From contig NZ_CABVHK010000011.1 in NCBI RefSeq assembly GCF_902497785.1, forward strand, positions 62,001 through 126,000: a stretch of DNA of 64,000 nt, in the 5' to 3' direction. The notes below the pieces were generated by a model. It was not told where the DNA came from. It saw nothing but the letters and a program-made list of their open reading frames with translations, and ran no database searches. This document shows, piece by piece, positions 1-64,000 of the stretch (its first letter is position 1; each line of letters begins with the position of its first letter). The position numbers were made by a program, and so were the translations under genes. The stretch comes from Pseudomonas fluorescens (GTDB lineage: Bacteria; Pseudomonadota; Gammaproteobacteria; Pseudomonadales; Pseudomonadaceae).

Positions 1-2
1 CG

Positions 3-2111
3 ACCGTCTGCATTCCCGCCCAGTCACTGGTCATCGATCCTGCGGCGCTGGCGAAGTGGATCCATGAAAGTGCCATTTCCGTCATCCACCTGACCCCGCC
101 CTTGGGCAAGCTGATTGAAACCGGGGCAAAACTCAACGGACGGCCATTGAATGCCCTGCGCTATCTGTTCTGGGGTGGAGATGCACTCAGCAGCACGCTG
201 TACGAGCAGATACGCGTCATCGCGCCCAACGCCATCAGCGTGAATTTCTACGGCACCACCGAAACTCCCCAGGCCATGGCGTTCCATCAAGTCGACCCTG
301 ATGCCAACAATGCGCGGATTCCACTCGGCAAAGGTGTTGAAGGGGCACAATTGCTGGTGGTGAATGACGCGAGCGAGTTGGTGGGCGAGGGCGATGTCGG
401 CGAGATTCTGATACGCAGCCCTTACTTGTCGCTGGGTTACTGGCATGACACCGCGCAAACCAGCGAAAAATTCGTTGTGAACCCGTTTACGAATAGTGCG
501 GGTGACCTTTGTTATAAAACTGGAGACCTTGGCACTTACCTGTCAGATGGCAGTGTCCTGTTTCTGGGGCGGGGCGACAGTCAGGTCAAGATCCGTGGGC
601 ACCGAATCGAATTAAGCGAAATCGAAGTGGCGGTATCGCGGCATCCGCGGATCAAACAGTGCGTCGTCTCGGCCGTCAACGACAGTGCGCCGGTGAGGCT
701 GGTTGCGTATTGCGTTTCAGCAAGTCCCGTTTCATCGCTTGAATTGCGTGAACAGGTCAGTCGCGAACTTCCGGACTACATGGTGCCGGCATTGTTCCTG
801 TTTCTGGACGCCATCCCGCTCACGCCAAACGGCAAGATCGACAAGCGTGCGCTGCCCCCGATCAACCTCGAGTCGACGGCTTCAACCTCGCGCCAGGACC
901 TGTCACCTGCCGCCCATAAACTGGCCGCCGCGTGGGCTGAGATACTCGAAGTCCCGCACATCGATGCCAATTTGTCATTTGTGGAACTGGGCGGTGATTC
1001 GCTCTCGTTCGTGCAGGCGTCGATGGTGCTGGAGCAGTTGATTGGCCCGCTCCCCGACCAATGGGAAACGATACCGGTACGCGAACTTGGCGAGCGGACC
1101 AAGGCAGCCAGTTCTTCATTCTTTTCCCTGCGGGCGATGGAAGTCCCGGTGCTGTTGCGGGTGATGTCGATCCTGCTGATTGTGATCGGGCACCTTCAAC
1201 TTTTTTCCGCTTGGCCGATTGCGGGTGAGACGACGGTGTTGTTCATCGTTTCGGGTATCAGCCTGGCCAGGTTTCAACTGCAGATCATCACCGAGCGCGG
1301 CAGCGCGCATACGTTGTTGAAATCCATTGCCACTATCGCGGTCCCCACCTTGCTGTACGCGCTGCTGGTGCAAATCGTCTTCGATCGTGTTCACTGGCAA
1401 ACCCTGTTGTTCGTTTCAAACTGGTTTCCTGAAAGTGACGTCGGCTATTTCAACTATTGGTATATCGAAGTACTGCTGCAGATGATTGCCATCATCGGGA
1501 TTGCATTGTCATTCGATCGCGTCAGGAAAACACTGATGGCGAATCCGTTTCGCAACCTGGTGATTGCCGCGTGTGGATTGGCAGTGGCAGATCTGGTGAT
1601 CAATGCGTATGTCTTCGATGCCAATGCGTTGTATGGCCGGGTGCCGCAGCACTTTCTTGCAATCATGGTCCTGGGCATGGCCATTCATTACGCCCACTCA
1701 ACGACCCGCAAGTGGGTGGCCAGTGTGGTCACGGTCGTGGTGCTGGGCGGGCAGGACCTGCTTCTCATGTACGGCACCCAGCCGCTCGGCGTGGACATCA
1801 GCCAGTACGTTGATATCGCCATTCCCGCCGTGCTCGCGGCGATCTGGATCAGGGCCGTTCCGGTGCCCGGTCTGTTGGCGCGGGGGCTGGCGTTGATTGC
1901 TTCGTCAACGCTGTACATCTACCTGACGCATTTCCAGTTTCAGTCCCTCGCCCGGCGCATTGTCGACCAGCCGATGGTCGGGGTGATCGTGGCGATTGTC
2001 GGTGGGATCGCGGTGGCTTATGCCTGGAACAAGGTGGTTCGAGTGGTGTTACTGCACTGGAACAAGAGCCGCAAGAAAGCCGCCGCGGATACCGTCGAAC
2101 GGGTCGTGTGA
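3..2111 (+). CDS. NRPS-like adenylation / carrier / membrane acyltransferase fusion, 5' end missing
   Basis: The frame is open from the left edge, so the N-terminus lies outside the window. Adenylation-domain core motifs occur in order: FYGTTE (A5), GEILIRSPYLSLGYW (A6), YKTGDLG (A7), GRGDSQVKIRGHRIELSEIE (A8) and NGKIDKRALP (A10). A carrier domain follows, with its phosphopantetheine serine in FVELGGDS near base 1000. From about base 1130 the protein becomes strongly hydrophobic, with roughly ten membrane segments. This part begins with Arg-X10-His (RVMSILLIVIGH), the hallmark of acyltransferase-3 membrane proteins, followed by LFIVSG. By family knowledge the protein would activate an amino or aryl acid, load it on its carrier and hand it to a membrane acyltransferase; the substrate is unknown. 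No condensation or thioesterase domain is visible. The gene ends convergent with the CAP-domain gene. Confidence 0.85.
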   Translation, partial: TVCIPAQSLVIDPAALAKWIHESAISVIHLTPPLGKLIETGAKLNGRPLNALRYLFWGGDALSSTLYEQIRVIAPNAISVNFYGTTETPQAMAFHQVDPDANNARIPLGKGVEGAQLLVVNDASELVGEGDVGEILIRSPYLSLGYWHDTAQTSEKFVVNPFTNSAGDLCYKTGDLGTYLSDGSVLFLGRGDSQVKIRGHRIELSEIEVAVSRHPRIKQCVVSAVNDSAPVRLVAYCVSASPVSSLELREQVSRELPDYMVPALFLFLDAIPLTPNGKIDKRALPPINLESTASTSRQDLSPAAHKLAAAWAEILEVPHIDANLSFVELGGDSLSFVQASMVLEQLIGPLPDQWETIPVRELGERTKAASSSFFSLRAMEVPVLLRVMSILLIVIGHLQLFSAWPIAGETTVLFIVSGISLARFQLQIITERGSAHTLLKSIATIAVPTLLYALLVQIVFDRVHWQTLLFVSNWFPESDVGYFNYWYIEVLLQMIAIIGIALSFDRVRKTLMANPFRNLVIAACGLAVADLVINAYVFDANALYGRVPQHFLAIMVLGMAIHYAHSTTRKWVASVVTVVVLGGQDLLLMYGTQPLGVDISQYVDIAIPAVLAAIWIRAVPVPGLLARGLALIASSTLYIYLTHFQFQSLARRIVDQPMVGVIVAIVGGIAVAYAWNKVVRVVLLHWNKSRKKAAADTVERVV

Positions 2112-2113
2112 CG

Positions 2114-2134
2114 GTGGCCCGGGTCGCGGGCCAC
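2114..2134. terminator. Hairpin between convergent genes
   Basis: Perfect 8-bp inverted repeat GTGGCCCG / CGGGCCAC with a 5-base loop, in the 44-base gap between two converging stop codons. There is no T-run on either side, so a terminator role is inferred from position only. Confidence 0.4.
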
Positions 2135-2155
2135 TGACGTTCCCTGCGCGTCCGG

Positions 2156-3007
2156 TTACGGCGTCCCGAACATCGCCGTCCAGTAAATGCCCGAGTCACT
2201 CTTAGGATCAACCGCATACGCTGCGCCCAACTCCTGGTACTGCGGGTTCATCAGGTTGGCGCAGTGCCCGGGGCTGGCGACCCAACCTTCAACCACCTTG
2301 CGCACGGTGTCTTGCCCGGCGGCAATGTTTTCGCCGATTTGCGGCCCGCTGTAACCCGCCAGTTCGGCGCGGTCACCTGGCGTGCGGCCATCGCGTTCCT
2401 TGTGATCGAAGTAGTTGTTGTTGGCCATGGACCGCGAATGGGTCTCGGCCGCCGTCGCCAGCGTCGCGTTCCAGGTCAGCGGGGTGGTGGCGGTAAAGGA
2501 TTGCGTGCCGCACTGCTGTGGCCGGCTGCGGGCGACGTTGATTTCGGCCAGCAGTTTCTGGCCTTCCGCCTGCCAGTCGCCCAGCCGTGCACTCAACAGC
2601 GGACGGGCCAGCACGATGCGCCATTCACGGTCCTGGCGACTGACGCCGATGTCGACAAATTGCGGGTCCAGCACGATCTGGCAAAAAGTCTCCTGAATCG
2701 CTTTCATCGCCGATGGCGCATCTCGCGGCCCGGACAGGCTGATCGCCTGCACATTTTTCATCGGGTAACCCGCGGTCACCATGGCTTGCTGCAGATTGCC
2801 GACGTTGGTGGCGGACAGCGCCAGCCGAGGATCGCCCGCCAGCGGCGGCAGTTCCGAAGAGACCTCGCCCGCGCAGCGCTGCACCTGGCTGCGGTAATCG
2901 TTGATTGAGTCGATCAATTGTTTCTCGTCGACCGCGAGCGCTTTCGCGGCGAACAACAGGCCCAGTGACAAGGTGGCAAGGCGCAAAACGGATGGCAGGA
3001 CACGCAT
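2156..3007 (-). CDS. Secreted CAP-domain (SCP/PR1-like) protein
   Basis: 283 residues from an ATG preceded by AGGGAGA. An in-frame start lies 54 codons upstream but would bury the signal peptide. Residues 1-25 form a typical Sec signal peptide (hydrophobic core, AKALA cleavage site). The C-terminal half carries the CAP fold signature: AAETHSRSMANNNYFDH, then GENIAAG, then VVEGWVASPGHCANLMNP. The conserved His and Glu of the CAP cavity are present. Bacterial CAP proteins are exported and often linked to envelope or spore functions; the biochemical activity is unknown. The N-terminal half (residues 26-150) shows no domain I recognise. Divergent from the SleB-like gene; the 199-base gap between them should hold both promoters. 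Confidence 0.85.
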   Translation of the reverse strand: MRVLPSVLRLATLSLGLLFAAKALAVDEKQLIDSINDYRSQVQRCAGEVSSELPPLAGDPRLALSATNVGNLQQAMVTAGYPMKNVQAISLSGPRDAPSAMKAIQETFCQIVLDPQFVDIGVSRQDREWRIVLARPLLSARLGDWQAEGQKLLAEINVARSRPQQCGTQSFTATTPLTWNATLATAAETHSRSMANNNYFDHKERDGRTPGDRAELAGYSGPQIGENIAAGQDTVRKVVEGWVASPGHCANLMNPQYQELGAAYAVDPKSDSGIYWTAMFGTP

Positions 3008-3206
3008 GGAAATCTCCCTAATCTGACTGCGCACATCATGCGCGATGACACCCCCGTTTGCGCAATGCCTTTTCGCGACGAAATTCAGCGTGTTGGCCGT
3101 CTGTCGGAATGAAATCTGGCAACTACAATCAAGCCATGTCGCCCGCAAGGCGCGGTGCAGCGTCGACATATGAAGCTTGAATCCAGTTCACTCAGAAGGG
3201 TCGATC

Positions 3207-3827
3207 ATGGGATTAATCTGGTTAGCAGCCTGCCTCGCACTCACGTTACTCGGCGGCCAGGCAGTGGCGACCGAACAGGAACAAAAAGAACATACGGCCG
3301 AAAACAAGGCCGAAGTACTGGAACATAAAGCCGCAGAGAAGGGCACCGATGTTCCGGTGCCCAAATCCGAAGCGATTACCACCTCCGAAGTGCAGGCCGT
3401 CGACCCGGCGGGCGCGGCGCCGCTGGACGATGCAATCACCTGTCTGGCGCGCTCGATCTATTGGGAAGCCAAAGGCAAATCATCGGCGGACATGGAAGCC
3501 GTCGCCAGTGTGGTGATGAATCGTCTGGGCCATGAAGGTTTCCCAGACACCGTTTGCGCGGTGGTCAAGCAAGGTTCGGAAAGCAAGAACTGCCAGTTTT
3601 CCTGGTGGTGTGACGGACGCGCGGACAGCGTTCAGGAAGAGACCGAGTACATGGTCGCCAAAGAAATCGCGCGCAAGGCCCTGAACAAGCAGCTCAACGA
3701 CCGAAGCAACGGCGCGATGTATTTCCACGACCGTAGCGTCAAACCCGACTGGGCCAGGAAATACATCAAGACCACCGAGACGAAGAAGTTTCTCTTCTAT
3801 AAGCCCCGGGGTGGAAACGCGATGTAG
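3207..3827 (+). CDS. SleB-like cell wall hydrolase
   Basis: 206 residues starting at an ATG with upstream AGAAGGG. Residues 1-22 look like a signal peptide. A charged Glu/Lys-rich linker spans about 25-70, and the hydrolase domain runs from about 75 to the end. The sequence ITCLARSIYWEAKG contains the catalytic glutamate (about residue 87) of SleB/CwlJ-type enzymes, followed by VASVVMNRLGHEGFP and NCQFSWWCDG. Family members cleave peptidoglycan glycan strands (lytic transglycosylase type). In non-spore-forming pseudomonads the role is presumably wall remodelling. It faces the divergent secreted CAP-domain gene, so both neighbours are exported proteins. Confidence 0.85.
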   Translation: MGLIWLAACLALTLLGGQAVATEQEQKEHTAENKAEVLEHKAAEKGTDVPVPKSEAITTSEVQAVDPAGAAPLDDAITCLARSIYWEAKGKSSADMEAVASVVMNRLGHEGFPDTVCAVVKQGSESKNCQFSWWCDGRADSVQEETEYMVAKEIARKALNKQLNDRSNGAMYFHDRSVKPDWARKYIKTTETKKFLFYKPRGGNAM

Positions 3828-3921
3828 CGTAGACGCCGACTTTCATCAGTGGCTACCGCCGGCGTACAGTGTTGACCTGAAACCCGTCATGCCACCTTTA
3901 AGGTCAAGAGAGACTGTCGTC

Positions 3922-4854
3922 GTGCACAAGCTCGGACTCATCGTTTACCCCGGTTTCCAGGTGCTGGGCCTGGCCATGTGCGCCACGTTCGAATTGGCCA
4001 ACGCGGCCGCCGCTGAACCGGTATACAGCATCAGTTTGTTGTCCGAGCACGGCGGCACGGTGCCGACCTCCGCCGGTTTTGGCGTGGAAACCACCGCGTT
4101 CGATCAGCGCTCGTTCGACACCTTGCTGGTGATGGGCGACAACCTTATCCGCCCGGTATCGCCGGGCATGGTGCAATTCTTGCTCAACGCCGCCCCGACC
4201 ACCCGCCGCCTGGCCTCGATCTGCACCGGCGCCATCGCACTCGCGGAAGCCGGCTTGCTGGATGGCCGACGGGCGACCACCCACTGGTGTCACGCCCCGG
4301 CGCTGCAGCGGGCGTACCCGAAAGTGAAGGTGGAAGAAGACCGGATCTTCATCAACGACGGCAACCTCTGGACCGCCGCCGGGATGAGCGCGTGTGTTGA
4401 CCTGGCGCTGGCGCTGGTCGAACAGGACCTTGGCGCCGAAGTGGCGCGGCGCGTGGCCCGGCAATTGGTGGTTTACCACCGACGCGCCGGTGGGCAGTCG
4501 CAGTTTTCGGCGATGCTCGAACTCGAGCCCAAGACTGATCGCATCCAGGCCGCGTTGAATTACGCCAAACAAAACCTGAAATCTGCGCTGTCCGTCGAGG
4601 CGCTGGCCGATGCGGCCAATCTCAGCCCTCGGCAGTTCAGTCGGGTGTTTCAGGCGGAAACCGGCCAGTCGCCGGCCAAGGCCATCGAAAACCTGCGCGT
4701 GGAGTCGGCCCGGCTAATGATGGAAACCGGTCGGCACGCCATTGACGTGGTTGCAACGGAAACCGGGTTTGGTGACCGGGAGCGTATGCGCCGGGCGTTT
4801 ATTCGGGCGTTTGGGCAGCCGCCACAGGTGATTCAGCGGGCTAATCGTGCGTGA
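3922..4854 (+). CDS. GlxA-family transcriptional regulator (DJ-1/PfpI + AraC HTH)
   Basis: 310 residues from the GTG at 3922, which has GAGAG about 10 bases upstream. An ATG at 3889 is an alternative but lacks a ribosome binding site. Residues 1-170 form a DJ-1/PfpI-like class I amidotransferase fold (LGLIVYPGFQVLGLAM at the start; SICTGAIALAEAGLLDGRRA around the nucleophile-elbow cysteine). Residues 215-305 are an AraC/XylS DNA-binding domain with two helix-turn-helices (LADAANLSPRQFSRVFQAETGQSP and VATETGFGDRERMRRAF). Members often control catabolism of small nitrogen compounds. The nitrilase gene 96 bases downstream in the same direction is the obvious candidate target. Confidence 0.88.
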   Translation: MHKLGLIVYPGFQVLGLAMCATFELANAAAAEPVYSISLLSEHGGTVPTSAGFGVETTAFDQRSFDTLLVMGDNLIRPVSPGMVQFLLNAAPTTRRLASICTGAIALAEAGLLDGRRATTHWCHAPALQRAYPKVKVEEDRIFINDGNLWTAAGMSACVDLALALVEQDLGAEVARRVARQLVVYHRRAGGQSQFSAMLELEPKTDRIQAALNYAKQNLKSALSVEALADAANLSPRQFSRVFQAETGQSPAKAIENLRVESARLMMETGRHAIDVVATETGFGDRERMRRAFIRAFGQPPQVIQRANRA

Positions 4855-4910
4855 TGTCCTAAAAGGGTGTGTATTCGACATTCAAGACAAAATATGATCA
4901 GCGTAATCTG

Positions 4911-4943
4911 GATCTCGTTCAAGCCCTTCCCCCGAACGAGATC
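4911..4943 (+). promoter_or_regulatory. 10-bp perfect hairpin covering the nitrilase ribosome binding site
   Basis: GATCTCGTTC (4911-4920) and GAACGAGATC (4934-4943) are perfect inverted repeats around a 13-base loop. The 3' arm ends 6 bases before the nitrilase ATG at 4950 and contains the only Shine-Dalgarno-like sequence (CGAG/GAG). It could act as an mRNA hairpin occluding translation, or as a DNA operator for the upstream GlxA-type regulator. The structure is seen; the role is inferred. Confidence 0.6.
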
Positions 4944-4949
4944 ATCACC

Positions 4950-5918
4950 ATGACCATCGTCAAAGCCGCCGCCGTGCAGATCGCCCCCGTGCTCTACAGT
5001 CGCGAAGGCACCGTAGAAAAAGTCGTCAACAAGATTCGCGAACTCGGCGAACAGGGCGTGCAGTTCGCGGTTTTCCCTGAAACCATCGTGCCGTACTACC
5101 CCTATTTTTCCTTTGTGCAGTCGCCTTTCAAAATGGGCGCCGAGCATTACAAACTGCTGGACCAGGCGGTCGTCGTGCCGTCCATGACCACCGATGCCAT
5201 TGGCCAGGCAGCGAAGGACGCCAACATGGTGGTGTCCATCGGCGTCAACGAGCGCGATGGCAGCACCCTCTACAACACGCAATTATTGTTCGACGCCGAC
5301 GGCACTCTGATTCAGGCACGCCGCAAGATTTCGCCGACGTATCACGAGCGGATGATCTGGGGCATGGGCGACGGTTCCGGCTTGCGCGCAACCGACAGCG
5401 CCGTCGGCCGCATCGGTCAACTGGCGTGCTGGGAACACTACAATCCGCTGGCGCGCTACGCCCTGATCGAGGACGGCGAACAGATTCACGCGTCGATGTA
5501 CCCGGGCTCGTTTGCCGGCCCGTTGTTCACCCGTCAGATGGAAGTCAGCATCCGCATGCATGCGCTGGAATCGGCGTGCTTTGTGGTGAACTCGACGGCC
5601 TGGCTGCACCCGGAGCAACAGGCGCAAATCATCGCCGACACCGGTTGCGAGATCGGTCCGATCTCCGGCGGTTGCTACACCGCAATCATTGATCCGCAGG
5701 GCGAAGTCGTCGGCGCGTTGACTGAAGGCGAAGGCGAGGTCATCGCCGACATCGATTTGTTCCAGATCGAAATCCGCAAACGCCAGATGGATGGCCGTGG
5801 TCACTACAGCCGTCCGGAAATTCTCAGCCTCAACATCGACCGCACGGCGCATCGGCATGTGCATGAGCGCGTCGCTCAGCCAGTGTTGGCTGTCGCTGGT
5901 CAAGCGCAAGAGGCGTGA
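4950..5918 (+). CDS. Nitrilase (aliphatic-type carbon-nitrogen hydrolase)
   Basis: 322 residues. The Glu-Lys-Cys triad of the nitrilase superfamily is visible: E44 in FPETIVPYYPY, K126 in RRKISPTYHERMIWG and C160 in GQLACWEHYNPL. CWEHYNPL, rather than the CPE-type elbow of amidases, marks a true nitrilase branch, which converts R-CN to the carboxylic acid plus ammonia. The size fits the family (320-350). The ATG at 4950 is chosen because the MTIVKAAAVQIAP start aligns with family N-termini; the in-frame sequence upstream is non-coding in character and includes the hairpin. It lies between a GlxA-type regulator and a dienelactone hydrolase. The natural nitrile cannot be told from sequence. Confidence 0.9.
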   Translation: MTIVKAAAVQIAPVLYSREGTVEKVVNKIRELGEQGVQFAVFPETIVPYYPYFSFVQSPFKMGAEHYKLLDQAVVVPSMTTDAIGQAAKDANMVVSIGVNERDGSTLYNTQLLFDADGTLIQARRKISPTYHERMIWGMGDGSGLRATDSAVGRIGQLACWEHYNPLARYALIEDGEQIHASMYPGSFAGPLFTRQMEVSIRMHALESACFVVNSTAWLHPEQQAQIIADTGCEIGPISGGCYTAIIDPQGEVVGALTEGEGEVIADIDLFQIEIRKRQMDGRGHYSRPEILSLNIDRTAHRHVHERVAQPVLAVAGQAQEA

Positions 5919-5927
5919 TGACGGCTA

Positions 5928-5961
5928 CCGGTGATGGCGTCTTTGAAGTCGCCATGACCGG
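5928..5961. terminator. Hairpin between convergent nitrilase and dienelactone hydrolase genes
   Basis: CCGGTGATGGCG (5928-5939) and CGCCATGACCGG (5950-5961) pair with one mismatch over 12 bases around a 10-base loop. Its place between two converging genes suggests a bidirectional terminator. There is no T-run. Confidence 0.5.
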
Positions 5962-5993
5962 CAAGCCATGCTCCTGCGAGAAGCGGGTGGGAC

Positions 5994-6692
5994 TTAGAGT
6001 TCCATCCCCAGAAAGATCAGCGTGTTGCCATGGGCCTCGACCGCTGCGCGCTGGTTGTAGCTGTCGCGATGCGAGCAGTTGAAACCGTGCTCCGCTTCCG
6101 GATAGACAACAATTTCGACGTTGTCATTGGTGTCGAACCGCTCGGCGATTTGCTCGACGGCTTCCAGTGGAATGTGGCTGTCCTGCTCACCGAAGTGCAT
6201 CAGCAGCGGCACCTGGATTTCATCGGCACGGTCCAGTTGATTCTGGATGCCGCCGCCGTAATAGGCGATGGCCACATCCACCAGGCCGTTGGCGGCGGTG
6301 TGGTACGAGAGCAGGCCGCCGAAGCAGTAGCCGATGGAAGCGATCCCGCCGTCCAGACCCGGTTGGGCCTTGAGGGCGTCGATGGCCAGTTCGATGTCTT
6401 TCTGCGCCTTGCCGACGTCGGTGGCGTTCATCAACTCGACGGCGCGTTTCCAGCCGGCTTCGTCGTAGCTCAGTTCGATGCGCGCGCCGCTGCGCCAGAA
6501 CAGGTCCGGCGCAATCACCAGGTAGCCGTCGGCGGCGTACTGCTCGGCGACGGAGCGGATGTGTTCGTTGACGCCGAAGATCTCCTGGATCAGTACGATC
6601 CCCGGTCCTTTCTGAGTATGCGGAATCGCCAGGTAAGCGCCGAACTTACCGTCGGCGCTGTCGATCTCGATCCATTGGGTGGTCACGCTCAT
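5994..6692 (-). CDS. Dienelactone hydrolase family protein
   Basis: 232 residues, an alpha/beta hydrolase. The catalytic triad is visible: C123 in GYCFGG, D171 in HFGEQDSHIP and H202 in YPEAEHGFNC. E36 in LIQEIFG is the residue that activates the cysteine in true dienelactone hydrolases. The enzyme would open dienelactone to maleylacetate, although many family members in Pseudomonas outside chlorocatechol clusters act on other esters or lactones. No aromatic-catabolism genes are next to it. The DoxX gene lies 55 bases upstream in the same direction, so co-transcription from the small peptide gene is possible. Confidence 0.88.
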   Translation of the reverse strand: MSVTTQWIEIDSADGKFGAYLAIPHTQKGPGIVLIQEIFGVNEHIRSVAEQYAADGYLVIAPDLFWRSGARIELSYDEAGWKRAVELMNATDVGKAQKDIELAIDALKAQPGLDGGIASIGYCFGGLLSYHTAANGLVDVAIAYYGGGIQNQLDRADEIQVPLLMHFGEQDSHIPLEAVEQIAERFDTNDNVEIVVYPEAEHGFNCSHRDSYNQRAAVEAHGNTLIFLGMEL

Positions 6693-6747
6693 GGTGGCTC
6701 CTGTCTACACAAGTGAGGTGGAAAGTGAAGCGTGCCACCATAACATT

Positions 6748-7263
6748 TCAACGATTGTTGCGACGCCAGAAGAATCGAGCCAGCAACGCATCGACGCTGA
6801 GCTTGCCGGCACCGGCCAACAACAGTGGCATCAGGGCAGCGAGGTAGATCAGCGGCAGTTTGAAATTGCCGTGGCCTTTGTTGGTGATGGCGTAACCCTG
6901 AGCCAGCTCACTCAATGTAGACCAATCGGCCGGCCAGTGAACGGCAGCGGTCGCAACCACAGTGACCACGATCAGCACGATGGCGCTGAAACGGGTGCCC
7001 AGACCGACCAGGATAGCCAGGGCGCAGATCAATTCGGCCCACATCGACAGTTCCCAGTTCAGCGTTGCCGGCACCTGGTCGAACGGAAACGGGAAGCGCT
7101 CCTGAATGTCGGCAAACCAGTTTTCGCCGTTCCATTTCTCCAGGCCGGACTCGAAGAATTCCCAGGCGATGAACAGCCGCAAGGTGAGGGGGGCCAGCCA
7201 GCTGCCGGCGCGGTCAAGGTTCAGGTGCAGGCCTTTCATGGCCGACGAGAGTGCAGTGTTCAT
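6748..7263 (-). CDS. DoxX family membrane protein
   Basis: 171 residues with about four hydrophobic segments. The start [19 protein letters not shown] matches the DoxX N-terminal helix. The ATG is preceded by CGGAGAT. DoxX-type proteins accompany HvfA/HvfB/HvfC-type copper-peptide operons, and here the gene follows an HvfA-like peptide gene by only 54 bases. By analogy it may be the membrane redox or export component of that system. The two genes that normally lie between (DUF692 enzyme and its DUF2063-type partner) are absent here. The molecular function of DoxX in such operons is not firmly known. Confidence 0.85.
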
Positions 7264-7290
7264 GGACGTGATCTCCGTTCAGTCAGGTCC

Positions 7291-7310
7291 GCGGGGCTGG
7301 GCGGCCCCGC
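7291..7310 (-). promoter_or_regulatory. GC-rich hairpin between HvfA-like gene and doxX
   Basis: Perfect 7-bp inverted repeat GCGGGGC / GCCCCGC with a 6-base loop, starting 8 bases past the stop codon of the peptide gene. It could be an attenuator or mRNA-stability element lowering DoxX relative to the peptide. No T-run follows, so it is not an obvious terminator. Confidence 0.4.
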
Positions 7311-7317
7311 GCAGGGG

Positions 7318-7521
7318 TTACTCGCCGGCGCCGCACTTGCCTTCGCCACATTTGCCTTCAGCCGGTTTTTCCGCGGTGTCGGCTTGAGCCTGGCTGTAGC
7401 CGTGGGCCAGTTGCTTCATGCTGAACGCTTCGGATTCGGAGGCCGAGGCGGCGTTGGACAGGGCCAGGCCGCCAGCGATGATCAGGCCGAGGGTCAGGGA
7501 AGAAGTCGAGAGCTTGAACAT
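7318..7521 (-). CDS. HvfA-like cysteine-motif peptide (putative RiPP metallophore precursor)
   Basis: 67 residues, ATG preceded by GGAG. Residues 1-27 form a signal peptide (LGLIIAGGLALSNAASA). The middle (28-54) is Ser/Glu/Gln-rich and contains MKQLAHGYSQAQAD. The tail carries two exact tandem EGKCG motifs (residues 55-64) and then AGE. EGKCG repeats define HvfA-type precursors, in which DUF692 (MNIO) enzymes convert cysteines to copper-binding oxazolone-thioamide groups. The assignment rests on the signal peptide, motif, size and the adjacent doxX. The genes for HvfB (DUF692) and HvfC are not next to it or anywhere in the window, so whether this copy is modified is open. Confidence 0.75.
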   Translation of the reverse strand: MFKLSTSSLTLGLIIAGGLALSNAASASESEAFSMKQLAHGYSQAQADTAEKPAEGKCGEGKCGAGE

Positions 7522-8158
7522 GGGTGATACTCCGGTGCATTGAGTGAGTTGAGTGCTTTGATCGGCGTGGCCAATCGACAGACACAGTTCATCAAGCGGG
7601 TGTATCTGCGATGTGTCGCTGGCGCGGGGTTTTAGGGCGGGGGTGTGTCAAGGGCGGGGTTGTACACACTGTGATACGCAGGCCTCGACTTTCAGGTCGA
7701 ACGCAGTACAAAGGTGGGAGCGAGCCTGCTCGCGAAGGCATTGTGGCAGGTGTACCCAAACACCCACGCCACGCCCATCAAATTTCTCACTGTGCGAGTA
7801 GGCTCGCTCCCACAGCGGAAATAATCAGCCCGGCGGTAGTGCTGCGGGTCAATGAACCCAGGATGCCTTCTTGCGTGGGCGTAGAGTCAGCGGATACTGA
7901 ATGAGCCGCCCGCATTTTTACTGCCTTGCGCCGCAAATCCTGGCTCGCCGGATTGCAATTTGCAGCGGTCAAGCATGGCTTTCTTGCATATTGCATGGCC
8001 CGATTTTTAGACGAAATCGCTAAACCATTGATTTACCGATGAACTGCAGGGCGGAATGTGAGGCATGTTTTATGCTGTAGCTGTTCCTTAAAGCTGACCG
8101 GTCTACAGAGTCAGTATTTGATTGTTGTTGGCTATCTCACACTCAGGAGAGGGTTGCC
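7522..8158. other. Intergenic region without a supported gene
   Basis: 637 bases. It should hold the promoter of the HvfA-like gene (left side) and of the DUF1652 gene (right side, where TCAGGAGAGGG precedes the ATG). The middle is a REP pair. Small open frames occur but overlap the REP sequences and lack ribosome binding sites. I could not place a convincing -35/-10 pair. Confidence 0.6.
7713..7816. repeat. REP pair (inverted)
   Basis: GTGGGAGCGAGCCTGCTCGCG near 7714 and an inverted, slightly diverged partner (GAGTAGGCTCGCTCCCAC) ending near 7815, separated by about 55 bases. Same family as the elements at 8941, 11569, 14326, 36650, 38221 and 57590. Confidence 0.85.
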
Positions 8159-8428
8159 ATGTTTCTTTCTGCCTTGGAACTCCGCAACATCGTAGAAAGC
8201 AGTTTTCTGCCGAAACGTTGTCAATGCACGCTGTCGCCGGACCTGTTAATGACCGTCAAGGTGTATTCGGACGGGGAAACCGACCAAGTGGATCTGTTAA
8301 AGACCGGGATCGATGCCAAGTCGCTTAATGGATGTCGGGAAATCAATGACCTGATCGCCACGTTGCGTTCTGACATGCAGGATCGGGCCAGCATCCAGAC
8401 GCTACATCCCGACCGGCAAGCGCTTTAA
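8159..8428 (+). CDS. DUF1652 family protein
   Basis: 89 residues with a strong ribosome binding site (AGGAGAGGG). The start MFLSALELRNIVESSFLPKRCQCTLS is the characteristic N-terminus of DUF1652, a small family essentially confined to Pseudomonas. MTVKVY and DLLKTGID further along also fit. No signal peptide or membrane segment is seen, so the protein is probably cytoplasmic. Function is unknown. The gene is followed by a bidirectional hairpin terminator facing the DUF2790 gene. Confidence 0.88.
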   Translation: MFLSALELRNIVESSFLPKRCQCTLSPDLLMTVKVYSDGETDQVDLLKTGIDAKSLNGCREINDLIATLRSDMQDRASIQTLHPDRQAL

Positions 8429-8446
8429 CCTGCTGTCATCTCCTTC

Positions 8447-8470
8447 GGGTCTGGCAAAATCGCCAGACCC
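8447..8470. terminator. Bidirectional hairpin terminator
   Basis: GGGTCTGGC / GCCAGACCC, a perfect 9-bp stem with loop AAAATC, midway between the converging DUF1652 and DUF2790 genes. Confidence 0.65.
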
Positions 8471-8491
8471 GCGTTCGTTCCTTCCGACCGA

Positions 8492-8758
8492 TTAATTCTG
8501 ATAACTGCACGCATCCGACAGTTTGCGATAGGTAATCTCTGCGGGTTTGCCTGACGTATCGATGTACTTCATGTCCGCTGTAATGACTTTGCATTCCATT
8601 GTTGTGGGTTCGTTCAGCGAAATGACCTTGGCCACGTGCAGCGGCATGCCGTAGTGATAAGGCACGGCTTGAGAGGAGGCGGTGTCGTTGGCCTGCGCTA
8701 GCCCGGCAAAACCGGTGCAGGCGAGTGCGGCGGTAACCAGCAAAATGCGTGTGTTCAT
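8492..8758 (-). CDS. DUF2790 family exported protein
   Basis: 88 residues with a clear signal peptide (residues 1-23, ending GLAQA before NDTA). The mature part YHYGMPLHVAKVISLNEP, then MECKVITADMKYIDTSG and a closing cysteine (DACSYQN) match DUF2790, a family of small periplasmic Pseudomonas proteins with two cysteines that may form a disulfide. Function is unknown; some paralogues respond to copper or stress. Monocistronic by layout. Confidence 0.85.
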   Translation of the reverse strand: MNTRILLVTAALACTGFAGLAQANDTASSQAVPYHYGMPLHVAKVISLNEPTTMECKVITADMKYIDTSGKPAEITYRKLSDACSYQN

Positions 8759-8845
8759 GAGTAATCTCCAGTGCAGACAGAAAGTAAGCTCGACGTAACG
8801 GGCGTCGAACCTGCCGCACTGGGCGTCAGAAAAACCTGAGGGCGT

Positions 8846-8870
8846 GCGGTCCAGTAAAGTCTTGGACCGC
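8846..8870. repeat. Inverted repeat upstream of DUF2790 gene
   Basis: GCGGTCCA (8846-8853) and TGGACCGC (8863-8870), a perfect 8-bp dyad about 90 bases upstream of the DUF2790 start. It may be a regulator site or an extragenic palindrome; no choice can be made. Confidence 0.4.
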
Positions 8871-8940
8871 AGCGTTAAGCGATGGTTAACCCGGCTGAAT
8901 GCCGCCTGTCGTGAAGGGGATCAACCGCCTGGCGGAATGC

Positions 8941-9035
8941 CTTCGCGAGCAGGCTCGCTCCCACAGTAGATCTTCAGCGGCCCCCGACTTGGCGTTCGGC
9001 GCCATCCCCCTGTGGGAGCGAGCCTGCTCGCGAAG
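8941..9035. repeat. REP pair (inverted)
   Basis: CTTCGCGAGCAGGCTCGCTCCCACAG orientation at 8941-8966 and its reverse at 9011-9035, separated by 44 bases. It lies just past the 3' end of the mannitol operon (stop of the fructokinase at 9048) and may serve as 3' end protection of that transcript. Confidence 0.85.
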
Positions 9036-9047
9036 AGGCCATCAGCT

Positions 9048-9992
9048 TCAGCGAAGATCCAACTGATGACGATACGGCAAATCCGGCCCGGTCTTGCTGC
9101 ACGTCAACGCCGCAGCCCGCACCGCGAACTTCAACATCCCGTCGATCTGCTGGCGTTGCAGCGATTGCACACCTCCCACCGAATCCAGCTGGTGCTCGGT
9201 CAACCAGGTAATCAATGCGGCCTGAAAGGTATCGCCAGCGCCCACGGTGTCGGCCATTTTCACCTCACAAGCCGGCACCGACCAGGAACCGTGGTGACGG
9301 CTGAACACCGTCGCCCCCTCGCCACCCCGGGTCAAAAATACCAACTGACAGCGATGCTGCAGCCAGCCTTCGATTACCCGCTGCGGGTCCTGCTCCGGAT
9401 ACAACAGGCTCAAATCCTCATCGCTGACTTTGATCAGATCGGCCAGCTCGACCAGCGTCGCCACCCGCGAACGCCACAGGTCGATGTTCGGCTGCGGGTT
9501 GAGCCGCACGTTCGGATCGAGGCTGATCAGGCGCTTGCCGCTTTCGCGCTGGACCAAGGTCAATAGCGAGTCGGCAATCGGCTGCACCACGAGCGAGAAC
9601 GAGCCGATGTGCAAGCCGCGCACCTCAGGCCCCAATTCCGGCAGATGCTCATGTTTTAACTGCCGATCCGCGCAGCCTTCGCCACGAAAGCTGTAATGCG
9701 GCGAACCGTTGGCACCCACTGCGACCATGGCCAGCGTGGTCGGTGCGGCGAAGTCGACGAGGTAGTCCGCGCGCACGCCTTCCTCCTCCAACACCTGTTG
9801 CAAGCGCCGGCCGAGGTAGTCCGTCGACAACCCCGCAAACAGCGCCGAGTCGACGCCCAAGCGGCGCAAACCGACCGCGACGTTGAATGGCGAGCCGCCG
9901 GCAATCGCCTTGAAATTCACTTTTGAAGCCAGGCCGCTGGCGTCTTCTTCACTGAAGAAATCGAACAGCGCTTCGCCACACACCAGGTACAT
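9048..9992 (-). CDS. mtlZ: Fructokinase, PfkB family
   Basis: 314 residues from the ATG 14 bases past the mtlY stop (AGAGCGAG upstream). An earlier in-frame start would overlap mtlY. PfkB signatures are visible: GGSPFNVAVGLRRLG near residue 35 and DTVGAGDTFQAALI near 255, whose aspartate is the catalytic base. It is the last gene of the mannitol operon and phosphorylates the fructose released by mannitol dehydrogenase to fructose 6-phosphate. The position and size match mtlZ of P. fluorescens. Confidence 0.92.
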   Translation of the reverse strand: MYLVCGEALFDFFSEEDASGLASKVNFKAIAGGSPFNVAVGLRRLGVDSALFAGLSTDYLGRRLQQVLEEEGVRADYLVDFAAPTTLAMVAVGANGSPHYSFRGEGCADRQLKHEHLPELGPEVRGLHIGSFSLVVQPIADSLLTLVQRESGKRLISLDPNVRLNPQPNIDLWRSRVATLVELADLIKVSDEDLSLLYPEQDPQRVIEGWLQHRCQLVFLTRGGEGATVFSRHHGSWSVPACEVKMADTVGAGDTFQAALITWLTEHQLDSVGGVQSLQRQQIDGMLKFAVRAAALTCSKTGPDLPYRHQLDLR

Positions 9993-10005
9993 AACTGCTC
10001 GCTCT

Positions 10006-11502
10006 TTAAAGGGTTGCGACATGCTGTTGATAGCGTTCATAGGCCTGCTGACAGGCCGCCACGTTTTCCGCGATCGGCAGGGTTTCGCTGGCGGGATCGA
10101 GCTTCACGCAACGCTCGCACACGTCCGCCAGACTGTCTTCCTGCCCGTTCGCCCGGGATGTGCACCACGCCGCCTGAATCGCCGCGCCAAGGGCGGCCGC
10201 TTCGCTTTGCTCGGTACAGATCACCTTGGTGTTCATGATGTCGGCGACGATCTGCCGCCACACCGGGCTTTTCGAGCCGCCGCCGATCAGGCAGATACTG
10301 CGGCTTTGTAAGCCATTTTGGCGCAACAGGTCCAGCCCGTAACGCAATCCGAAGGTGGTGCCTTCGACCACGGCGCGGCACAGGTTGGCTTGCGTCAGAT
10401 TGGTCATGGTCAAGCCGAGCAGGCGGCCGGTGGCGTGGGGCAGGGCAGGCACGCGTTCGCCGTTGAGAAACGGCAGCATGCACACGCCGTCGGCACCGAT
10501 GGGTGCTTGCGCGACGAGGCGGTTGAATTGTTCGAGATCCAGCGCGAACAGATCGCGAATCACCCCGGTGGCGTTGGTCAGGTTCATGGTGCAGATCAGC
10601 GGCAACCAGCCGCCGCTGGAAGAACAGAACGTCGCAACCGAAGGGTCCGGGCTGACGGTTGGCAGGTCGGCGTAGGCGTAAACCGTGCCCGACGAACCGA
10701 GGCTCATGGTGATCGCGCCCGGCCGGATATTGCCGGTGCCGATGGCGCCCATCATGTTGTCGCCGCCACCGCTGGACACCAGTGCTTTTGGGTTGATGCC
10801 CAAATGCTCGGCGATGCCCGGCAGTATTGTGCCCACCGCTTGATGGGCGTCGATCAGCTCGGGCAACGCGGCTTGCAAACGCCCGCTGGGGTCGATGTCG
10901 CGCAGCAGCTGCATATCCCACTGGCGAGTGCGCACATTGAAATATCCGGTTCCCGAGGCGTCGCCGTACTCGCTGCAACTGCGCCCGGTGAGCCAGAAGT
11001 TGAGGTAGTCGTGGGGCAGCAGGATGCGCGCGATCCTGGAAAAAACCGCCGGGTGCTGCTCTTTGGTCCAGAGCAACTTTGACAGGGTGTAGCCCGGCGC
11101 GATGACGACACCGAGGCGCTCGAGAGAACCCTTTTCACCGCAGAGCTGGCTAAGCAAGCGGTCGTTCTGCGGGGTGGATTCGGTGTCGCACCAGAGCTTG
11201 GCGGGGCGCAGAACCTGGCCTTGATCGTCGAGCAGGACCAGGCCGTGTTGCTGACCGGAAACGCCGACGCCGAGGATGGCCTGGCCATCGACGTTGGCGG
11301 CGCGCAACGCACGGCGGGTGGCGGACGTGAACGCTTCGAGCCATTGCGCGGTGTCCTGCTCACGGCGGCCGTCGGCGCCGCTGATCAGCGTGTGAGCGGC
11401 GGCGCCCTGGCCGAGGACTTTTCCGCTGACGGCATCAAGGACAATGGCTTTGGTGCCTTGGGTGCCGCAGTCGATGCCGAGAAATAGTTGTGGGTTTGCC
11501 AT
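10006..11502 (-). CDS. mtlY: Xylulokinase
   Basis: 498 residues, FGGY carbohydrate kinase. The N-terminal ATP-phosphate motif is GIDCGTQGTKAIVLD and the C-terminal domain carries LIGGGSKSPVWRQIVAD. It converts xylulose to xylulose 5-phosphate, the step needed when the operon's dehydrogenase oxidises arabitol. It lies between mtlD (185 bases away, with a REP pair in the gap) and mtlZ (14 bases). It is also the only xylulokinase in this window, while the xyl cluster at 55-61 kb has none, so it may serve xylose catabolism as well. Confidence 0.93.
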   Translation of the reverse strand: MANPQLFLGIDCGTQGTKAIVLDAVSGKVLGQGAAAHTLISGADGRREQDTAQWLEAFTSATRRALRAANVDGQAILGVGVSGQQHGLVLLDDQGQVLRPAKLWCDTESTPQNDRLLSQLCGEKGSLERLGVVIAPGYTLSKLLWTKEQHPAVFSRIARILLPHDYLNFWLTGRSCSEYGDASGTGYFNVRTRQWDMQLLRDIDPSGRLQAALPELIDAHQAVGTILPGIAEHLGINPKALVSSGGGDNMMGAIGTGNIRPGAITMSLGSSGTVYAYADLPTVSPDPSVATFCSSSGGWLPLICTMNLTNATGVIRDLFALDLEQFNRLVAQAPIGADGVCMLPFLNGERVPALPHATGRLLGLTMTNLTQANLCRAVVEGTTFGLRYGLDLLRQNGLQSRSICLIGGGSKSPVWRQIVADIMNTKVICTEQSEAAALGAAIQAAWCTSRANGQEDSLADVCERCVKLDPASETLPIAENVAACQQAYERYQQHVATL

Positions 11503-11568
11503 TGTAGGTCCTTGGTGTGTCAGGTCGATATCATGCGCATTCAGCCTATCGGGCGGCTGTCAGTCCGC

Positions 11569-11660
11569 CATCGCGGGCAAGCCCGCTCCCACAGTGGGCT
11601 GTGGTGAACACACATTTGTGAACGACATTAGTCCCTGTGGGAGCGGGCTTGCCCGCGATG
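11569..11660. repeat. REP pair inside mannitol operon (mtlD/mtlY gap)
   Basis: CATCGCGGGCAAGCCCGCTC... at 11569-11594 and the inverse copy at 11635-11660. It sits between two genes of one operon, where such hairpins usually stabilise upstream message or reduce downstream expression. Confidence 0.85.
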
Positions 11661-11686
11661 ACGGTGGTAGTTTCATCGCCATACTT

Positions 11687-13159
11687 TCAAGCCAGCACCC
11701 GCTCCAGCGTCCGCGTCACGCCCACCTCGCGCAAGCTGTTGCAACACCACTCAAACGCCGCGACAAATTCCGCCGAGCGGGGGATTTCCTTGCCAAAGAT
11801 CTCTTCCACCTCCAGCAAGCGCTGGGTGATCAGCACATCATCCGCCACCAGCGCCTGACAGAAGGCCGCCCGCGGATCAGGAATCGAATAGGTCACGCCA
11901 TTCTCATCCACCCCTTTCAAATACACCGCCCACGCCGCCACCACCAGCGCCGCACGCTTGGTCTCCTGGCCATCGGCAATTAAACGATTGATCGTCGGCA
12001 CAGTGAACTTGGGAAACTTCGACGAACCGTCCGAACACACGCGCTCCAGCTGATCGGCAATCGCCTGATTGGAGAAGCGCTCCACCAGCGTTTGCTTGTA
12101 CTCGGTCAGGTCGATCCCCGGCACGGACGAGAGTTGCGGCGTCACGTCAAGGTCCATGTAGGCCCGCATGTACCGCACAAACAGCGGGTCATTCATGGTC
12201 TCGTGGACGAAACGATACCCCTTCAAAAACCCCAGATAGGTCAGCGCCAGATGACTGCCGTTGAGCAGCTTGATTTTCATTTCTTCATAAGGCGTGACGT
12301 CGTCGGTGAACTGCACGCCGACCTTTTCCCACGCCGGGCGTCCGTTGACGAATTTGTCTTCGAGCACCCACTGCACAAACGGTTCGCAGACCACCGGCCA
12401 GGCGTCGTCCACAGCATGTTTGTCGGCCAGTTGCAGGCGATGCGTGGTGCTGGTCATCGGTGTGATGCGGTCGACCATTGCGTTGGGAAAACTCAGGTTG
12501 TCGGCGATCCAGTCATGCAGGTCTGCATCACGCAACGCGGCGAAGGCCAGCAACGCCTTGCGAGTGACCGCGCCGTTGTGCGGCAGGTTATCGCAGGACA
12601 TCAGCGTGAACGCCGGCGTGCCGGCCGCACGGCGTTTGGCCAGCGCCGCGCAGAGAAAGCCGAACACGGTTTGTGGCGCATCCGGGTGCGCCAGGTCGTG
12701 CTGAATCTGCGGCAGGTGGGCCATGAATTCGCCGGTGCTGTCGTCGATGCAATAACCGCCCTCGGTGATGGTCAGCGAGACGATGCGGATCTCGGGGCTG
12801 GCCAGTTTGTCGATCAACGCTTGCGCGCCATCCTCGGCCAGCAGCATGTCACGGATTGCGCCGATGACCCGGACTTCGGTGTCGTCGGTATCGCCGAGCT
12901 CGAACAGGGTGAACAGGTAATCCTGTTCTTTCAGATCGTCCCGGGCGCGGCGGTCTTCGGCACGCAGGCCGACGCCGCAAATCGCCCAGTCCAGACCTTC
13001 GCCGGTGTTCATCAACGCGTCGGTGTAGTACGCCTGATGGGCGCGGTGGAAGCCGCCGACGCCAATGTGCGCGATGCCTTGGCGCGTGTCGCTCAGGGCG
13101 TAGGCGGGCAAGACCACCTCGGGGGCGAGGTGGTGCAGGTTAGGTTTATTGAGTTTCAT
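11687..13159 (-). CDS. mtlD: Mannitol 2-dehydrogenase (polyol-specific long-chain dehydrogenase)
   Basis: 490 residues. The ATG at 13159 is preferred over the adjacent GTG. The dinucleotide-binding motif HIGVGGFHRAHQAYYTD is near residue 30. The active-site pattern K-x4-N-x2-H (KIKLLNGSHLAL) that defines this dehydrogenase family lies near residue 290. It oxidises D-mannitol to fructose and, by family knowledge, also D-arabitol to xylulose and sorbitol to fructose, using NAD. It lies 16 bases after mtlK in the same operon, in the known P. fluorescens order. Confidence 0.95.
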   Translation of the reverse strand: MKLNKPNLHHLAPEVVLPAYALSDTRQGIAHIGVGGFHRAHQAYYTDALMNTGEGLDWAICGVGLRAEDRRARDDLKEQDYLFTLFELGDTDDTEVRVIGAIRDMLLAEDGAQALIDKLASPEIRIVSLTITEGGYCIDDSTGEFMAHLPQIQHDLAHPDAPQTVFGFLCAALAKRRAAGTPAFTLMSCDNLPHNGAVTRKALLAFAALRDADLHDWIADNLSFPNAMVDRITPMTSTTHRLQLADKHAVDDAWPVVCEPFVQWVLEDKFVNGRPAWEKVGVQFTDDVTPYEEMKIKLLNGSHLALTYLGFLKGYRFVHETMNDPLFVRYMRAYMDLDVTPQLSSVPGIDLTEYKQTLVERFSNQAIADQLERVCSDGSSKFPKFTVPTINRLIADGQETKRAALVVAAWAVYLKGVDENGVTYSIPDPRAAFCQALVADDVLITQRLLEVEEIFGKEIPRSAEFVAAFEWCCNSLREVGVTRTLERVLA

Positions 13160-13175
13160 CACAGGCTCTCTGAAG

Positions 13176-14279
13176 TCAGGCCGCAGCGCGCAACGGGCGG
13201 GTCAGCGCCATGCCGTCGGCATCGAATAAATGGCAGTGTCCGGCGTCCAGGTGCAGGTCCAAGGTTTCGCCGTAGCGGCTGGCCAGATCGCCGCGAACGC
13301 GCAGGGTCAGCGCTTCACCGGCCGAGGTCAGGACGTGGCAGAAGGTGTCGCTGCCCAGGCGTTCACTGACGTCGGCGGTGACTTGCAAGGTGCAGTCGCC
13401 GGGTTGCGCAAGGTTCAGGTGCTCCGGTCGAATGCCCAGGGTCACCGCACCGCCGACGCTCAGGTTGGCGCCGCTCAGCGGTAATGTGATGCGGGTGCCG
13501 GCATCGAGCGCCACTTCACAACTTTGGCTGTCGACGCGGGTGACCTTGCCCTTGAGGAAGCCCATTTTCGGCGTGCCGAGAAAGCCGGCGACGAACAGGT
13601 TGGCGGGCTGGTGATACAGGTCCAGCGGCGAGCCGACTTGCTCGATCTTGCCGCCATTCAATACCACCACTTTGTCGGCCATGGTCATGGCTTCCACCTG
13701 GTCGTGAGTCACGTAAATCATGGTGGCTTGCAGTTCTTTGTGCAGGCGCAGTAGTTCCAGACGCATCTGTACACGCAGGGCGGCGTCGAGGTTGGATAAC
13801 GGTTCGTCGAACAGGAAAATTTTCGGGTTGCGCACAATGGCGCGGCCGATGGCGACCCGTTGCCGCTGGCCACCGGACAGTTGTTTCGGTTTGCGTTCCA
13901 GCATCGGCCCCAGTTCCAGGATGCGCGCCGCTTCGCCGACTTTCTTCTCGACTTCAGCTTTCGGTACGCCGGCCAGATCCAGGGCAAACGACATGTTTTT
14001 GCGCACGCTCATGTGCGGGTACAGGGCGTAGGTCTGGAACACCATCGCCAGGTCACGCTTGGCCGGGCTGACTTCGGTGATGTCACGGCCATCCAGTTCG
14101 ATAGTGCCGCCGCTGACTTCCTCGAGCCCGGCGATCAGGCGCAACAGGGTAGATTTGCCACAGCCCGACGGGCCGACGAAGACTACGAATTCCTTGTCGT
14201 TCACTTCCAGGTCGATGCCTTTGATGATGGAAAAGCCTTCGAAGCCTTTTTGCAGATTCTTGATTTTCAGGTTGGCCAT
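13176..14279 (-). CDS. mtlK: Polyol ABC transporter ATP-binding protein
   Basis: 367 residues, MalK/UgpC type. Walker A is GPSGCGKST, the signature is [14 protein letters not shown] and Walker B is [11 protein letters not shown], all in the first 170 residues. The last 130 residues form the TOBE/OB regulatory extension typical of this subgroup. It would power mannitol, arabitol and sorbitol uptake together with MtlE, MtlF and MtlG. A 181-base gap containing a REP pair separates it from mtlG. Confidence 0.95.
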
Positions 14280-14325
14280 GGTGATGGGCCTCCGTTCGTT
14301 TTTATTCGTTAAACCGCGCGGTCTA

Positions 14326-14428
14326 CTGTAGGAGCGAGCTTGCTCGCGATGGATTCACAGGCGACGCGTTCAATCATGCGGTACGCGTCATCGTTCACGT
14401 CCATCGCGGGCAAGCCCGCTCCCACAGG
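14326..14428. repeat. REP pair inside mannitol operon (mtlG/mtlK gap)
   Basis: CTGTAGGAGCGAGCTTGCTCGCGATGG at the left and an inverted CCATCGCGGGCAAGCCCGCTCCCACAG at the right (14402-14427). The two arms are of slightly different subtypes. Confidence 0.85.
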
Positions 14429-14460
14429 GATTTGTGTCGGGTCGGGGATCCGGGGTCGAT

Positions 14461-15291
14461 TCATTTCACCGCACCAAACGACAAACCGCGCACCAGTTGT
14501 TTCTGGCTGATCCAGCCGAAGATCAGGATCGGCGCGCAGGCCAGGGTCGACACCGCTGACAATTTGGCCCAGAACAGCCCTTCAGGGCTTGAGTACGAAG
14601 CGATCAACGCAGTCAGCGGTGCAGCTTTCGACGAGGTCAGGTTCAACGACCAGAACGCCTCGTTCCAGCACAGGATCAGCGACAGCAACACGGTGGAGGC
14701 CAGCCCGCCCTTGGCGATGGGCAGCAGCACCCGGACCATTTCCTGCCACAGCGTTGCGCCGTCCAGTCGCGCCGCCTCGAGGATGTCTTTGGGGATGTCC
14801 TTGAAGTAGGTGTAAACCATCCAGACCACGATCGGCAGATTGATCAGCGTGTAGATCACGATCAGCGCGATGCGCGTATCGAGCAGGCCGAAACTCTTGG
14901 CCAGCAGGTAGATCGGCATCAGCACGCCCACCGGCGGCAGCATCTTGGTCGAGAGCATCCACAGCAGCGTGCCCTTGGTGCGTTGGGTTTCGTAGAACGC
15001 CATCGAGTAGGCCGCCGGCACCGCGATCAGCAGGCTCAGGGCCGTGGCGCTGAACGAAATCACCACCGAGTTCCAGGCGAAGCTGAAGTAGTCGCTGCGC
15101 TCGTTGATGTGCAGGTAGTTTTCCAGCGTCGGCGTGAAAATGAACTGCGGTGGCGTGGCGAAGGCGTCGATTTCGGTTTTGAAACTGGTCAGCACCATCC
15201 AGAAGATCGGAAAGAAAATCAGGATGGCGATGGCCCAGGCCAGAGTGCCGAGCAGCAGGCTTTGCAGGCGGCGGGATTGTTGAAGAGTCAT
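14461..15291 (-). CDS. mtlG: Polyol ABC transporter permease
   Basis: 276 residues with six predicted membrane helices, MalG type. The EAA loop that contacts the ATPase is EAARLDGATLWQEMVRVLLP near residue 185. It begins 10 bases past the mtlF stop. The first helix (LAWAIAILIFFPIFWMVLTSF) follows a short Arg-rich N-terminus, consistent with cytoplasmic orientation. Confidence 0.93.
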   Translation of the reverse strand: MTLQQSRRLQSLLLGTLAWAIAILIFFPIFWMVLTSFKTEIDAFATPPQFIFTPTLENYLHINERSDYFSFAWNSVVISFSATALSLLIAVPAAYSMAFYETQRTKGTLLWMLSTKMLPPVGVLMPIYLLAKSFGLLDTRIALIVIYTLINLPIVVWMVYTYFKDIPKDILEAARLDGATLWQEMVRVLLPIAKGGLASTVLLSLILCWNEAFWSLNLTSSKAAPLTALIASYSSPEGLFWAKLSAVSTLACAPILIFGWISQKQLVRGLSFGAVK

Positions 15292-15301
15292 GGCGCGGAC
15301 C

Positions 15302-16228
15302 TCAGGCTTTGTCTGTCAGGTTTTTGCCGATCATGCGCACCAGCACGATGGCCGCGACGTTGGCAATCACCACCGCAATCAAGCCTCCGGCGGAGGCCAT
15401 GCCGACGTCGAACTGCACCAGCGCCTGGTTGTAGATCAGGTAGGCGAGGTTGGTCGAGGCGTAGCCGGGGCCGCCGTTGGTGGTGGTGAAGATTTCGGCG
15501 AACACCGAGAGCAGGAAGATGGTTTCGATCATCACGACAACTGCAATCGGCCGTGCCAGGTGTGGCAGGGTCAGGTGCCAGAAAATCGCAATCGGCCCCG
15601 CACCGTCGAGGCGCGCGGCTTCTTTCTGTTCCTGGTCGAGGGACTGCATGGCGGTCATCAGGATCAGGATCGCGAAGGGCAGCCATTGCCAGGACACGAT
15701 GATGATGATCGACAGCAGCGGGTAATGCGCGAGCCAGTCCACCGGCTGTGCGCCGAACAGTTTCCAGACGTAGGCGAGAATCCCCGAGACGGGATGGAAA
15801 ATCAGGTTCTTCCAGATCAGCGCACCGACGGTGGGCATGATAAAGAACGGCGAAATCAGCATCACCCGCACGATGCCGCGACCGAGAAATTCACTGGCCT
15901 CCAGCAGCGCGCTGATCAGCACCCCGAGCACTACGCTGATCAGCAACACGCTGCCCACCAGCAGCAAGGTGTTGGTGGCGCCGGGCATGAAGCCTGAGTC
16001 CGTCAGGAAGTAGGTGAAATTCTCCAATCCGACAAATTCGTTTTCGCCTGGATTGAGCAGGTTGTAGCGGATCATCGAGAAGTAAACAGTCATGCCCAGC
16101 GGCACGATCATCCACAGCAGCAACAACGCCACCGAGGGGCTGACAAGAAACCAGCCGGGATTGGCCAGCCGACTTTTACGCGCGGGCTGGGCAAGGTCCA
16201 TGTGTGTTTTGGCAGTTGAAATATTCAT
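15302..16228 (-). CDS. mtlF: Polyol ABC transporter permease
   Basis: 308 residues, MalF-type without the large periplasmic domain. Membrane segments begin with LVSPSVALLLLWMIVPLGMTV. The EAA loop is EAARLDGAGPIAIFWHLTLP near residue 215. It pairs with MtlG. A long hairpin-forming repeat occupies the 176-base gap to the binding-protein gene upstream. Confidence 0.93.
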   Translation of the reverse strand: MNISTAKTHMDLAQPARKSRLANPGWFLVSPSVALLLLWMIVPLGMTVYFSMIRYNLLNPGENEFVGLENFTYFLTDSGFMPGATNTLLLVGSVLLISVVLGVLISALLEASEFLGRGIVRVMLISPFFIMPTVGALIWKNLIFHPVSGILAYVWKLFGAQPVDWLAHYPLLSIIIIVSWQWLPFAILILMTAMQSLDQEQKEAARLDGAGPIAIFWHLTLPHLARPIAVVVMIETIFLLSVFAEIFTTTNGGPGYASTNLAYLIYNQALVQFDVGMASAGGLIAVVIANVAAIVLVRMIGKNLTDKA

Positions 16229-16265
16229 GGCGTTGAACCGATTTATGCAGACCTGTGAGGATCAG

Positions 16266-16395
16266 AATGTGGGAGCGAGCTTGTGTGGCGAGGGAGCTTG
16301 CTCCCGCTCGGCTGCGAAGCAGTCGCAAAGATCTTGGGGTCGCTACGCAACCCAGCGGGAGCAAGCTCCCTCGCCACAGGTTCGTTCCCACATTG
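16266..16395. repeat. Long compound inverted repeat in the mtlE/mtlF gap
   Basis: AATGTGGGAGCGA at the left end pairs with TCGTTCCCACATT at the right end. Inside it, GTGGCGAGGGAGCTTGCTCC pairs with its complement at 16351-16378. The inner part is the same element as the one at 34212-34305. This nested REP lies directly after the binding-protein gene, where a 3' stem-loop would favour excess binding protein over permeases. Confidence 0.8.
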
Positions 16396-16404
16396 AGTTA
16401 CGGG

Positions 16405-17715
16405 TTACTTGGGATAACCCGCGCGCTTCATTTCACGTTCGGTGGTTTGCTGCGCGGCCGCCAGGGCCTGGTCGACGGTGGTCTGGCCGATCAGCGCCGC
16501 CGAGAACGACTTGCCCACCTGGGTGCCAATGCCCTGGAACTCGGGGATGGTCACCAACTGAATGCCGATGTAAGGCACAGGTTTGAGCGTCGGCTTGCTC
16601 GGGTCGGCCTTTTTCAGCGACTCCAGCGTGACCTTGGCGAACGGCGCGGCGCTCATGTACGCGGCGCTGTAGGTCGAGGCCCGAGTGCCTGGCGGCACGT
16701 TGGCGATGCCGTCCTTTTCCGCCACCAGCGCACCGTATTCCCTGGAGGTCGCCCAGACGCTGAAGGTCTTCGCCGCGTCCTTGGCTTTGGAACTGGTCGG
16801 AATCGCCAGCGCCCAGGAATAGAGCCAGGCCGAGCCTTTATCGGTGGTCTGGTGCGGCGCGTAAGTAAAGCCAACGTGTTCGCTGACCTTGCTCTGGGTT
16901 TTGTCGGTGACGAACGAGCCGGCGACGCTGGCATCCACCCAGATCGCACACTTGCCGCTGTTGAACAGCGCCAGGTTTTCATTGAAACCGTTACTCGACG
17001 CACCCGGCGGGCCGGATTTTTTCATGGTGTCGACGTAGAAATTCAGCGCGTTTTTCCACTCGGGACTGGTGAATTCGGGCTGCCATTTCTCATCGAACCA
17101 GCGTGCGCCATAGGCATTGGCGACCGTGGTGATCAGCGCCATGTTCTCGCCCCAGCCGGCCTTGCCGCGCAGGCAGATGCCGTATTGTTCTTTATCTTTG
17201 TCGGTGAGTTTGCTGGCGAATTCGCCGATCTGTTCCCAGGTCGGGTGCTCCGGCATGGTCAGCCCGGCGTCCTTGAACAGGTCGGTGCGGTAATAGGTGA
17301 TGGAGCTTTCGGCGTAAAACGGCAGGGCGTACAGCGAACCTTTGACCGACAAGCCTTCGCGCACCGAAGGGAACACGTCGTCGAGGCCATAAGTGGCGGG
17401 CAAATCCTTCATCGGTTCCAGCCAGCCCTTGGCACCCCAGAGTGCGGCTTCGTACATGCCAATGGTCAACACATCGAACTGCCCGCCCTGAGTGGCGATG
17501 TCGGTGGTCAGGCGTTGGCGCAGGACGTTTTCTTCCAGCACCACCCAATTGAGCTTGATGTCCGGGTGCTCGGCCTCGAAGGTTTTCGAGAGCTTTTGCA
17601 TGCGGATCATGTCGCTGTTGTTGACGGTGGCGATGGTCAGCGTCTGAGCGCCAAGGCTGACACTGCTGAGGGTCATGCAGGTGAGGGCTAGCAGAGCTTT
17701 TACCGAAGGTTGCAT
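16405..17715 (-). CDS. mtlE: Polyol ABC transporter substrate-binding protein
   Basis: 436 residues from an ATG with GGAGT upstream. Residues 1-23 are a signal peptide (LLALTCMTLSSVSLGAQ). The mature start TLTIATVNNSDMIRMQKLSKTF fits family 1 extracellular solute-binding proteins. It is the first gene of the mannitol operon, and periplasmic capture of mannitol, sorbitol and arabitol is its known role in P. fluorescens. Expression should depend on MtlR acting in the 325-base region upstream. Confidence 0.95.
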   Translation of the reverse strand: MQPSVKALLALTCMTLSSVSLGAQTLTIATVNNSDMIRMQKLSKTFEAEHPDIKLNWVVLEENVLRQRLTTDIATQGGQFDVLTIGMYEAALWGAKGWLEPMKDLPATYGLDDVFPSVREGLSVKGSLYALPFYAESSITYYRTDLFKDAGLTMPEHPTWEQIGEFASKLTDKDKEQYGICLRGKAGWGENMALITTVANAYGARWFDEKWQPEFTSPEWKNALNFYVDTMKKSGPPGASSNGFNENLALFNSGKCAIWVDASVAGSFVTDKTQSKVSEHVGFTYAPHQTTDKGSAWLYSWALAIPTSSKAKDAAKTFSVWATSREYGALVAEKDGIANVPPGTRASTYSAAYMSAAPFAKVTLESLKKADPSKPTLKPVPYIGIQLVTIPEFQGIGTQVGKSFSAALIGQTTVDQALAAAQQTTEREMKRAGYPK

Positions 17716-17837
17716 CGAGCACTCCTTTTCTGCACCCGGTGGGGGCAGAAGGACAGTTATTGTTTTTGTGTCTTCCGGGGCAGGAAGCATGTGCGTCGAT
17801 TACAGCCTTCAATGGCGGATGAGACAAATCATCCATC

Positions 17838-17865
17838 GCACTGTGATCGATACTATTTTGCACTG
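17838..17865 (-). promoter_or_regulatory. Candidate MtlR operator: two direct half-sites
   Basis: On the minus strand CAGTGC occurs twice (17865-17860 and 17843-17838), 22 bases apart, or two helical turns. This is the arrangement usual for AraC-type activators. The pair lies 123-150 bases upstream of the mtlE start. No convincing -35/-10 was found downstream, as expected for an activator-dependent promoter. Confidence 0.4.
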
Positions 17866-17883
17866 GACTGAAGCGAGGGAGCT

Positions 17884-18034
17884 GCAAAAGATCGCAGCCT
17901 TCGGCAGCTCCTACATTTGGAATGCGGTTCCTGTGGGGCTTGCGATTTTCAAGCAAAAGATCGCAGCCTTCGGCAGCTCCTACATTTGGAATGCGGTTCC
18001 CCGTAGGAGCTGGCGAAGCCTGCGATCTTTTGAT
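17884..18034. repeat. Duplicated 48-bp REP unit plus an inverted copy
   Basis: The 48 bases at 17884-17931 are repeated exactly at 17953-18000, including the non-palindromic tail CATTTGGAATGCGGTTCC. An inverted, diverged copy (GTAGGAGCTGGCGAAGCCTG) follows at 18003-18034. The core GATCGCAGCCTTCGGCAGC is the second REP family of this window, also at 27642-27720. It fills the space between mtlR's 3' end and the mtlE promoter region. Confidence 0.85.
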
Positions 18035-18040
18035 CTTTCT

Positions 18041-18946
18041 TTACCCGAGGTTTTGCTCAGTCAACCGCTGCACCGCCAACCGCCGATAGTGCGACGGCGT
18101 CATGCCTTTCAATTGCTGGAACCGTCGATTGAAATTGGAAATGTTATTGAAGCCCGACTCGAAACACACATCGGTCACCGGTTTATCGCCGTCGGCCAGC
18201 AATTCGCAGGACTTGCTGATGCGTAGCCGGTTGACGAATTCGATGAAGCAGCGCCCGGTGGCCTGTTTGAACACACGACTGAAATAGGTCGGCTTCATGC
18301 CGAGGTGCTCGGCGACTTCCTCCAGCGGCAGTTCGCGGGCGTAGTGGGCGAAGATGTAATCCACTGCGCGGTTAGTGCGATCGATGTTGTGTTCGTCCGC
18401 CAGTTGCGGCGTTGTCGCGCCGGACAGCAACTGGTAGTCATCGGTGCCGGCCAGCAGCTCCAGCAGAATGAAAAAATGCCCGAGCCGCGTCACTCCCTGG
18501 CTGTCGGCGATGCTTTGCATCAACGCCATGGCCTGGCGAATGGTGTTTTTGCAGCGAAACTCGATGCCGTATTGGGCGCGCTCCAGTAACGGCACCAGGG
18601 ACTTGAGTTCGGCAAAGACATGATGGCCGCTCTCAAATAACTCGTCGGTGAAGTTGACCAGCATGTCGCGCTTGGGCACCACTTCATCCTCGGCGACCTG
18701 GCTGATCCAGTTGTGGGGCAGGTTGGGCCCGGTCAGGAACAGCGTTTGCGGATAGAAATTGCCAATGTAGTCGCCAATAAACACCTTGCCAGAGCTGGCG
18801 ATAATCAGGTGCAGCTCGTATTCCTTGTGAAAATGCCAACGCACCAGGGGGCAGGGAAAGCCGTGCTGGCGGTAAATGATGGACAAGCCGTTGTGGTCGT
18901 CCATCAATTCGTAGGAAGGGTCGGTCACGCGGGCGGTTCGAGTCAT
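18041..18946 (-). CDS. mtlR: AraC-family regulator of the mannitol operon
   Basis: 301 residues. The N-terminal 150 form a cupin-like sensing domain (VRWHFHKEYELHLI, IGDYIGNFYPQTLFLTGPNLPHNW). Residues 200-290 carry two AraC helix-turn-helices (VAEHLGMKPTYFSRVFKQ and VCFESGFNNISNFNRRFQQ). The position directly downstream of the mtlEFGKDYZ promoter, on the same strand and upstream of the operon, matches the P. fluorescens arrangement. It activates the operon in response to mannitol, sorbitol or arabitol by published family knowledge. Confidence 0.93.
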   Translation of the reverse strand: MTRTARVTDPSYELMDDHNGLSIIYRQHGFPCPLVRWHFHKEYELHLIIASSGKVFIGDYIGNFYPQTLFLTGPNLPHNWISQVAEDEVVPKRDMLVNFTDELFESGHHVFAELKSLVPLLERAQYGIEFRCKNTIRQAMALMQSIADSQGVTRLGHFFILLELLAGTDDYQLLSGATTPQLADEHNIDRTNRAVDYIFAHYARELPLEEVAEHLGMKPTYFSRVFKQATGRCFIEFVNRLRISKSCELLADGDKPVTDVCFESGFNNISNFNRRFQQLKGMTPSHYRRLAVQRLTEQNLG

Positions 18947-19049
18947 GTCAGTGCGCTTTTGTTGTTATCGCGCCCTGATCATGCCTGCTTCGGGGCCGTC
19001 GAAGCCAGTGCCTGGCGACTTAACTGCGCATTGACAGAGAGGGGCCAGG

Positions 19050-20354
19050 TTACGAGGCCGTGGTCTGAGTGCGATTCTTGGCTTCAATCCATTGCGCCAT
19101 GTATTGGGTACTTTTGTGTTGGTGATGACGCAGCATACTGCCGGTGAAGTTATCCCTTCTGATCGCGGGTAGATGTTCCAAGCAATGCACAAGCCGGGCG
19201 ATCAATGCTGGACCGTGAACATTTTGCTGGTAACGGTTGCTGAGCAGTTGCAGCCCATGGGCCTGAGCTTCCTGCCATTGACGCGGGTCCTGATGAAGTT
19301 GCACGGCAGCGTCGGCGAAGGCCTGTGCGGTGCAGGTCACCGCGCCCGGCCATGGCTCCTCGCCATGCATCGCTTCGGCACCTGTCGGCGTCGTGACAAT
19401 GGGCGTGCCGCACAGCATCGCATCGACGATTTTGCCTTTGATGCCCGCGCCGAAACGCAGCGGCGCCATGCACACCCGTGCGGCGGCCATGACTTGCAGC
19501 GCATCTTCTGCCCAGTTCATCACCCGAAAACCCTGGGCCGCGTTGTGCAGGGCAGTCGCCTTGGGCGGTGTGTAAGCGCCATAGATGTGCAATTGAGCAC
19601 CCGGTAACTGCTGGCGGATAAGCGGCCAAATGGCGGTTTTCAACCAGAGCACCGCGTCCCAGTTGGGCGCGTGGCGGAAATTGCCGATATGCAGAAAGTG
19701 CGCGCGTTCGTCGAACGGCACCGGCGCCTGACTCGGCAAATCGACCATCAGCGGGCACCAGTGCAACAGGTCGCGCGGCAGTTTGAACTGCTCGACCAGT
19801 AACTCGATTTCCACCTCGGAGATCATCAGGTTCAAGTCGCACCGATAAATCGCCGCGATTTCCCGTTTGGCCAGGTCCGTGTCGGCCATGAATTCGAATT
19901 CTTCGCGCAACGCCGGTGCGAACAGTGCGCTGAAGTCATTGGCGTCATCACTGTCTTTCAAACGCTGCTTGAGCCGCTGATGCCGGGCATCGCGCAGGCT
20001 TTGCAGGTCCGATGTCTCGAGCACCCGCACCGCGTCGGGACAATGCTTTTCAACGCGCCAGCCGAACTGCTCTTCCATCATGAAACGGTCGAACATCACG
20101 ACATCCGGGGCCAGTTCGGTGATGAAGGTGTCGAAATTGCTGTTGTTCAGCTCGATCGGTACTTCGGCAATGCCCAGCGCCGTTAAGTCGGCCCGATGTT
20201 CGCCGCTGCGCGCCGGACTGCTGAACGTGATGTCCCAGCCTTGCTGCAAAAAGGTATCGAGGATCTGCATCATATGCCCGCCGGCCGCCGAAGAAGCGGG
20301 TTCGGGCCAGACGTAACCAATGACCAGGACTTTGGTTGCGCGGGTTTGGCTCAT
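19050..20354 (-). CDS. Glycosyltransferase (GT-B fold, GT4-like)
   Basis: 434 residues. The start VLVIGYVWPEPASSAAGGHM is the N-terminal Rossmann strand and acceptor loop of GT-B enzymes. FLHIGNFRHAPNWDAV opens the C-terminal domain. GAGIKGKIVDAMLCGTPIV contains the donor-binding loop of family 4. The protein is cytoplasmic, with no membrane segment. Sugar donor and acceptor are unknown and no polysaccharide gene cluster surrounds it. It is followed upstream by a response regulator on the same strand, 97 bases away, so it may be co-transcribed with the signalling genes. Confidence 0.75.
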   Translation of the reverse strand: MSQTRATKVLVIGYVWPEPASSAAGGHMMQILDTFLQQGWDITFSSPARSGEHRADLTALGIAEVPIELNNSNFDTFITELAPDVVMFDRFMMEEQFGWRVEKHCPDAVRVLETSDLQSLRDARHQRLKQRLKDSDDANDFSALFAPALREEFEFMADTDLAKREIAAIYRCDLNLMISEVEIELLVEQFKLPRDLLHWCPLMVDLPSQAPVPFDERAHFLHIGNFRHAPNWDAVLWLKTAIWPLIRQQLPGAQLHIYGAYTPPKATALHNAAQGFRVMNWAEDALQVMAAARVCMAPLRFGAGIKGKIVDAMLCGTPIVTTPTGAEAMHGEEPWPGAVTCTAQAFADAAVQLHQDPRQWQEAQAHGLQLLSNRYQQNVHGPALIARLVHCLEHLPAIRRDNFTGSMLRHHQHKSTQYMAQWIEAKNRTQTTAS

Positions 20355-20450
20355 GCAGAAACATTCCTTAAAGCGGGCCTTGGGGCGGGGCGGGAAGAAA
20401 GCGGGGCGCAATTAAACCACAGGCGCTGACGATTCCCGAGGCCGCAGCGC

Positions 20451-20816
20451 TCAGGCTTGCGCGAGAATGCTTCTGACTTTGTCGCGCAACTGATCGATGG
20501 AGAAAGGCTTGCCGATTACGTGCATCCCCGCCGGCGCATCGATGCTCTCGGCATAGCCGCTGGCGAACAGGATGGGCAGCTCCGGGCGAACCAGGCGTGC
20601 CTGTGTGGCGAGTTCGCGGCCATCCATCACTGGCAAGCCGACGTCGGTCATCATCAGATCGATGTATTGATCTTCATCGTTGAGAAACGCCAGCGCCTGT
20701 TCGCATCCATCTGCCTCCAATACCTTGAATTCCAGCTCCTCCAGGACATCGACGATCAGCATGCGCACGATGTCGTCGTCTTCTACGACCAGGATGACGG
20801 ATTTTTCGGCGGACAT
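20451..20816 (-). CDS. Single-domain response regulator (CheY-like)
   Basis: 121 residues, a receiver domain only. Acidic pocket LVVEDDD is at the N-terminus. The phospho-acceptor aspartate is in MMTDVGLPVMDG, and the conserved threonine/serine-lysine pair appears as ASGYAES and IGKPFS. The ATG at 20816 is chosen because upstream in-frame sequence adds an unrelated tail. There is no output domain, so it must work by protein interaction. It is divergent from the large hybrid kinase; the 262 bases between them hold both promoters. Confidence 0.88.
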   Translation of the reverse strand: MSAEKSVILVVEDDDIVRMLIVDVLEELEFKVLEADGCEQALAFLNDEDQYIDLMMTDVGLPVMDGRELATQARLVRPELPILFASGYAESIDAPAGMHVIGKPFSIDQLRDKVRSILAQA

Positions 20817-21078
20817 AATGGGGCTCTCAAAAATGGAAAGTACGGTGGGCCGGTCGATCAAAATCACCGGGCTCTTGCATCAGTAAGTAGCGAAGCCCGA
20901 CAAGTTCCCGGACACCCAGGAAAAAGAATAGCTGCACTCAGCCCTGCAAGGGTAACCGCTCCTTTGCGCTGGAGCAGCTGAATGTAGGATTTTGCGTGAA
21001 ATCACGTCAGAAAATTGGATCAATACGGCCGATTTGGGGCAAACTCCGTGGCTTTCAACAGTTCGACAAGGCTTCCCC

Positions 21079-24000
21079 ATGACCACTGCGTCTTCGGTTG
21101 ATGAGCAACGATTCCGTAAACTCCTGAGCCGCAACGTCAGCCTGCCGTTGGGTGTGGGCGTGCTCAGTGCGGTGTTTTTTGTCTCGCTGATCACCTATTT
21201 ACTGTCGGTGATCCAGTGGGTCGAGCACACTGACCGGGTGATCAATAACGCCAATGAAGCGGTGAAACTGACCGTTGATCTGGAAACCGGCATGCGTGGC
21301 TTCCTGCTCAGTGGTGACGAGAAATTCCTCGAACCCTACGAAACCGCCCGGCCACGCGTCGCAGTGGCGGTCAAGACCTTGCTCGAACTGACCGCGGACA
21401 ACCCGGTGCAGACGGATCGCTTGCGAAGGCTTGAGGCCTTGCAGGGTGAATGGGCCAGCTACGCGCAGAGCATGATCGACATGCAGCGCGCGAACGGTGA
21501 TTACCGCAGTGTCGTCAAGGCCGGGCGCGGCAAACGCCTGACCGACGAGATTCGCAAGCAATTCGAAGACGTGATCGAGATGGAGCAGCAGTTGCGCGCC
21601 GCGCGCAACGAGGAAGTGCGCCGCACCACGATCTGGAGCATCAGCCTGTACCTTGTGTTTGTCCTCGGTATCAGCGCCTTGCTCGCCTACATCGGCCGTC
21701 GGGATTTGATCAACCTCTCGCAAAGCTACGGCGCCACGCTCGCAGCGCAACAGGCCAGCGCCCATCGCCTGGAGCAGCAAGCCTGGCTGCGCAACGGCCA
21801 GACCGAACTGGCCGAGCAGGTACTGGGGCAACTGTCGCTCAATACCCTGGGTCGCAACATTCTGCAGTTTTGTGCGCAATACCTCGGCACCGCCGTTGCC
21901 GCCATTTACGTGCGTGAAGAACACGGTGGCCTCAAGCGCGTCGCGTCGTATGGTTTTTCCCGCGAGCAGGAGGAACGCGATCAGCAGATCTACAGCGGTG
22001 AGGGGATTGTCGGCCAGGTCGCTCAACTGGCGCGTCTGATCCGCCTCGACCACGTTCCGACCGATTACTTCAAGGTCACGTCCGGTCTGGGCGAAGGCCT
22101 GCCGCACAGCGTTCTGGTGGTGCCAACCAGTGACGATGAGCGGGTCAACGGCGTGATCGAGCTCGGTTTCCTGCGGCCACTGGACGAGCGCGACATCGAA
22201 CTCCTCGAACTGATATCCAGCAATATCGGCACGTCTATCGAAGCCGCGCGCTATCGCCAACGTCTCCAGGAAGTGCTCGCCGAGACCCAGCAGCTTAATG
22301 AAGAGCTGCAGGTTCAGCAGGAGGAACTCAAGACTGCCAACGAGGAACTGGAAGAGCAGTCGCGGATTCTCAAGGAATCCCAGGCGCATCTGGAAACCCA
22401 GCAGGTGGAGCTGGAGCAGACCAACGAACAGCTCGCCGATCAGGCGCAGATCCTGGCTGACCAGCGAGATGCCATGGACTTGAAGAACACCGAACTCAAT
22501 CAGGCCCAGGCCCAGTTGGAAGAACGTGCCGAAGAATTGCAGCGCTCGAGCAAGTACAAGTCCGAATTCCTCGCCAACATGTCCCACGAACTGCGTACGC
22601 CGTTGAACAGTTCGTTGATCCTGGCCAAGTTGCTGGCGGAAAACCCCCAGGACAACCTCAGCGCCGAGCAGGTGAAATTCGCCGAGTCGATCTATTCTGC
22701 CGGTAATGACCTGCTGAACCTGATCAACGACATCCTCGATATCTCCAAGGTCGAGGCCGGCAAACTCGAGGTGCGCCCGGAGAACACCAGCGTCGCGCGC
22801 CTGGTGGACGGGTTGCGCGGAATGTTCCAGCCCTTGGCGACTGACAAGCGGCTGGACTTCCAGGTCGATCTGCAACCCGGTTCACCGATGATGATCTACA
22901 CCGACCGCCAGCGTCTGGAGCAAGTGATCAAGAACCTGCTGTCGAACGCGGTCAAGTTCACCGAGAAAGGTTCGGTCAGCCTGACCATTGCCAGTCAGCC
23001 GAACGACGGCATCGCTTTCGTGGTTCGTGACTCCGGGATTGGTATCGCGGCGGATCAGCAGGAGAGCATTTTCGAAGCGTTCCGCCAGGCCGATGGCACC
23101 ACCAATCGCCGTTACGGCGGCACCGGCCTCGGTCTGTCGATCTCCCGTGATCTGGCGGCGTTGCTCGGCGGTTCGATCAGCGTCACCAGCGAACCGGGGC
23201 AGGGCAGTGTGTTTACCCTGGTGCTGCCGCAGCAATACGTCGAGCCGGGGGAGACCTCGCCGCAGCCGATAAAGACTTCGCCGGTGGTGCCAACGCCGAG
23301 GGTGGCCACTGCCGCGCTGGTGCCGCTGATCGCAGAAGTCGATATACCGCGCTTCAATGACGACCGCACCAAAGCGCCGTTCAACACGCGTTGCATTCTC
23401 GTGGTGGAAGATGAGCCTAACTTTGCGCACATCCTCTACGATCTTGCGCATGAGTTGGGTTATCAGTGCCTGGTGGCCCACGGTGCCGATGAAGGGTACG
23501 ACCTGGCCCGGGATTACATTCCTGACGCGATCCTGCTGGACATGCGCCTGCCCGATCATTCCGGCCTGACCGTGCTGCAACGCCTGAAGGAGAACGCGCA
23601 AACCCGGCACATTCCGGTGCACGTGATTTCCGTTGAAGACCGTGTCGAGGCGGCGATGCACATGGGTGCGATCGGTTACGCGGTCAAACCGACCACTCGC
23701 GAAGAGCTCAAGGACGTGTTTGCCCGCCTGGAAGCCAAGCTGACCCAGAAGGTCAAGCGCGTGCTGTTGGTCGAGGACGATGACTTGCAGCGCGACAGCA
23801 TTGCGCGGCTGATCGGCGACGAGGACATCGAGATCACCGCCGTCGGTTTCGCCCAGGAAGCGCTCGAGCTGCTGCGCACGACGATATTCGACTGCATGAT
23901 CATCGACCTGAAATTGCCTGACATGCTAGGCAACGATCTGCTCAAGCGCATGTCCACCGAGGACATCTGCTCGTTCCCGCCGGTCATCGTCTATACCGGG

Positions 24001-24570
24001 CGCAACCTGACCCGCGATGAAGAGGCCGAACTGCGCAAGTATTCGCGCTCGATCATCATCAAGGGTGCACGCTCTCCGGAACGGCTGCTGGATGAGGTCA
24101 CACTCTTTCTGCACAAAGTTGAATCGAAGTTGTCCCATGAGCGGCAGAAGATGCTCAAGACTGCGCGCAGCCGCGACAAGGTGTTCGAGGGCCGCAAGGT
24201 GCTGTTGGTGGACGACGATGTCCGTAACATCTTCGCCCTCACCAGCGCGCTGGAGCAAAAGGGTGCAGTCGTGGTCATTGGCCGGAACGGTCGTGAGGCG
24301 ATTGAAAAGTTGAATGAAGTCGAGGACATCGATCTGGTGTTGATGGACGTGATGATGCCGGAGATGGATGGTTTCGAAGCCACCATCGAGATCCGCAAGG
24401 ACCCGCGCTGGCGCAAGCTGCCAATCATTGCGGTGACGGCAAAGGCGATGAAGGACGATCAGGAGCGCTGCCTTCAGGCGGGCTCCAACGATTACCTGGC
24501 CAAGCCCATCGACCTGGATCGCCTGTTCTCGTTGATTCGTGTGTGGTTGCCGAAAATGGAACGCATCTAA
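21079..24570 (+). CDS. CHASE3-GAF hybrid histidine kinase with three receiver domains
   Basis: 1163 residues. Order: membrane helix 20-44; CHASE3-like periplasmic helical domain about 45-183 (DLETGMRGFLLSG); second helix 184-206; GAF domain about 240-390; a long coiled coil 395-490 rich in Glu and Gln; HisKA with H503 in MSHELRTPLN; HATPase to about 720 (NAVKFT, DSGIGI, GTGLGLSI). Three receivers follow, with aspartates D821, D943 and D1090. The second also shows IVYTGRN and IIIKGA, where the usual Lys-Pro pair is altered. It heads a tight gene series with cheR, cheB and a further kinase. The signal and output are unknown. The start is the ATG at 21079. Confidence 0.92.
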   Translation: MTTASSVDEQRFRKLLSRNVSLPLGVGVLSAVFFVSLITYLLSVIQWVEHTDRVINNANEAVKLTVDLETGMRGFLLSGDEKFLEPYETARPRVAVAVKTLLELTADNPVQTDRLRRLEALQGEWASYAQSMIDMQRANGDYRSVVKAGRGKRLTDEIRKQFEDVIEMEQQLRAARNEEVRRTTIWSISLYLVFVLGISALLAYIGRRDLINLSQSYGATLAAQQASAHRLEQQAWLRNGQTELAEQVLGQLSLNTLGRNILQFCAQYLGTAVAAIYVREEHGGLKRVASYGFSREQEERDQQIYSGEGIVGQVAQLARLIRLDHVPTDYFKVTSGLGEGLPHSVLVVPTSDDERVNGVIELGFLRPLDERDIELLELISSNIGTSIEAARYRQRLQEVLAETQQLNEELQVQQEELKTANEELEEQSRILKESQAHLETQQVELEQTNEQLADQAQILADQRDAMDLKNTELNQAQAQLEERAEELQRSSKYKSEFLANMSHELRTPLNSSLILAKLLAENPQDNLSAEQVKFAESIYSAGNDLLNLINDILDISKVEAGKLEVRPENTSVARLVDGLRGMFQPLATDKRLDFQVDLQPGSPMMIYTDRQRLEQVIKNLLSNAVKFTEKGSVSLTIASQPNDGIAFVVRDSGIGIAADQQESIFEAFRQADGTTNRRYGGTGLGLSISRDLAALLGGSISVTSEPGQGSVFTLVLPQQYVEPGETSPQPIKTSPVVPTPRVATAALVPLIAEVDIPRFNDDRTKAPFNTRCILVVEDEPNFAHILYDLAHELGYQCLVAHGADEGYDLARDYIPDAILLDMRLPDHSGLTVLQRLKENAQTRHIPVHVISVEDRVEAAMHMGAIGYAVKPTTREELKDVFARLEAKLTQKVKRVLLVEDDDLQRDSIARLIGDEDIEITAVGFAQEALELLRTTIFDCMIIDLKLPDMLGNDLLKRMSTEDICSFPPVIVYTGRNLTRDEEAELRKYSRSIIIKGARSPERLLDEVTLFLHKVESKLSHERQKMLKTARSRDKVFEGRKVLLVDDDVRNIFALTSALEQKGAVVVIGRNGREAIEKLNEVEDIDLVLMDVMMPEMDGFEATIEIRKDPRWRKLPIIAVTAKAMKDDQERCLQAGSNDYLAKPIDLDRLFSLIRVWLPKMERI

Positions 24571-24595
24571 TGCAGCATCTAGTGGAAAGCTTCTA

Positions 24596-25411
24596 GTGGA
24601 ACGGAACACCGAAATCGAATTGCGCTTGCTGATTGAGGCGATCTACCTCAAATACAGCTATGACTTTCGCGATTATTCCGGCGCCTCGATCAAGCGCCGC
24701 GTCCAGCACGCGTTGGGCCAGTTCGAGTGCGCGACCATTTCCGCCCTGCAGGAAAAGGTCCTGCACGATCCGACGGCGTTTATGCAACTGCTGCAATTGC
24801 TGACGATTCCGGTCAGCGAAATGTTCCGCGATCCTTCGCACTTCCTCGCCATCCGCCAGGAAGTGGTGCCGCTGCTCAAGACCTATCCGTCGATCAAGAT
24901 CTGGATCGCCGGTTGCAGCACCGGTGAAGAGGTTTACTCGATGGCGATCCTGTTGCGCGAAGAAGGCTTGCTGGACCGCACCATCATCTACGCCACCGAT
25001 ATCAACCCGCGTTCGCTGGACAAGGCCAAGCAGGGGATTTTCTCCATGGAAAATGTCCGCGCCTACACCTCCAATTATCAGCAGGCCGGTGGTCAGTGTT
25101 CATTCGCCGACTACTACACGGCGGCTTACGGCTACGCGATTTTCGACAAGAGCCTGTGTGAAAACGTGACCTTCGCCGATCACAGCCTCGCGACCGACAG
25201 TGTCTTTTCAGAAACTCAATTAATTTCGTGCCGTAACGTATTGATATATTTCAATAAAAAACTTCAGGATCGCGCGTTCGGATTGTTCCACGAGTCGCTG
25301 TGCCATCGCGGTTTCCTGGTGCTGGGCAGTAAGGAAACTCCGGATTTTTCGGCCTTCGGCAAGCAGTTCGAGCCGTTGGTCAAACAAGAACGGATCTACC
25401 GAAAATCATGA
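24596..25411 (+). CDS. cheR: CheR-type SAM-dependent methyltransferase
   Basis: 271 residues from a GTG with GGAAAG upstream, 25 bases past the hybrid kinase stop. The N-terminal helical domain is followed by the SAM-binding motif IWIAGCSTGEEVYSMAI and the late motif SCRNVLIYFN, both textbook CheR. Family role: methylation of glutamates on chemoreceptors. No chemoreceptor, CheA or CheW gene lies in the window. The beta-subdomain insert that binds receptor C-terminal pentapeptides cannot be judged by eye. The gene overlaps cheB by 4 bases (ATGA), implying coupled translation. Confidence 0.9.
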   Translation: MERNTEIELRLLIEAIYLKYSYDFRDYSGASIKRRVQHALGQFECATISALQEKVLHDPTAFMQLLQLLTIPVSEMFRDPSHFLAIRQEVVPLLKTYPSIKIWIAGCSTGEEVYSMAILLREEGLLDRTIIYATDINPRSLDKAKQGIFSMENVRAYTSNYQQAGGQCSFADYYTAAYGYAIFDKSLCENVTFADHSLATDSVFSETQLISCRNVLIYFNKKLQDRAFGLFHESLCHRGFLVLGSKETPDFSAFGKQFEPLVKQERIYRKS

Positions 25412-26001
25412 ACGACGCCGCTATCCTGCCTTCAGTCGAAGCCATTGTGATTGGCGCATCCGCCGGTGGTGTGGAGGCGTTGCTGAATATTCTCAGCCCT
25501 CTGCGCAAAGGCTTTGCGCTGCCCATCATTGTGGTCTTGCACTTGCCGGACGAGCGTCGTAGCCACTTGGCCGAAGTGTTTGCCCGACGCGTGTCGCTGC
25601 GGGTGCAAGAGGCCAGTGACAAGACGCCGGTCGAAGCCGGAACGCTGTATTTCGCCACGCCGGGTTATCACTTGTCGGTGGAGCAGGACCGCACGCTGTC
25701 CTTGAGCCTCGAAGACCGCGTGCATTATTCGCGGCCGGCCATCGACTTCCTGTTGGAGTCGGCTGCCGACGCCTACGGCCCGAAGCTTGCCGCTGTGTTG
25801 TTGACCGGCGCTAACCGCGACGGCGCGAGCGGCATGGCGCATGTCAAGCAACGCGGCGGCCTGACCATCGTGCAGGACCCCGACGAGGCGCAGGTCGCCG
25901 TCATGCCCCGGGCAGCGCTGGATGTGCTTCAGCCAGACCACATACTCCCTATACGCGGCATCGGCCGTCTGCTTGTCGAGCTGGAACGAATAGCATGCTA
26001 A
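25408..26001 (+). CDS. cheB: CheB-type methylesterase without receiver domain
   Basis: 197 residues, only the catalytic domain. The serine is in GASAGGVEAL, the histidine in VLHLPDERRS and the aspartate in LLTGANRDGASGM. Canonical CheB has an N-terminal receiver that gates the esterase when phosphorylated; here it is absent, so activity must be constitutive or controlled by a separate receiver such as those encoded nearby. It overlaps cheR by 4 bases and the following kinase by 7 bases. Confidence 0.9.
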   Translation: MNDAAILPSVEAIVIGASAGGVEALLNILSPLRKGFALPIIVVLHLPDERRSHLAEVFARRVSLRVQEASDKTPVEAGTLYFATPGYHLSVEQDRTLSLSLEDRVHYSRPAIDFLLESAADAYGPKLAAVLLTGANRDGASGMAHVKQRGGLTIVQDPDEAQVAVMPRAALDVLQPDHILPIRGIGRLLVELERIAC

Positions 26002-27176
26002 GTAACATTCAAGCCAAACTGCTGATCGTCGACGATCTGCCGGAGAACCTGTTGGCGCTCGAAGCGCTGATCAAGCGTGAAGACCGCCTGGTCTACAAAG
26101 CCTTGTCCGCCGACGAAGCCTTGTCGCTGCTGCTGCAACACGAATTCGCCATGGCCATTCTCGACGTGCAGATGCCCGGCATGAATGGTTTCGAGCTGGC
26201 CGAATTGATGCGCGGCACCGAGAAAACCAAGAACATCCCGATTGTGTTTGTCAGTGCCGCCGGTCGTGAATTGAACTATGCGTTCAAGGGCTACGAAAGC
26301 GGCGCCGTGGACTTTCTGCATAAACCGCTGGATATCCACGCGGTCAAGAGCAAGGTCAACGTGTTCGTCGATCTGTACCGCCAGAGCAAGGCGATGAAGC
26401 AACAGGTCGAAGCCCTCGAGCAGAGCCGTCGCGAACAGGAAGCGCTGCTCAAGCAGTTGCAGAGCACACAGCTGGAGCTGGAGCAGGCGGTGCGCATGCG
26501 CGATGACTTCATGTCGATTGTCGCCCACGAAGTGCGCACGCCGCTCAATGGCCTGATTCTCGAAACCCAGCTGCGCAAGATGCACCTGGCCCGCGACAAT
26601 GCCGCGGCGTTCGCCCTGGACAAGATGCACGCAATGGTCGACCGCGATGAACGGCAGATCAAAAGCCTGATCCGGCTGATCGAAGACATGCTCGACGTCT
26701 CGCGGATTCGCACCGGCAAATTGTCGATCCGACCGACGCGCTTCGATTTGTCGGCGCTGGTGCGCAACCTGTTGCAGAATTTTGCGCCGCAGATCGACGC
26801 CGCCGAGTGCTCCGTCTCCCTGGAGGCCGGGCAAACGGTGGAGGGCCGCTGGGACGAATTTCGCATTGAACAGGTGATTTCCAACCTGCTGACCAACGCG
26901 TTGCGTTACGGTGCCAAGAGCCCGATCACCGTGAAGGTGTACAGTGACAACGGTCAGGCCCTGGTGGAAGTGCGCGATCACGGGATCGGCATTGGCGAAG
27001 AAAACCAGAAACGCATTTTCCAGCAGTTTGAACGGGTGACGGCTAAACATGCCGTCGCCGGTCTGGGCCTGGGGTTGTTTATTTCGGAACAGATTGTGAC
27101 CGCCCATGGCGGTACCATTACCGTCGAGAGCCGGATTGGCGAAGGCGCCTTGTTTCGCGTTTGTCTGCCGCTGTAG
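25995..27176 (+). CDS. Receiver-histidine kinase (hybrid, receiver first)
   Basis: 393 residues. The N-terminal receiver (residues 8-125) has D57 in AILDVQMPGMNG. A coiled-coil linker (135-170) follows, then HisKA with H178 in IVAHEVRTPLNG and a HATPase domain (NLLTNALRYG, DHGIGIG, GLGLGLFIS). There is no membrane segment, so it is cytoplasmic. The layout suggests it is controlled by phosphorylation of its own receiver, possibly from the upstream hybrid kinase. It starts inside the end of cheB, so the two are translationally coupled. Confidence 0.92.
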   Translation: MLSNIQAKLLIVDDLPENLLALEALIKREDRLVYKALSADEALSLLLQHEFAMAILDVQMPGMNGFELAELMRGTEKTKNIPIVFVSAAGRELNYAFKGYESGAVDFLHKPLDIHAVKSKVNVFVDLYRQSKAMKQQVEALEQSRREQEALLKQLQSTQLELEQAVRMRDDFMSIVAHEVRTPLNGLILETQLRKMHLARDNAAAFALDKMHAMVDRDERQIKSLIRLIEDMLDVSRIRTGKLSIRPTRFDLSALVRNLLQNFAPQIDAAECSVSLEAGQTVEGRWDEFRIEQVISNLLTNALRYGAKSPITVKVYSDNGQALVEVRDHGIGIGEENQKRIFQQFERVTAKHAVAGLGLGLFISEQIVTAHGGTITVESRIGEGALFRVCLPL

Positions 27177-27253
27177 GAAAACAGCCAGAAAAACGCAACC
27201 TCTGATCGACCTCACGGTCGTATCAGCAGCTATTGACCGAACATAGGCTTCCC

Positions 27254-27631
27254 ATGAGTGAAGATGCACAAGACGTCGTATTGATCGTCGAAGATGACCC
27301 CTCGATTCTGATGGTGCTGTCGGCCTATCTGTCGGGTGAGGGCTACCGGGTATTGCAGGCCGAAAACGGCGAGCAGGCCTTCGAAATTCTGGCGAGCAAG
27401 CCGCATCTGGACATGATGATTACCGATTTTCGTCTGCCGGGCGGCATCTCTGGCGTGCAGATCGCCGAACCCGCCGTGAAACTGCGACCGGAACTCAAAG
27501 TGATTTTCATCAGCGGCTACCCGCAGGAAATCCGCGAGACCGACAGCCCTATCACGCGCAAGGCGCCGATTCTGGGCAAACCGTTCGATCTGGATGTTTT
27601 GCAGGAATTGATGCAGGACATGCTGTCGTAA
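27254..27631 (+). CDS. Single-domain response regulator
   Basis: 125 residues. Receiver features: LIVEDDPS, phospho-acceptor D58 in MMITDFRLPGG, FISGY and GKPFD. The start is the ATG at 27254, 77 bases after the upstream kinase stop. It is the last gene of the plus-strand signalling series and ends at a very strong inverted repeat. It is a candidate final acceptor for the phosphorelay from the three-receiver kinase. Confidence 0.88.
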   Translation: MSEDAQDVVLIVEDDPSILMVLSAYLSGEGYRVLQAENGEQAFEILASKPHLDMMITDFRLPGGISGVQIAEPAVKLRPELKVIFISGYPQEIRETDSPITRKAPILGKPFDLDVLQELMQDMLS

Positions 27632-27641
27632 ACCGGACCCT

Positions 27642-27720
27642 GTAGGAGCTGCCGAAGGCTGCGATCTTTTGATCTTATGAAAAGCAAGATCAAAAGATCG
27701 CAGCCTTCGGCAGCTCCTAC
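27642..27720. terminator. 35-bp perfect inverted repeat (REP type) between convergent genes
   Basis: The arms 27642-27676 and 27686-27720 are exact complements over 35 bases with a 9-base loop. The core is the GATCGCAGCCTTCGGCAGCTCC family also seen at 17884. It lies between the converging 3' ends of the receiver gene and the hybrid kinase at 27738 and would act as a two-way terminator or transcript end-cap. Confidence 0.75.
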
Positions 27721-27737
27721 GCCGGGATTGAGTGGCG

Positions 27738-29408
27738 TCAAATGCGGATCATCTCCCGCACCTTCGCTGTCAGCAGGTCGAAGGTAAACGGCTTGGTGAT
27801 CATCTGCATGCCCGGATCGAGGAATCCGCCGCGTACCGCCGCGTGTTCCGCGTAGCCGGTGATGAACAGCACTTTCAGGTCGGGCCGGTACTGCCTGCCG
27901 ATTTCCGCCAGTTGCCGGCCGTTCATGCCCGGTAACCCGACGTCACTGATCATCAGATCGATACGCTGTGCGGAATCGAGAATCGGCACCGCGCTGTCGG
28001 CATCGCCCGCCTCGACAAAGGCATAACCCAGCTCGCCCAGCACTGTACTCACCAGCACCCGCACTGCCGGGTCATCCTCGACGATCAGCACCGTTTCGCC
28101 TTCCTGAGCCAACAAGGGATGCTGGACGTCTTGCGGATCGTCCTGAGGTACATCGCCGCCAAACCGCGGCAGATACAGGCTCACGGTGGTGCCTTTGCCC
28201 ACTTCACTGTCAATGGCCACGTGCCCGCGCGATTGTTTGCTGAAACCATAAATCATCGACAACCCCAGGCCGGTGCCCTGGCCGATGGGCTTGGTCGTGA
28301 AGAAAGGATCGAAGGCGCGATTCATCGTGGATTCCGGCATGCCGCAACCAGTATCCGTGACGCTCAGTACCACGTAGTCGCCCGGCTCCAGGTTGCTGTG
28401 GGCGTCGGTGAAGGCGTGATCCAGAAACTGATTGGCGGTTCTGACCACCAGCTTGCCGCCGTCGGGCATGGCATCCCGCGCATTGATCACCAGGTTGAGC
28501 AGGGCGCTTTCCAGTTGATTGGGGTCGGCCTCGGCTACCCACAATGGCGAGTTCAACTGCATGTCGAGCTGGATGCTTTCATTGATGCTGCGCTGCAGCA
28601 GCTCGCCCATGGACACCACCAGCTCGTTCATTTCGACCGGCTTGGAATCCAGCGACTGGCGCCGCGAGAACGCCAGCAAGCGGTGGGTCAGGCTGGCCGC
28701 GCGGTTGGCCGACGTCACGCCGAGGTCGATCAGGCTGTCGAGGTCTTCAGTGCGGCCACGGGACAACCGCCGGCGCAGCAGCTCGAGGCTGCCGATGATC
28801 CCGGTCAGCATGTTGTTGAAGTCGTGGGCAATGCCGCCGGTGAGCTGACCGACCGCTTCCATCTTCTGCGACTGGCGCAGGGCTTCTTCGTTGTGGCGCA
28901 ACTGCGCGGTGCGTTCCTCGACCTGCTGTTCCAGGGTTTCAAGGGTGGTTTGCAGGCGCAGCTCGCTCTGACTGAGATCGACCAGCCGGTCCCTGGCTTC
29001 GTACTGTCGTCGTCGTCCGCGCAACGCAGTGGTCACCAGGCTGATCAGGGTTACCGGATGAAAAGGGCGCTCGAGAAAGGTGATGTTGCCCAGTTGCGGG
29101 CCGAAACGTGAGGCGGGATTCTGTTCCGGGCCGCCATGGTAGGTCATCAGCACAATCGGCAGATCGGACCAGGTCGGTTGCTGTTCGATCAGCCCGAACA
29201 GCGGTTCGAGATCAGCGCCCAACAATGCCTCGGAGGAGATCAACAGCAGGCCCGCCCCTTGCTCAAGCTCGGCGCACAAGCCGATCAGATCCCGGGTGAT
29301 GACGCCGTCGTAACCCGCTTCGTTGAGCATCAACAGTGCGATTTGGCTGTCACGTCCCAGCGGCGCGAGAATGATCGCGCGCTCGGACGTCGCTAGCTGC
29401 ACCGTCAC
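27738..29408 (-). CDS. Hybrid histidine kinase with degenerate N-terminal receiver
   Basis: 556 residues from a GTG that overlaps the kaiC-like stop (GTGA). The N-terminal 130 residues have a receiver-like fold but lack the phospho-acceptor: the expected aspartate strand reads GLLLISSEAL. HisKA follows with H195 in GGIAHDFNNML, then a HATPase (NLVINARDAMP, DTGCGMP, GTGLGLSMIYGF), then a normal receiver with D489 in MISDVGLPGMNG. No membrane segments. The coupled start strongly suggests that this kinase and the KaiC-like ATPase work together. Confidence 0.9.
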   Translation of the reverse strand: MTVQLATSERAIILAPLGRDSQIALLMLNEAGYDGVITRDLIGLCAELEQGAGLLLISSEALLGADLEPLFGLIEQQPTWSDLPIVLMTYHGGPEQNPASRFGPQLGNITFLERPFHPVTLISLVTTALRGRRRQYEARDRLVDLSQSELRLQTTLETLEQQVEERTAQLRHNEEALRQSQKMEAVGQLTGGIAHDFNNMLTGIIGSLELLRRRLSRGRTEDLDSLIDLGVTSANRAASLTHRLLAFSRRQSLDSKPVEMNELVVSMGELLQRSINESIQLDMQLNSPLWVAEADPNQLESALLNLVINARDAMPDGGKLVVRTANQFLDHAFTDAHSNLEPGDYVVLSVTDTGCGMPESTMNRAFDPFFTTKPIGQGTGLGLSMIYGFSKQSRGHVAIDSEVGKGTTVSLYLPRFGGDVPQDDPQDVQHPLLAQEGETVLIVEDDPAVRVLVSTVLGELGYAFVEAGDADSAVPILDSAQRIDLMISDVGLPGMNGRQLAEIGRQYRPDLKVLFITGYAEHAAVRGGFLDPGMQMITKPFTFDLLTAKVREMIRI

Positions 29409-30922
29409 GGGTTTTTGTCCTTAAGCAAGGGTGGGGTTTCGCCGACGTAGGTCGGTACACCGCGCAACACGCCCTGGAACGCGTCCAGTGGCTCGCCAAT
29501 GGTCATGCCTTGCTGGCTGATACGGTATTCGCGGATGGTGGTTTCATGGCTGCCGGTACGTTTCTTGATGACCGAGATCGCACGGCGAACCTGGCCCAGC
29601 GCCTCGAAGTAGCGCAGCAGGATCACCGAATCGGCCAGGTAGGTGATATCGACCGGGGCCTGCATGTCGCCGACCAGTCCGTGCTGGGCAACGGTCATGA
29701 AGGTCGCGGCGCCGCGGCGATTGAGGTAGAGCAGCAGTTCATGCATGTGCAGCACCAGGGCGTTTTCTTCGGGCATTGCCGCCTGATAGCCGTTGATGCT
29801 GTCGATGACCACGGTTTTGATTTGTTGCTGGTCGACGCAGCGGCGAACCCGGTGGGAAAACTCGCCGGGGGACAATTCCGCCGCATCCACTTGCTCGATC
29901 AACAGATTGCCGGTGTCTTGCAGGGCTTTCAGGTCGATGCCCATGTTGCGCATGCGCTCGAACAGCAAGCCGAGTTCTTCATCGAAAATGAACAGCGCGG
30001 CTTTTTCCCCGCGCGCCACGGCGGCAGCGGCGAAGATCATCGAGATCAGCGATTTGCCAGTACCGGCCGGGCCGAGGATGAGGGTGCTGGACCCGGTCTC
30101 GATGCCACCGCCGAGCAGGGCGTCCATTTCGCGGATGCCGCTGGTGAGTTGGGTGCGCACGTACTCGCCGCGATGTTCGGCCGCGACCAGGCGCGGGAAC
30201 ACGTGCACACCGTCGCCCATGATGGTGAAGTCGTGAAAACCGCCGCGATACTTTTGTCCACGGTATTTGACCACGCGGACGCGCCGGCGCTCGGCGCCAT
30301 AGTTGGGCGTCAGTTCTTCAAGGCGAATAACCCCGTGGGCGACGCTGTGCACGGTTTTGTCGAGGGATTCAGTGGTCAGGTCGTCCAGCAGCACCACCGT
30401 GGCGTCATAGCGCACGAAGTAGTGTTTGATCGCGAGGATCTGGCGGCGGTAGCGCAGGGAGCTTTGCGCCAACAGGCGAATTTCGGAGAGGCTGTCGAGC
30501 ACCACACGGGTCGGCTTGACCCGTTCGACCACTTCGAAGATCTGCTTGGTGGCTTCGCCCAGTTCGAGGTCCGAGGAGTACAACAGGCTTTGTTGATGCT
30601 CGGCATTGAGCAGGCTTTCCGGTGGCGTCAGCTCGAAGATGTGGATGTTTTCATCCAGCTCCCAGCCATGGGACAAGGCCCCTTGACGTAGTTCGCGTTC
30701 GGTTTCGGACAGGGTGATGTACAACGAGCGCTCGCCGGATTTGGCGCCGGCGATCAGATATTGCAAAGCGACGGTGGTTTTGCCGGTGCCGGGTTCGCCC
30801 TCAAGCAAAAACACATGACCGCGGGACAATCCGCCGGCCAGGATGTCATCCAGACCTTCGATGCCGGTGGCGGCTTTTGCACTGAACAACTCGTTAGATG
30901 TAGACAAAAAAAGCCCTCTCAT
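29405..30922 (-). CDS. KaiC-like double-domain ATPase
   Basis: 505 residues with two RecA-like domains, the length and layout of KaiC. Walker A motifs are GEPGTGKT (42-49) and GPAGTGKS (284-291). Walker B strands are RVVLDS and TVVIDS. The catalytic Glu-Glu pair is Ser-Glu in the first domain (LSETE) and Asp-Glu in the second (FDEE). By hand alignment with cyanobacterial KaiC, the S431/T432 phosphosites correspond to T427 and Y428. No kaiA or kaiB is present. Non-cyanobacterial KaiC proteins are often paired with histidine kinases, as here; a stress or timing role is only inference. The ribosome binding site is weak. Confidence 0.9.
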   Translation of the reverse strand: MRGLFLSTSNELFSAKAATGIEGLDDILAGGLSRGHVFLLEGEPGTGKTTVALQYLIAGAKSGERSLYITLSETERELRQGALSHGWELDENIHIFELTPPESLLNAEHQQSLLYSSDLELGEATKQIFEVVERVKPTRVVLDSLSEIRLLAQSSLRYRRQILAIKHYFVRYDATVVLLDDLTTESLDKTVHSVAHGVIRLEELTPNYGAERRRVRVVKYRGQKYRGGFHDFTIMGDGVHVFPRLVAAEHRGEYVRTQLTSGIREMDALLGGGIETGSSTLILGPAGTGKSLISMIFAAAAVARGEKAALFIFDEELGLLFERMRNMGIDLKALQDTGNLLIEQVDAAELSPGEFSHRVRRCVDQQQIKTVVIDSINGYQAAMPEENALVLHMHELLLYLNRRGAATFMTVAQHGLVGDMQAPVDITYLADSVILLRYFEALGQVRRAISVIKKRTGSHETTIREYRISQQGMTIGEPLDAFQGVLRGVPTYVGETPPLLKDKNP

Positions 30923-31033
30923 GACTAGGGGAAGCGAGGCAGCAGGCCTGAAGAGCCTGAATGAACTGCCTGATCACTTGACCGTTGGCCGAGATAAGCG
31001 TTCCGCACTTTGTTGCTGAGAATGGTGTAAAGC

Positions 31034-31066
31034 AAAAAATCGCAGCCTGCGGACGCTGCGATTTTT
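31034..31066. terminator. Hairpin terminator at the 3' end of the TPR gene
   Basis: AAAAATCGCAGC and GCTGCGATTTTT form a 12-bp stem flanked by A and T runs, so it can work on either strand. On the minus strand it starts at the stop codon of the TPR gene, whose last bases lie at the edge of the stem. Confidence 0.75.
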
Positions 31067-32121
31067 CAAAGGCCTTGCTGCAACGCCGGGTCGTCGGGAT
31101 TGAGTTGTTCGAGCTGCGCCAACAGGATCTGCACGTTCTGCAACTGTCCGCTTTCTTTCCAGTAGTTGATCAACAGCACCCGGGCCTTGCGGTCGGCGGG
31201 GTGGCGCTGGACGATTTCCTGCAGTTGTTTCTGCGCCGCTTCCAGCTCCTGTTCATCGTGCAAGGTGGTGGCCAGGTCGTAGCGATAATCCTTGTTGTCC
31301 GGGTCGAGCTCCACGGCTTTGGACAGGCCGAGCAGGGCGAACTCACTCTGGCCGTGATGCAGCAACCAGAGCCCGAGGGCATGTTGCAGGTAGGCGGAAT
31401 CGGGCTGGGCCTTCAGCTGTTTGGCCAGCAGCAGCCGGGCCGCCTCGCCTTGCCCCAACTTGTCCAGCACTTCGATTTGCATCACCAGCGCGGGCAGGTT
31501 GTCCGGGGCCAGGCGCAAGGTATTATCCAGCGCCTGTTGCGCCGCTTTGAATTCGCCATTGTGCAAGTGCAGGCGGGCCAGCTGATATTGGTTGTCGGCG
31601 CTTTCCGGGGCCGCGCCGAGCAACTGTTCCCAAGCGTCCACAGCCTGTTGCAAGGGCCCGAAATACAACCCCAGATTGTCCGGCGACAGCCCCAGTAATG
31701 CGTTCACTGCGGCCAGCCGGACACTGTGTTCGCCGTCCTCGAGCAGCGGCCCCAGCAGCAGGCTGCGCTGACCACCGGGAACCAGCCCACTGATGCTTTT
31801 GATCGCGGCGATGCGCACGTCGGCGGACTCGTGTTGCAAGTCGGCAGTCGCCAGCTTCAGCGCCTGGGGGCTGGGGTAATTGGGCAGTTCGGCATGCAGC
31901 CAGACCCGGCGTTTGGGTGAAATGTCCGGGCGACCTAACTGCTGATAAAGCACTCGCGCGGCCCCCGGCTGACCTGCGCGCGCCTGGGTCAGCGCTTCGC
32001 TGTAGCCACGTTTGATCGCTTCGGGAATGACCGGGGTCGTGCTGCGCAGGTACAGCCAGGCAAGGCCGATGGCAAACAACACGCAGAGGCTGATGATCAG
32101 GTAGCGGCGGGACTGGGGCAT
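31066..32121 (-). CDS. Membrane-anchored TPR/HEAT repeat protein
   Basis: 351 residues. One N-terminal membrane helix (YLIISLCVLFAIGLAWLYL, residues 7-26) follows an Arg-rich start, so the repeats face the periplasm if the helix is uncleaved. Residues 90-150 resemble HEAT-like repeats (SADVRIAAIKSISGLVPG, EHSVRLAAVNALLGL). Residues 170-340 are tetratricopeptide repeats (ADNQYQLARLHLHNGEFKAA, AYLQHALGLWLLHHGQSEFA, KDYRYDLATTLHDEQELEAA). Probably a scaffold; partners unknown. It lies between the kaiC-like gene and the ketone-body genes, with its own terminator. Confidence 0.85.
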   Translation of the reverse strand: MPQSRRYLIISLCVLFAIGLAWLYLRSTTPVIPEAIKRGYSEALTQARAGQPGAARVLYQQLGRPDISPKRRVWLHAELPNYPSPQALKLATADLQHESADVRIAAIKSISGLVPGGQRSLLLGPLLEDGEHSVRLAAVNALLGLSPDNLGLYFGPLQQAVDAWEQLLGAAPESADNQYQLARLHLHNGEFKAAQQALDNTLRLAPDNLPALVMQIEVLDKLGQGEAARLLLAKQLKAQPDSAYLQHALGLWLLHHGQSEFALLGLSKAVELDPDNKDYRYDLATTLHDEQELEAAQKQLQEIVQRHPADRKARVLLINYWKESGQLQNVQILLAQLEQLNPDDPALQQGL

Positions 32122-32221
32122 GCAGTAATCCGGGAGCTGGCAAGCTTTGGCAAGGTTGCCAGCTTCGGTCAGGCAGGCCTGCGAGTCAAACCTGCCTTCG
32201 TTGAAAGCCCGAAGAGGCCCG

Positions 32222-34177
<1,956 letters not shown>

Positions 34178-34211
34178 TTTTTTGCCTCTTGTTCTATGTA
34201 TACACAGGGCT

Positions 34212-34305
34212 CTTGTGGCGAGGGAGCTTGCTCCCGCTGGGTGGCGAAGCCGCCCCAAACACGACTGCTGCGCAGCCGAGCGGGAGCAAGCTCCCTCGCC
34301 ACAGG
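34212..34305. repeat. Inverted repeat in the dehydrogenase/synthetase gap
   Basis: CTTGTGGCGAGGGAGCTTGC at the left pairs with the complementary copy at 34278-34305; the internal part is rich in GGCGAAGCCGCC-type pairs. Same element as the inner part of 16266-16395. It fills the gap between two genes of one operon. Confidence 0.8.
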
Positions 34306-34306
34306 T

Positions 34307-35080
34307 TTACTGCGCCAACCACCCACCATCAATATTCCATGCCGCGCCCCGCACCTGGCTGCCGGCTTCACTGCATAGAAACAGCACCAGCTCGCCCAAC
34401 TGCGGCGGCGTGACGAACTCCAGCGACGGTTGCTTCTCGGCCAGCAAATCATGCTGCGCCTGCTGCGGTTCAATCCCGGTGGCGATGCGGTCATCGATCT
34501 GCTTTTGCACCAGCGGGGTCAACACCCAGCCCGGGCAAATCGCGTTGCAGGTGACGTTGGACTTGGCTGTTTCCAGTCCGACCACCTTCGTCAAACCGAT
34601 CACCCCATGCTTGGCCGCAACGTACGCGGCCTTGCCCACCGAGCCCACCTGGCCATGCACCGAAGCGATGTTGATGATCCGTCCCCAACCTTTGGCGCGC
34701 ATGCCGGGCAAGCTCAGTCGGGTGCTGTGGAACACTGACGACAGGTTGATCGCGATGATCGAATCCCAGCGCTCCACGGGGAAGTCTTCCACCGACGCCA
34801 CATGCTGGATCCCGGCGTTGTTGACCAGAATATCCACGCCGCCAAACTCGCGCTCGGCGTACGCGATCATGTCGGCAATCTGCGCCGGGTCGCTGACATC
34901 GGCGGGGTGATGGCCGACCTTGCCACCGAACTGTGCAACCTCTGCAATCACCGCCGAAGCATCGCCGAAACCATTGAGGATCAAGTTGGCGCCAGCCTTG
35001 GCCAGGCTGAGGGCGATGCCCAGGCCGATGCCGCTGGTGGAGCCGGTGACCAATGCGGTCTTGCCCGAAAGAGAAGTCAT
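34307..35080 (-). CDS. bdhA: 3-hydroxybutyrate dehydrogenase
   Basis: 257 residues, classical short-chain dehydrogenase. The NAD-binding motif VTGSTSGIGLGIA is at residue 10, NNAGIQHV at about 88 and the catalytic YVAAKHG at about 153 with an upstream serine. The Gln-rich AEKQPSLEFVTPPQLGEL region near residue 205 is typical of 3-hydroxybutyrate dehydrogenases. It oxidises 3-hydroxybutyrate to acetoacetate with NAD. It begins 7 bases past the permease stop. Confidence 0.92.
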   Translation of the reverse strand: MTSLSGKTALVTGSTSGIGLGIALSLAKAGANLILNGFGDASAVIAEVAQFGGKVGHHPADVSDPAQIADMIAYAEREFGGVDILVNNAGIQHVASVEDFPVERWDSIIAINLSSVFHSTRLSLPGMRAKGWGRIINIASVHGQVGSVGKAAYVAAKHGVIGLTKVVGLETAKSNVTCNAICPGWVLTPLVQKQIDDRIATGIEPQQAQHDLLAEKQPSLEFVTPPQLGELVLFLCSEAGSQVRGAAWNIDGGWLAQ

Positions 35081-35087
35081 GAATACC

Positions 35088-36479
35088 TCACACAATGCCA
35101 GTGGCGTAGAAGGTGCCGATCACCACAAAAACCGCCAGGGTCTTGATCAGCGTAATACAGAAAATGTCTTTGTAGGCTTCGCGGTGGGTCAGGCCCGTCA
35201 CCGCCAGCAAGGTGATAACGGCGCCGTTGTTCGGCAGGGTGTCCATGCCGCCGCTGGCCATGGCGGCGACGCGGTGCAGCACTTCCAGCGGGATATTGGC
35301 CGCATGGGCCGCGGCGATGAAGTCGTTGGCCATGGCCGCCAGCGCGATGCTCATGCCGCCCGACGCCGAGCCGGTGATGCCGGCCAGCAGGGTCACGGTA
35401 ATCGCTTCGTTGACCAGCGGGTCGGGAATGCTTTTGAGCCAGTCGGCCAGCACCAGAAAGCCCGGCAGGGACGCGATCACCGCACCAAACCCGTATTCCG
35501 ACGCAGTGTTCATCGCCGCCAGCAGCGCGCCGCTGACCGCACTTTTGCTGCCTTCGGCCAGCTTGCTGCGAATCGCTTTGAAGCCGAATACCAGCACCAT
35601 AATGATGCCCACCAGCAACGCTGCCTGAACCGCCCAGATCGCCGTGAGTTTGGCGATTTCGGTGGTCACCGGCGCGGTCATGCCCGGCAGTGCGAGGCTG
35701 TGGGTCTTGCCGTACCACTGCGGAATCCACTGGGTGAACAGCAGGTTCATGATGCCCACCGCCAGCAATGGCGAGAGGGCGATCCATGGGTTGGGCAGCT
35801 TGATGTCGGGCGCGGTTTCCGGCTCGTTGCGCAGGTCGGTGCCGTAACCCTCACCGGCGCGCTGGGCCTTGTTGCGCTGGCGCTGAAGGAACAGCATGCC
35901 GGCGCAGAACACGAAAATCGCGCCGATCACGCCCAGCCACGGCGCCGCCCATGCGGTGGTGTTGAAGAAGGTGCTGGGGATGATGTTCTGGATCTGCGGC
36001 GTGCCGGGCAGGGCGTCCATGGTGAACGAGAATGCGCCGAGGGCGATGGTCGCCGGGATCAGGCGCTTGGGGATGTTGCTCTGGCGGAACATTTCCGCGG
36101 CAAACGGATAGACCGCAAACACCACTACGAACAAGGAGACGCCGCCATAGGTCAGCAGCGCACAGACCAGCACGATCACCAGCATTGCCTGACGCGTGCC
36201 CAGCAGACCAATCGCCGCCGCAACGATGGAACGCGAGAAGCCTGACAATTCGATCAGCTTGCCGAACACCGCACCGAGCAGGAACACCGGGAAATACAGT
36301 TTGATGAAACCGACCATTTTCTCCATGAACACCCCGGTAAACGCGGGGGCGACGGCGGAAGGGTCGGTGAGCAGTACGGCGCCGAGCGCGGCAATCGGGG
36401 CGAAGAGGATAACGCTGTAGCCACGGTAGGCCGCAAGCATCAGCAGCGCGAGGGCTGCCAAGGCAATGATCACACTCAT
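35088..36479 (-). CDS. GntP-family permease, likely 3-hydroxybutyrate transporter
   Basis: 463 residues with about twelve membrane helices from the first residues on (IIALAALALLMLAAYRGYSV). GntP signatures include GVSLFVVVFAVYPFA and the ASGGMDTLPNNGAVITLL region near the C-terminus. The substrate is inferred from context: the gene is first in a unit with 3-hydroxybutyrate dehydrogenase and acetoacetyl-CoA synthetase, downstream of a sigma-54 activator of the HbcR type. Gluconate or another hydroxy acid would be the alternative. Confidence 0.88.
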   Translation of the reverse strand: MSVIIALAALALLMLAAYRGYSVILFAPIAALGAVLLTDPSAVAPAFTGVFMEKMVGFIKLYFPVFLLGAVFGKLIELSGFSRSIVAAAIGLLGTRQAMLVIVLVCALLTYGGVSLFVVVFAVYPFAAEMFRQSNIPKRLIPATIALGAFSFTMDALPGTPQIQNIIPSTFFNTTAWAAPWLGVIGAIFVFCAGMLFLQRQRNKAQRAGEGYGTDLRNEPETAPDIKLPNPWIALSPLLAVGIMNLLFTQWIPQWYGKTHSLALPGMTAPVTTEIAKLTAIWAVQAALLVGIIMVLVFGFKAIRSKLAEGSKSAVSGALLAAMNTASEYGFGAVIASLPGFLVLADWLKSIPDPLVNEAITVTLLAGITGSASGGMSIALAAMANDFIAAAHAANIPLEVLHRVAAMASGGMDTLPNNGAVITLLAVTGLTHREAYKDIFCITLIKTLAVFVVIGTFYATGIV

Positions 36480-36534
36480 GGTGTGTCTCCTGGATTGTTA
36501 TTTTTGTGGTGGATCTTTCGTGGGAGAGGGCGTT

Positions 36535-36550
36535 AGCGAGATTTGTGCCA
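36535..36550 (-). promoter_or_regulatory. Sigma-54 (-24/-12) promoter of the 3-hydroxybutyrate operon
   Basis: Reading the minus strand from 36550: TGGCACAAATCTCGCT. The invariant GG and GC are spaced by exactly 10 bases and the -24 box TGGCAC is perfect. Transcription would begin near 36525, giving a leader of about 45 bases before the permease ATG. The gene directly upstream encodes a sigma-54 activator. Confidence 0.85.
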
Positions 36551-36563
36551 AGAAGATAACGTA

Positions 36564-36610
36564 TTGAAATATAAGGATATTTATTGTTTTTCGAAGTGTC
36601 GTTGAAATAT
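36564..36610 (-). promoter_or_regulatory. Candidate upstream activator sites for HbcR
   Basis: TTGAAATAT occurs at 36564-36572 and again at 36602-36610 as direct repeats 38 bases apart. A dyad AAATAT-AAGG-ATATTT overlaps the first copy (36567-36582). The block is AT-rich and 15-60 bases upstream of the -24 box, somewhat closer than usual for enhancer sites. Confidence 0.45.
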
Positions 36611-36649
36611 TTATCTCTATCTTGAGACTTTATCTAGCAGGACCGGCCT

Positions 36650-36735
36650 CATCGCGGGCAAGCCCGCTCCCACAGGTTACTGAGTCAATCCGAAGAAACT
36701 AAGTCCCTGTGGGAGCGGGCTTGCCCGCGAAGAGG
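36650..36735. repeat. REP pair (inverted)
   Basis: CATCGCGGGCAAGCCCGCTC at the left and its inverse GAGCGGGCTTGCCCGCGA at the right, with a 34-base spacer. It lies between the activator gene's 3' end and the operon promoter. Confidence 0.85.
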
Positions 36736-36765
36736 CCGTGTCTAGCTATAGAGATTCATGTCTCT

Positions 36766-38181
36766 TTATGGAGACTCTGCAATCCCCAACGCCACCATCT
36801 TTTTGTACAACGTCGACCGCCCCAGCCCCAGTTGCGCCGCTGCCTCAATGACTTTCCCCCCACATTGCGTCAGGGCAGCTTCAATCAATTGCCGGTCAAA
36901 GCGCTCTCGCGCCTCGCTGAACGTTTCATGCGCAACCGGCTCAATCACCCGCAACTGCGCACGCTCCACCGGCGTGAACGTGCCAATCGCCGCGCGAATG
37001 TCCTGTGCATTCAACAGCAGATCATCACTGAGCAATGCCGCGCGCTCCAGCACGTTGCGCAGTTCGCGGATATTGCCTGGCCAGGCGTGCTGCCCCAGCA
37101 ATGACAGCGCTTCGCGGTTCAGTTCATGCTGGCTGCGCAGTTCTTCGAGGATGGCTTCGCTGAGTGCCGGCAAGTCATCGAGTCGATCCCGCAACGGCGG
37201 TACCTGGATCGGCAACACGTTGAGGCGGTAATACAGATCGGCGCGGAATTCGCCGCGTTTGATCGCCGCTTCAAGGTCGGTGGACGTTGCCGCGATCACC
37301 CGCACATCGCTCTGGATCACCTCATTGGAGCCGACCGGTTCGAATTCCTTTTCCTGCAATACCCGCAGCAGTTTGCTTTGCAACGGCAGCGGCATGTCGC
37401 CAATTTCATCGAGGAACAGCGTGCCGCCCTGGGCGATCTGCAGCTTGCCGGCGCGACCCTTGCGATCGGCGCCGGTAAATGCGCCGGGGGCAGTGCCGAA
37501 GAATTCGGCTTCCAGCAGCGCTTCGGGAATCGCCGCGCTGTTAATGCTGACGAAGGCTTTGTGCGCGCGTGGCGAGGCACCGTGAATCGCCTGCGCCAAC
37601 AGCTCTTTGCCGGTACCGGTCTCACCCAGCAGCAACACCGGCGATTCAGCGCTGGCACTGCGCCGGGCGCGGCGCTTGACTTCCAGGCTGGCGGCGCTGG
37701 TGCCAATGAAGTGCGCGAAGTTGTACTTGGTCTGCCGCGCCCGCAGCAGCGAGCGGGTGGAAGCGAGTTCTTCCTGCATGCTCATGTAGCGCTTGAGCAT
37801 CGGCGACAGGCTGCGCAATTCGTCGAACAGGGCAAACCCGATCGCGCCGATCACCACGCCGGCGTCGTCGTGAATCGGCAGGCGCATCACCACCAGCGGT
37901 TCTTTGGGGGTGTCTTGCATGTCGAGCAGAATCGGCCGACCGGTGCGCACCACTTCACGCAGCAGACTGCCGGGGATCACGCTTTCGCAGGGCTTGCCGA
38001 TGGCTATTTCGGCCGACTCCAGACCGAAGCGGCGTGCGTAACGCTCGTTCATCCAGACGATGTTGGCGTCGCGATCGACAATCACCGTGCCTTCACTCGA
38101 CTGCTCGATGATCTCGAACAAAGAGCGGATCGCCAACAGACGAACGCGCTGGTAATCCTTGAGGCTTTCGGTGGTGTTCAT
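36766..38181 (-). CDS. hbcR: Sigma-54-dependent activator of 3-hydroxybutyrate catabolism
   Basis: 471 residues. A PAS domain (about 20-130; GTVIVDRDANIVWMNERYA) precedes an AAA+ domain with Walker A GETGTGKE, the sigma-54 contact loop GAFTGA, and Walker B GTLFLDEIGD. The C-terminal Fis-type helix-turn-helix is GKVIEAAAQLGLGRSTLYKK. The PAS domain presumably senses a metabolite of the pathway. The neighbouring operon and its -24/-12 promoter make it the HbcR equivalent. A REP pair separates it from the promoter it should control. Confidence 0.9.
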   Translation of the reverse strand: MNTTESLKDYQRVRLLAIRSLFEIIEQSSEGTVIVDRDANIVWMNERYARRFGLESAEIAIGKPCESVIPGSLLREVVRTGRPILLDMQDTPKEPLVVMRLPIHDDAGVVIGAIGFALFDELRSLSPMLKRYMSMQEELASTRSLLRARQTKYNFAHFIGTSAASLEVKRRARRSASAESPVLLLGETGTGKELLAQAIHGASPRAHKAFVSINSAAIPEALLEAEFFGTAPGAFTGADRKGRAGKLQIAQGGTLFLDEIGDMPLPLQSKLLRVLQEKEFEPVGSNEVIQSDVRVIAATSTDLEAAIKRGEFRADLYYRLNVLPIQVPPLRDRLDDLPALSEAILEELRSQHELNREALSLLGQHAWPGNIRELRNVLERAALLSDDLLLNAQDIRAAIGTFTPVERAQLRVIEPVAHETFSEARERFDRQLIEAALTQCGGKVIEAAAQLGLGRSTLYKKMVALGIAESP

Positions 38182-38220
38182 GTTGGCTGATCCTGAGTGT
38201 GTGTGGCTTGTGCTGGCCTC

Positions 38221-38284
38221 TTCGCGAGCAGGCTCGCTCCCACAGTTGATCGCGTTTCAATGTGGGAGCGAGCCTGCTCGCGAA
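38221..38284. repeat. REP pair (inverted, short spacer)
   Basis: TTCGCGAGCAGGCTCGCTCC at 38221 and the inverse copy ending at 38284, only about 15 bases between arms. It lies between hbcR and the end of yejF. Confidence 0.85.
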
Positions 38285-38305
38285 AGGGGCGACTCGGTGT
38301 CGTGC

Positions 38306-39877
38306 CTACCGCGGATGCGCCGCCGCCAGCAGCTCTTTGGTATACGGATGCTGCGGCGAATCGAACACGTCGTGGCTGGCACCGCTTTCCACCACTTTGC
38401 CGTCCTTGATCACGATCATGTCGTGGGCGAGGGCGCGGACCACCGCCAGGTCGTGGCTGATAAACAGGTACGTCAGGCCATGCTTTTCCTGAAGCTGGCG
38501 GAGCAGGGCGACCACTTGTTTTTGCACCGTGCGATCCAGCGCCGAGGTCGGCTCGTCCAGCAGAATCAGCGCCGGCTTGAGCACCAGCGCCCGGGCAATG
38601 GCGATGCGCTGGCGTTGGCCGCCGGAGAATTCGTGGGGATAGCGATGGCGGCTTTGCGGGTCGAGGCCGACTTCCTGCAAGGCCCGAATCACCTCGGCCT
38701 TGCATTCGTCCGCCGTCAACTGGCTGTGCACTTCAAGCCCTTCGCTGATGATCTGCGCCACCGACATCCGCGGGCTCAGGCTGCCGAATGGGTCCTGGAA
38801 CACCACCTGCATTTTCTTGCGCCACGGCCGCAGCTGCTTTTGTGTCAGGCCGTCCAGCGCTTCACCCTGAAAACGAATGCCGCCTTCGGAGTCGAGCAGA
38901 CGCAGAATCGCCTGACCCAGTGTCGACTTGCCGGAACCGGACTCGCCGACAATCCCCAGGGTCTTGCCGCGCTGGACATTCAGGCTGATGCCGTCCACAG
39001 CGTTCAAGTACGTCTTGCGCTGAAACAGTCCGCCACTGAGAGGGAATCGCACGTGCAGATTGTCCACTTCTAGAACGTTCTCGCGCGCGTCCCGGGCCAA
39101 CGCTTCGCCTTCCGGTTCGGCGTTCAGCAGGACGCAGCTGTAAGGGTGCTTCGGCTCGGTGAACAGCGTTTCACAGGGCGCCTGTTCGACGATTTCCCCG
39201 GCCTTCATCACGCACACGCGCTGGGCAATGCTGCGCACCAGATTGAGGTCGTGACTGATCAGCAGCAGCGACATGCCGAGCCGCTGTTGCAGTGATTTGA
39301 GCAGGATCAGGATCTTGCGCTGCACCGTGACGTCGAGCGCCGTAGTCGGTTCGTCGGCGATCAACAATTCCGGTTCGCAAGCCAGGGCCATCGCGATCAT
39401 CACCCGCTGCCGCTGGCCGCCGGAGAGTTGATGGGGATAGGCCTTGAGCCGTTCCTTGGGTTTCTGGATACCCACCAGGTGCAGCAATTCGAGAATCCGT
39501 ACCTGTGCCGGTTTACCGGTCATTCCCTTGTGCAGCAGCAAGGTTTCGCCGATCTGCTTTTCAATGCTGTGCAGCGGGTTGAGCGAGGTCATCGGCTCCT
39601 GGAAAATCATCGCGATGCGATTGCCGCGCAGCTCGCGCAACACCTTCGATGAAGCGCCGAGCAGTTCCTTGCCGCGGTAACGAATGCTGCCAGTGGATTG
39701 GGTGCCGGTCTCGGGCAGCAATTGCAGGATCGAGTGTGCGGTCACCGATTTGCCGGATCCCGACTCGCCGACCAGCGCCAGGCATTCGCCGGGGCGGATG
39801 TCCAGGCACAGATTGCGCACCACGGTCTGGCCATTGAAGGCCACGCAGAGGTCACGGATTTCGATCAGGTTGCTCAT
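38306..39877 (-). CDS. yejF: Microcin C/peptide ABC transporter, double ATP-binding protein
   Basis: 523 residues with two complete ABC domains: Walker [13 protein letters not shown] and [12 protein letters not shown], signatures [15 protein letters not shown] and [15 protein letters not shown]. Each half ends with the oligopeptide-transporter C-terminal extension. It belongs to the yejABEF operon, which imports peptides and, in Escherichia coli, microcin C. The start at 39877 places the N-terminus at [12 protein letters not shown], 17 bases after the yejE stop. Confidence 0.93.
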
Positions 39878-39893
39878 ATCAACGTCCGCTTGA

Positions 39894-40916
39894 TCAAGAT
39901 CGAGGGTCAAAGGCATCTCGCAACGCCTCACCGATAAACACCAGCAAAGAAAGAATCAACGCCAGCGTGAAAAACGCGGTCAGGCCCAGCCATGGTGCTT
40001 GCAGGTTCTGCTTGCCCTGACCGATCAACTCGCCCAGCGAAGCACTGCCGGCCGGCATGCCGAAACCGAGAAAATCCAGCGCGGTCAGCGTCGATATCGC
40101 CCCGGTCAAAATGAACGGCAGGTAACTCAGGGTCGCGTTCATCGCGTTGGGCAGGATGTGCCGCACGATCACCTTGCGGTCAGTCAGGCCCAGCGCACGC
40201 GCGGCTTTGACGTATTCCAGGTTGCGCCCGCGCAGGAACTCGGCGCGCACCACGTCCACCAGCGCCAGCCAGGAAAACAACGCCATGATCCCCAGCAACC
40301 ACCAGAAATTCGGCTCGACGAACCCCGACAGAATGATCAACAAATACAACACCGGCAAACCCGACCAGACCTCCAGCAAGCGCTGACCGATCAGGTCCAC
40401 CCAGCCACCGTAATAGCCTTGCAGCGCGCCGGCGGCGATGCCGATCAGCGCGCTGACAACGGTCAGCATCAGCGCAAACAGAATCGACACCCGCGCGCCG
40501 AAAATCACCCGGGCCAACACATCGCGCGCCTGATCGTCGGTGCCCAGCCAATTGACGCTCGACGGCGGGCTCGGCGCCGGTTTGTTCAGCTCGTAATTGG
40601 GCGTGTCGTCGCTGAACGGGATCGGCGGGAATAGCATCCAGCCGCCGTCCTTGTTGATCAGCTTCTGCACATAGTCACTGCGATAGTCGGCCTGGAACGG
40701 CAGTTGTCCGCCGAACTCCTGTTCGGTGTGGCGCTTGAAGGCCGGGAAGTACAACGAGCCCTGATAGCTGACCACCAGCGGTTTGTCGTTGGCGATCAGT
40801 TCGCCGCCTAGGGTCAGCAGAAACAGGCCGATAAACAACCACAGCGACCACCAGCCGCGACGGTTTTTCTTGAAGCGCTCGAAACGTCGACGCGCCAACG
40901 GCGAGAGCTTGAACAT
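39894..40916 (-). CDS. yejE: Peptide ABC transporter permease
   Basis: 340 residues, OppC/DppC type with a long N-terminal periplasmic loop (residues 45-130) containing LYFPAFKRHTEQEFGG, characteristic of YejE. The ATPase-contact loop is EYVKAARALGLTDRKVIVRHIL near residue 235. Its ATG overlaps the yejB stop (TGATG). Confidence 0.93.
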   Translation of the reverse strand: MFKLSPLARRRFERFKKNRRGWWSLWLFIGLFLLTLGGELIANDKPLVVSYQGSLYFPAFKRHTEQEFGGQLPFQADYRSDYVQKLINKDGGWMLFPPIPFSDDTPNYELNKPAPSPPSSVNWLGTDDQARDVLARVIFGARVSILFALMLTVVSALIGIAAGALQGYYGGWVDLIGQRLLEVWSGLPVLYLLIILSGFVEPNFWWLLGIMALFSWLALVDVVRAEFLRGRNLEYVKAARALGLTDRKVIVRHILPNAMNATLSYLPFILTGAISTLTALDFLGFGMPAGSASLGELIGQGKQNLQAPWLGLTAFFTLALILSLLVFIGEALRDAFDPRS

Positions 40917-41977
40917 CAGGCGTTCCTCGCGGCGAAGTCGATACGCGGATCGACCAGGGTGTAGCAGAGGTCGCCGACCAGTTTTATCAGGAGGCCGAAC
41001 AGCGTGAAGATGAACAGCGAGCCGAACACCACCGGATAGTCCCGCGACACTGCCGCTTCGTAACTCATGCGGCCGAGGCCGTCGAGGGAGAAGATCACTT
41101 CGATCAGCAGCGAACCGGCAAAAAATACGCTGATGAACGCCTGGGGAATGCCCGACACCACCAACAGCATCGCGTTGCGGAACACGTGGCCGTAGAGCAC
41201 GCGGCGTTCGCTCATGCCTTTGGCGCGGGCGGTGACCACGTACTGGCGAGTGATTTCGTTGAGGAAGGAGTTCTTGGTGAGGATGGTCAACGTGGCGAAA
41301 CCTCCGATCACCAGCGCCGTTACCGGCAATACCAGGTGCCAGAAGTAGTCGGCGATCTTGCCCACGGTGGACAGCGATTCAAAGTTGTCCGAGACCAGGC
41401 CGCGCACGGGGAACCAGTTCAGCGAGGTGCCGCCGGCGAACACCACGATCAGGAACATCGCGAACAGGAACGCCGGCATCGCGTAACCGATGATGATCGC
41501 GGTGCTGCTCCAGATGTCGAAATGGCTGCCATGGTGCACGGCTTTGCGGATGCCCAGCGGGATCGACACCAGATAAGTAATGAGCGTCGCCCACAGACCG
41601 AGGGAAATGGTCACCGGCATTTTTTCCAGGATCAGGTCGGTGACCGTGGCGCCGCGGAAAAAGCTTTTGCCGAAGTCCAGTTGCGCATAGCTCTTGAGCA
41701 TCAGCCACAGGCGTTCCGGGGCCGGTTTGTCGAAGCCGTACTGTTTTTCGATTTCCTTGATCAGCTGCGGGTCGAGGCCGCGACTGGCGCGCGAACTGCC
41801 GCTCATGACCTCACTCGAACCACCGCCGACACTGGCGCCGCCGATGCCTTGCAGATGCGCAATCGCCTGTTCCACCGGGCCACCCGGTGCGGCCTGAACG
41901 ATGACGAAGTTGACCAGAAGAATGATCACCAGCGTCGGAATGATCAGCAGCAAGCGCCGCAGTATATAAGCCCACAT
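40916..41977 (-). CDS. yejB: Peptide ABC transporter permease
   Basis: 353 residues, OppB/DppB type. The first helix is [21 protein letters not shown], followed by the periplasmic stretch with [19 protein letters not shown]. The contact loop is [21 protein letters not shown] near residue 255. Its start overlaps the yejA stop (TGATG), so the two are translationally coupled. Confidence 0.93.
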
Positions 41978-43845
41978 CAGTGCGGCCCTCCGGGTCTGCC
42001 GCGCTTGATCAGTTCGGCAGTCATCTGTTGGTTGGTCAGCGGCGTGGTGCTTACTTCCCACCAACTCTCGATGGCTTCGTCATTGGCGGCCTGCACACTC
42101 GGAATGCCAAAGCGGTTCCACCACACGGTCGAGCTGCCCGGCGGGTAATAATTAGGAATCCAGTAGTAGTTCCATTGCAGCACCCGGTCCAGCGCATGGG
42201 CGTAGCGCAACATGTCGGCCTGGGTGGTGGCGCGGACCAGGCCGTTGACCAGCGTATCCACCGCCGGGTTTTTCAGCACCATGTAATTGTTCGAGCCCGG
42301 ATCGTTGGCCGCCGCAGAGCCGAAATAGTTAGTCAGCTCGTTGCCCGGCGACGTGGTGACCGGGTAGCCGGTGACGATCATGTCGTAATCCCGGGACATC
42401 AGGCGGTTGACGTACTGGGACGAATCGATGCGGCGGATGTTCAGGTCGATGCCGATCTGTTTCAGCGTACGTTTGTACGGCAGCAGCAAACGGTCCATGC
42501 CGTTCTGGCTGACCAGGAAGGTAAAACTCAACGGCTTGCCTTCGGCGTTCACCAGTTGGTCGCCATCGGGTTTGAAACCGGCCTGCTCAAGCAGATCCAG
42601 CGCCTGCAGTTGTTTGTCGCGGATCACGCCGCTGCCGTCGGTCTTCGGTGCTTCGAAGACTTGAGTGAACACTTCATCGGGGATCTGCCCGCGCAAGGGT
42701 TCCAGAATGGCCAGCTCGGCGGCATCGGGCAGGCTGCGCGCGGCGAGGTCGGTGTTGGAGAAGAAGCTCTGCTGGCGAATATACAGATTGCGCATCATCT
42801 GCCGATTGCTCCATTCGAAATCCCAGAGCATCACCAGCGCCTGACGGACGCTGCGGTCCTGGAACAGCGGATTTTGCAGGTTGAACACGAAGCCTTGCGC
42901 CGATTGCGGGGCGTTTTGCGCCAGATGCGCCTTTTGCAGGCGGCCGTCGCTGAGGGCCGGGCTGTCGTAGCCGATGGAGTAGCCGGTGGCGGAGAATTCG
43001 CGGTTGTAGTCGTAGGCGCCGCCGCGCAGCACCTGACGCGCGACGTCGGTATCACCAAAGTACTCGATACTGAAGTGATCGAAATTGTACAGGCCGCGGC
43101 TGACCGGCAAATCCTTGCCCCACCAGTCAGGGTTGCGCTCGAAGGTGATGCTGCGTCCTGAGTCGACCTTACTCACCTTGTACGGGCCACTGCCCAGTGG
43201 CGGTTCGTAACCACCGCCGCCGGCGAAGTCGCGGGTTTTCCACCAGTGCTCGGGGAAGACCGGCAAGGTCGCGATATCGAGGGGCAGGGTGCGGTTTTCG
43301 CTGCTTTTGAAGTCGAACCGAACCGTCAGCGGCGATTCCACTTCGACACCTTTGATGTCGGCGAACTGGGTGCGATAGCGCAGGCTGCCTTGGGTCATCA
43401 GCAGGTCGAAGGTGTAGCGCACGTCTTGCGCGGTGATCGGTTGTCCATCGGCAAAACGGGCTTTGGGGTTCAGGTAGAAACGCAGCGACAAACCGTCATC
43501 CGAGCGCTCCATCTTCTGTGCGACCAGACCGTACACGGTGTAGGGCTCATCCTGGGAACGCTGAGCCAGCGGCGAATAAATCAAACCGTCGATCTGCGTC
43601 ACGCCGATGCCTTTGTCTATATAAGGCAGGACATGATCGAAGTGACCGATTTCGATGGCCGAACGACGCATCGTCCCGCCCTTGGGGGCTTGCGGATTGG
43701 TGTAGGCAAAATGACTGAAGCCGGCAGGGTATTTCGCCGGTTCACCGTAGACGGTCAACGCATGTTGGGGAGCGGCATTCACACCGGCGGCGCCCAACAG
43801 CAGGGCCACGGCAGTGAACAGCAAAGTAGGGAAAGCCAGTCGCAT
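41977..43845 (-). CDS. yejA: Peptide ABC transporter substrate-binding protein
   Basis: 622 residues. Residues 1-25 are a signal peptide ([17 protein letters not shown]). The mature protein is of family 5 (SBP_bac_5): [15 protein letters not shown] near residue 47 and [22 protein letters not shown] in the middle are typical of YejA. First gene of the four-gene operon yejABEF; the next three genes overlap or abut, so expression is probably from one promoter upstream of 43845. Confidence 0.93.
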
Positions 43846-43918
43846 TGTCAGCCTTAGAGCCGGGTGGTCGATAAGCGCAATTTGTACGCTAGCGGCGCGT
43901 CCCTCGCCACTGAAACAC

Positions 43919-43945
43919 AACGGCCCACCAAAAAGGCGGGCCGTT
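43919..43945 (-). terminator. Terminator after the parvulin gene
   Basis: On the minus strand AACGGCCCGCC-TTTTT-GGTGGGCCGTT, an 11-bp stem with one G-T pair, about 22 bases past the ppiC stop. It separates the parvulin transcript from the yej operon. Confidence 0.6.
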
Positions 43946-43966
43946 GCGCGGTAACTGTCGAATCAA

Positions 43967-44248
43967 TCAGTCCTGACGACTGGTCACTTCCAGCAGGTGG
44001 TAACCGAACTGGGTCTTGACCGGGCCTTGCACCACGTTCAGCGGTGCGCTGAAGACCACGGTGTCGAACTCCTTGACCATCTGGCCTGGACCGAACGAGC
44101 CCAGATCACCGCCCTGACGGCTGGACGGGCAGGTGGAGTTGGCTTTGGCGATTTCGGCGAAATCGGCGCCGCCTTCGATCTGGGTTTTCAGTTCGTTGCA
44201 CTTGTCTTCGCTGGCGACCAGGATGTGACGGGCAGTGGCTTTAGGCAT
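43967..44248 (-). CDS. ppiC: Peptidyl-prolyl isomerase, parvulin (PpiC type)
   Basis: 93 residues, a stand-alone parvulin domain without signal peptide, so cytoplasmic. Motifs ARHILV at the start, GGDLGSFGPGQMVKEFDTVVF in the middle and VKTQFGYHLLEV at the end carry the two active-site histidines of the family. It catalyses cis-trans isomerisation of X-Pro bonds. Size equals the 93-residue E. coli PpiC. Monocistronic by layout. Confidence 0.93.
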   Translation of the reverse strand: MPKATARHILVASEDKCNELKTQIEGGADFAEIAKANSTCPSSRQGGDLGSFGPGQMVKEFDTVVFSAPLNVVQGPVKTQFGYHLLEVTSRQD

Positions 44249-44333
44249 GGGTAAATACTCCTTTCAATGTTCAGTAAAGTGCTGAGCCTACCGGATTCAG
44301 TGGTCCATTTCTTCTCAAAGTTCCTTCGGCTAC

Positions 44334-45221
44334 TTACAGGCCAGCCTTTCGCAGGCGTTCGGCATGTTGCACATAGAGATCAAGCGGGTCGATGCCATGG
44401 CGCACCCGACCGGCCGTCTGGTTGATGCTGTCCAGATGATCCAGCGGGTAGTCGGAACGGATCACCTTGCCCAGATGGGAACTGAAGCGCCCGACCATCC
44501 CGTCGTTCTGGTCCGCTTCGATCGTGAAGTAGCGGGAAAACGCGCGGGAAAATCCGTTCAATGGGTCCAGCGCGTTGAGCCCTTCATCAAGAATGCTCCC
44601 CTGCAAGGTGCCGCTCCAGGAATAGTAGCGGACCCCGTCGACCAGTTCGCGACCCTTGCCACCCCAGGTTTTTGGCAGCCCTTGCGGGTACTTTTGATTA
44701 AACGCGCTGACCCCTTCAGTGGTCAGCGCATTCAGCGCGGCAACCGCATTTTGCGGCAGCTGAGGGTTGCCACTGAGCAACGACAGGAAATCGGCGAACA
44801 AGGTCACCACCGCTTCGGCAGCGCGTTCCGGAAGGTGTCCCGGCGTCAATGCCTTGCGCAGGAAATCGGCCAGTTCGGAGCCGTGGTTCGGGCCGCTGAC
44901 CGACGTCACCGATGCCACAACCTGCGGTGCGATTGCAGCGGCAAAACGTGCGGCCAGTGCCCCTTGGCTATGGCCGATCAGGTTGACTTTGTCTGCGCCA
45001 GTGCCTTCCAGCACGCGATCAATCTGTGCGAGAAGCTGTTCACCGCGCGCTTCATTGGTATGGGTTGCCGACAGGTGCGGGATGAACACTCGGGCGCCGG
45101 AGCTCCTGAGGGCTTGTTTGACGTCGCGGAAGAGTTCGATTGGGCCGATTCGATCGAATCCGAACAGCCCGTGGACCAGCAGGATGGGATAGAGAGTGCT
45201 TGCATTCCGTTGCATGTTCAT
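44334..45221 (-). CDS. Triacylglycerol lipase, family I (no signal peptide seen)
   Basis: 295 residues. The nucleophile elbow is GHSQG (S85), preceded by the oxyanion-hole strand ILLVHGLFGF. D240 in QNDGMV and H262 in DHLDSINQ complete the triad with the spacing of Pseudomonas family I.1 lipases. SHLGKVIRSDYPLDHLD contains the calcium-site region. Secreted relatives have a signal peptide and a foldase gene; here the protein starts about ten residues before the first catalytic strand and no foldase is adjacent. That resembles the P. fragi-like short lipases. Longer in-frame upstream sequence does not look like a signal peptide. Confidence 0.88.
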   Translation of the reverse strand: MNMQRNASTLYPILLVHGLFGFDRIGPIELFRDVKQALRSSGARVFIPHLSATHTNEARGEQLLAQIDRVLEGTGADKVNLIGHSQGALAARFAAAIAPQVVASVTSVSGPNHGSELADFLRKALTPGHLPERAAEAVVTLFADFLSLLSGNPQLPQNAVAALNALTTEGVSAFNQKYPQGLPKTWGGKGRELVDGVRYYSWSGTLQGSILDEGLNALDPLNGFSRAFSRYFTIEADQNDGMVGRFSSHLGKVIRSDYPLDHLDSINQTAGRVRHGIDPLDLYVQHAERLRKAGL

Positions 45222-45441
45222 ACCTTTTCGCGGGAGTTCATGAGTGAGCCTGGGCCTCACTCTAAAGCACTCCGATGTGCGGGCGATGTATGAAAAAGAC
45301 GCTGTGATTTGGGGAAAACGGAATAGAGAAAGTACGAATATTCGAATCTGTAGGCGGTCCTTTTCGGAATGTCCAGACATCCTTTAATCGGAGGTAGCGC
45401 AGAGTCCTGCAATGGCCTACCTCCGGAATGTCATTTGCCTT

Positions 45442-46515
45442 TCAGCCCTGTGCCGCTCGCAACCGCTGCGCCGCCTGCCGCAACAACGCTTGCGTCCCGG
45501 CCCACCCCAGGCAACCGTCCGTCACCGATACGCCATACTGCAGCGAAGGGCTCAACGGCTGGCAACCTTCGAACAAATGGCTCTCGATCATCATCCCGAT
45601 CAACGTTCGATCACCTTGCAAACGTTGTTCGAGCACATCGTTGAACACGGCGGGTTGACGCAGCGGGTCTTTGCCGCTGTTGGCGTGGCTGCAATCGACC
45701 ATGATCCGTGCCGGGATCTTCAGTTTGCCCAGATCACCGTTCACTCGGGCGACACTGTCGCGGTCGTAGTTCGGGCCGCGATGGCCGCCGCGAAGGACCA
45801 GATGAGTGTCGGCATTGCCCGGGGTCTGGATGATGGCGGGGTGACCCTGGCTGTCGACGCCGAAGTGCCGGTGGGGGTGGGCGGCGGAGCGCATGGCGTC
45901 GCAGGCCACTCCGACGCCGCCATCGGTGCCATTCTTGAAGCCGACCGGCATGGCCAGGCCGCTGGCCATTTCCCGGTGGATCTGCGATTCGGTGGTGCGC
46001 GCGCCGATGGCCACCCAGCTGAGCAGGTCGTCGAAGTAGCCGGCGGCCATCGGTTGCAGCAGTTCAGTGGCAATCGGCAAGCCGAGCAGGAGCATTTCGC
46101 GCATCAGTTCGCGGGACAGGCTCAGACCACTGGCCATGTCATCGCTGCCATCCAGATGTGGATCGTACGCCAGGCCTTTCCAGCCAACGGTGGTCCGCGG
46201 TTTTTCGACGTAGGCGCGCATCACCAGGAGCATTTCGTGACTGACTTCGGCGGCGAGGCGGGCGAGGTGGCTGGCGTATTCGAGGGCGGATCGGGGGTCG
46301 TGGATCGAGCAAGGTCCGACGATCACCAGCAAACGGGTGTCTTCACCGTTGAGGATCGCGCGAACCGCGTCGCGATGGGAGGCGACCTGGCGGGTCAGGG
46401 CATTGCTGAGGGGCAGTTGCTGTTTGAGTTGCAATGAGCTTGGCAGGCGCAGGGTCAGCGCTTCATTGGCAGGGCTCAGGGTGGACAACGGCAGAGCAGA
46501 GACGGACGAGTTCAT
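45442..46515 (-). CDS. aroF: 3-deoxy-7-phosphoheptulonate (DAHP) synthase, class I
   Basis: 357 residues. LVIVGPCSIHDP is the phosphoenolpyruvate/metal-site motif of class I DAHP synthases; RAYVEKPRTTVGWKGLAYDP, GFKNGTDGG and MVDCSHANSGKD follow in standard order. It catalyses the first step of aromatic amino acid biosynthesis. Which end product inhibits it (Tyr, Phe or Trp) cannot be settled by eye. Its leader encodes a Phe/Tyr/Trp-rich peptide and an attenuator, so expression should respond to charged aromatic tRNAs. Confidence 0.93.
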   Translation of the reverse strand: MNSSVSALPLSTLSPANEALTLRLPSSLQLKQQLPLSNALTRQVASHRDAVRAILNGEDTRLLVIVGPCSIHDPRSALEYASHLARLAAEVSHEMLLVMRAYVEKPRTTVGWKGLAYDPHLDGSDDMASGLSLSRELMREMLLLGLPIATELLQPMAAGYFDDLLSWVAIGARTTESQIHREMASGLAMPVGFKNGTDGGVGVACDAMRSAAHPHRHFGVDSQGHPAIIQTPGNADTHLVLRGGHRGPNYDRDSVARVNGDLGKLKIPARIMVDCSHANSGKDPLRQPAVFNDVLEQRLQGDRTLIGMMIESHLFEGCQPLSPSLQYGVSVTDGCLGWAGTQALLRQAAQRLRAAQG

Positions 46516-46563
46516 GGTCAGGCTTCCTGGGCAGGCGGCGGGTTCGTTCCCGCGCGCTCGGCC

Positions 46564-46716
46564 CTATTGGGGTGTTCGACAATTGGCCGGATTGGCTGCG
46601 TGTGTGTGCTTGCCACCTGTAGGTGACCGATCGGAGGCGGCAGGCTGTCCCGAGCGGAAGCTGGTAAATCGCCATGCGGTAAAGAGGTCGTAACGGTAAT
46701 AAGTGGCGTCGTTCAT
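46564..46716 (-). CDS. Small ORF between attenuator and aroF, aromatic-rich N-terminus
   Basis: 50 codons with a plausible ribosome binding site (GAGGATTTACACC before ATG). The first 17 residues, MNDATYYRYDLFTAWRF, contain three Tyr, two Phe and one Trp; the rest is low in aromatic residues and unlike any family I know. It lies wholly between the attenuator and the aroF start. It could be a second regulatory leader or a small co-translated protein, or it may not be a gene. Confidence 0.45.
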   Translation of the reverse strand: MNDATYYRYDLFTAWRFTSFRSGQPAASDRSPTGGKHTHAANPANCRTPQ

Positions 46717-46764
46717 GGTGTAAATCCTCAAATTGTCAGGTGTTGCCGAAAAGTGGCGGGGCTG

Positions 46765-46803
46765 AAAAAACAAAACCCCCGGTCGGGAAGCCGACCGGGG
46801 GTT
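46765..46803 (-). terminator. Attenuator terminator upstream of aroF
   Basis: On the minus strand a perfect 13-bp stem (AACCCCCGGTCGG / CCGACCGGGGGTT) with a CTTC loop is followed by TTGTTTTTT, a textbook intrinsic terminator. It starts 48 bases after the stop codon of the aromatic leader peptide and 250-290 bases before the aroF ATG. Confidence 0.88.
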
Positions 46804-46850
46804 GAGAATTCTCTGGTGGCGACCCGTTTAAAGTGGGCGCCGTGTGGGTA

Positions 46851-46979
46851 TCAGGCGCGCCAGTGGCTAAACCAATACCCAAAATAAAAGCTGACCGGAG
46901 CGCAAACGACATTCGCCCGGACAGCCGCAACCGAGCGCGGGGCGCTGGCGGTACGAAGCTGTGAGAGGGCGTTGAACAT
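46851..46979 (-). CDS. Aromatic amino acid leader peptide of aroF
   Basis: 42 codons, ATG with GGAG seven bases upstream. Residues 30-42 read SFYFGYWFSHWRA: three Phe, two Tyr and two Trp within ten residues, just before the stop codon, the classic layout of a transcription-attenuation leader. GGGTAT within this stretch (46880-46875) is complementary to ATACCC straddling the stop (46851-46846), a possible 1:2 pairing that a stalled ribosome would break. The attenuator terminator follows at 46803. The first 29 residues carry no signal or domain. Confidence 0.88.
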   Translation of the reverse strand: MFNALSQLRTASAPRSVAAVRANVVCAPVSFYFGYWFSHWRA

Positions 46980-47132
46980 GGTCTGTCTCCGATGGATGCG
47001 CCGAGCTTACTAGAGGCCGGTACGCGGATTCAATCAGAAATTTCTATCAATCGACGGTGCAATTTTCTATCGCTTGAGCGCGTCGGCGGTTGTGACACAC
47101 TTCAGGCTTATCTCGACGCCCCAAGACCCACC

Positions 47133-47597
47133 ATGACGACAGCACCCATCGCCGCCCCCTATGAGTTACGTCCTGCGACGGCGCCGGACCTGGCCTTTGC
47201 CCGCGAACTGACCTGCCACACCATGCTCCGCTACTACATTCAGCACGATCTGCTGTGGCAGGACGAGGCGTTCGATGTCGCCTGGGCGGGTCGCCAGAAC
47301 TGGTTGATTGTGTGTAATGGTGTGCGAACGGGTTATGTGAGCCTCAGCCGGGACGCGAGGGCCTTGTACATCCGTGAGTTGCACGTGCTCGAAAGCTGTC
47401 AGGGGCAGGGTGCCGGATCCTGGGCGATCGATCAGGTATTCGCGATGGCGTGCCAGGAACGGCGCCCGGCCTTGCGCCTGACGGTTTTCGACAACAATCC
47501 GGCGAAAGCGTTATACGAGCGCAAGGGCCTGAAGGTGGTTGGCAGCGATGAGTGTTTCCTGAGAATGCAGCGCGATGTCGAGATCGCAAGTCTCTGA
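47133..47597 (+). CDS. GNAT family N-acetyltransferase
   Basis: 154 residues from the ATG at 47133. ELRPATAPDLAFARELT is the first strand of the fold; IRELHVLESCQGQGAGSWAID contains the acetyl-CoA-binding loop (Q-x-x-G-x-G/A variant); VFDNNPAKALYERKGLKVV is the usual C-terminal motif. Substrate unknown. It is divergent from the aroF leader (153-base gap) and upstream of gacA in the same direction, but the 126-base gap to gacA suggests separate control. Confidence 0.85.
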   Translation: MTTAPIAAPYELRPATAPDLAFARELTCHTMLRYYIQHDLLWQDEAFDVAWAGRQNWLIVCNGVRTGYVSLSRDARALYIRELHVLESCQGQGAGSWAIDQVFAMACQERRPALRLTVFDNNPAKALYERKGLKVVGSDECFLRMQRDVEIASL

Positions 47598-47723
47598 AAC
47601 GCGCATAAGACAAGCCTTTCAAGATGTATTGATACTTTTTATATGACGCTTGCCGCTAGGTCTGCCAGTTGCTTTTTGCTAAGGTGTCGGCAACTCAATA
47701 AGACCATATCGCGAGGTGTCTGC

Positions 47724-48365
47724 TTGATTAGGGTGCTAGTAGTCGATGACCATGATCTCGTTCGTACAGGCATTACACGAATGCTGGCTGACATCGATGG
47801 CCTGCAAGTGGTCGGTCAGGCCGAGTCGGGCGAAGAATCCCTGCTCAAGGCGCGTGAGTTGAAACCCGATGTGGTGCTGATGGACGTCAAGATGCCTGGC
47901 ATCGGTGGCCTTGAGGCCACGCGCAAACTGTTGCGCAGCCATCCGGACATCAAGGTGGTCGCGGTCACCGTGTGCGAAGAAGATCCGTTTCCTACACGGT
48001 TGTTGCAAGCCGGTGCCGCCGGTTACCTGACCAAGGGCGCCGGGCTGCCGGAAATGGTCCAGGCCATCCGCCTGGTGTTTGCCGGGCAGCGCTATATCAG
48101 CCCGCAGATCGCCCAGCAACTGGCGATCAAATCCTTCCAGCCGACCAACGACTCACCGTTCGACGCCTTGTCGGAGCGGGAAATCCAGATCGCCCTGATG
48201 ATTGTCGGCTGCCAGAAGGTGCAGATCATTTCCGACAAACTCTGCCTGTCGCCCAAAACCGTGAACACCTACCGTTACCGAATTTTCGAAAAGCTTTCGA
48301 TCAGCAGCGATGTCGAGTTGACGCTGTTGGCAGTTCGTCACGGCATGGTGGATGCCAGCCTCTGA
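47724..48365 (+). CDS. gacA: Response regulator GacA
   Basis: 213 residues when started at the TTG at 47724, which has GAGGTG upstream and gives the known GacA N-terminus ([20 protein letters not shown]). The phospho-acceptor is D54 in [10 protein letters not shown]. The C-terminal LuxR-type helix-turn-helix is [15 protein letters not shown] to [19 protein letters not shown]. With the GacS kinase it drives the small RNAs that relieve Rsm repression, controlling secondary metabolism and biofilm traits. It is followed 2 bases later by uvrC, the conserved Gamma-proteobacterial pair. Confidence 0.97.
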
Positions 48366-48367
48366 AA

Positions 48368-50191
48368 ATGACTGACACCTTCGATCCAAGTGCTTTCCTG
48401 TCGACGGTCAGTGGACGCCCCGGCGTCTACCGCATGTTCGACAGCGAGGCGCGCCTGCTCTATGTCGGCAAGGCCAAGAACCTCAAGAATCGCCTGTCGA
48501 GTTACTTCCGCAAGTCCGGACTCGCGCCGAAGACCGCTGCGCTGGTGGCGCGGATTGCCCAGGTCGAAACGACAATCACGGCCAACGAGACCGAGGCGCT
48601 GCTGCTTGAGCAGACGCTGATCAAGGAATGGCGCCCGCCGTACAACATCCTGCTGCGCGACGACAAATCCTATCCGTACGTATTCCTGTCCGATGGCCAG
48701 TTTCCACGCCTGAGCATTCATCGCGGGGCGAAAAAAGCCAAGGGCAAGTATTTCGGCCCTTACCCCAGCGCCGGTGCGATTCGCGAAAGCCTGAGCCTGC
48801 TGCAAAAGACCTTTTTCGTTCGCCAGTGCGAAGACAGTTACTACAGGAACCGTACGCGGCCGTGCCTGCAATATCAGATCAAGCGCTGCAAGGCACCTTG
48901 CGTCGGTCTGGTGGAGCCCGAGGTGTATGCCGAAGATGTGCGGCACTCGGTGATGTTCCTCGAAGGACGCAGCAATGCGCTGACCGACGAGTTATCCGCC
49001 GCCATGGAAGAGGCGGCGATCAACCTCGAATTCGAGCGCGCCGCCGAATTGCGCGACCAGATTTCATTGCTGCGCCGGGTCCAGGATCAACAGAGCATGG
49101 AAGGCGGGACTGGCGATGTCGACGTAATTGCGGCATTCGTCAACCCGGGCGGTGCGTGCGTTCACTTGATCAGCGTGCGCGGTGGCCGGGTGCTGGGCAG
49201 CAAGAACTTCTTCCCGCAGGTGGGTATTGAAGAAGACGTTTCCGAGGTCATGGCGGCGTTTCTGGGTCAGTATTTCATCAGCAGCCCTGAACGCGACTTG
49301 CCCAGCGAGTTGATCGTCAACGTGGTTCACGAAGACTTCCCGACGCTGATTGCGGCCATTGACGAGCTGCGCGGTCGCGAACTGTCCATCAGCCACCGGG
49401 TTCGCGGCACGCGGGCACGCTGGCAGCAATTGGCGGTGACCAATGCCGAGCAGGCCCTGAGTGCGCGCCTGGCCAACCGCCAACACGTCGCTGCCCGTTT
49501 CGAAGCACTGGCCGATGTGCTGAAACTGGACGAGCCGCCGCAGCGGCTGGAGTGCTACGACATCAGCCACTCCAGCGGCGAGGCGACCGTCGCGTCTTGC
49601 GTCGTCTTCGGCCCCGAAGGTCCGATCAAGTCCGATTACCGTCGTTACAACATTGAAGGCGTGACGCCGGGCGATGACTACGCCGCGATGCACCAGGCCC
49701 TGACCCGACGCTTCAGCAAACTGAAGGACGGGGAGGGCAAGCTGCCGGACATTCTGCTGGTGGACGGCGGCAAGGGGCAGTTGTCCATGGCCCGTGACGT
49801 GCTCAATGAGCTGGCGGTACCCGACCTGATTTTGCTGGGCGTGGCCAAAGGCGCGACACGCAAGGCCGGTTTCGAAACCCTGTACCTCAACGATGCCGCC
49901 CATGAATTCACCTTGCGCGGCGATTCTCCGGCGTTGCATCTCATCCAGCAAATTCGCGACGAAGCTCACCGTTTCGCGATTACCGGTCACCGCGCCCGCC
50001 GCGGCAAAACCCGCCGCACGTCTACGCTTGAGGGGGTTGCCGGCGTCGGACCGACCCGTCGGCGTGATTTGTTGAAACATTTTGGTGGATTGCAGGAGCT
50101 GTCTCGTGCCAGCATCGAAGAGATCGCCAAAGCACCCGGGATCAGTAAAAAGCTCGCAGAGTTGATTTATGCAAATCTGCACAGCGAGTAG
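48368..50191 (+). CDS. uvrC: Excinuclease ABC subunit C
   Basis: 607 residues. GIY-YIG nuclease domain ([20 protein letters not shown]), zinc-like cysteine cluster ([15 protein letters not shown]), UVR motif ([18 protein letters not shown]), RNase H-like 5' endonuclease ([19 protein letters not shown]) and C-terminal double helix-hairpin-helix ([19 protein letters not shown]) occur in the normal order. Makes both incisions in nucleotide excision repair with UvrA and UvrB. Directly behind gacA. Confidence 0.97.
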
Positions 50192-50223
50192 AATGCCACC
50201 TCACCTCGTAGCCAGTTGTGCCG

Positions 50224-50784
50224 ATGAATATCCCTAATCTGATTACCGTTCTACGCGTCCTGCTCATACCGATCTTTATTTTACTGTTTTACCTGCCTTA
50301 CCAATGGAGCTACCTGGCGTCCGCCTCGGTCTTCGCCTTTGCCGCCGCCACAGACTGGCTGGACGGTTATCTGGCGCGGCGTCTGGAGCAAAGCACGCCG
50401 TTCGGTGCTTTCCTCGACCCGGTGGCCGACAAGCTGATGGTCGCCGTGGCGCTGGTGTTACTGGTGCAGGAACACGGCAACCTGTGGCTCACGCTGCCGG
50501 CCGCCGTGATCATCGGCCGCGAAATTGTCGTCTCGGCGCTGCGCGAGTGGATGGCCGAGCTTGGCGCACGTGCTCATGTCGCGGTATCGAACCTCGGCAA
50601 ATGGAAAACCGCTGCGCAAATGCTGGCATTGGTGATCCTTCTGGCCAATCCTTCAGCCTTCACGTTCTGGGTTTTGCTGGGTTACGCCTTGCTGCTGATC
50701 TCGGCAGGCTTGACGTTGTGGTCCATGGTCCAGTACCTGCGGGCAGCCTGGCCGCATCTGAAGACTGAAGTTGAAAAGAAATAA
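50224..50784 (+). CDS. pgsA: CDP-diacylglycerol-glycerol-3-phosphate 3-phosphatidyltransferase
   Basis: 186 residues with about four to five membrane helices. The CDP-alcohol phosphotransferase signature [20 protein letters not shown], followed by VADK, matches D-G-x2-A-R-x8-G-x3-D-x3-D. The ATG at 50224 gives the standard MNIPNLIT start. It makes phosphatidylglycerophosphate, the precursor of phosphatidylglycerol and cardiolipin. It follows uvrC by 32 bases, as in other pseudomonads. Confidence 0.96.
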
Positions 50785-50804
50785 AACATTTTTGAATCAA
50801 AGGG

Positions 50805-50832
50805 TTGACGAGGCATCTGGATTCTATAGAAT
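50805..50832 (+). promoter_or_regulatory. Promoter of tRNA-Gly
   Basis: TTGACG (50805-50810) and TAGAAT (50827-50832) with a 16-base spacer, ending 15 bases before the tRNA. The following GCGCCTCACC is GC-rich, resembling a stable-RNA discriminator. Confidence 0.65.
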
Positions 50833-50847
50833 GCGCCTCACCAAGAC

Positions 50848-50923
<76 letters not shown>

Positions 50924-50970
50924 GATATAGCGCTATAGAGTTCAACTGAATTCTGTAAGCGATTGAAAAC

Positions 50971-50991
50971 AGGGCCTTCGGGTCCTTTTTT
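50971..50991 (+). terminator. Terminator of tRNA-Gly
   Basis: AGGGCC-TTCG-GGTCCT followed by a T-run, a tetraloop hairpin 48 bases past the tRNA. Confidence 0.75.
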
Positions 50992-51465
50992 CGTTCCGGC
51001 GAATTCTGTCGAAAACCGGAACCCGCACATCTCTTCTCAATCGAGCCTGGTTCAATCAATTGTTCCGCTATGCCATGGCTGAACAAGGGTTGATGACCAA
51101 TCCCTCGGCAGATCTCGACATCGTCGCGATTCCTAAACCTCCAGTGACAAATAATCCCTATCAGTTAATGGAGGAAATCCCTTTCTTTCTTCAAAAATTG
51201 CGTGGGTATGGCGGGGCGCACTGCAACGATTTTGGGTTTGCGCTTGCTGTTTCTCACGGGTGTCCTCCTTTACGGACAGCACCAGGCCATAAGCAGCTGC
51301 TCGAAACTGCCAGCTGAAACGTATAGGCCACCCGTTCAGTTCATCGCCCCACGATTTGCTTGTCATGAAATGAAAATTCGCTGTCGTGCGATGCGAGATG
51401 GCCGACGCCGTTGCTGCCTAGAGTCGGTGCAAAACAACACAGCGCCGGAAAACACGAGAGCCGCC
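50992..51465 (+). other. Intergenic region before the PHA synthase, no supported gene
   Basis: 474 bases between the tRNA terminator and the synthase start. Short frames on both strands lack ribosome binding sites and family resemblance. Base composition is less GC-rich than the neighbouring genes (for example around 51060-51200). The synthase frame itself stays open 88 codons further upstream, but that part looks non-coding and the ATG at 51466 fits best. Confidence 0.5.
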
Positions 51466-53259
51466 ATGAGCAGATCGACCCGCACGAGCGATACCGCCAC
51501 CCACACCCAGCGTCCCCCGGCGACCGGCAGAAAGCGTCGCCCTCGCAAGGATGCCGATCTCCCGGACAGCAACCAGCAAAAAGAGCTGATTGGTACGGCA
51601 GCCAACCAGACCATCGCAGGCAATCCGCTCGTCAGCGTGCGCGCGGCGGACCTGGCCAGCTCGGCCGGTTACCTGCTCAAGGCCATGGGCAAATCGCCGC
51701 TCAAAGCGGGCGCTCATCTGGGGGGCTACCTGAAGGAGTTGCGGGACATCGTCGGCGGCAAATCCAGCATCGCGCCGAACCCGAAGGACAAGCGCTTCAC
51801 CGATCCGGCCTGGCAATCCAATGCCTTCCTGCGCGCACTACTACAGAGCTACCTGGCCGGCCAAAGTGAGATGACCCGCTTCATCGAATCCACCGACCTT
51901 GCCCCACTGGAAAAGAGCCGGGCCCGGTTTGTTGCAGCGCTCCTGGCCGATGCTATGGCGCCAAGCAACTCGCCGCTGACCAATCCGGCGGCGCTGCGCA
52001 AGCTGGTGGACACCGGGGGCATGAGCCTGGCCAGGGGCATTCGCCAATTCGGCGAGGATATGCTGACCAACCGTGGGCTGCCGAGACAGGTCGACAGCAC
52101 GCCGTTCAAGGTTGGGGAAAACATCGCCACGGCCAAAGGTGAAGTGGTGTTTCGCAACGAGATGTTCGAACTGCTGCAGTTCGCTCCCAATACCGAACAG
52201 GTCTATGCCCGGCCCTTGGTGATGTCGCCGCCGCAAATCAACAAGTATTACGCCATCGACCTGTCGCCAGAGAAAAGCTTGATCAAGTGGATCCAGGACA
52301 GCGGCGTCACCCTCTTCGTCATCAGTTGGCGCAATCCCACCAGCGAGCACCGCGACTGGGGGTTGTCCGAATACACGCTGTGCCTCGACCAAGCTGTGGA
52401 CGTGGCGCGCAGGATCACCGGTAGCCAGGATGTGAACATGTGGGGCTCTTGTTCGGGCGGCATCACCCTGGCGGCCTATCTGGGCTGGCTGGCGGCTCGC
52501 GGCGAAGGCCACAAGGTAGCCAACACCAGTTGGGCCGTGTGCGTGCTCGACATGGCCTCGGCACTGGACGACACCACCTTGGGGCTGTTCGCCACCCCGT
52601 CTGCCCTGCGCGCGGCCAAGGCCAGTTCCCGGCGCAAAGGCGTGCTGAGTGGCCAGGGTATGGCCCGCATGTTCGCCTGGATGCGGCCCAACGACCTGAT
52701 CTGGAACTACTGGGTCAACAATTACCTGCTGGGCAACAAGCCGCCAGCCTTCGACATTCTGGCCTGGAACAATGACACCACGCGGCTACCCGCCCAACTG
52801 CACTCGGACTACCTCGACCTGGTCCAGCAGAACCCCTACAGCAACCCGGGCTCTCTGGAAATTGCCGGCGAGTCGATCGACATGACCCAGGTCAAGGTGG
52901 GTGCCTATGTGGTTGGCGGTACCACCGACCACATCACACCTTGGCAGGGCTGCTACGGCACCGCGCGGTTGTTTGGCGAGGACACAACATACGTATTGTC
53001 CAACGCTGGCCACCTACAGAGCCTGGTGAACCCGCCGGGCAACCCCAGGTCGTTCTACTACGCGGCGCCTGCCGCCGCCGAGACCCCGCAAGCCTGGCTG
53101 CAGGACGCCGGGGAGCGCCAGCAAGGCAGCTGGTGGCCGCATTGGCGGGAATGGATCGGGCAGCGCTCGGGTGACAGCGTGCCGCCGCCGAAGAAGCTCG
53201 GCTCGCGCAAGTACCCGCCCCTGTGCCCCGCACCTGGTACCTATGTCATGGAGCGTTGA
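51466..53259 (+). CDS. Poly(3-hydroxyalkanoate) synthase, class II-like, orphan
   Basis: 597 residues. The catalytic cysteine is C329 in the lipase-like box WGSCSGG; the aspartate is in GGTTDHITPWQG and the histidine in SNAGHLQSL. RFTDPAWQSNAFLRALLQSYLA in the N-terminal domain is typical of Pseudomonas medium-chain synthases. It polymerises 3-hydroxyacyl-CoA into storage granules. It is about 35 residues longer than usual PhaC1/PhaC2, because of a basic, Arg/Lys/Thr-rich N-terminus (residues 1-40). No depolymerase, phaD or phasin gene is adjacent, so it lies outside the normal pha cluster. It follows a tRNA gene, which makes acquisition by transfer thinkable but unproven. Confidence 0.88.
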   Translation: MSRSTRTSDTATHTQRPPATGRKRRPRKDADLPDSNQQKELIGTAANQTIAGNPLVSVRAADLASSAGYLLKAMGKSPLKAGAHLGGYLKELRDIVGGKSSIAPNPKDKRFTDPAWQSNAFLRALLQSYLAGQSEMTRFIESTDLAPLEKSRARFVAALLADAMAPSNSPLTNPAALRKLVDTGGMSLARGIRQFGEDMLTNRGLPRQVDSTPFKVGENIATAKGEVVFRNEMFELLQFAPNTEQVYARPLVMSPPQINKYYAIDLSPEKSLIKWIQDSGVTLFVISWRNPTSEHRDWGLSEYTLCLDQAVDVARRITGSQDVNMWGSCSGGITLAAYLGWLAARGEGHKVANTSWAVCVLDMASALDDTTLGLFATPSALRAAKASSRRKGVLSGQGMARMFAWMRPNDLIWNYWVNNYLLGNKPPAFDILAWNNDTTRLPAQLHSDYLDLVQQNPYSNPGSLEIAGESIDMTQVKVGAYVVGGTTDHITPWQGCYGTARLFGEDTTYVLSNAGHLQSLVNPPGNPRSFYYAAPAAAETPQAWLQDAGERQQGSWWPHWREWIGQRSGDSVPPPKKLGSRKYPPLCPAPGTYVMER

Positions 53260-53566
53260 GGCTGCCATCTTTTCCTCGAGCTGACCCCACGCCACCCGTG
53301 GGTTTCAGCGCTTTGCACAGGTGAGGATCGACCGGCGCCGACCACGCATCACCTCTTCCTACTGTTTTCATATCTAAGCCATGACTCGTGTTTGTCTGTA
53401 GGTGGGTAGTCGGTTCGTCAGGTTGTACGCACTTCTATTGATCCTTGATAAGACGCAAACAGCATCGTCCCTCAGCTCGCGGGGCGCAATTCCAATGAGT
53501 AGGCTATGGTTCAAGCGGCGCGTGTCCTAACGCCCGTGAATGGTAAAAACAAAAAAAGGATAGGTT
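53260..53566. other. Intergenic region, nothing recognised
   Basis: 307 bases between the PHA synthase stop and the serine hydrolase start. It is less GC-rich than its surroundings in the middle. The end (AAAAAAAGGATAGGTT) supplies the ribosome binding site of the next gene. No hairpin terminator or repeat stands out. Confidence 0.5.
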
Positions 53567-54811
53567 ATGCACTCATCCGCTATTTCTCGTCCGGCAGCGC
53601 CTGGTCGGTCGCTGCTTCTGTCGCTGGGTCTGCTCGCTACGGGTATCACCTCGGGCGCGTGGGCTGACGATTATCCCCACGCCCAGGAACCGATTGGCAC
53701 CGTGGAGCAGATCTATGACGGCGCCATGCTCCCTGATCTGGCGGTCAGTACCTACCGCAACATCGACCGGCTGTTCCCGACCCACAGGATCAAAGCCGGC
53801 GATCACCCGTATGCGCTGCCGAAATCGGAAAAACAGTTGTCCAACGTTCGCTTCACTGTCGGGGACAAAAAGTACGACCTGTATGACTTCGTCGCACTGG
53901 ACAGCATTACGGCGATGCTCGTGCTCAAGGACGGCAAGATCGTGTTCGAGACCTACCAGCGTGGCAACACCGAGAAAACCCGCTGGATGTCGATGTCGAT
54001 AGCCAAGTCCATCACCTCGACGCTGGCGGCTGCGGCGATCAAAGACGGCCTTATCAAGGGCCTCGATGCGCAAGTGGTGGATTACGTTCCCGAGCTCAAG
54101 GGCAGCTCCTATGAAGGCGTGACGGTGCGCGACGTGCTGATGATGTCTTCGGGGGTGAAGTGGAACGAGACCTACACCGATCCGGCGTCTGATCGTCGCG
54201 CGCTACTCAAGGCGCAGATATCGCAGAAACCGCGGTCGGCCATGGCGTTGATGGCAAGTTTGCCGCGAGCGGCTGAGCCCGGCACGGCCAACAATTACAG
54301 CACTGGCGAAACGCAGGTACTCGGCGAGATCGTTCGTGGCGCTGTGAAGATGCCACTGGCCGATTATTTATCACAGAAGATCTGGCAGCCGTTCGGTATG
54401 GAGAGTGATGCCCGGTGGTGGCTCGATTCGCCTGACGGCGTGGAAATCGGTGGCAGCGGTATCAGCGCCACGTTGCGCGATTATGGACGCTTTGGGCTGT
54501 TTTTCATGAACGGCGGCAAGATCAATGGCGCGTCGATTCTGCCCGAGGGCTGGGTCAAGGAGGCGACGCTGCCGACCACCCTCAAAGGCGGCAAGTCCCT
54601 GGACTACGGCTACATGTGGTGGACGGCATGGACCGAGCCGTCGGTGAAAGACGGCGCTTATTCGGCGGTCGGTATCCAGGGCCAGAATATCTACGTCAAC
54701 CCCGCCAATAACGTGGTGATTGTCACCTTCGGTGCTCAGCCCAAGCCGGTTGATAAAGAGCCGATCGACCCGATGGTATTCTTCGATGCCGTGGTAGCTG
54801 AGTTGAAGTAA
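53567..54811 (+). CDS. Periplasmic serine hydrolase, beta-lactamase/NylB-like
   Basis: 414 residues with a signal peptide (LLLSLGLLATGITSGAWA, cleavage near residue 33). The Ser-x-x-Lys motif is S144-IA-K147 in WMSMSIAKSIT, and the tyrosine motif is NNYSTGE near residue 245. DVLMMSSGVKWNETY and DYGRFGLFFMNGG are typical of the class C beta-lactamase-like group that includes 6-aminohexanoate-dimer hydrolase. Probably an esterase or amidase; true beta-lactam resistance is not indicated. Preceded by AAAGGATAGG. Convergent with xylH. Confidence 0.85.
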   Translation: MHSSAISRPAAPGRSLLLSLGLLATGITSGAWADDYPHAQEPIGTVEQIYDGAMLPDLAVSTYRNIDRLFPTHRIKAGDHPYALPKSEKQLSNVRFTVGDKKYDLYDFVALDSITAMLVLKDGKIVFETYQRGNTEKTRWMSMSIAKSITSTLAAAAIKDGLIKGLDAQVVDYVPELKGSSYEGVTVRDVLMMSSGVKWNETYTDPASDRRALLKAQISQKPRSAMALMASLPRAAEPGTANNYSTGETQVLGEIVRGAVKMPLADYLSQKIWQPFGMESDARWWLDSPDGVEIGGSGISATLRDYGRFGLFFMNGGKINGASILPEGWVKEATLPTTLKGGKSLDYGYMWWTAWTEPSVKDGAYSAVGIQGQNIYVNPANNVVIVTFGAQPKPVDKEPIDPMVFFDAVVAELK

Positions 54812-54865
54812 CCAAGCGCGTCGGAGTGACGTTAGTCTCATCCTGCGAAAGACCACACCACCAGA

Positions 54866-56002
54866 TCAACGTCGTCCGGTCCGAGTGCTCACATCCACCC
54901 ACACGGCCAACACGAGAATGCTGCCCTTGACGATCATCTGCCAATAACTGTCGACGTCGAGCATGGACATGCCGTTGTCCAGGCTGGTGATGACCAGGGC
55001 GCCGAGGAGGGCGCCGTAGACGGTGCCGGAGCCGCCGCGCATGGAGGTGCCGCCGATGAAGCACGCGGCGATGGCGTCGAGTTCGCCCATGCTGCCGGCG
55101 GAGGGTGAACCGGCGGCCAGGCGTGCGGTGTTGACCACACCGGCGAAGGCGCACATCACGCCCATGATCCCGAAAATCCAGAGCTTCACGGCCTGCACGT
55201 TGATACCGGACAGGCGCGTCGCTTCCATGTTGCTGCCCACGGAATACACGCGTCGGCCGAAGACGGTCTGACTGGCCACGTAGCTGAACCCGCCCAGTAG
55301 GACTAGCAGAAGCAGGACCGGTACGGGAATGCCGTCGTAGCTGTTGAGGGTCTGGACAAAGCCGGCCAGCACCGCGCCGATCAACAGCACGCGTACAACG
55401 TCGCGTGCCAGTGAATGTGCAGCCAGGCCGTGAAGCGCGCGATTGCGCCGTTGCTTCCAGGTCAGGAACAACGTCAGTGCGAACAGCAGAACGCCCAGGC
55501 CCGTGCCGATCGTGTGTGGCAAATAACCCTGGCCAATGTAGACGAGTTCCGGCGATACCGGGGCGATGGTCGTGCCGCCGGTAATCCCCAGCAAAATGCC
55601 CCGGAAAGCCAGCATGCCTCCCAGCCCGACGATGAAGGACGGAATCCGCAGGTAGGCGGCCATGTAGCCGTTGGCGAGGCCGATCAGCAGTCCGCACAGG
55701 GCCACAAGGCTCAGGTTCGCCAGCAACGGTATGTGGTAGACCACGTCGAGAATAGCCGCGACGCCACCGAGCAGGCCCAGCAATGAGCCGACCGATAAAT
55801 CGATCTCGCCGCTGATGATGACCAACACCATGCCGCAGGCGAGAATCCCGGTAATGGACATCTGGCGCAGCAGGTTGGAGAGGTTGCGCGGCGTCAGGAA
55901 TCCGCCCTCGGTCTGCCAACTGAAGAACAGCCAGATAAACGCCACGGCAAACACCAGCGCGAGCATCTTGTAGCGGGTGAAGAGTTGTTTGACCTGATTC
56001 AT
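54866..56002 (-). CDS. xylH: D-xylose ABC transporter permease
   Basis: 378 residues with about ten membrane helices. IISGEIDLSVGSLLGLLGGVA near residue 65 and the late GSNMEATRLSGINVQAVKL are signatures of the ribose/xylose permease family; the length and the insertion around residues 180-230 fit XylH rather than RbsC. It starts directly after the xylG stop (TAAATG). Last gene of xylAFGH. Confidence 0.93.
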   Translation of the reverse strand: MNQVKQLFTRYKMLALVFAVAFIWLFFSWQTEGGFLTPRNLSNLLRQMSITGILACGMVLVIISGEIDLSVGSLLGLLGGVAAILDVVYHIPLLANLSLVALCGLLIGLANGYMAAYLRIPSFIVGLGGMLAFRGILLGITGGTTIAPVSPELVYIGQGYLPHTIGTGLGVLLFALTLFLTWKQRRNRALHGLAAHSLARDVVRVLLIGAVLAGFVQTLNSYDGIPVPVLLLLVLLGGFSYVASQTVFGRRVYSVGSNMEATRLSGINVQAVKLWIFGIMGVMCAFAGVVNTARLAAGSPSAGSMGELDAIAACFIGGTSMRGGSGTVYGALLGALVITSLDNGMSMLDVDSYWQMIVKGSILVLAVWVDVSTRTGRR

Positions 56003-57559
56003 TTACGCGGACTTCCGATCATTATTGTTATGGCCATCAGGTTGGCTGAGTGCGGCGCCGAGCAGCTGTTCCTGGGTGAGTCCGTGGTTGATGAAGTCAC
56101 CGCGCAACTGGCCTTCGCCGATCACCAGAACGCGGTCGGAAACGCCGAGCACTTCGGCCAGCTCTGACGACACCATGATGATCGACACGCCTTCGGCCGC
56201 CAGCGCCCCCATCAGCTTGTAGATCTCGTACTTGGCGCCGACATCCACACCTCGGGTGGGCTCATCGAGAATCAGCACCCGGGGTTTGGTCAGCAGCATC
56301 TTCGCCAATACGGCTTTTTGCTGATTGCCGCCGGACAGGCTAGTGATCGGCAGGAAAGGGCTCGCGGTCTTGAGGTGCAAGCGCGAAATTTCCCTATCTA
56401 TGCTGCCCAGTTCGGCCTCGGCGTCGATGCGGGTCAGTTTCGAGTAACTGTCGAGCACGGCCAGGGTGATGTTCTGGCCGACGCCCAGGTCTGGAATGAT
56501 GCCCTGGCGCTTGCGGTCCTCGGGCACCAGGCACAGGCCGGCACGGATTGATTTGAGCGGCGTGCGGGTGTCGATGAGTTGACCGTCCAGCCAGACTTCG
56601 CCTTCGTGGCGACCGGGGTAGGCGCCGAACAGCGCTGTCACCAGTTCGGTGCGGCCTGCGCCGACCAGCCCGGCAATGCCGAGGATTTCCTCGCGTTTGA
56701 GGCTGAACGAAATATCGTCGACCCGTTTGCGCCTGGGGTTGTCGACGTCGTAGCAGGTGATGTGGCGAGCCTCGAAAATCACCTCGCCAATGTTGTGTGG
56801 CTCGGTGGGGTAGAGGTTGCTCATTTCCCGTCCGACCATCTGGGTGATGATCTGTGGAATATCCATGTCCGCCATGGCCGTCGTGGCGATGTGTTTACCG
56901 TCACGGATCACCGAAATGGTGTCGCACACGGCGGCTACTTCATCGAGCTTGTGGGAGATGTAGACACAGGCAACACCCTTGGCCTTGAGGTCGCGGATGA
57001 TGTCCAGCAGCACCTCGATTTCCGAACGGGTCAGGGCCGATGAAGGCTCGTCGAGGATCAGCAAGCGCGCGTGCTTGTTCAGTGCCTTGGCGATTTCCAC
57101 CAATTGCTGATAGCCGCCGCCGTACTGCGAAACGGGCAGCGATACGTTCATGTCCGGCACTTTCAATTCACGCATCAGGGTTTCGGCGCGGTGGATCATC
57201 GCCGGGTAATTCATTCGTCCACCGGGCAGCGTCAGTTCATGGCCCATGAAAATGTTCTCTGCCACCGACAGGTCGGGCACCAGCGTCAGCTCCTGGTGAA
57301 TGATGACGATGCCGGCGGCTTCCGTTTCGCTGATCGATTGCGCCTTGAGCGGTTGACCATCCCAGAAGATTTCACCGTCCCAGGTGCCATGGGGGTAGAC
57401 CGCGGATAGGATCTTCATCAACGTGGATTTGCCGGCGCCATTCTCGCCGCACAGCCCGACGCATTCCCCCGGCTTGACCTTGATGTCGATGCCATTGAGC
57501 GCTTTGACACCGCCGAAGGTTTTGACGATACCGTTCATTTGCAGCAGATAGTCGGACAT
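56003..57559 (-). CDS. xylG: D-xylose ABC transporter ATP-binding protein
   Basis: 518 residues with two ABC halves. The first has [13 protein letters not shown] and LDEPSSALT; the second has the degenerate [11 protein letters not shown] in place of Walker A and [15 protein letters not shown] as signature, as usual for sugar ATPases of the RbsA/XylG type. [19 protein letters not shown] is also characteristic. It drives XylFH uptake. Confidence 0.94.
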
Positions 57560-57589
57560 GGCAGAGCCTCATACGCGGCAGAATTCTGA

Positions 57590-57692
57590 CTGTAGGAGCG
57601 AGCTTGCTCGCGAAAAAATCGAGGACGACGCAATAGTCCTGCAGGTGCGCGTCATCGTTGGCGTTTTTCGCGAGCGAGCTCGCTCCTACAGG
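57590..57692. repeat. REP pair in the xylF/xylG gap
   Basis: CTGTAGGAGCGAGCTTGCTC at the left and its inverse GAGCGAGCTCGCTCCTACAG at the right, 50 bases apart. As in the mtl operon it directly follows the binding-protein gene. Confidence 0.85.
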
Positions 57693-57712
57693 GAGGCGTG
57701 ACGGGGTGATGA

Positions 57713-58714
57713 TTACTGCCCGGCTATCTGCGCCTTGGTGTAAAACCCGTCCTGTTCCAGCAGGTCGATGTTGTCCTTGGTCAACGGAGTCGGAGTGAGC
57801 AGGATGGTGGCGACTTTTTTGCTGCCGTTGTCGTACTGCGAGCTGTAGGCGGGTTTCTCGTTACGCGCCAGTTGCACCGAGAGCTTGGCGGCTTCGGTGG
57901 CGATGAGTTTGAGCGGTTTGTACACGGTCATGGTTTGCGTGCCGGCGATCACTCGCTTGACCGCTGCAAGGTCTGCGTCCTGCCCCGAAATCGGCACCTT
58001 GCCGGCCAGTTGCTGAGAGGCCAGTGCCTGGATGGCGCCGCCTGCCGTGGCGTCGTTGGAGGCGACGATGCCGTCGATTTTGTTGTCGTTGCGGGTCAAG
58101 GCGTTTTCAACAATGCTCAGCGCTTCGGTAGGGTTCCATTCTTTCACCCATTGTTGACCGACGATCTTGATATCCCCCTTGTCGATGGCCGGTTGCAGCA
58201 CTTTCATCTGACCTTCGCGCAGGACTTTTGCGTTGTTGTCGGTGGGCGCACCACCGAGCAGGAAGTAATTGCCCTTGGGCGCTGCGTGCAGCACGCCGCT
58301 GGCCTGCATCTCGCCGACCTTCTCGTTATCGAAGGAAATGTAGGCGTCGATATCCGCGTTGAGGATCAGGCGGTCATAGGACACGACCTTGATCCCGGCT
58401 TTCTTCGCTTCGGCCACTGCATTGGTCAGGACCGTCGCGTTGAACGGCACGATGACGATCACATCGACGCCACGGGAAATGAGGTTTTCAATTTGCGCAA
58501 TCTGCTTTTGCTCGTTGGCATCGGCCGACTGTACGAAGACCTTGGCGTCCATTTTCTCCGCTGCCGCAACGAAGTAATCACGGTCACGCGACCAGCGTTC
58601 CAGCCGCAGATCATCAATGGAGAAACCGATTTTCGGATGGGCAGCATCGGCCATTACCGGTAGCGACAGCAGCGCCAGGGCGCTGGCCAATAGCACGCGT
58701 TGTACATTCTTCAT
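57713..58714 (-). CDS. xylF: D-xylose-binding periplasmic protein
   Basis: 333 residues, signal peptide 1-24 (VLLASALALLSLPVMADA). The mature start HPKIGFSIDDLRLERWSRDRD is the XylF-specific N-terminus; NLISRGVDVIVIVPFNATVL and ASNDATAGGAIQAL follow. It captures xylose for XylGH. 149 bases separate it from xylA, so a second promoter there cannot be excluded. Confidence 0.95.
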   Translation of the reverse strand: MKNVQRVLLASALALLSLPVMADAAHPKIGFSIDDLRLERWSRDRDYFVAAAEKMDAKVFVQSADANEQKQIAQIENLISRGVDVIVIVPFNATVLTNAVAEAKKAGIKVVSYDRLILNADIDAYISFDNEKVGEMQASGVLHAAPKGNYFLLGGAPTDNNAKVLREGQMKVLQPAIDKGDIKIVGQQWVKEWNPTEALSIVENALTRNDNKIDGIVASNDATAGGAIQALASQQLAGKVPISGQDADLAAVKRVIAGTQTMTVYKPLKLIATEAAKLSVQLARNEKPAYSSQYDNGSKKVATILLTPTPLTKDNIDLLEQDGFYTKAQIAGQ

Positions 58715-58863
58715 GGTGGTGCGTCCTTTTATTTTTGTTTGAAAGACACTGCCTGACGATGAGTCTCGGGCTGGTAGAACTGTAGAGAATCGGCAGACGC
58801 AGCGGACACAGATTTGTCGTGCGAATGTCACAGCGTTGTTGCGCCCGCAGACTCCGTTGGCGA

Positions 58864-60180
58864 TCAGCGATAGATGAACCGGTTGACGACGTTTTCGAGC
58901 ATTTCCTGCCTACCGCTGACGGCCTGTGGATTCAGTTCGTTGGCGAAGGCATGTTCGGCCAATGACTGGAGGTTGAACTCACCTTTCAGCACCGCCTGCC
59001 CGAACGGCTGCTGCCAGCCGGCGTAGCGTTGATCCTTGAGCAACTGAAGCTGGTCGTTCTGCACCATGGCGGCTGCCCGCTCAAGGGACAGGGCGAGGAC
59101 GTCCATTGCGCCGACGTGACCATGGAACAGATCGATCTCATCGAGGCTCTGGCGGCGGACCTTGGAGTCGAAGTTGTACCCGCCATTCTTGAACCCGCCG
59201 GCCTTGAGGATTTCATAGGTGGCCAGGGTCATTTCTTCGACGCTGTTGGGAAATTGATCGGTGTCCCAGCCGTTTTGCGGATCGCCGCGGTTGGCGTCGA
59301 TGCTGCCAAAGATCCCCAGTGAGACGGCGGTCGCAATCTCGTGATGAAAGCTATGACCGGCCAGGGTTGCGTGGTTGGCCTCGATGTTGACCTTGATTTC
59401 CTTTTCCAGGCCGAACTGCTGGAGAAAACCAAACACGGTGGCGCTGTCGTAATCGTATTGATGCTTGGTCGGCTCCTGCGGCTTGGGTTCGATCAGCAGG
59501 TCGCCTTTGAAACCGATCTTGTGCTTGTGCTCGACCACCATGCGCATGAAGCGGCCCAGTTGTTCGCGTTCACGTTTCAGGTCGGTATTGAGCAGGGTTT
59601 CGTAGCCTTCGCGGCCGCCCCACAACACGTAGTTGGACCCTTTCAGGCGTTGGGTCGCGTTAATGGCGGTGAAGACCTGGGCAGCGGCGAAGGCAAACAC
59701 CTCGGGGTCCGGGTTGCTGGCGGCCCCGGCGGCAAAGCGCGGATTGCTGAAGCAGTTGGCGGTTCCCCACAGCAGCTTGATCCCGCTTTCTTCCTGGTGT
59801 CGCTCCAGGTGATCAATCATTTGCGCGAAGTGGTTGCGGTACTCCCTCAGAGAATTGCCTTCCGGGGCGACATCCGTGTCGTGGAAGCAGTAATAGTCGA
59901 TACCCAGTTTGGAGAAGAACTCGAACGCGGCTTCCGCCTTGCCAATGGCCAGCTCCATCGGGTCGCCGGCGTGTTGCCATGGGCGCTTGAACGTTCCTGC
60001 GCCGAACACATCGGACCCCGACCAGACGAAGGTGTGCCAATAACAGGCGGCCATGCGCAAGTGTTCGCGCATGGGCTTGCCGAGGATGATTTTGTCGGCG
60101 TCGTAGTGTCGGAAGGCGAGGGGAGAATCGCTGGCAGGGCCTTCGTAGCGAATCCGGTCGATATCGGGGAAGTACGGCAT
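58864..60180 (-). CDS. xylA: Xylose isomerase
   Basis: 438 residues from an ATG with AAGGAC upstream. The catalytic histidine is in [10 protein letters not shown]; metal ligands appear in [18 protein letters not shown] and GSIDANRGD. The N-terminal FHTFVWSG-type region reads [13 protein letters not shown]. It converts xylose to xylulose. First gene of xylAFGH, divergent from xylR. No xylB follows; the kinase step must come from elsewhere, with mtlY in this window the best candidate. Confidence 0.96.
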
Positions 60181-60246
60181 TGGCAATGTCCTTGTTGTAC
60201 TTGGCGGTGTCTCGATACTACCAACGGCCCCCTGCCTGCTGATTAT

Positions 60247-60275
60247 GAAAATCACCAACACAGGGTGCGATTTTG
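60247..60275. promoter_or_regulatory. Candidate XylR operator
   Basis: GAAAATC (60247-60253) and GATTTTG (60269-60275) form an imperfect dyad with ACC/GGT continuing inward, in the divergent xylA/xylR region and 67 bases upstream of xylA. The AT-rich GAAAAT core resembles known XylR half-sites. Placement is by eye. Confidence 0.4.
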
Positions 60276-60356
60276 CGTATTGAGATTCGCCGTCTGCGCG
60301 CCTAGTCTGTGCAAATCGCCGCCGTGACAAGGGGCCCCGGAATAAGCCTGAACACA

Positions 60357-61544
60357 ATGAAAACAGTACCGCCTGTTCACCGCATCGCACTGTTGTTCAA
60401 CGGCAGCAAAATCTATGACCGGGGCATCATCAGCGGCATCGGCAACTACCTGAGCAGCACTCGCGCGTCCTGGGACCTGTTCCTGGAAGAGGATTTTCTC
60501 TGCCGGTTGAAAGGGATCGAGCGCTGGCAAGGGGATGGGATCATTGCCGACTTCGACGATCCGCTGATTGGCGAAGCGCTGGCCGACATCAAGTTGCCGG
60601 TGGTGGCGGTGGGGGGTTCCTATCAGGATGAGCGGGCCTACCCGAAAGGAATTCCTTACGTCGCTACCGACAATAACGCACTGATCACCCTTGCTTACGC
60701 GCACTTGATCGAGGCGGGGCTACAGCGTTTTGCCTGCTTCAGCCTGCCTGAAGCTCAGACCAATCGTTGGGCGCAGGAGCGGGAAAAAGCCTTTCGACGA
60801 CTGATGCAACGCGACGGCTTGCGCGCCGAGGTCTATCGCGGCATGGGCACCAGCGCACCGCTCTGGGACAGCGCCGTCGAACAACTGATCGCCTGGCTCC
60901 AAAGCCTGCCAAAGCCCATTGGTATCATTGCTGTCAGTGACGCCCGCGCCCGACAGTTGCTGCAAGCCTGCCTGACCGCCGGAATCGCCGTGCCGGAGCA
61001 GGTGGCATTAATCGGTATCGACAACGACCCCCTGACACGCAGCCTGACCCGAGTCCCCCTGAGCTCGGTCATCCAGGGCACCGAAACCATGGGCCGCACC
61101 GCCGCGCAACTGCTGCACCAGATGCTGCACGGCATGCCGTCCACGGGCACGCACATCCTGATCCCGCCGGAGGCGATCAACGTGCAGGTGTCGAGTTTGC
61201 ACCAGCCGTTGGGCAACCCCTACGTCATGCAAGCGCTATTGTTCATTCGCCAATATGCCTGCCAGGGCATCAAGACCGCGCAAGTGGCGGCTTATGTCGG
61301 CGTCTCGCGTTCATCGCTGGAATCGTACTTTCGCACGGTGCGAGGCTGCAGCGTGCACGACGAGATTCTGCGTTTCAAATTGGCGACGGCTACGAGCGGG
61401 TTGGAAAATACCGACACCGCGATTGCGGACATCGCCCGCACTTGCGGTTTCAAATCTGCACAATATCTACACACGGTGTTTCGTCGTGAGTTTGGCTGTA
61501 CGCCTCGTGAATATCAGCAGGGTGTGCGGGTATCGTCAGATTGA
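60357..61544 (+). CDS. xylR: Xylose operon activator XylR
   Basis: 395 residues. Residues 8-270 are a periplasmic-binding-protein/LacI-like sensor ([42 protein letters not shown]), which binds xylose. Residues 290-390 are an AraC DNA-binding domain ([41 protein letters not shown]). This combination is that of E. coli XylR. Divergent from the operon it should activate. The ATG at 60357 matches the family start; earlier in-frame codons are unsupported. Confidence 0.95.
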
Positions 61545-61599
61545 TTGCTGGACATAACAATGCTCTCCGGTGGCGGGTGAGTTGTGAGAGAGCACTGGC

Positions 61600-62556
61600 T
61601 CATGACCGACACTTGAAAAGCTCCGGAGGCAGTTCGCCTATGCCCTTGAGTCGGTCTTCAAGAAAGTCGCGCAGCACCCTGACTTTCGTCGAGTAACGTC
61701 GATTGGGAAGGTAAGCCATGTAGATTTGGTTCCCGGTCAGTGAATTAACCAACCGATATTCAGGCAACACGATTTGCAACTCACCGCTCAAGAGCTGGTC
61801 ACGCACCAGCCAGATTTCAAATTCTGCAATACCCAGGCCCCCACAGACGGCTTCAAGCAGCAGCTCCGAGTTGTCCGATTGCAAATTGCCCTTGGGGAAA
61901 ATCGAGTGCTTGACGTCATCCTTCGTGAAGTACCAATGGGGATCGCTGTCGGGGTGCAGGTAGATCAGGCAATTGTGCGCACTGAGTTCGGCGGGGGTGG
62001 CTGGATGCCCGTTTCGCGCCAGATAGTCGGGTGTGGCGCACAGCAATGAATCGTTGCGGCAGATGGGGTAGGCGACCAGGTTCGTCAGATGATTTTCGCC
62101 CTCGTGAATATCGAGATCAAAGCCGCCTACGATCATGTCATTGTGGTTGTCGGTCAACCGCAGATCCATTTGGATACCCGGATACATCTGCAGGAATGGC
62201 GCGATCAGCGGGGCGAGGAACCGTCTGCCGAATGCCACCGGCGAAACGAGTTTCAAGGGACCGCTGGGTGCAAGATTGAGATCGCTGACGACACGCAAGG
62301 TGTCGTCCAGGTCCGCGATCATCGACAACGCCCGCGCGTGATAGATCTGGCCTGCTTCCGTCAGGGCGACGATGTGCGTGGTGCGATGCAGCAGGGTCGT
62401 GCCCAGGGATTTTTCCAGCGTCGTGATCATGCGGGTCAGGGTTGAAGGGGAGACGTGCATTTCCCTGGCCGCTGCGGAAAAGGTGCCCGATTCCACTACT
62501 TTGACCAGTGCTCTCATGACTCCCAGATGATCTATTCGTGTCGTTTCAGACGTCAT
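61600..62556 (-). CDS. LysR-family transcriptional regulator
   Basis: 318 residues. N-terminal winged helix (VVESGTFSAAAREMHVSPS, TRMITTLEKSLGTTLLHRTT), then the usual linker and an effector domain (PLKLVSPVAFGRRFLAPLI; GGFDLDIHEGENHLTNLVAYP), the CrgA/DsdC-type cluster. Divergent from the asparaginase gene, so probably its regulator. The effector is unknown. Convergent with xylR across a 55-base gap. Confidence 0.92.
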   Translation of the reverse strand: MTSETTRIDHLGVMRALVKVVESGTFSAAAREMHVSPSTLTRMITTLEKSLGTTLLHRTTHIVALTEAGQIYHARALSMIADLDDTLRVVSDLNLAPSGPLKLVSPVAFGRRFLAPLIAPFLQMYPGIQMDLRLTDNHNDMIVGGFDLDIHEGENHLTNLVAYPICRNDSLLCATPDYLARNGHPATPAELSAHNCLIYLHPDSDPHWYFTKDDVKHSIFPKGNLQSDNSELLLEAVCGGLGIAEFEIWLVRDQLLSGELQIVLPEYRLVNSLTGNQIYMAYLPNRRYSTKVRVLRDFLEDRLKGIGELPPELFKCRS

Positions 62557-62606
62557 GTTGGTGTGGTTGCCTTTGCGCCGGGTGCAAAACCGAATTCTAT
62601 TTCGCG

Positions 62607-62633
62607 ATATTCCATCAGTATTTGACTGAATAT
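62607..62633. promoter_or_regulatory. Nested dyad in the LysR/asparaginase divergent region
   Basis: ATATTC (62607) pairs with GAATAT (62628), and inside it CAGT (62616) pairs with ACTG (62625). The element is AT-rich and centred about 64 bases from the regulator start and 112 from the asparaginase start. It is a plausible LysR binding site, chosen by position and symmetry. Confidence 0.45.
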
Positions 62634-62731
62634 AGACTCATTTTCCATCGGAGTGCGCACGTCGTTCATCCAGCCGACCCGCCGATAGGGACGTTGATCC
62701 CTCTGGCGAATTTTGGAGTATCGAGATCACC

Positions 62732-63754
62732 ATGGATTTTCCAGCACACGTTCCATTGGCCATTGCTACCCGAAACGAACACGTGGAGCGCATCCACTGG
62801 GGATCGGTGGCTGTCGTTGATAACGAAGGCAGTTTGCTGGCCTATGCCGGCGACCCCGGTTCGATGATGTTTTCCCGCTCCACGCTTAAGCCGTTCCAGG
62901 CCATTCCGTTCGTCCGGGACGGCGGAGTCGAGCACTTCGGCTTCTCCGATGAGCAAGTGGCGATAATGTGCGCCAGTCACTCGGGCGAAACCGCACACGT
63001 GAATGCCGTAAGTGGCATGCTCTCGAAAATCCAGCGAGCCTCCACTGACTTGGGATGTGGTTGCCATCTGCCCGATTTCTACACCGCGGACAATCTGCCG
63101 CCCCAGGGTTTTCGCTACGACCAACGCCACCACAACTGTTCCGGCAAGCACAGCGGTTTCCTCGCCTATTGCCGCCTGCATGGTTTGGCCAACGAAACCT
63201 ATCTGTCCCCCGAACATGCCTTGCAGCGCGACATCCAGCGGGTAGTCGCGGCGTTGACAGGGGTTGCGGAGAATCAGCTCTGGACCGGAATCGACGGCTG
63301 CAACGCGCCAAACCTCGGCATGCCGTTGTCGCGCCTGGCTCTGTTGTGGGCGCGGTTGGCCAGCGCTGAGGGTTGTGGCGACGCCAGCCTCGATCCCGTA
63401 TTGCGTCGGCTGTTCGATGCCATGAGCAGTCATCCGGAAATGGTCTCGGGGACCGGTCGCGCCGACTTGGGCATTACCCTGTCTTCGAATGGCGACTGGG
63501 TCGCAAAAACCGGTGCCGATGGCGTGCAGACGGTCGGCATCCGCAGCCGTGGCCTGGGTGTGGCAGTCAAGATCAGTGACGGCGATTTCGCCAGCGTGTT
63601 CGCGGTGACCATTGCCGTTCTCAAACAACTGGGGCTGCTGGATCAGGACAGCGACAATCCGCTGCTGGCGCCGTGGGCCGATCCGGTGTTGAGAAGTTAC
63701 AACGGTTCGCGCGCCGGCCAATTGAAAGCCACGGTGCAATTGAAGTTCGTTTAG
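62732..63754 (+). CDS. L-asparaginase, Rhizobium etli type II (ReAV-like)
   Basis: 340 residues, unrelated to the AnsA/AnsB fold. S50-x-x-K53 (FSRSTLKPFQAIP), the CASHSGE motif near residue 82, C136 and K139 in HHNCSGKHSG, and C190 in GIDGCNAP match the Ser-Lys tandems and the zinc-binding Cys/Lys residues of ReAV-type asparaginases. It hydrolyses asparagine to aspartate and ammonia. No signal peptide, so cytoplasmic. It lies between a divergent LysR regulator and an amino-acid-type ABC transporter gene 51 bases downstream, suggesting an uptake-and-hydrolysis unit. Confidence 0.9.
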   Translation: MDFPAHVPLAIATRNEHVERIHWGSVAVVDNEGSLLAYAGDPGSMMFSRSTLKPFQAIPFVRDGGVEHFGFSDEQVAIMCASHSGETAHVNAVSGMLSKIQRASTDLGCGCHLPDFYTADNLPPQGFRYDQRHHNCSGKHSGFLAYCRLHGLANETYLSPEHALQRDIQRVVAALTGVAENQLWTGIDGCNAPNLGMPLSRLALLWARLASAEGCGDASLDPVLRRLFDAMSSHPEMVSGTGRADLGITLSSNGDWVAKTGADGVQTVGIRSRGLGVAVKISDGDFASVFAVTIAVLKQLGLLDQDSDNPLLAPWADPVLRSYNGSRAGQLKATVQLKFV

Positions 63755-63805
63755 TTCGGGGTGCCTGCCGGGCACGTGTCAGATCTTTGAGGCAGACCAG
63801 AAACC

Positions 63806-64000
63806 ATGCAATCGGCTCAATTGCTCACTCAACAAACGCCTGCCATTTCACTGCGCGCCGTCAACAAGTTTTTCGGCAGTCAGCAAGTGCTGTTTGATGT
63901 TGACCTGGAGGTACAGCCTGGCGAGGTGGTGGTGATCATCGGCCCGTCCGGCTCTGGCAAATCGACCCTGTGCCGTTGCATCAACCGCCTCGAAACCGTC
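63806..64000 (+). CDS. Amino acid ABC transporter ATP-binding protein, 3' end missing
   Basis: Only the first 65 residues are in the window. ISLRAVNKFFGSQQVLFDVD is the usual first strand of GlnQ/HisP-type ATPases and [20 protein letters not shown] contains Walker A followed by the CINRLE motif specific to polar amino acid transporters. Start at the ATG at 63806 with a distant GAGG. Same direction as the asparaginase gene and probably in its operon. Confidence 0.85.
   Translation, partial: MQSAQLLTQQTPAISLRAVNKFFGSQQVLFDVDLEVQPGEVVVIIGPSGSGKSTLCRCINRLETV

Follow-up and report, generated by a model that had tools for sequence, protein, structure and literature searches.

The closest described systems are the HvfABCX, or oxazolin-captophorin (Buf_EGKCG), systems, for example HvfA of H. 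influenzae and the fontiphorin FonABC, whose genes lie in one cluster. FonA carries seven modified sites, and FonBC modified a substrate with two EGKCG repeats (loss of 8 Da) and not one with a single repeat (PMC12668002). Stand-alone precursors, and several precursors for one MNIO/partner pair, have been described in general, and modification from another locus has been stated as a possibility (Antoine et al. 2025, PMC12452194). In the passages cited here, that paper names neither a promoter element nor a regulator common to the separated units, and gives no special place to this Pseudomonas lineage. The role of DoxX proteins has been called open. In P. aeruginosa, the EF-hand protein gene efhP (PA4107) forms one operon with PA4106 and PA4105, which encode DUF692 and DUF2063 proteins (PMC4053335), under the OmpR-family regulator BfmRS. 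Among the top three ChIP regions of BfmR is efhP-PA4106-PA4105, and no gene is more strongly activated by it than efhP (PMC8025907). The efhP homologue of strain Pf0-1 was noted in 2014 to be without a DUF692 neighbour (PMC4053335).

We analysed a window of 64,000 nucleotides (positions 62001-126000 of contig C11) from a Pseudomonas fluorescens draft genome of 6.64 Mb in 69 contigs. An earlier note on this DNA had described a 67-residue peptide with two EGKCG motifs, encoded 54 bp before a DoxX gene with no hvfBC between them, and both open reading frames were recovered as described, on the minus strand (Table 1). The N-terminus of the peptide looks by eye like a Sec signal peptide, and its C-terminus reads AEGKCGEGKCGAGE. 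The assignment of the peptide to the HvfA type held at the domain level, with 24.6 bits against a cut-off of 19.5 for NCBIfam NF050137 (KCGExKCG_twice), and failed at the level of the HvfA equivalog NF050188 (21.1 against 95 bits); no Pfam match to the peptide was found up to E 1. On these scores it is best filed as an EGKCG-domain precursor and not as HvfA proper, although we call its gene hvfA below. Codon differences from seven orthologues were mostly silent (7-14 synonymous, 0-4 nonsynonymous), so the 67-aa frame is under purifying selection.

Table 1 The precursor-hvfX pair and its promoter boxes in the window.
Feature	Position	Strand	Remarks
Promoter box 1, GTATC-N4-TGTGTA in gene direction	7663..7677	-	about 150 bp upstream of the start codon of the peptide
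Promoter box 2, opposed, GTATC-N5-TGTGTC	7602..7617	+	start-to-start distance to box 1, 61 bp
hvfA-like EGKCG precursor gene, 67 aa	7318..7521	-	signal-like N-terminus by eye; two EGKCG motifs; NF050137; mostly silent codon changes
GC-rich stem-loop, in the 54 bp that separate the hvfA-like gene from hvfX	7291..7310	-	folding of the spacer
hvfX (DoxX family), 171 aa	6748..7263	-	over the NCBI HvfX cut-off NF050144 (152.4 against 80 bits)

No DUF692 or DUF2063 gene was found in the window. A search of the whole genome for these two families, as the earlier note had proposed, returned one gene of each on contig C1: an MNIO gene at C1:391714-392550 and a DUF2063 gene directly 3' of it. A genome without a DUF692 gene was thus ruled out. 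The MNIO protein exceeded the HvfB cut-off NF003818 (418.7 against 360) and stayed under that of the BufB model (275.6 against 310), which rules out a bufferin-type enzyme in place of the HvfB type; its neighbour exceeded the HvfC cut-off NF050145 (259.8 against 142). By curated cut-offs, the genome therefore holds the same EGKCG precursor, HvfB, HvfC and HvfX families as the described systems. A second EGKCG precursor, of 132 aa with EF-hands, is encoded on contig C6. No precursor or doxX gene lies beside hvfBC, upstream of which is an acetamidase/formamidase-family gene, and the distance from hvfA to hvfB would be 260 kb or more even with their contigs end to end. The side-by-side arrangement of precursor, MNIO and partner gene that marks an hvf/captophorin cluster was thus absent. 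Whereas the captophorin genes, like the efhP genes of P. aeruginosa, stand together, the EF-hand gene, hvfBC and hvfA-hvfX occupy three separate places here; the window peptide also has only two EGKCG motifs, in contrast to the seven modified sites of FonA.

The distribution of these genes was surveyed in 149 genomes of the genus using the profile cut-offs for HvfX and HvfB. An MNIO was present in 122 genomes, HvfX over its cut-off in 64, and HvfB over its cut-off also in 64. HvfB occurred in 63 of the 64 HvfX-positive genomes and in one of the 85 others (Fisher's test 5e-40, uncorrected for relatedness); the same test of any MNIO against HvfX gave 2e-6, likewise uncorrected. The exceptions were G075 (87% complete), in which HvfX matched only in part and no MNIO was found, and G107, with HvfB only. 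A search with the peptide matched 66 genomes, comprising 63 of the 64 with HvfX and three of the 85 without it; the matches in those three covered residues 1-45 only (G044), residues 1-52 only (G059) or the EF-hand precursor (G107). NF050137 was exceeded in 63 of the 64 HvfX-positive genomes, the exception being again G075. Among all 149 genomes, G107 (L345, L219) is the sole one with HvfB and no HvfX over the cut-off; its EF-hand precursor is encoded where a contig begins, and hvfB close to where a contig ends.

Layouts were then classed in the 64 HvfB-positive genomes (G075, without HvfB, being left out), with genes less than 4 kb apart counted as together. Precursor, hvfB and hvfX were together in 26 genomes, precursor and hvfB together with hvfX apart in 10, and precursor and hvfX together with hvfB apart in 15; all were apart in 12, seven of them with the EF-hand precursor only, and G107 made up a class of its own without HvfX. 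Orthologues of the window pair accounted for 14 of the 15 genomes with the precursor-hvfX layout; the fifteenth, G088, combines another precursor with a diverged HvfX (57%, without a box). The comparison with related Pseudomonas thus found the same pair in 14 genomes, all with hvfB elsewhere. The distance to hvfB is 0.66-1.53 Mb in five genomes made up of a single contig and 87 kb within one contig in G074; in the remaining eight, the source genome included, hvfB is on another contig, and draft contigs alone are no proof of distance.

A similar arrangement appeared outside the genus. In the gammaproteobacterial MAG BRH_c0, one contig carries precursor and hvfX and another carries precursor, hvfB and hvfC, both near contig starts (L253, L305), and a Sulfuriferula MAG (L297) has precursor and hvfX, with no hvfB found within the 5.1 kb examined. 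In a tree of MNIO proteins, a clade of 30 rows (support 99/97), nested among layouts of the clustered kind, was made up of G053, G100, G107 and the 27 genomes that have no precursor close to hvfB; the branching inside it was mostly unresolved. This nesting is consistent with a single origin of the separation of hvfB from its precursor, which may have occurred only once. G053 and G100 carry an orthologous HvfB (92% and 90%, respectively) directly 3' of a precursor 68% identical to the window peptide.

These results also bear on the hairpin between the two genes. The GC-rich hairpin was real (folding energy of the 54-bp spacer, -24.3 kcal/mol), and the enzyme genes had been suggested to have been deleted at this place. 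Eight of the 14 loci with the pair, the window counted, had a spacer of 54-58 bp with a GC stem; among the other loci, the script had taken an earlier start codon in five, and G058, which had no frame meeting the size filter, showed by eye the spacer with a similar GC inverted repeat. Since the pair and similar spacer stems recur in relatives, a local deletion that left the hairpin as a private scar was ruled out. As a guess, the stem-loop may favour the precursor message over that of HvfX.

A 17-bp word before both hvfA and hvfB was first spotted by eye. This core, GTAYCNNAGTGTGTACA, had exactly two exact matches in the 6.64 Mb, upstream of hvfA and upstream of hvfB; five more places appeared at two mismatches, and the reversed control gave three at up to two mismatches. 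The sites consist of a forward and an opposed TGTATC-type repeat, 59-62 bp apart start to start, and boxes 1 and 2 were the only half-site matches in the window. Boxes paired at 59-61 bp were located at seven promoters of the source genome, namely those of hvfA-hvfX, hvfB, the acetamidase gene, the EF-hand gene and an alpha/beta-hydrolase gene, and two regulator/DUF2790 intergenic regions. These seven were drawn from the 24 matches of a looser pattern (at most one mismatch); the looser pattern was not enriched overall (24 matches against 23 in the reversed control), and six of its seven exact matches had a partner box, C18:31676 being the one without. No paired boxes were found in 152 kb of loci L012-L052 or in 60 mononucleotide shuffles of the window.

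A weight matrix was built from 14 hvfA promoters, the window included, so that its 36.3 bits at the window are no test; the hvfB, hvfX, EF-hand and bufB loci alone serve as one. Applied to 30 hvfB loci outside the training set, it scored 18.7-30.9 in 20 and 8.1-16.1 in ten, and the maximum over 30 bufB control loci was 13.9, which overlaps the ten low hvfB loci. A half-site pattern, also looser, was present upstream of hvfB in 26 of 30 cases, with a precursor preceding hvfB in three of the four misses, and upstream of precursors in 30 of 34 regions, or 28 of 32 distinct ones, as two loci had been included twice; some of the upstream regions begin at an over-long frame. It preceded all 21 recognised EF-hand precursors, in a count whose filter skipped L205 and L216, both encoding EGKCG EF-hand proteins. 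Upstream of bufB genes it was found in none of 30, and its rate in shuffled sequence was below 1%. Of the 20 hvfX loci away from hvfB that were tried (one unrecognised), 14 of 19 had a site and 12 had both boxes. Where the precursor lies near hvfB, the nearer groups had a site at 25 of 27 precursors and the full pair at 10, whereas in the most diverged colinear hvf group (11 loci, two without a recognised precursor frame) the box was found at none of nine. From this distribution, the box is older than the dispersal, yet not universal in the genus. The occurrence of the same rare pair of boxes upstream of each of the scattered genes makes one regulator for them probable.

Several further genes were noted in the course of this search. 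The acetamidase/formamidase-family gene with its own paired boxes (L002 4243-5571, contig C1) also precedes hvfBC in at least 8 of 20 relatives' loci. The alpha/beta-hydrolase gene with paired boxes (L228, C11:33811) encodes a signal-like N-terminus and may likewise belong to the regulon. A DUF2790 gene (window 8492-8758, minus strand), with no box-like site upstream, adjoins the peptide-hvfX pair, and both boxed regulators are also neighboured by DUF2790 genes; for DUF2790 and copper, the literature found, in the part cited here, concerns only lanthanide-responsive DUF2790 genes of P. alloputida (PMC11520305). C1:327744, a 44% match to the peptide preceded by one box-like site, was rejected as a third precursor: it is a repeat protein without EGKCG, alike only at query residues 5-49. 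Its PtrA-like match was under the cut-off (26.9 against 31) and gives no copper signal, so we do not claim a copper-specific regulon. Beside the EF-hand gene (L010 4409-5132, contig C6; also in L205) lie three identical 71-aa frames, one every 254 bp, which are possibly repeated RNA genes.

The peptide might instead act unmodified, as a periplasmic thiol or metal peptide with HvfX, leaving HvfBC to serve the EF-hand EGKCG protein only. Seven of the 12 genomes with all units apart have the EF-hand precursor only, so HvfBC can be kept without a peptide of the window type, and unmodified precursors have been named as a possibility (PMC12452194). On the other hand, the pair has the same promoter plan as hvfB, both EGKCG motifs are conserved, and G046 has the pair and HvfB, with no EF-hand precursor found. 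We therefore consider an unmodified peptide unlikely.

As for the regulator, two paralogous OmpR-family regulators, RR1 and RR2, adjoin paired boxes. The distance between RR2 (C1:397061-397798) and hvfC is about 3.8 kb, and the next gene after RR2 encodes a histidine kinase. Of 20 loci around hvfB in relatives, 3.3-17 kb in length, 15 contained orthologues of RR2 and its kinase, and a paired box preceded the regulator in all 15. A complete hvf cluster of Steroidobacter agaridevorans (hvfX, EGKCG precursor, hvfB and hvfC) stands next to homologues of the regulator (74% identical) and of the kinase (55% identical, 311 residues); its precursor runs by eye into an EF-hand-like stretch, and GATACA-TTTC-GATACA lies between regulator and hvfX. 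A PDB search with RR2 returned general OmpR-family proteins, the best being 4b09 (BaeR), and included an entry named BfmR (5hm6, E 8.5e-33, organism unstated). The BfmR box of P. aeruginosa has been given as TACAA-N3-GATACA (PMC8025907) or, alternatively, as GATACAnnGC (PMC4148453); judged by eye, the window sites have a like direct-repeat plan and fit the published box loosely. The regulator may be BfmR-like.

Dispersal and modification in trans could also be combined with boxes that belong to a regulator other than RR1, RR2 or a BfmR-type protein. OmpR-family regulators with look-alike direct-repeat boxes are many, the fit to the published consensus is loose, and 5 of the 20 loci showed no RR2 near hvfB; of these five, L329 consists of a 3.3-kb contig and L345 stops 0.4 kb past hvfB. 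The unbroken association of paired boxes with linked RR2 promoters and the neighbourhood of the Steroidobacter homologue argue against another regulator, and we regard one as quite improbable. That the pair is a non-functional remnant of a lost cluster, as the in-frame loss of the N-terminal signal region from the G058 precursor might suggest, is very hard to reconcile with the mostly silent codon changes, the conserved boxes, the intact HvfX and full or nearly full-length matches to the precursor in 13 of the 14 pair genomes. The G058 precursor frame (L084, G058:C24, start codon 1541) begins MKQLAHGYSQ, without a signal-like N-terminal region, at a locus that retains both EGKCG motifs, the boxes and hvfX; it may be a natural test of the need for export, or a decaying copy.

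Considering these results, we favour, with reasonable confidence, the reading that the locus is the precursor and hvfX part of a complete but dispersed HvfA-type system, modified in trans and under BfmR-like regulation. An HvfB-HvfC pair is present in the genome and HvfB tracks HvfX in the genus, which argues for a dispersed and not an enzyme-less system. Deletion, one of the explanations offered earlier, is ruled out for this genome by a two-gene pair common to 14 of 149 genomes, and "reduced version" is better replaced by "dispersed version", as the enzyme pair is encoded elsewhere in the genome. The alternative of a distant enzyme gained from the single HvfB-HvfC pair, from its co-occurrence with HvfX and from a shared promoter site with no third exact match. 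Neither of the two observations named as contrary to the earlier note, relatives with the pair but no DUF692 gene and a peptide unrelated to HvfA by profile, was made.

Here, we propose a model in which a BfmR-like OmpR-family two-component system, responding to an envelope or metal signal, probably activates the scattered units by way of two TGTATC-type boxes spaced about 60 bp from each other. The HvfBC complex encoded on contig C1 would most likely convert both peptide cysteines in trans before export; this modification is plausible because the window peptide has two repeats, as in the substrate accepted by FonBC. The exported peptide, with HvfX in the membrane, would bind copper or a similar metal in the envelope, and the same HvfBC would probably also serve the EF-hand EGKCG precursor. 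More tentatively, in this Pseudomonas lineage the pathway may form a regulon in place of a gene cluster, with one HvfBC, two unlike precursors (a two-motif peptide with HvfX and an EfhP-type EF-hand protein), a BfmR-type switch and a fixed two-box promoter. The two-box promoter and the link to a regulator appear unreported, since none of the papers listed by our literature search, with most subscription journals outside its scope, deals with BfmR together with MNIO peptides.

If this is true, the calcium phenotypes of EfhP and the most activated target of BfmR in P. aeruginosa would concern a thiooxazole-modified metal-binding protein. Peptide mining mostly seeks adjacent precursor and enzyme genes; parts that lie up to 1.5 Mb apart in relatives could be rejoined through the promoter signature. 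The model would also supply a candidate regulator for EGKCG metal peptides and join the literature on BfmR and EfhP with that on MNIO peptides.
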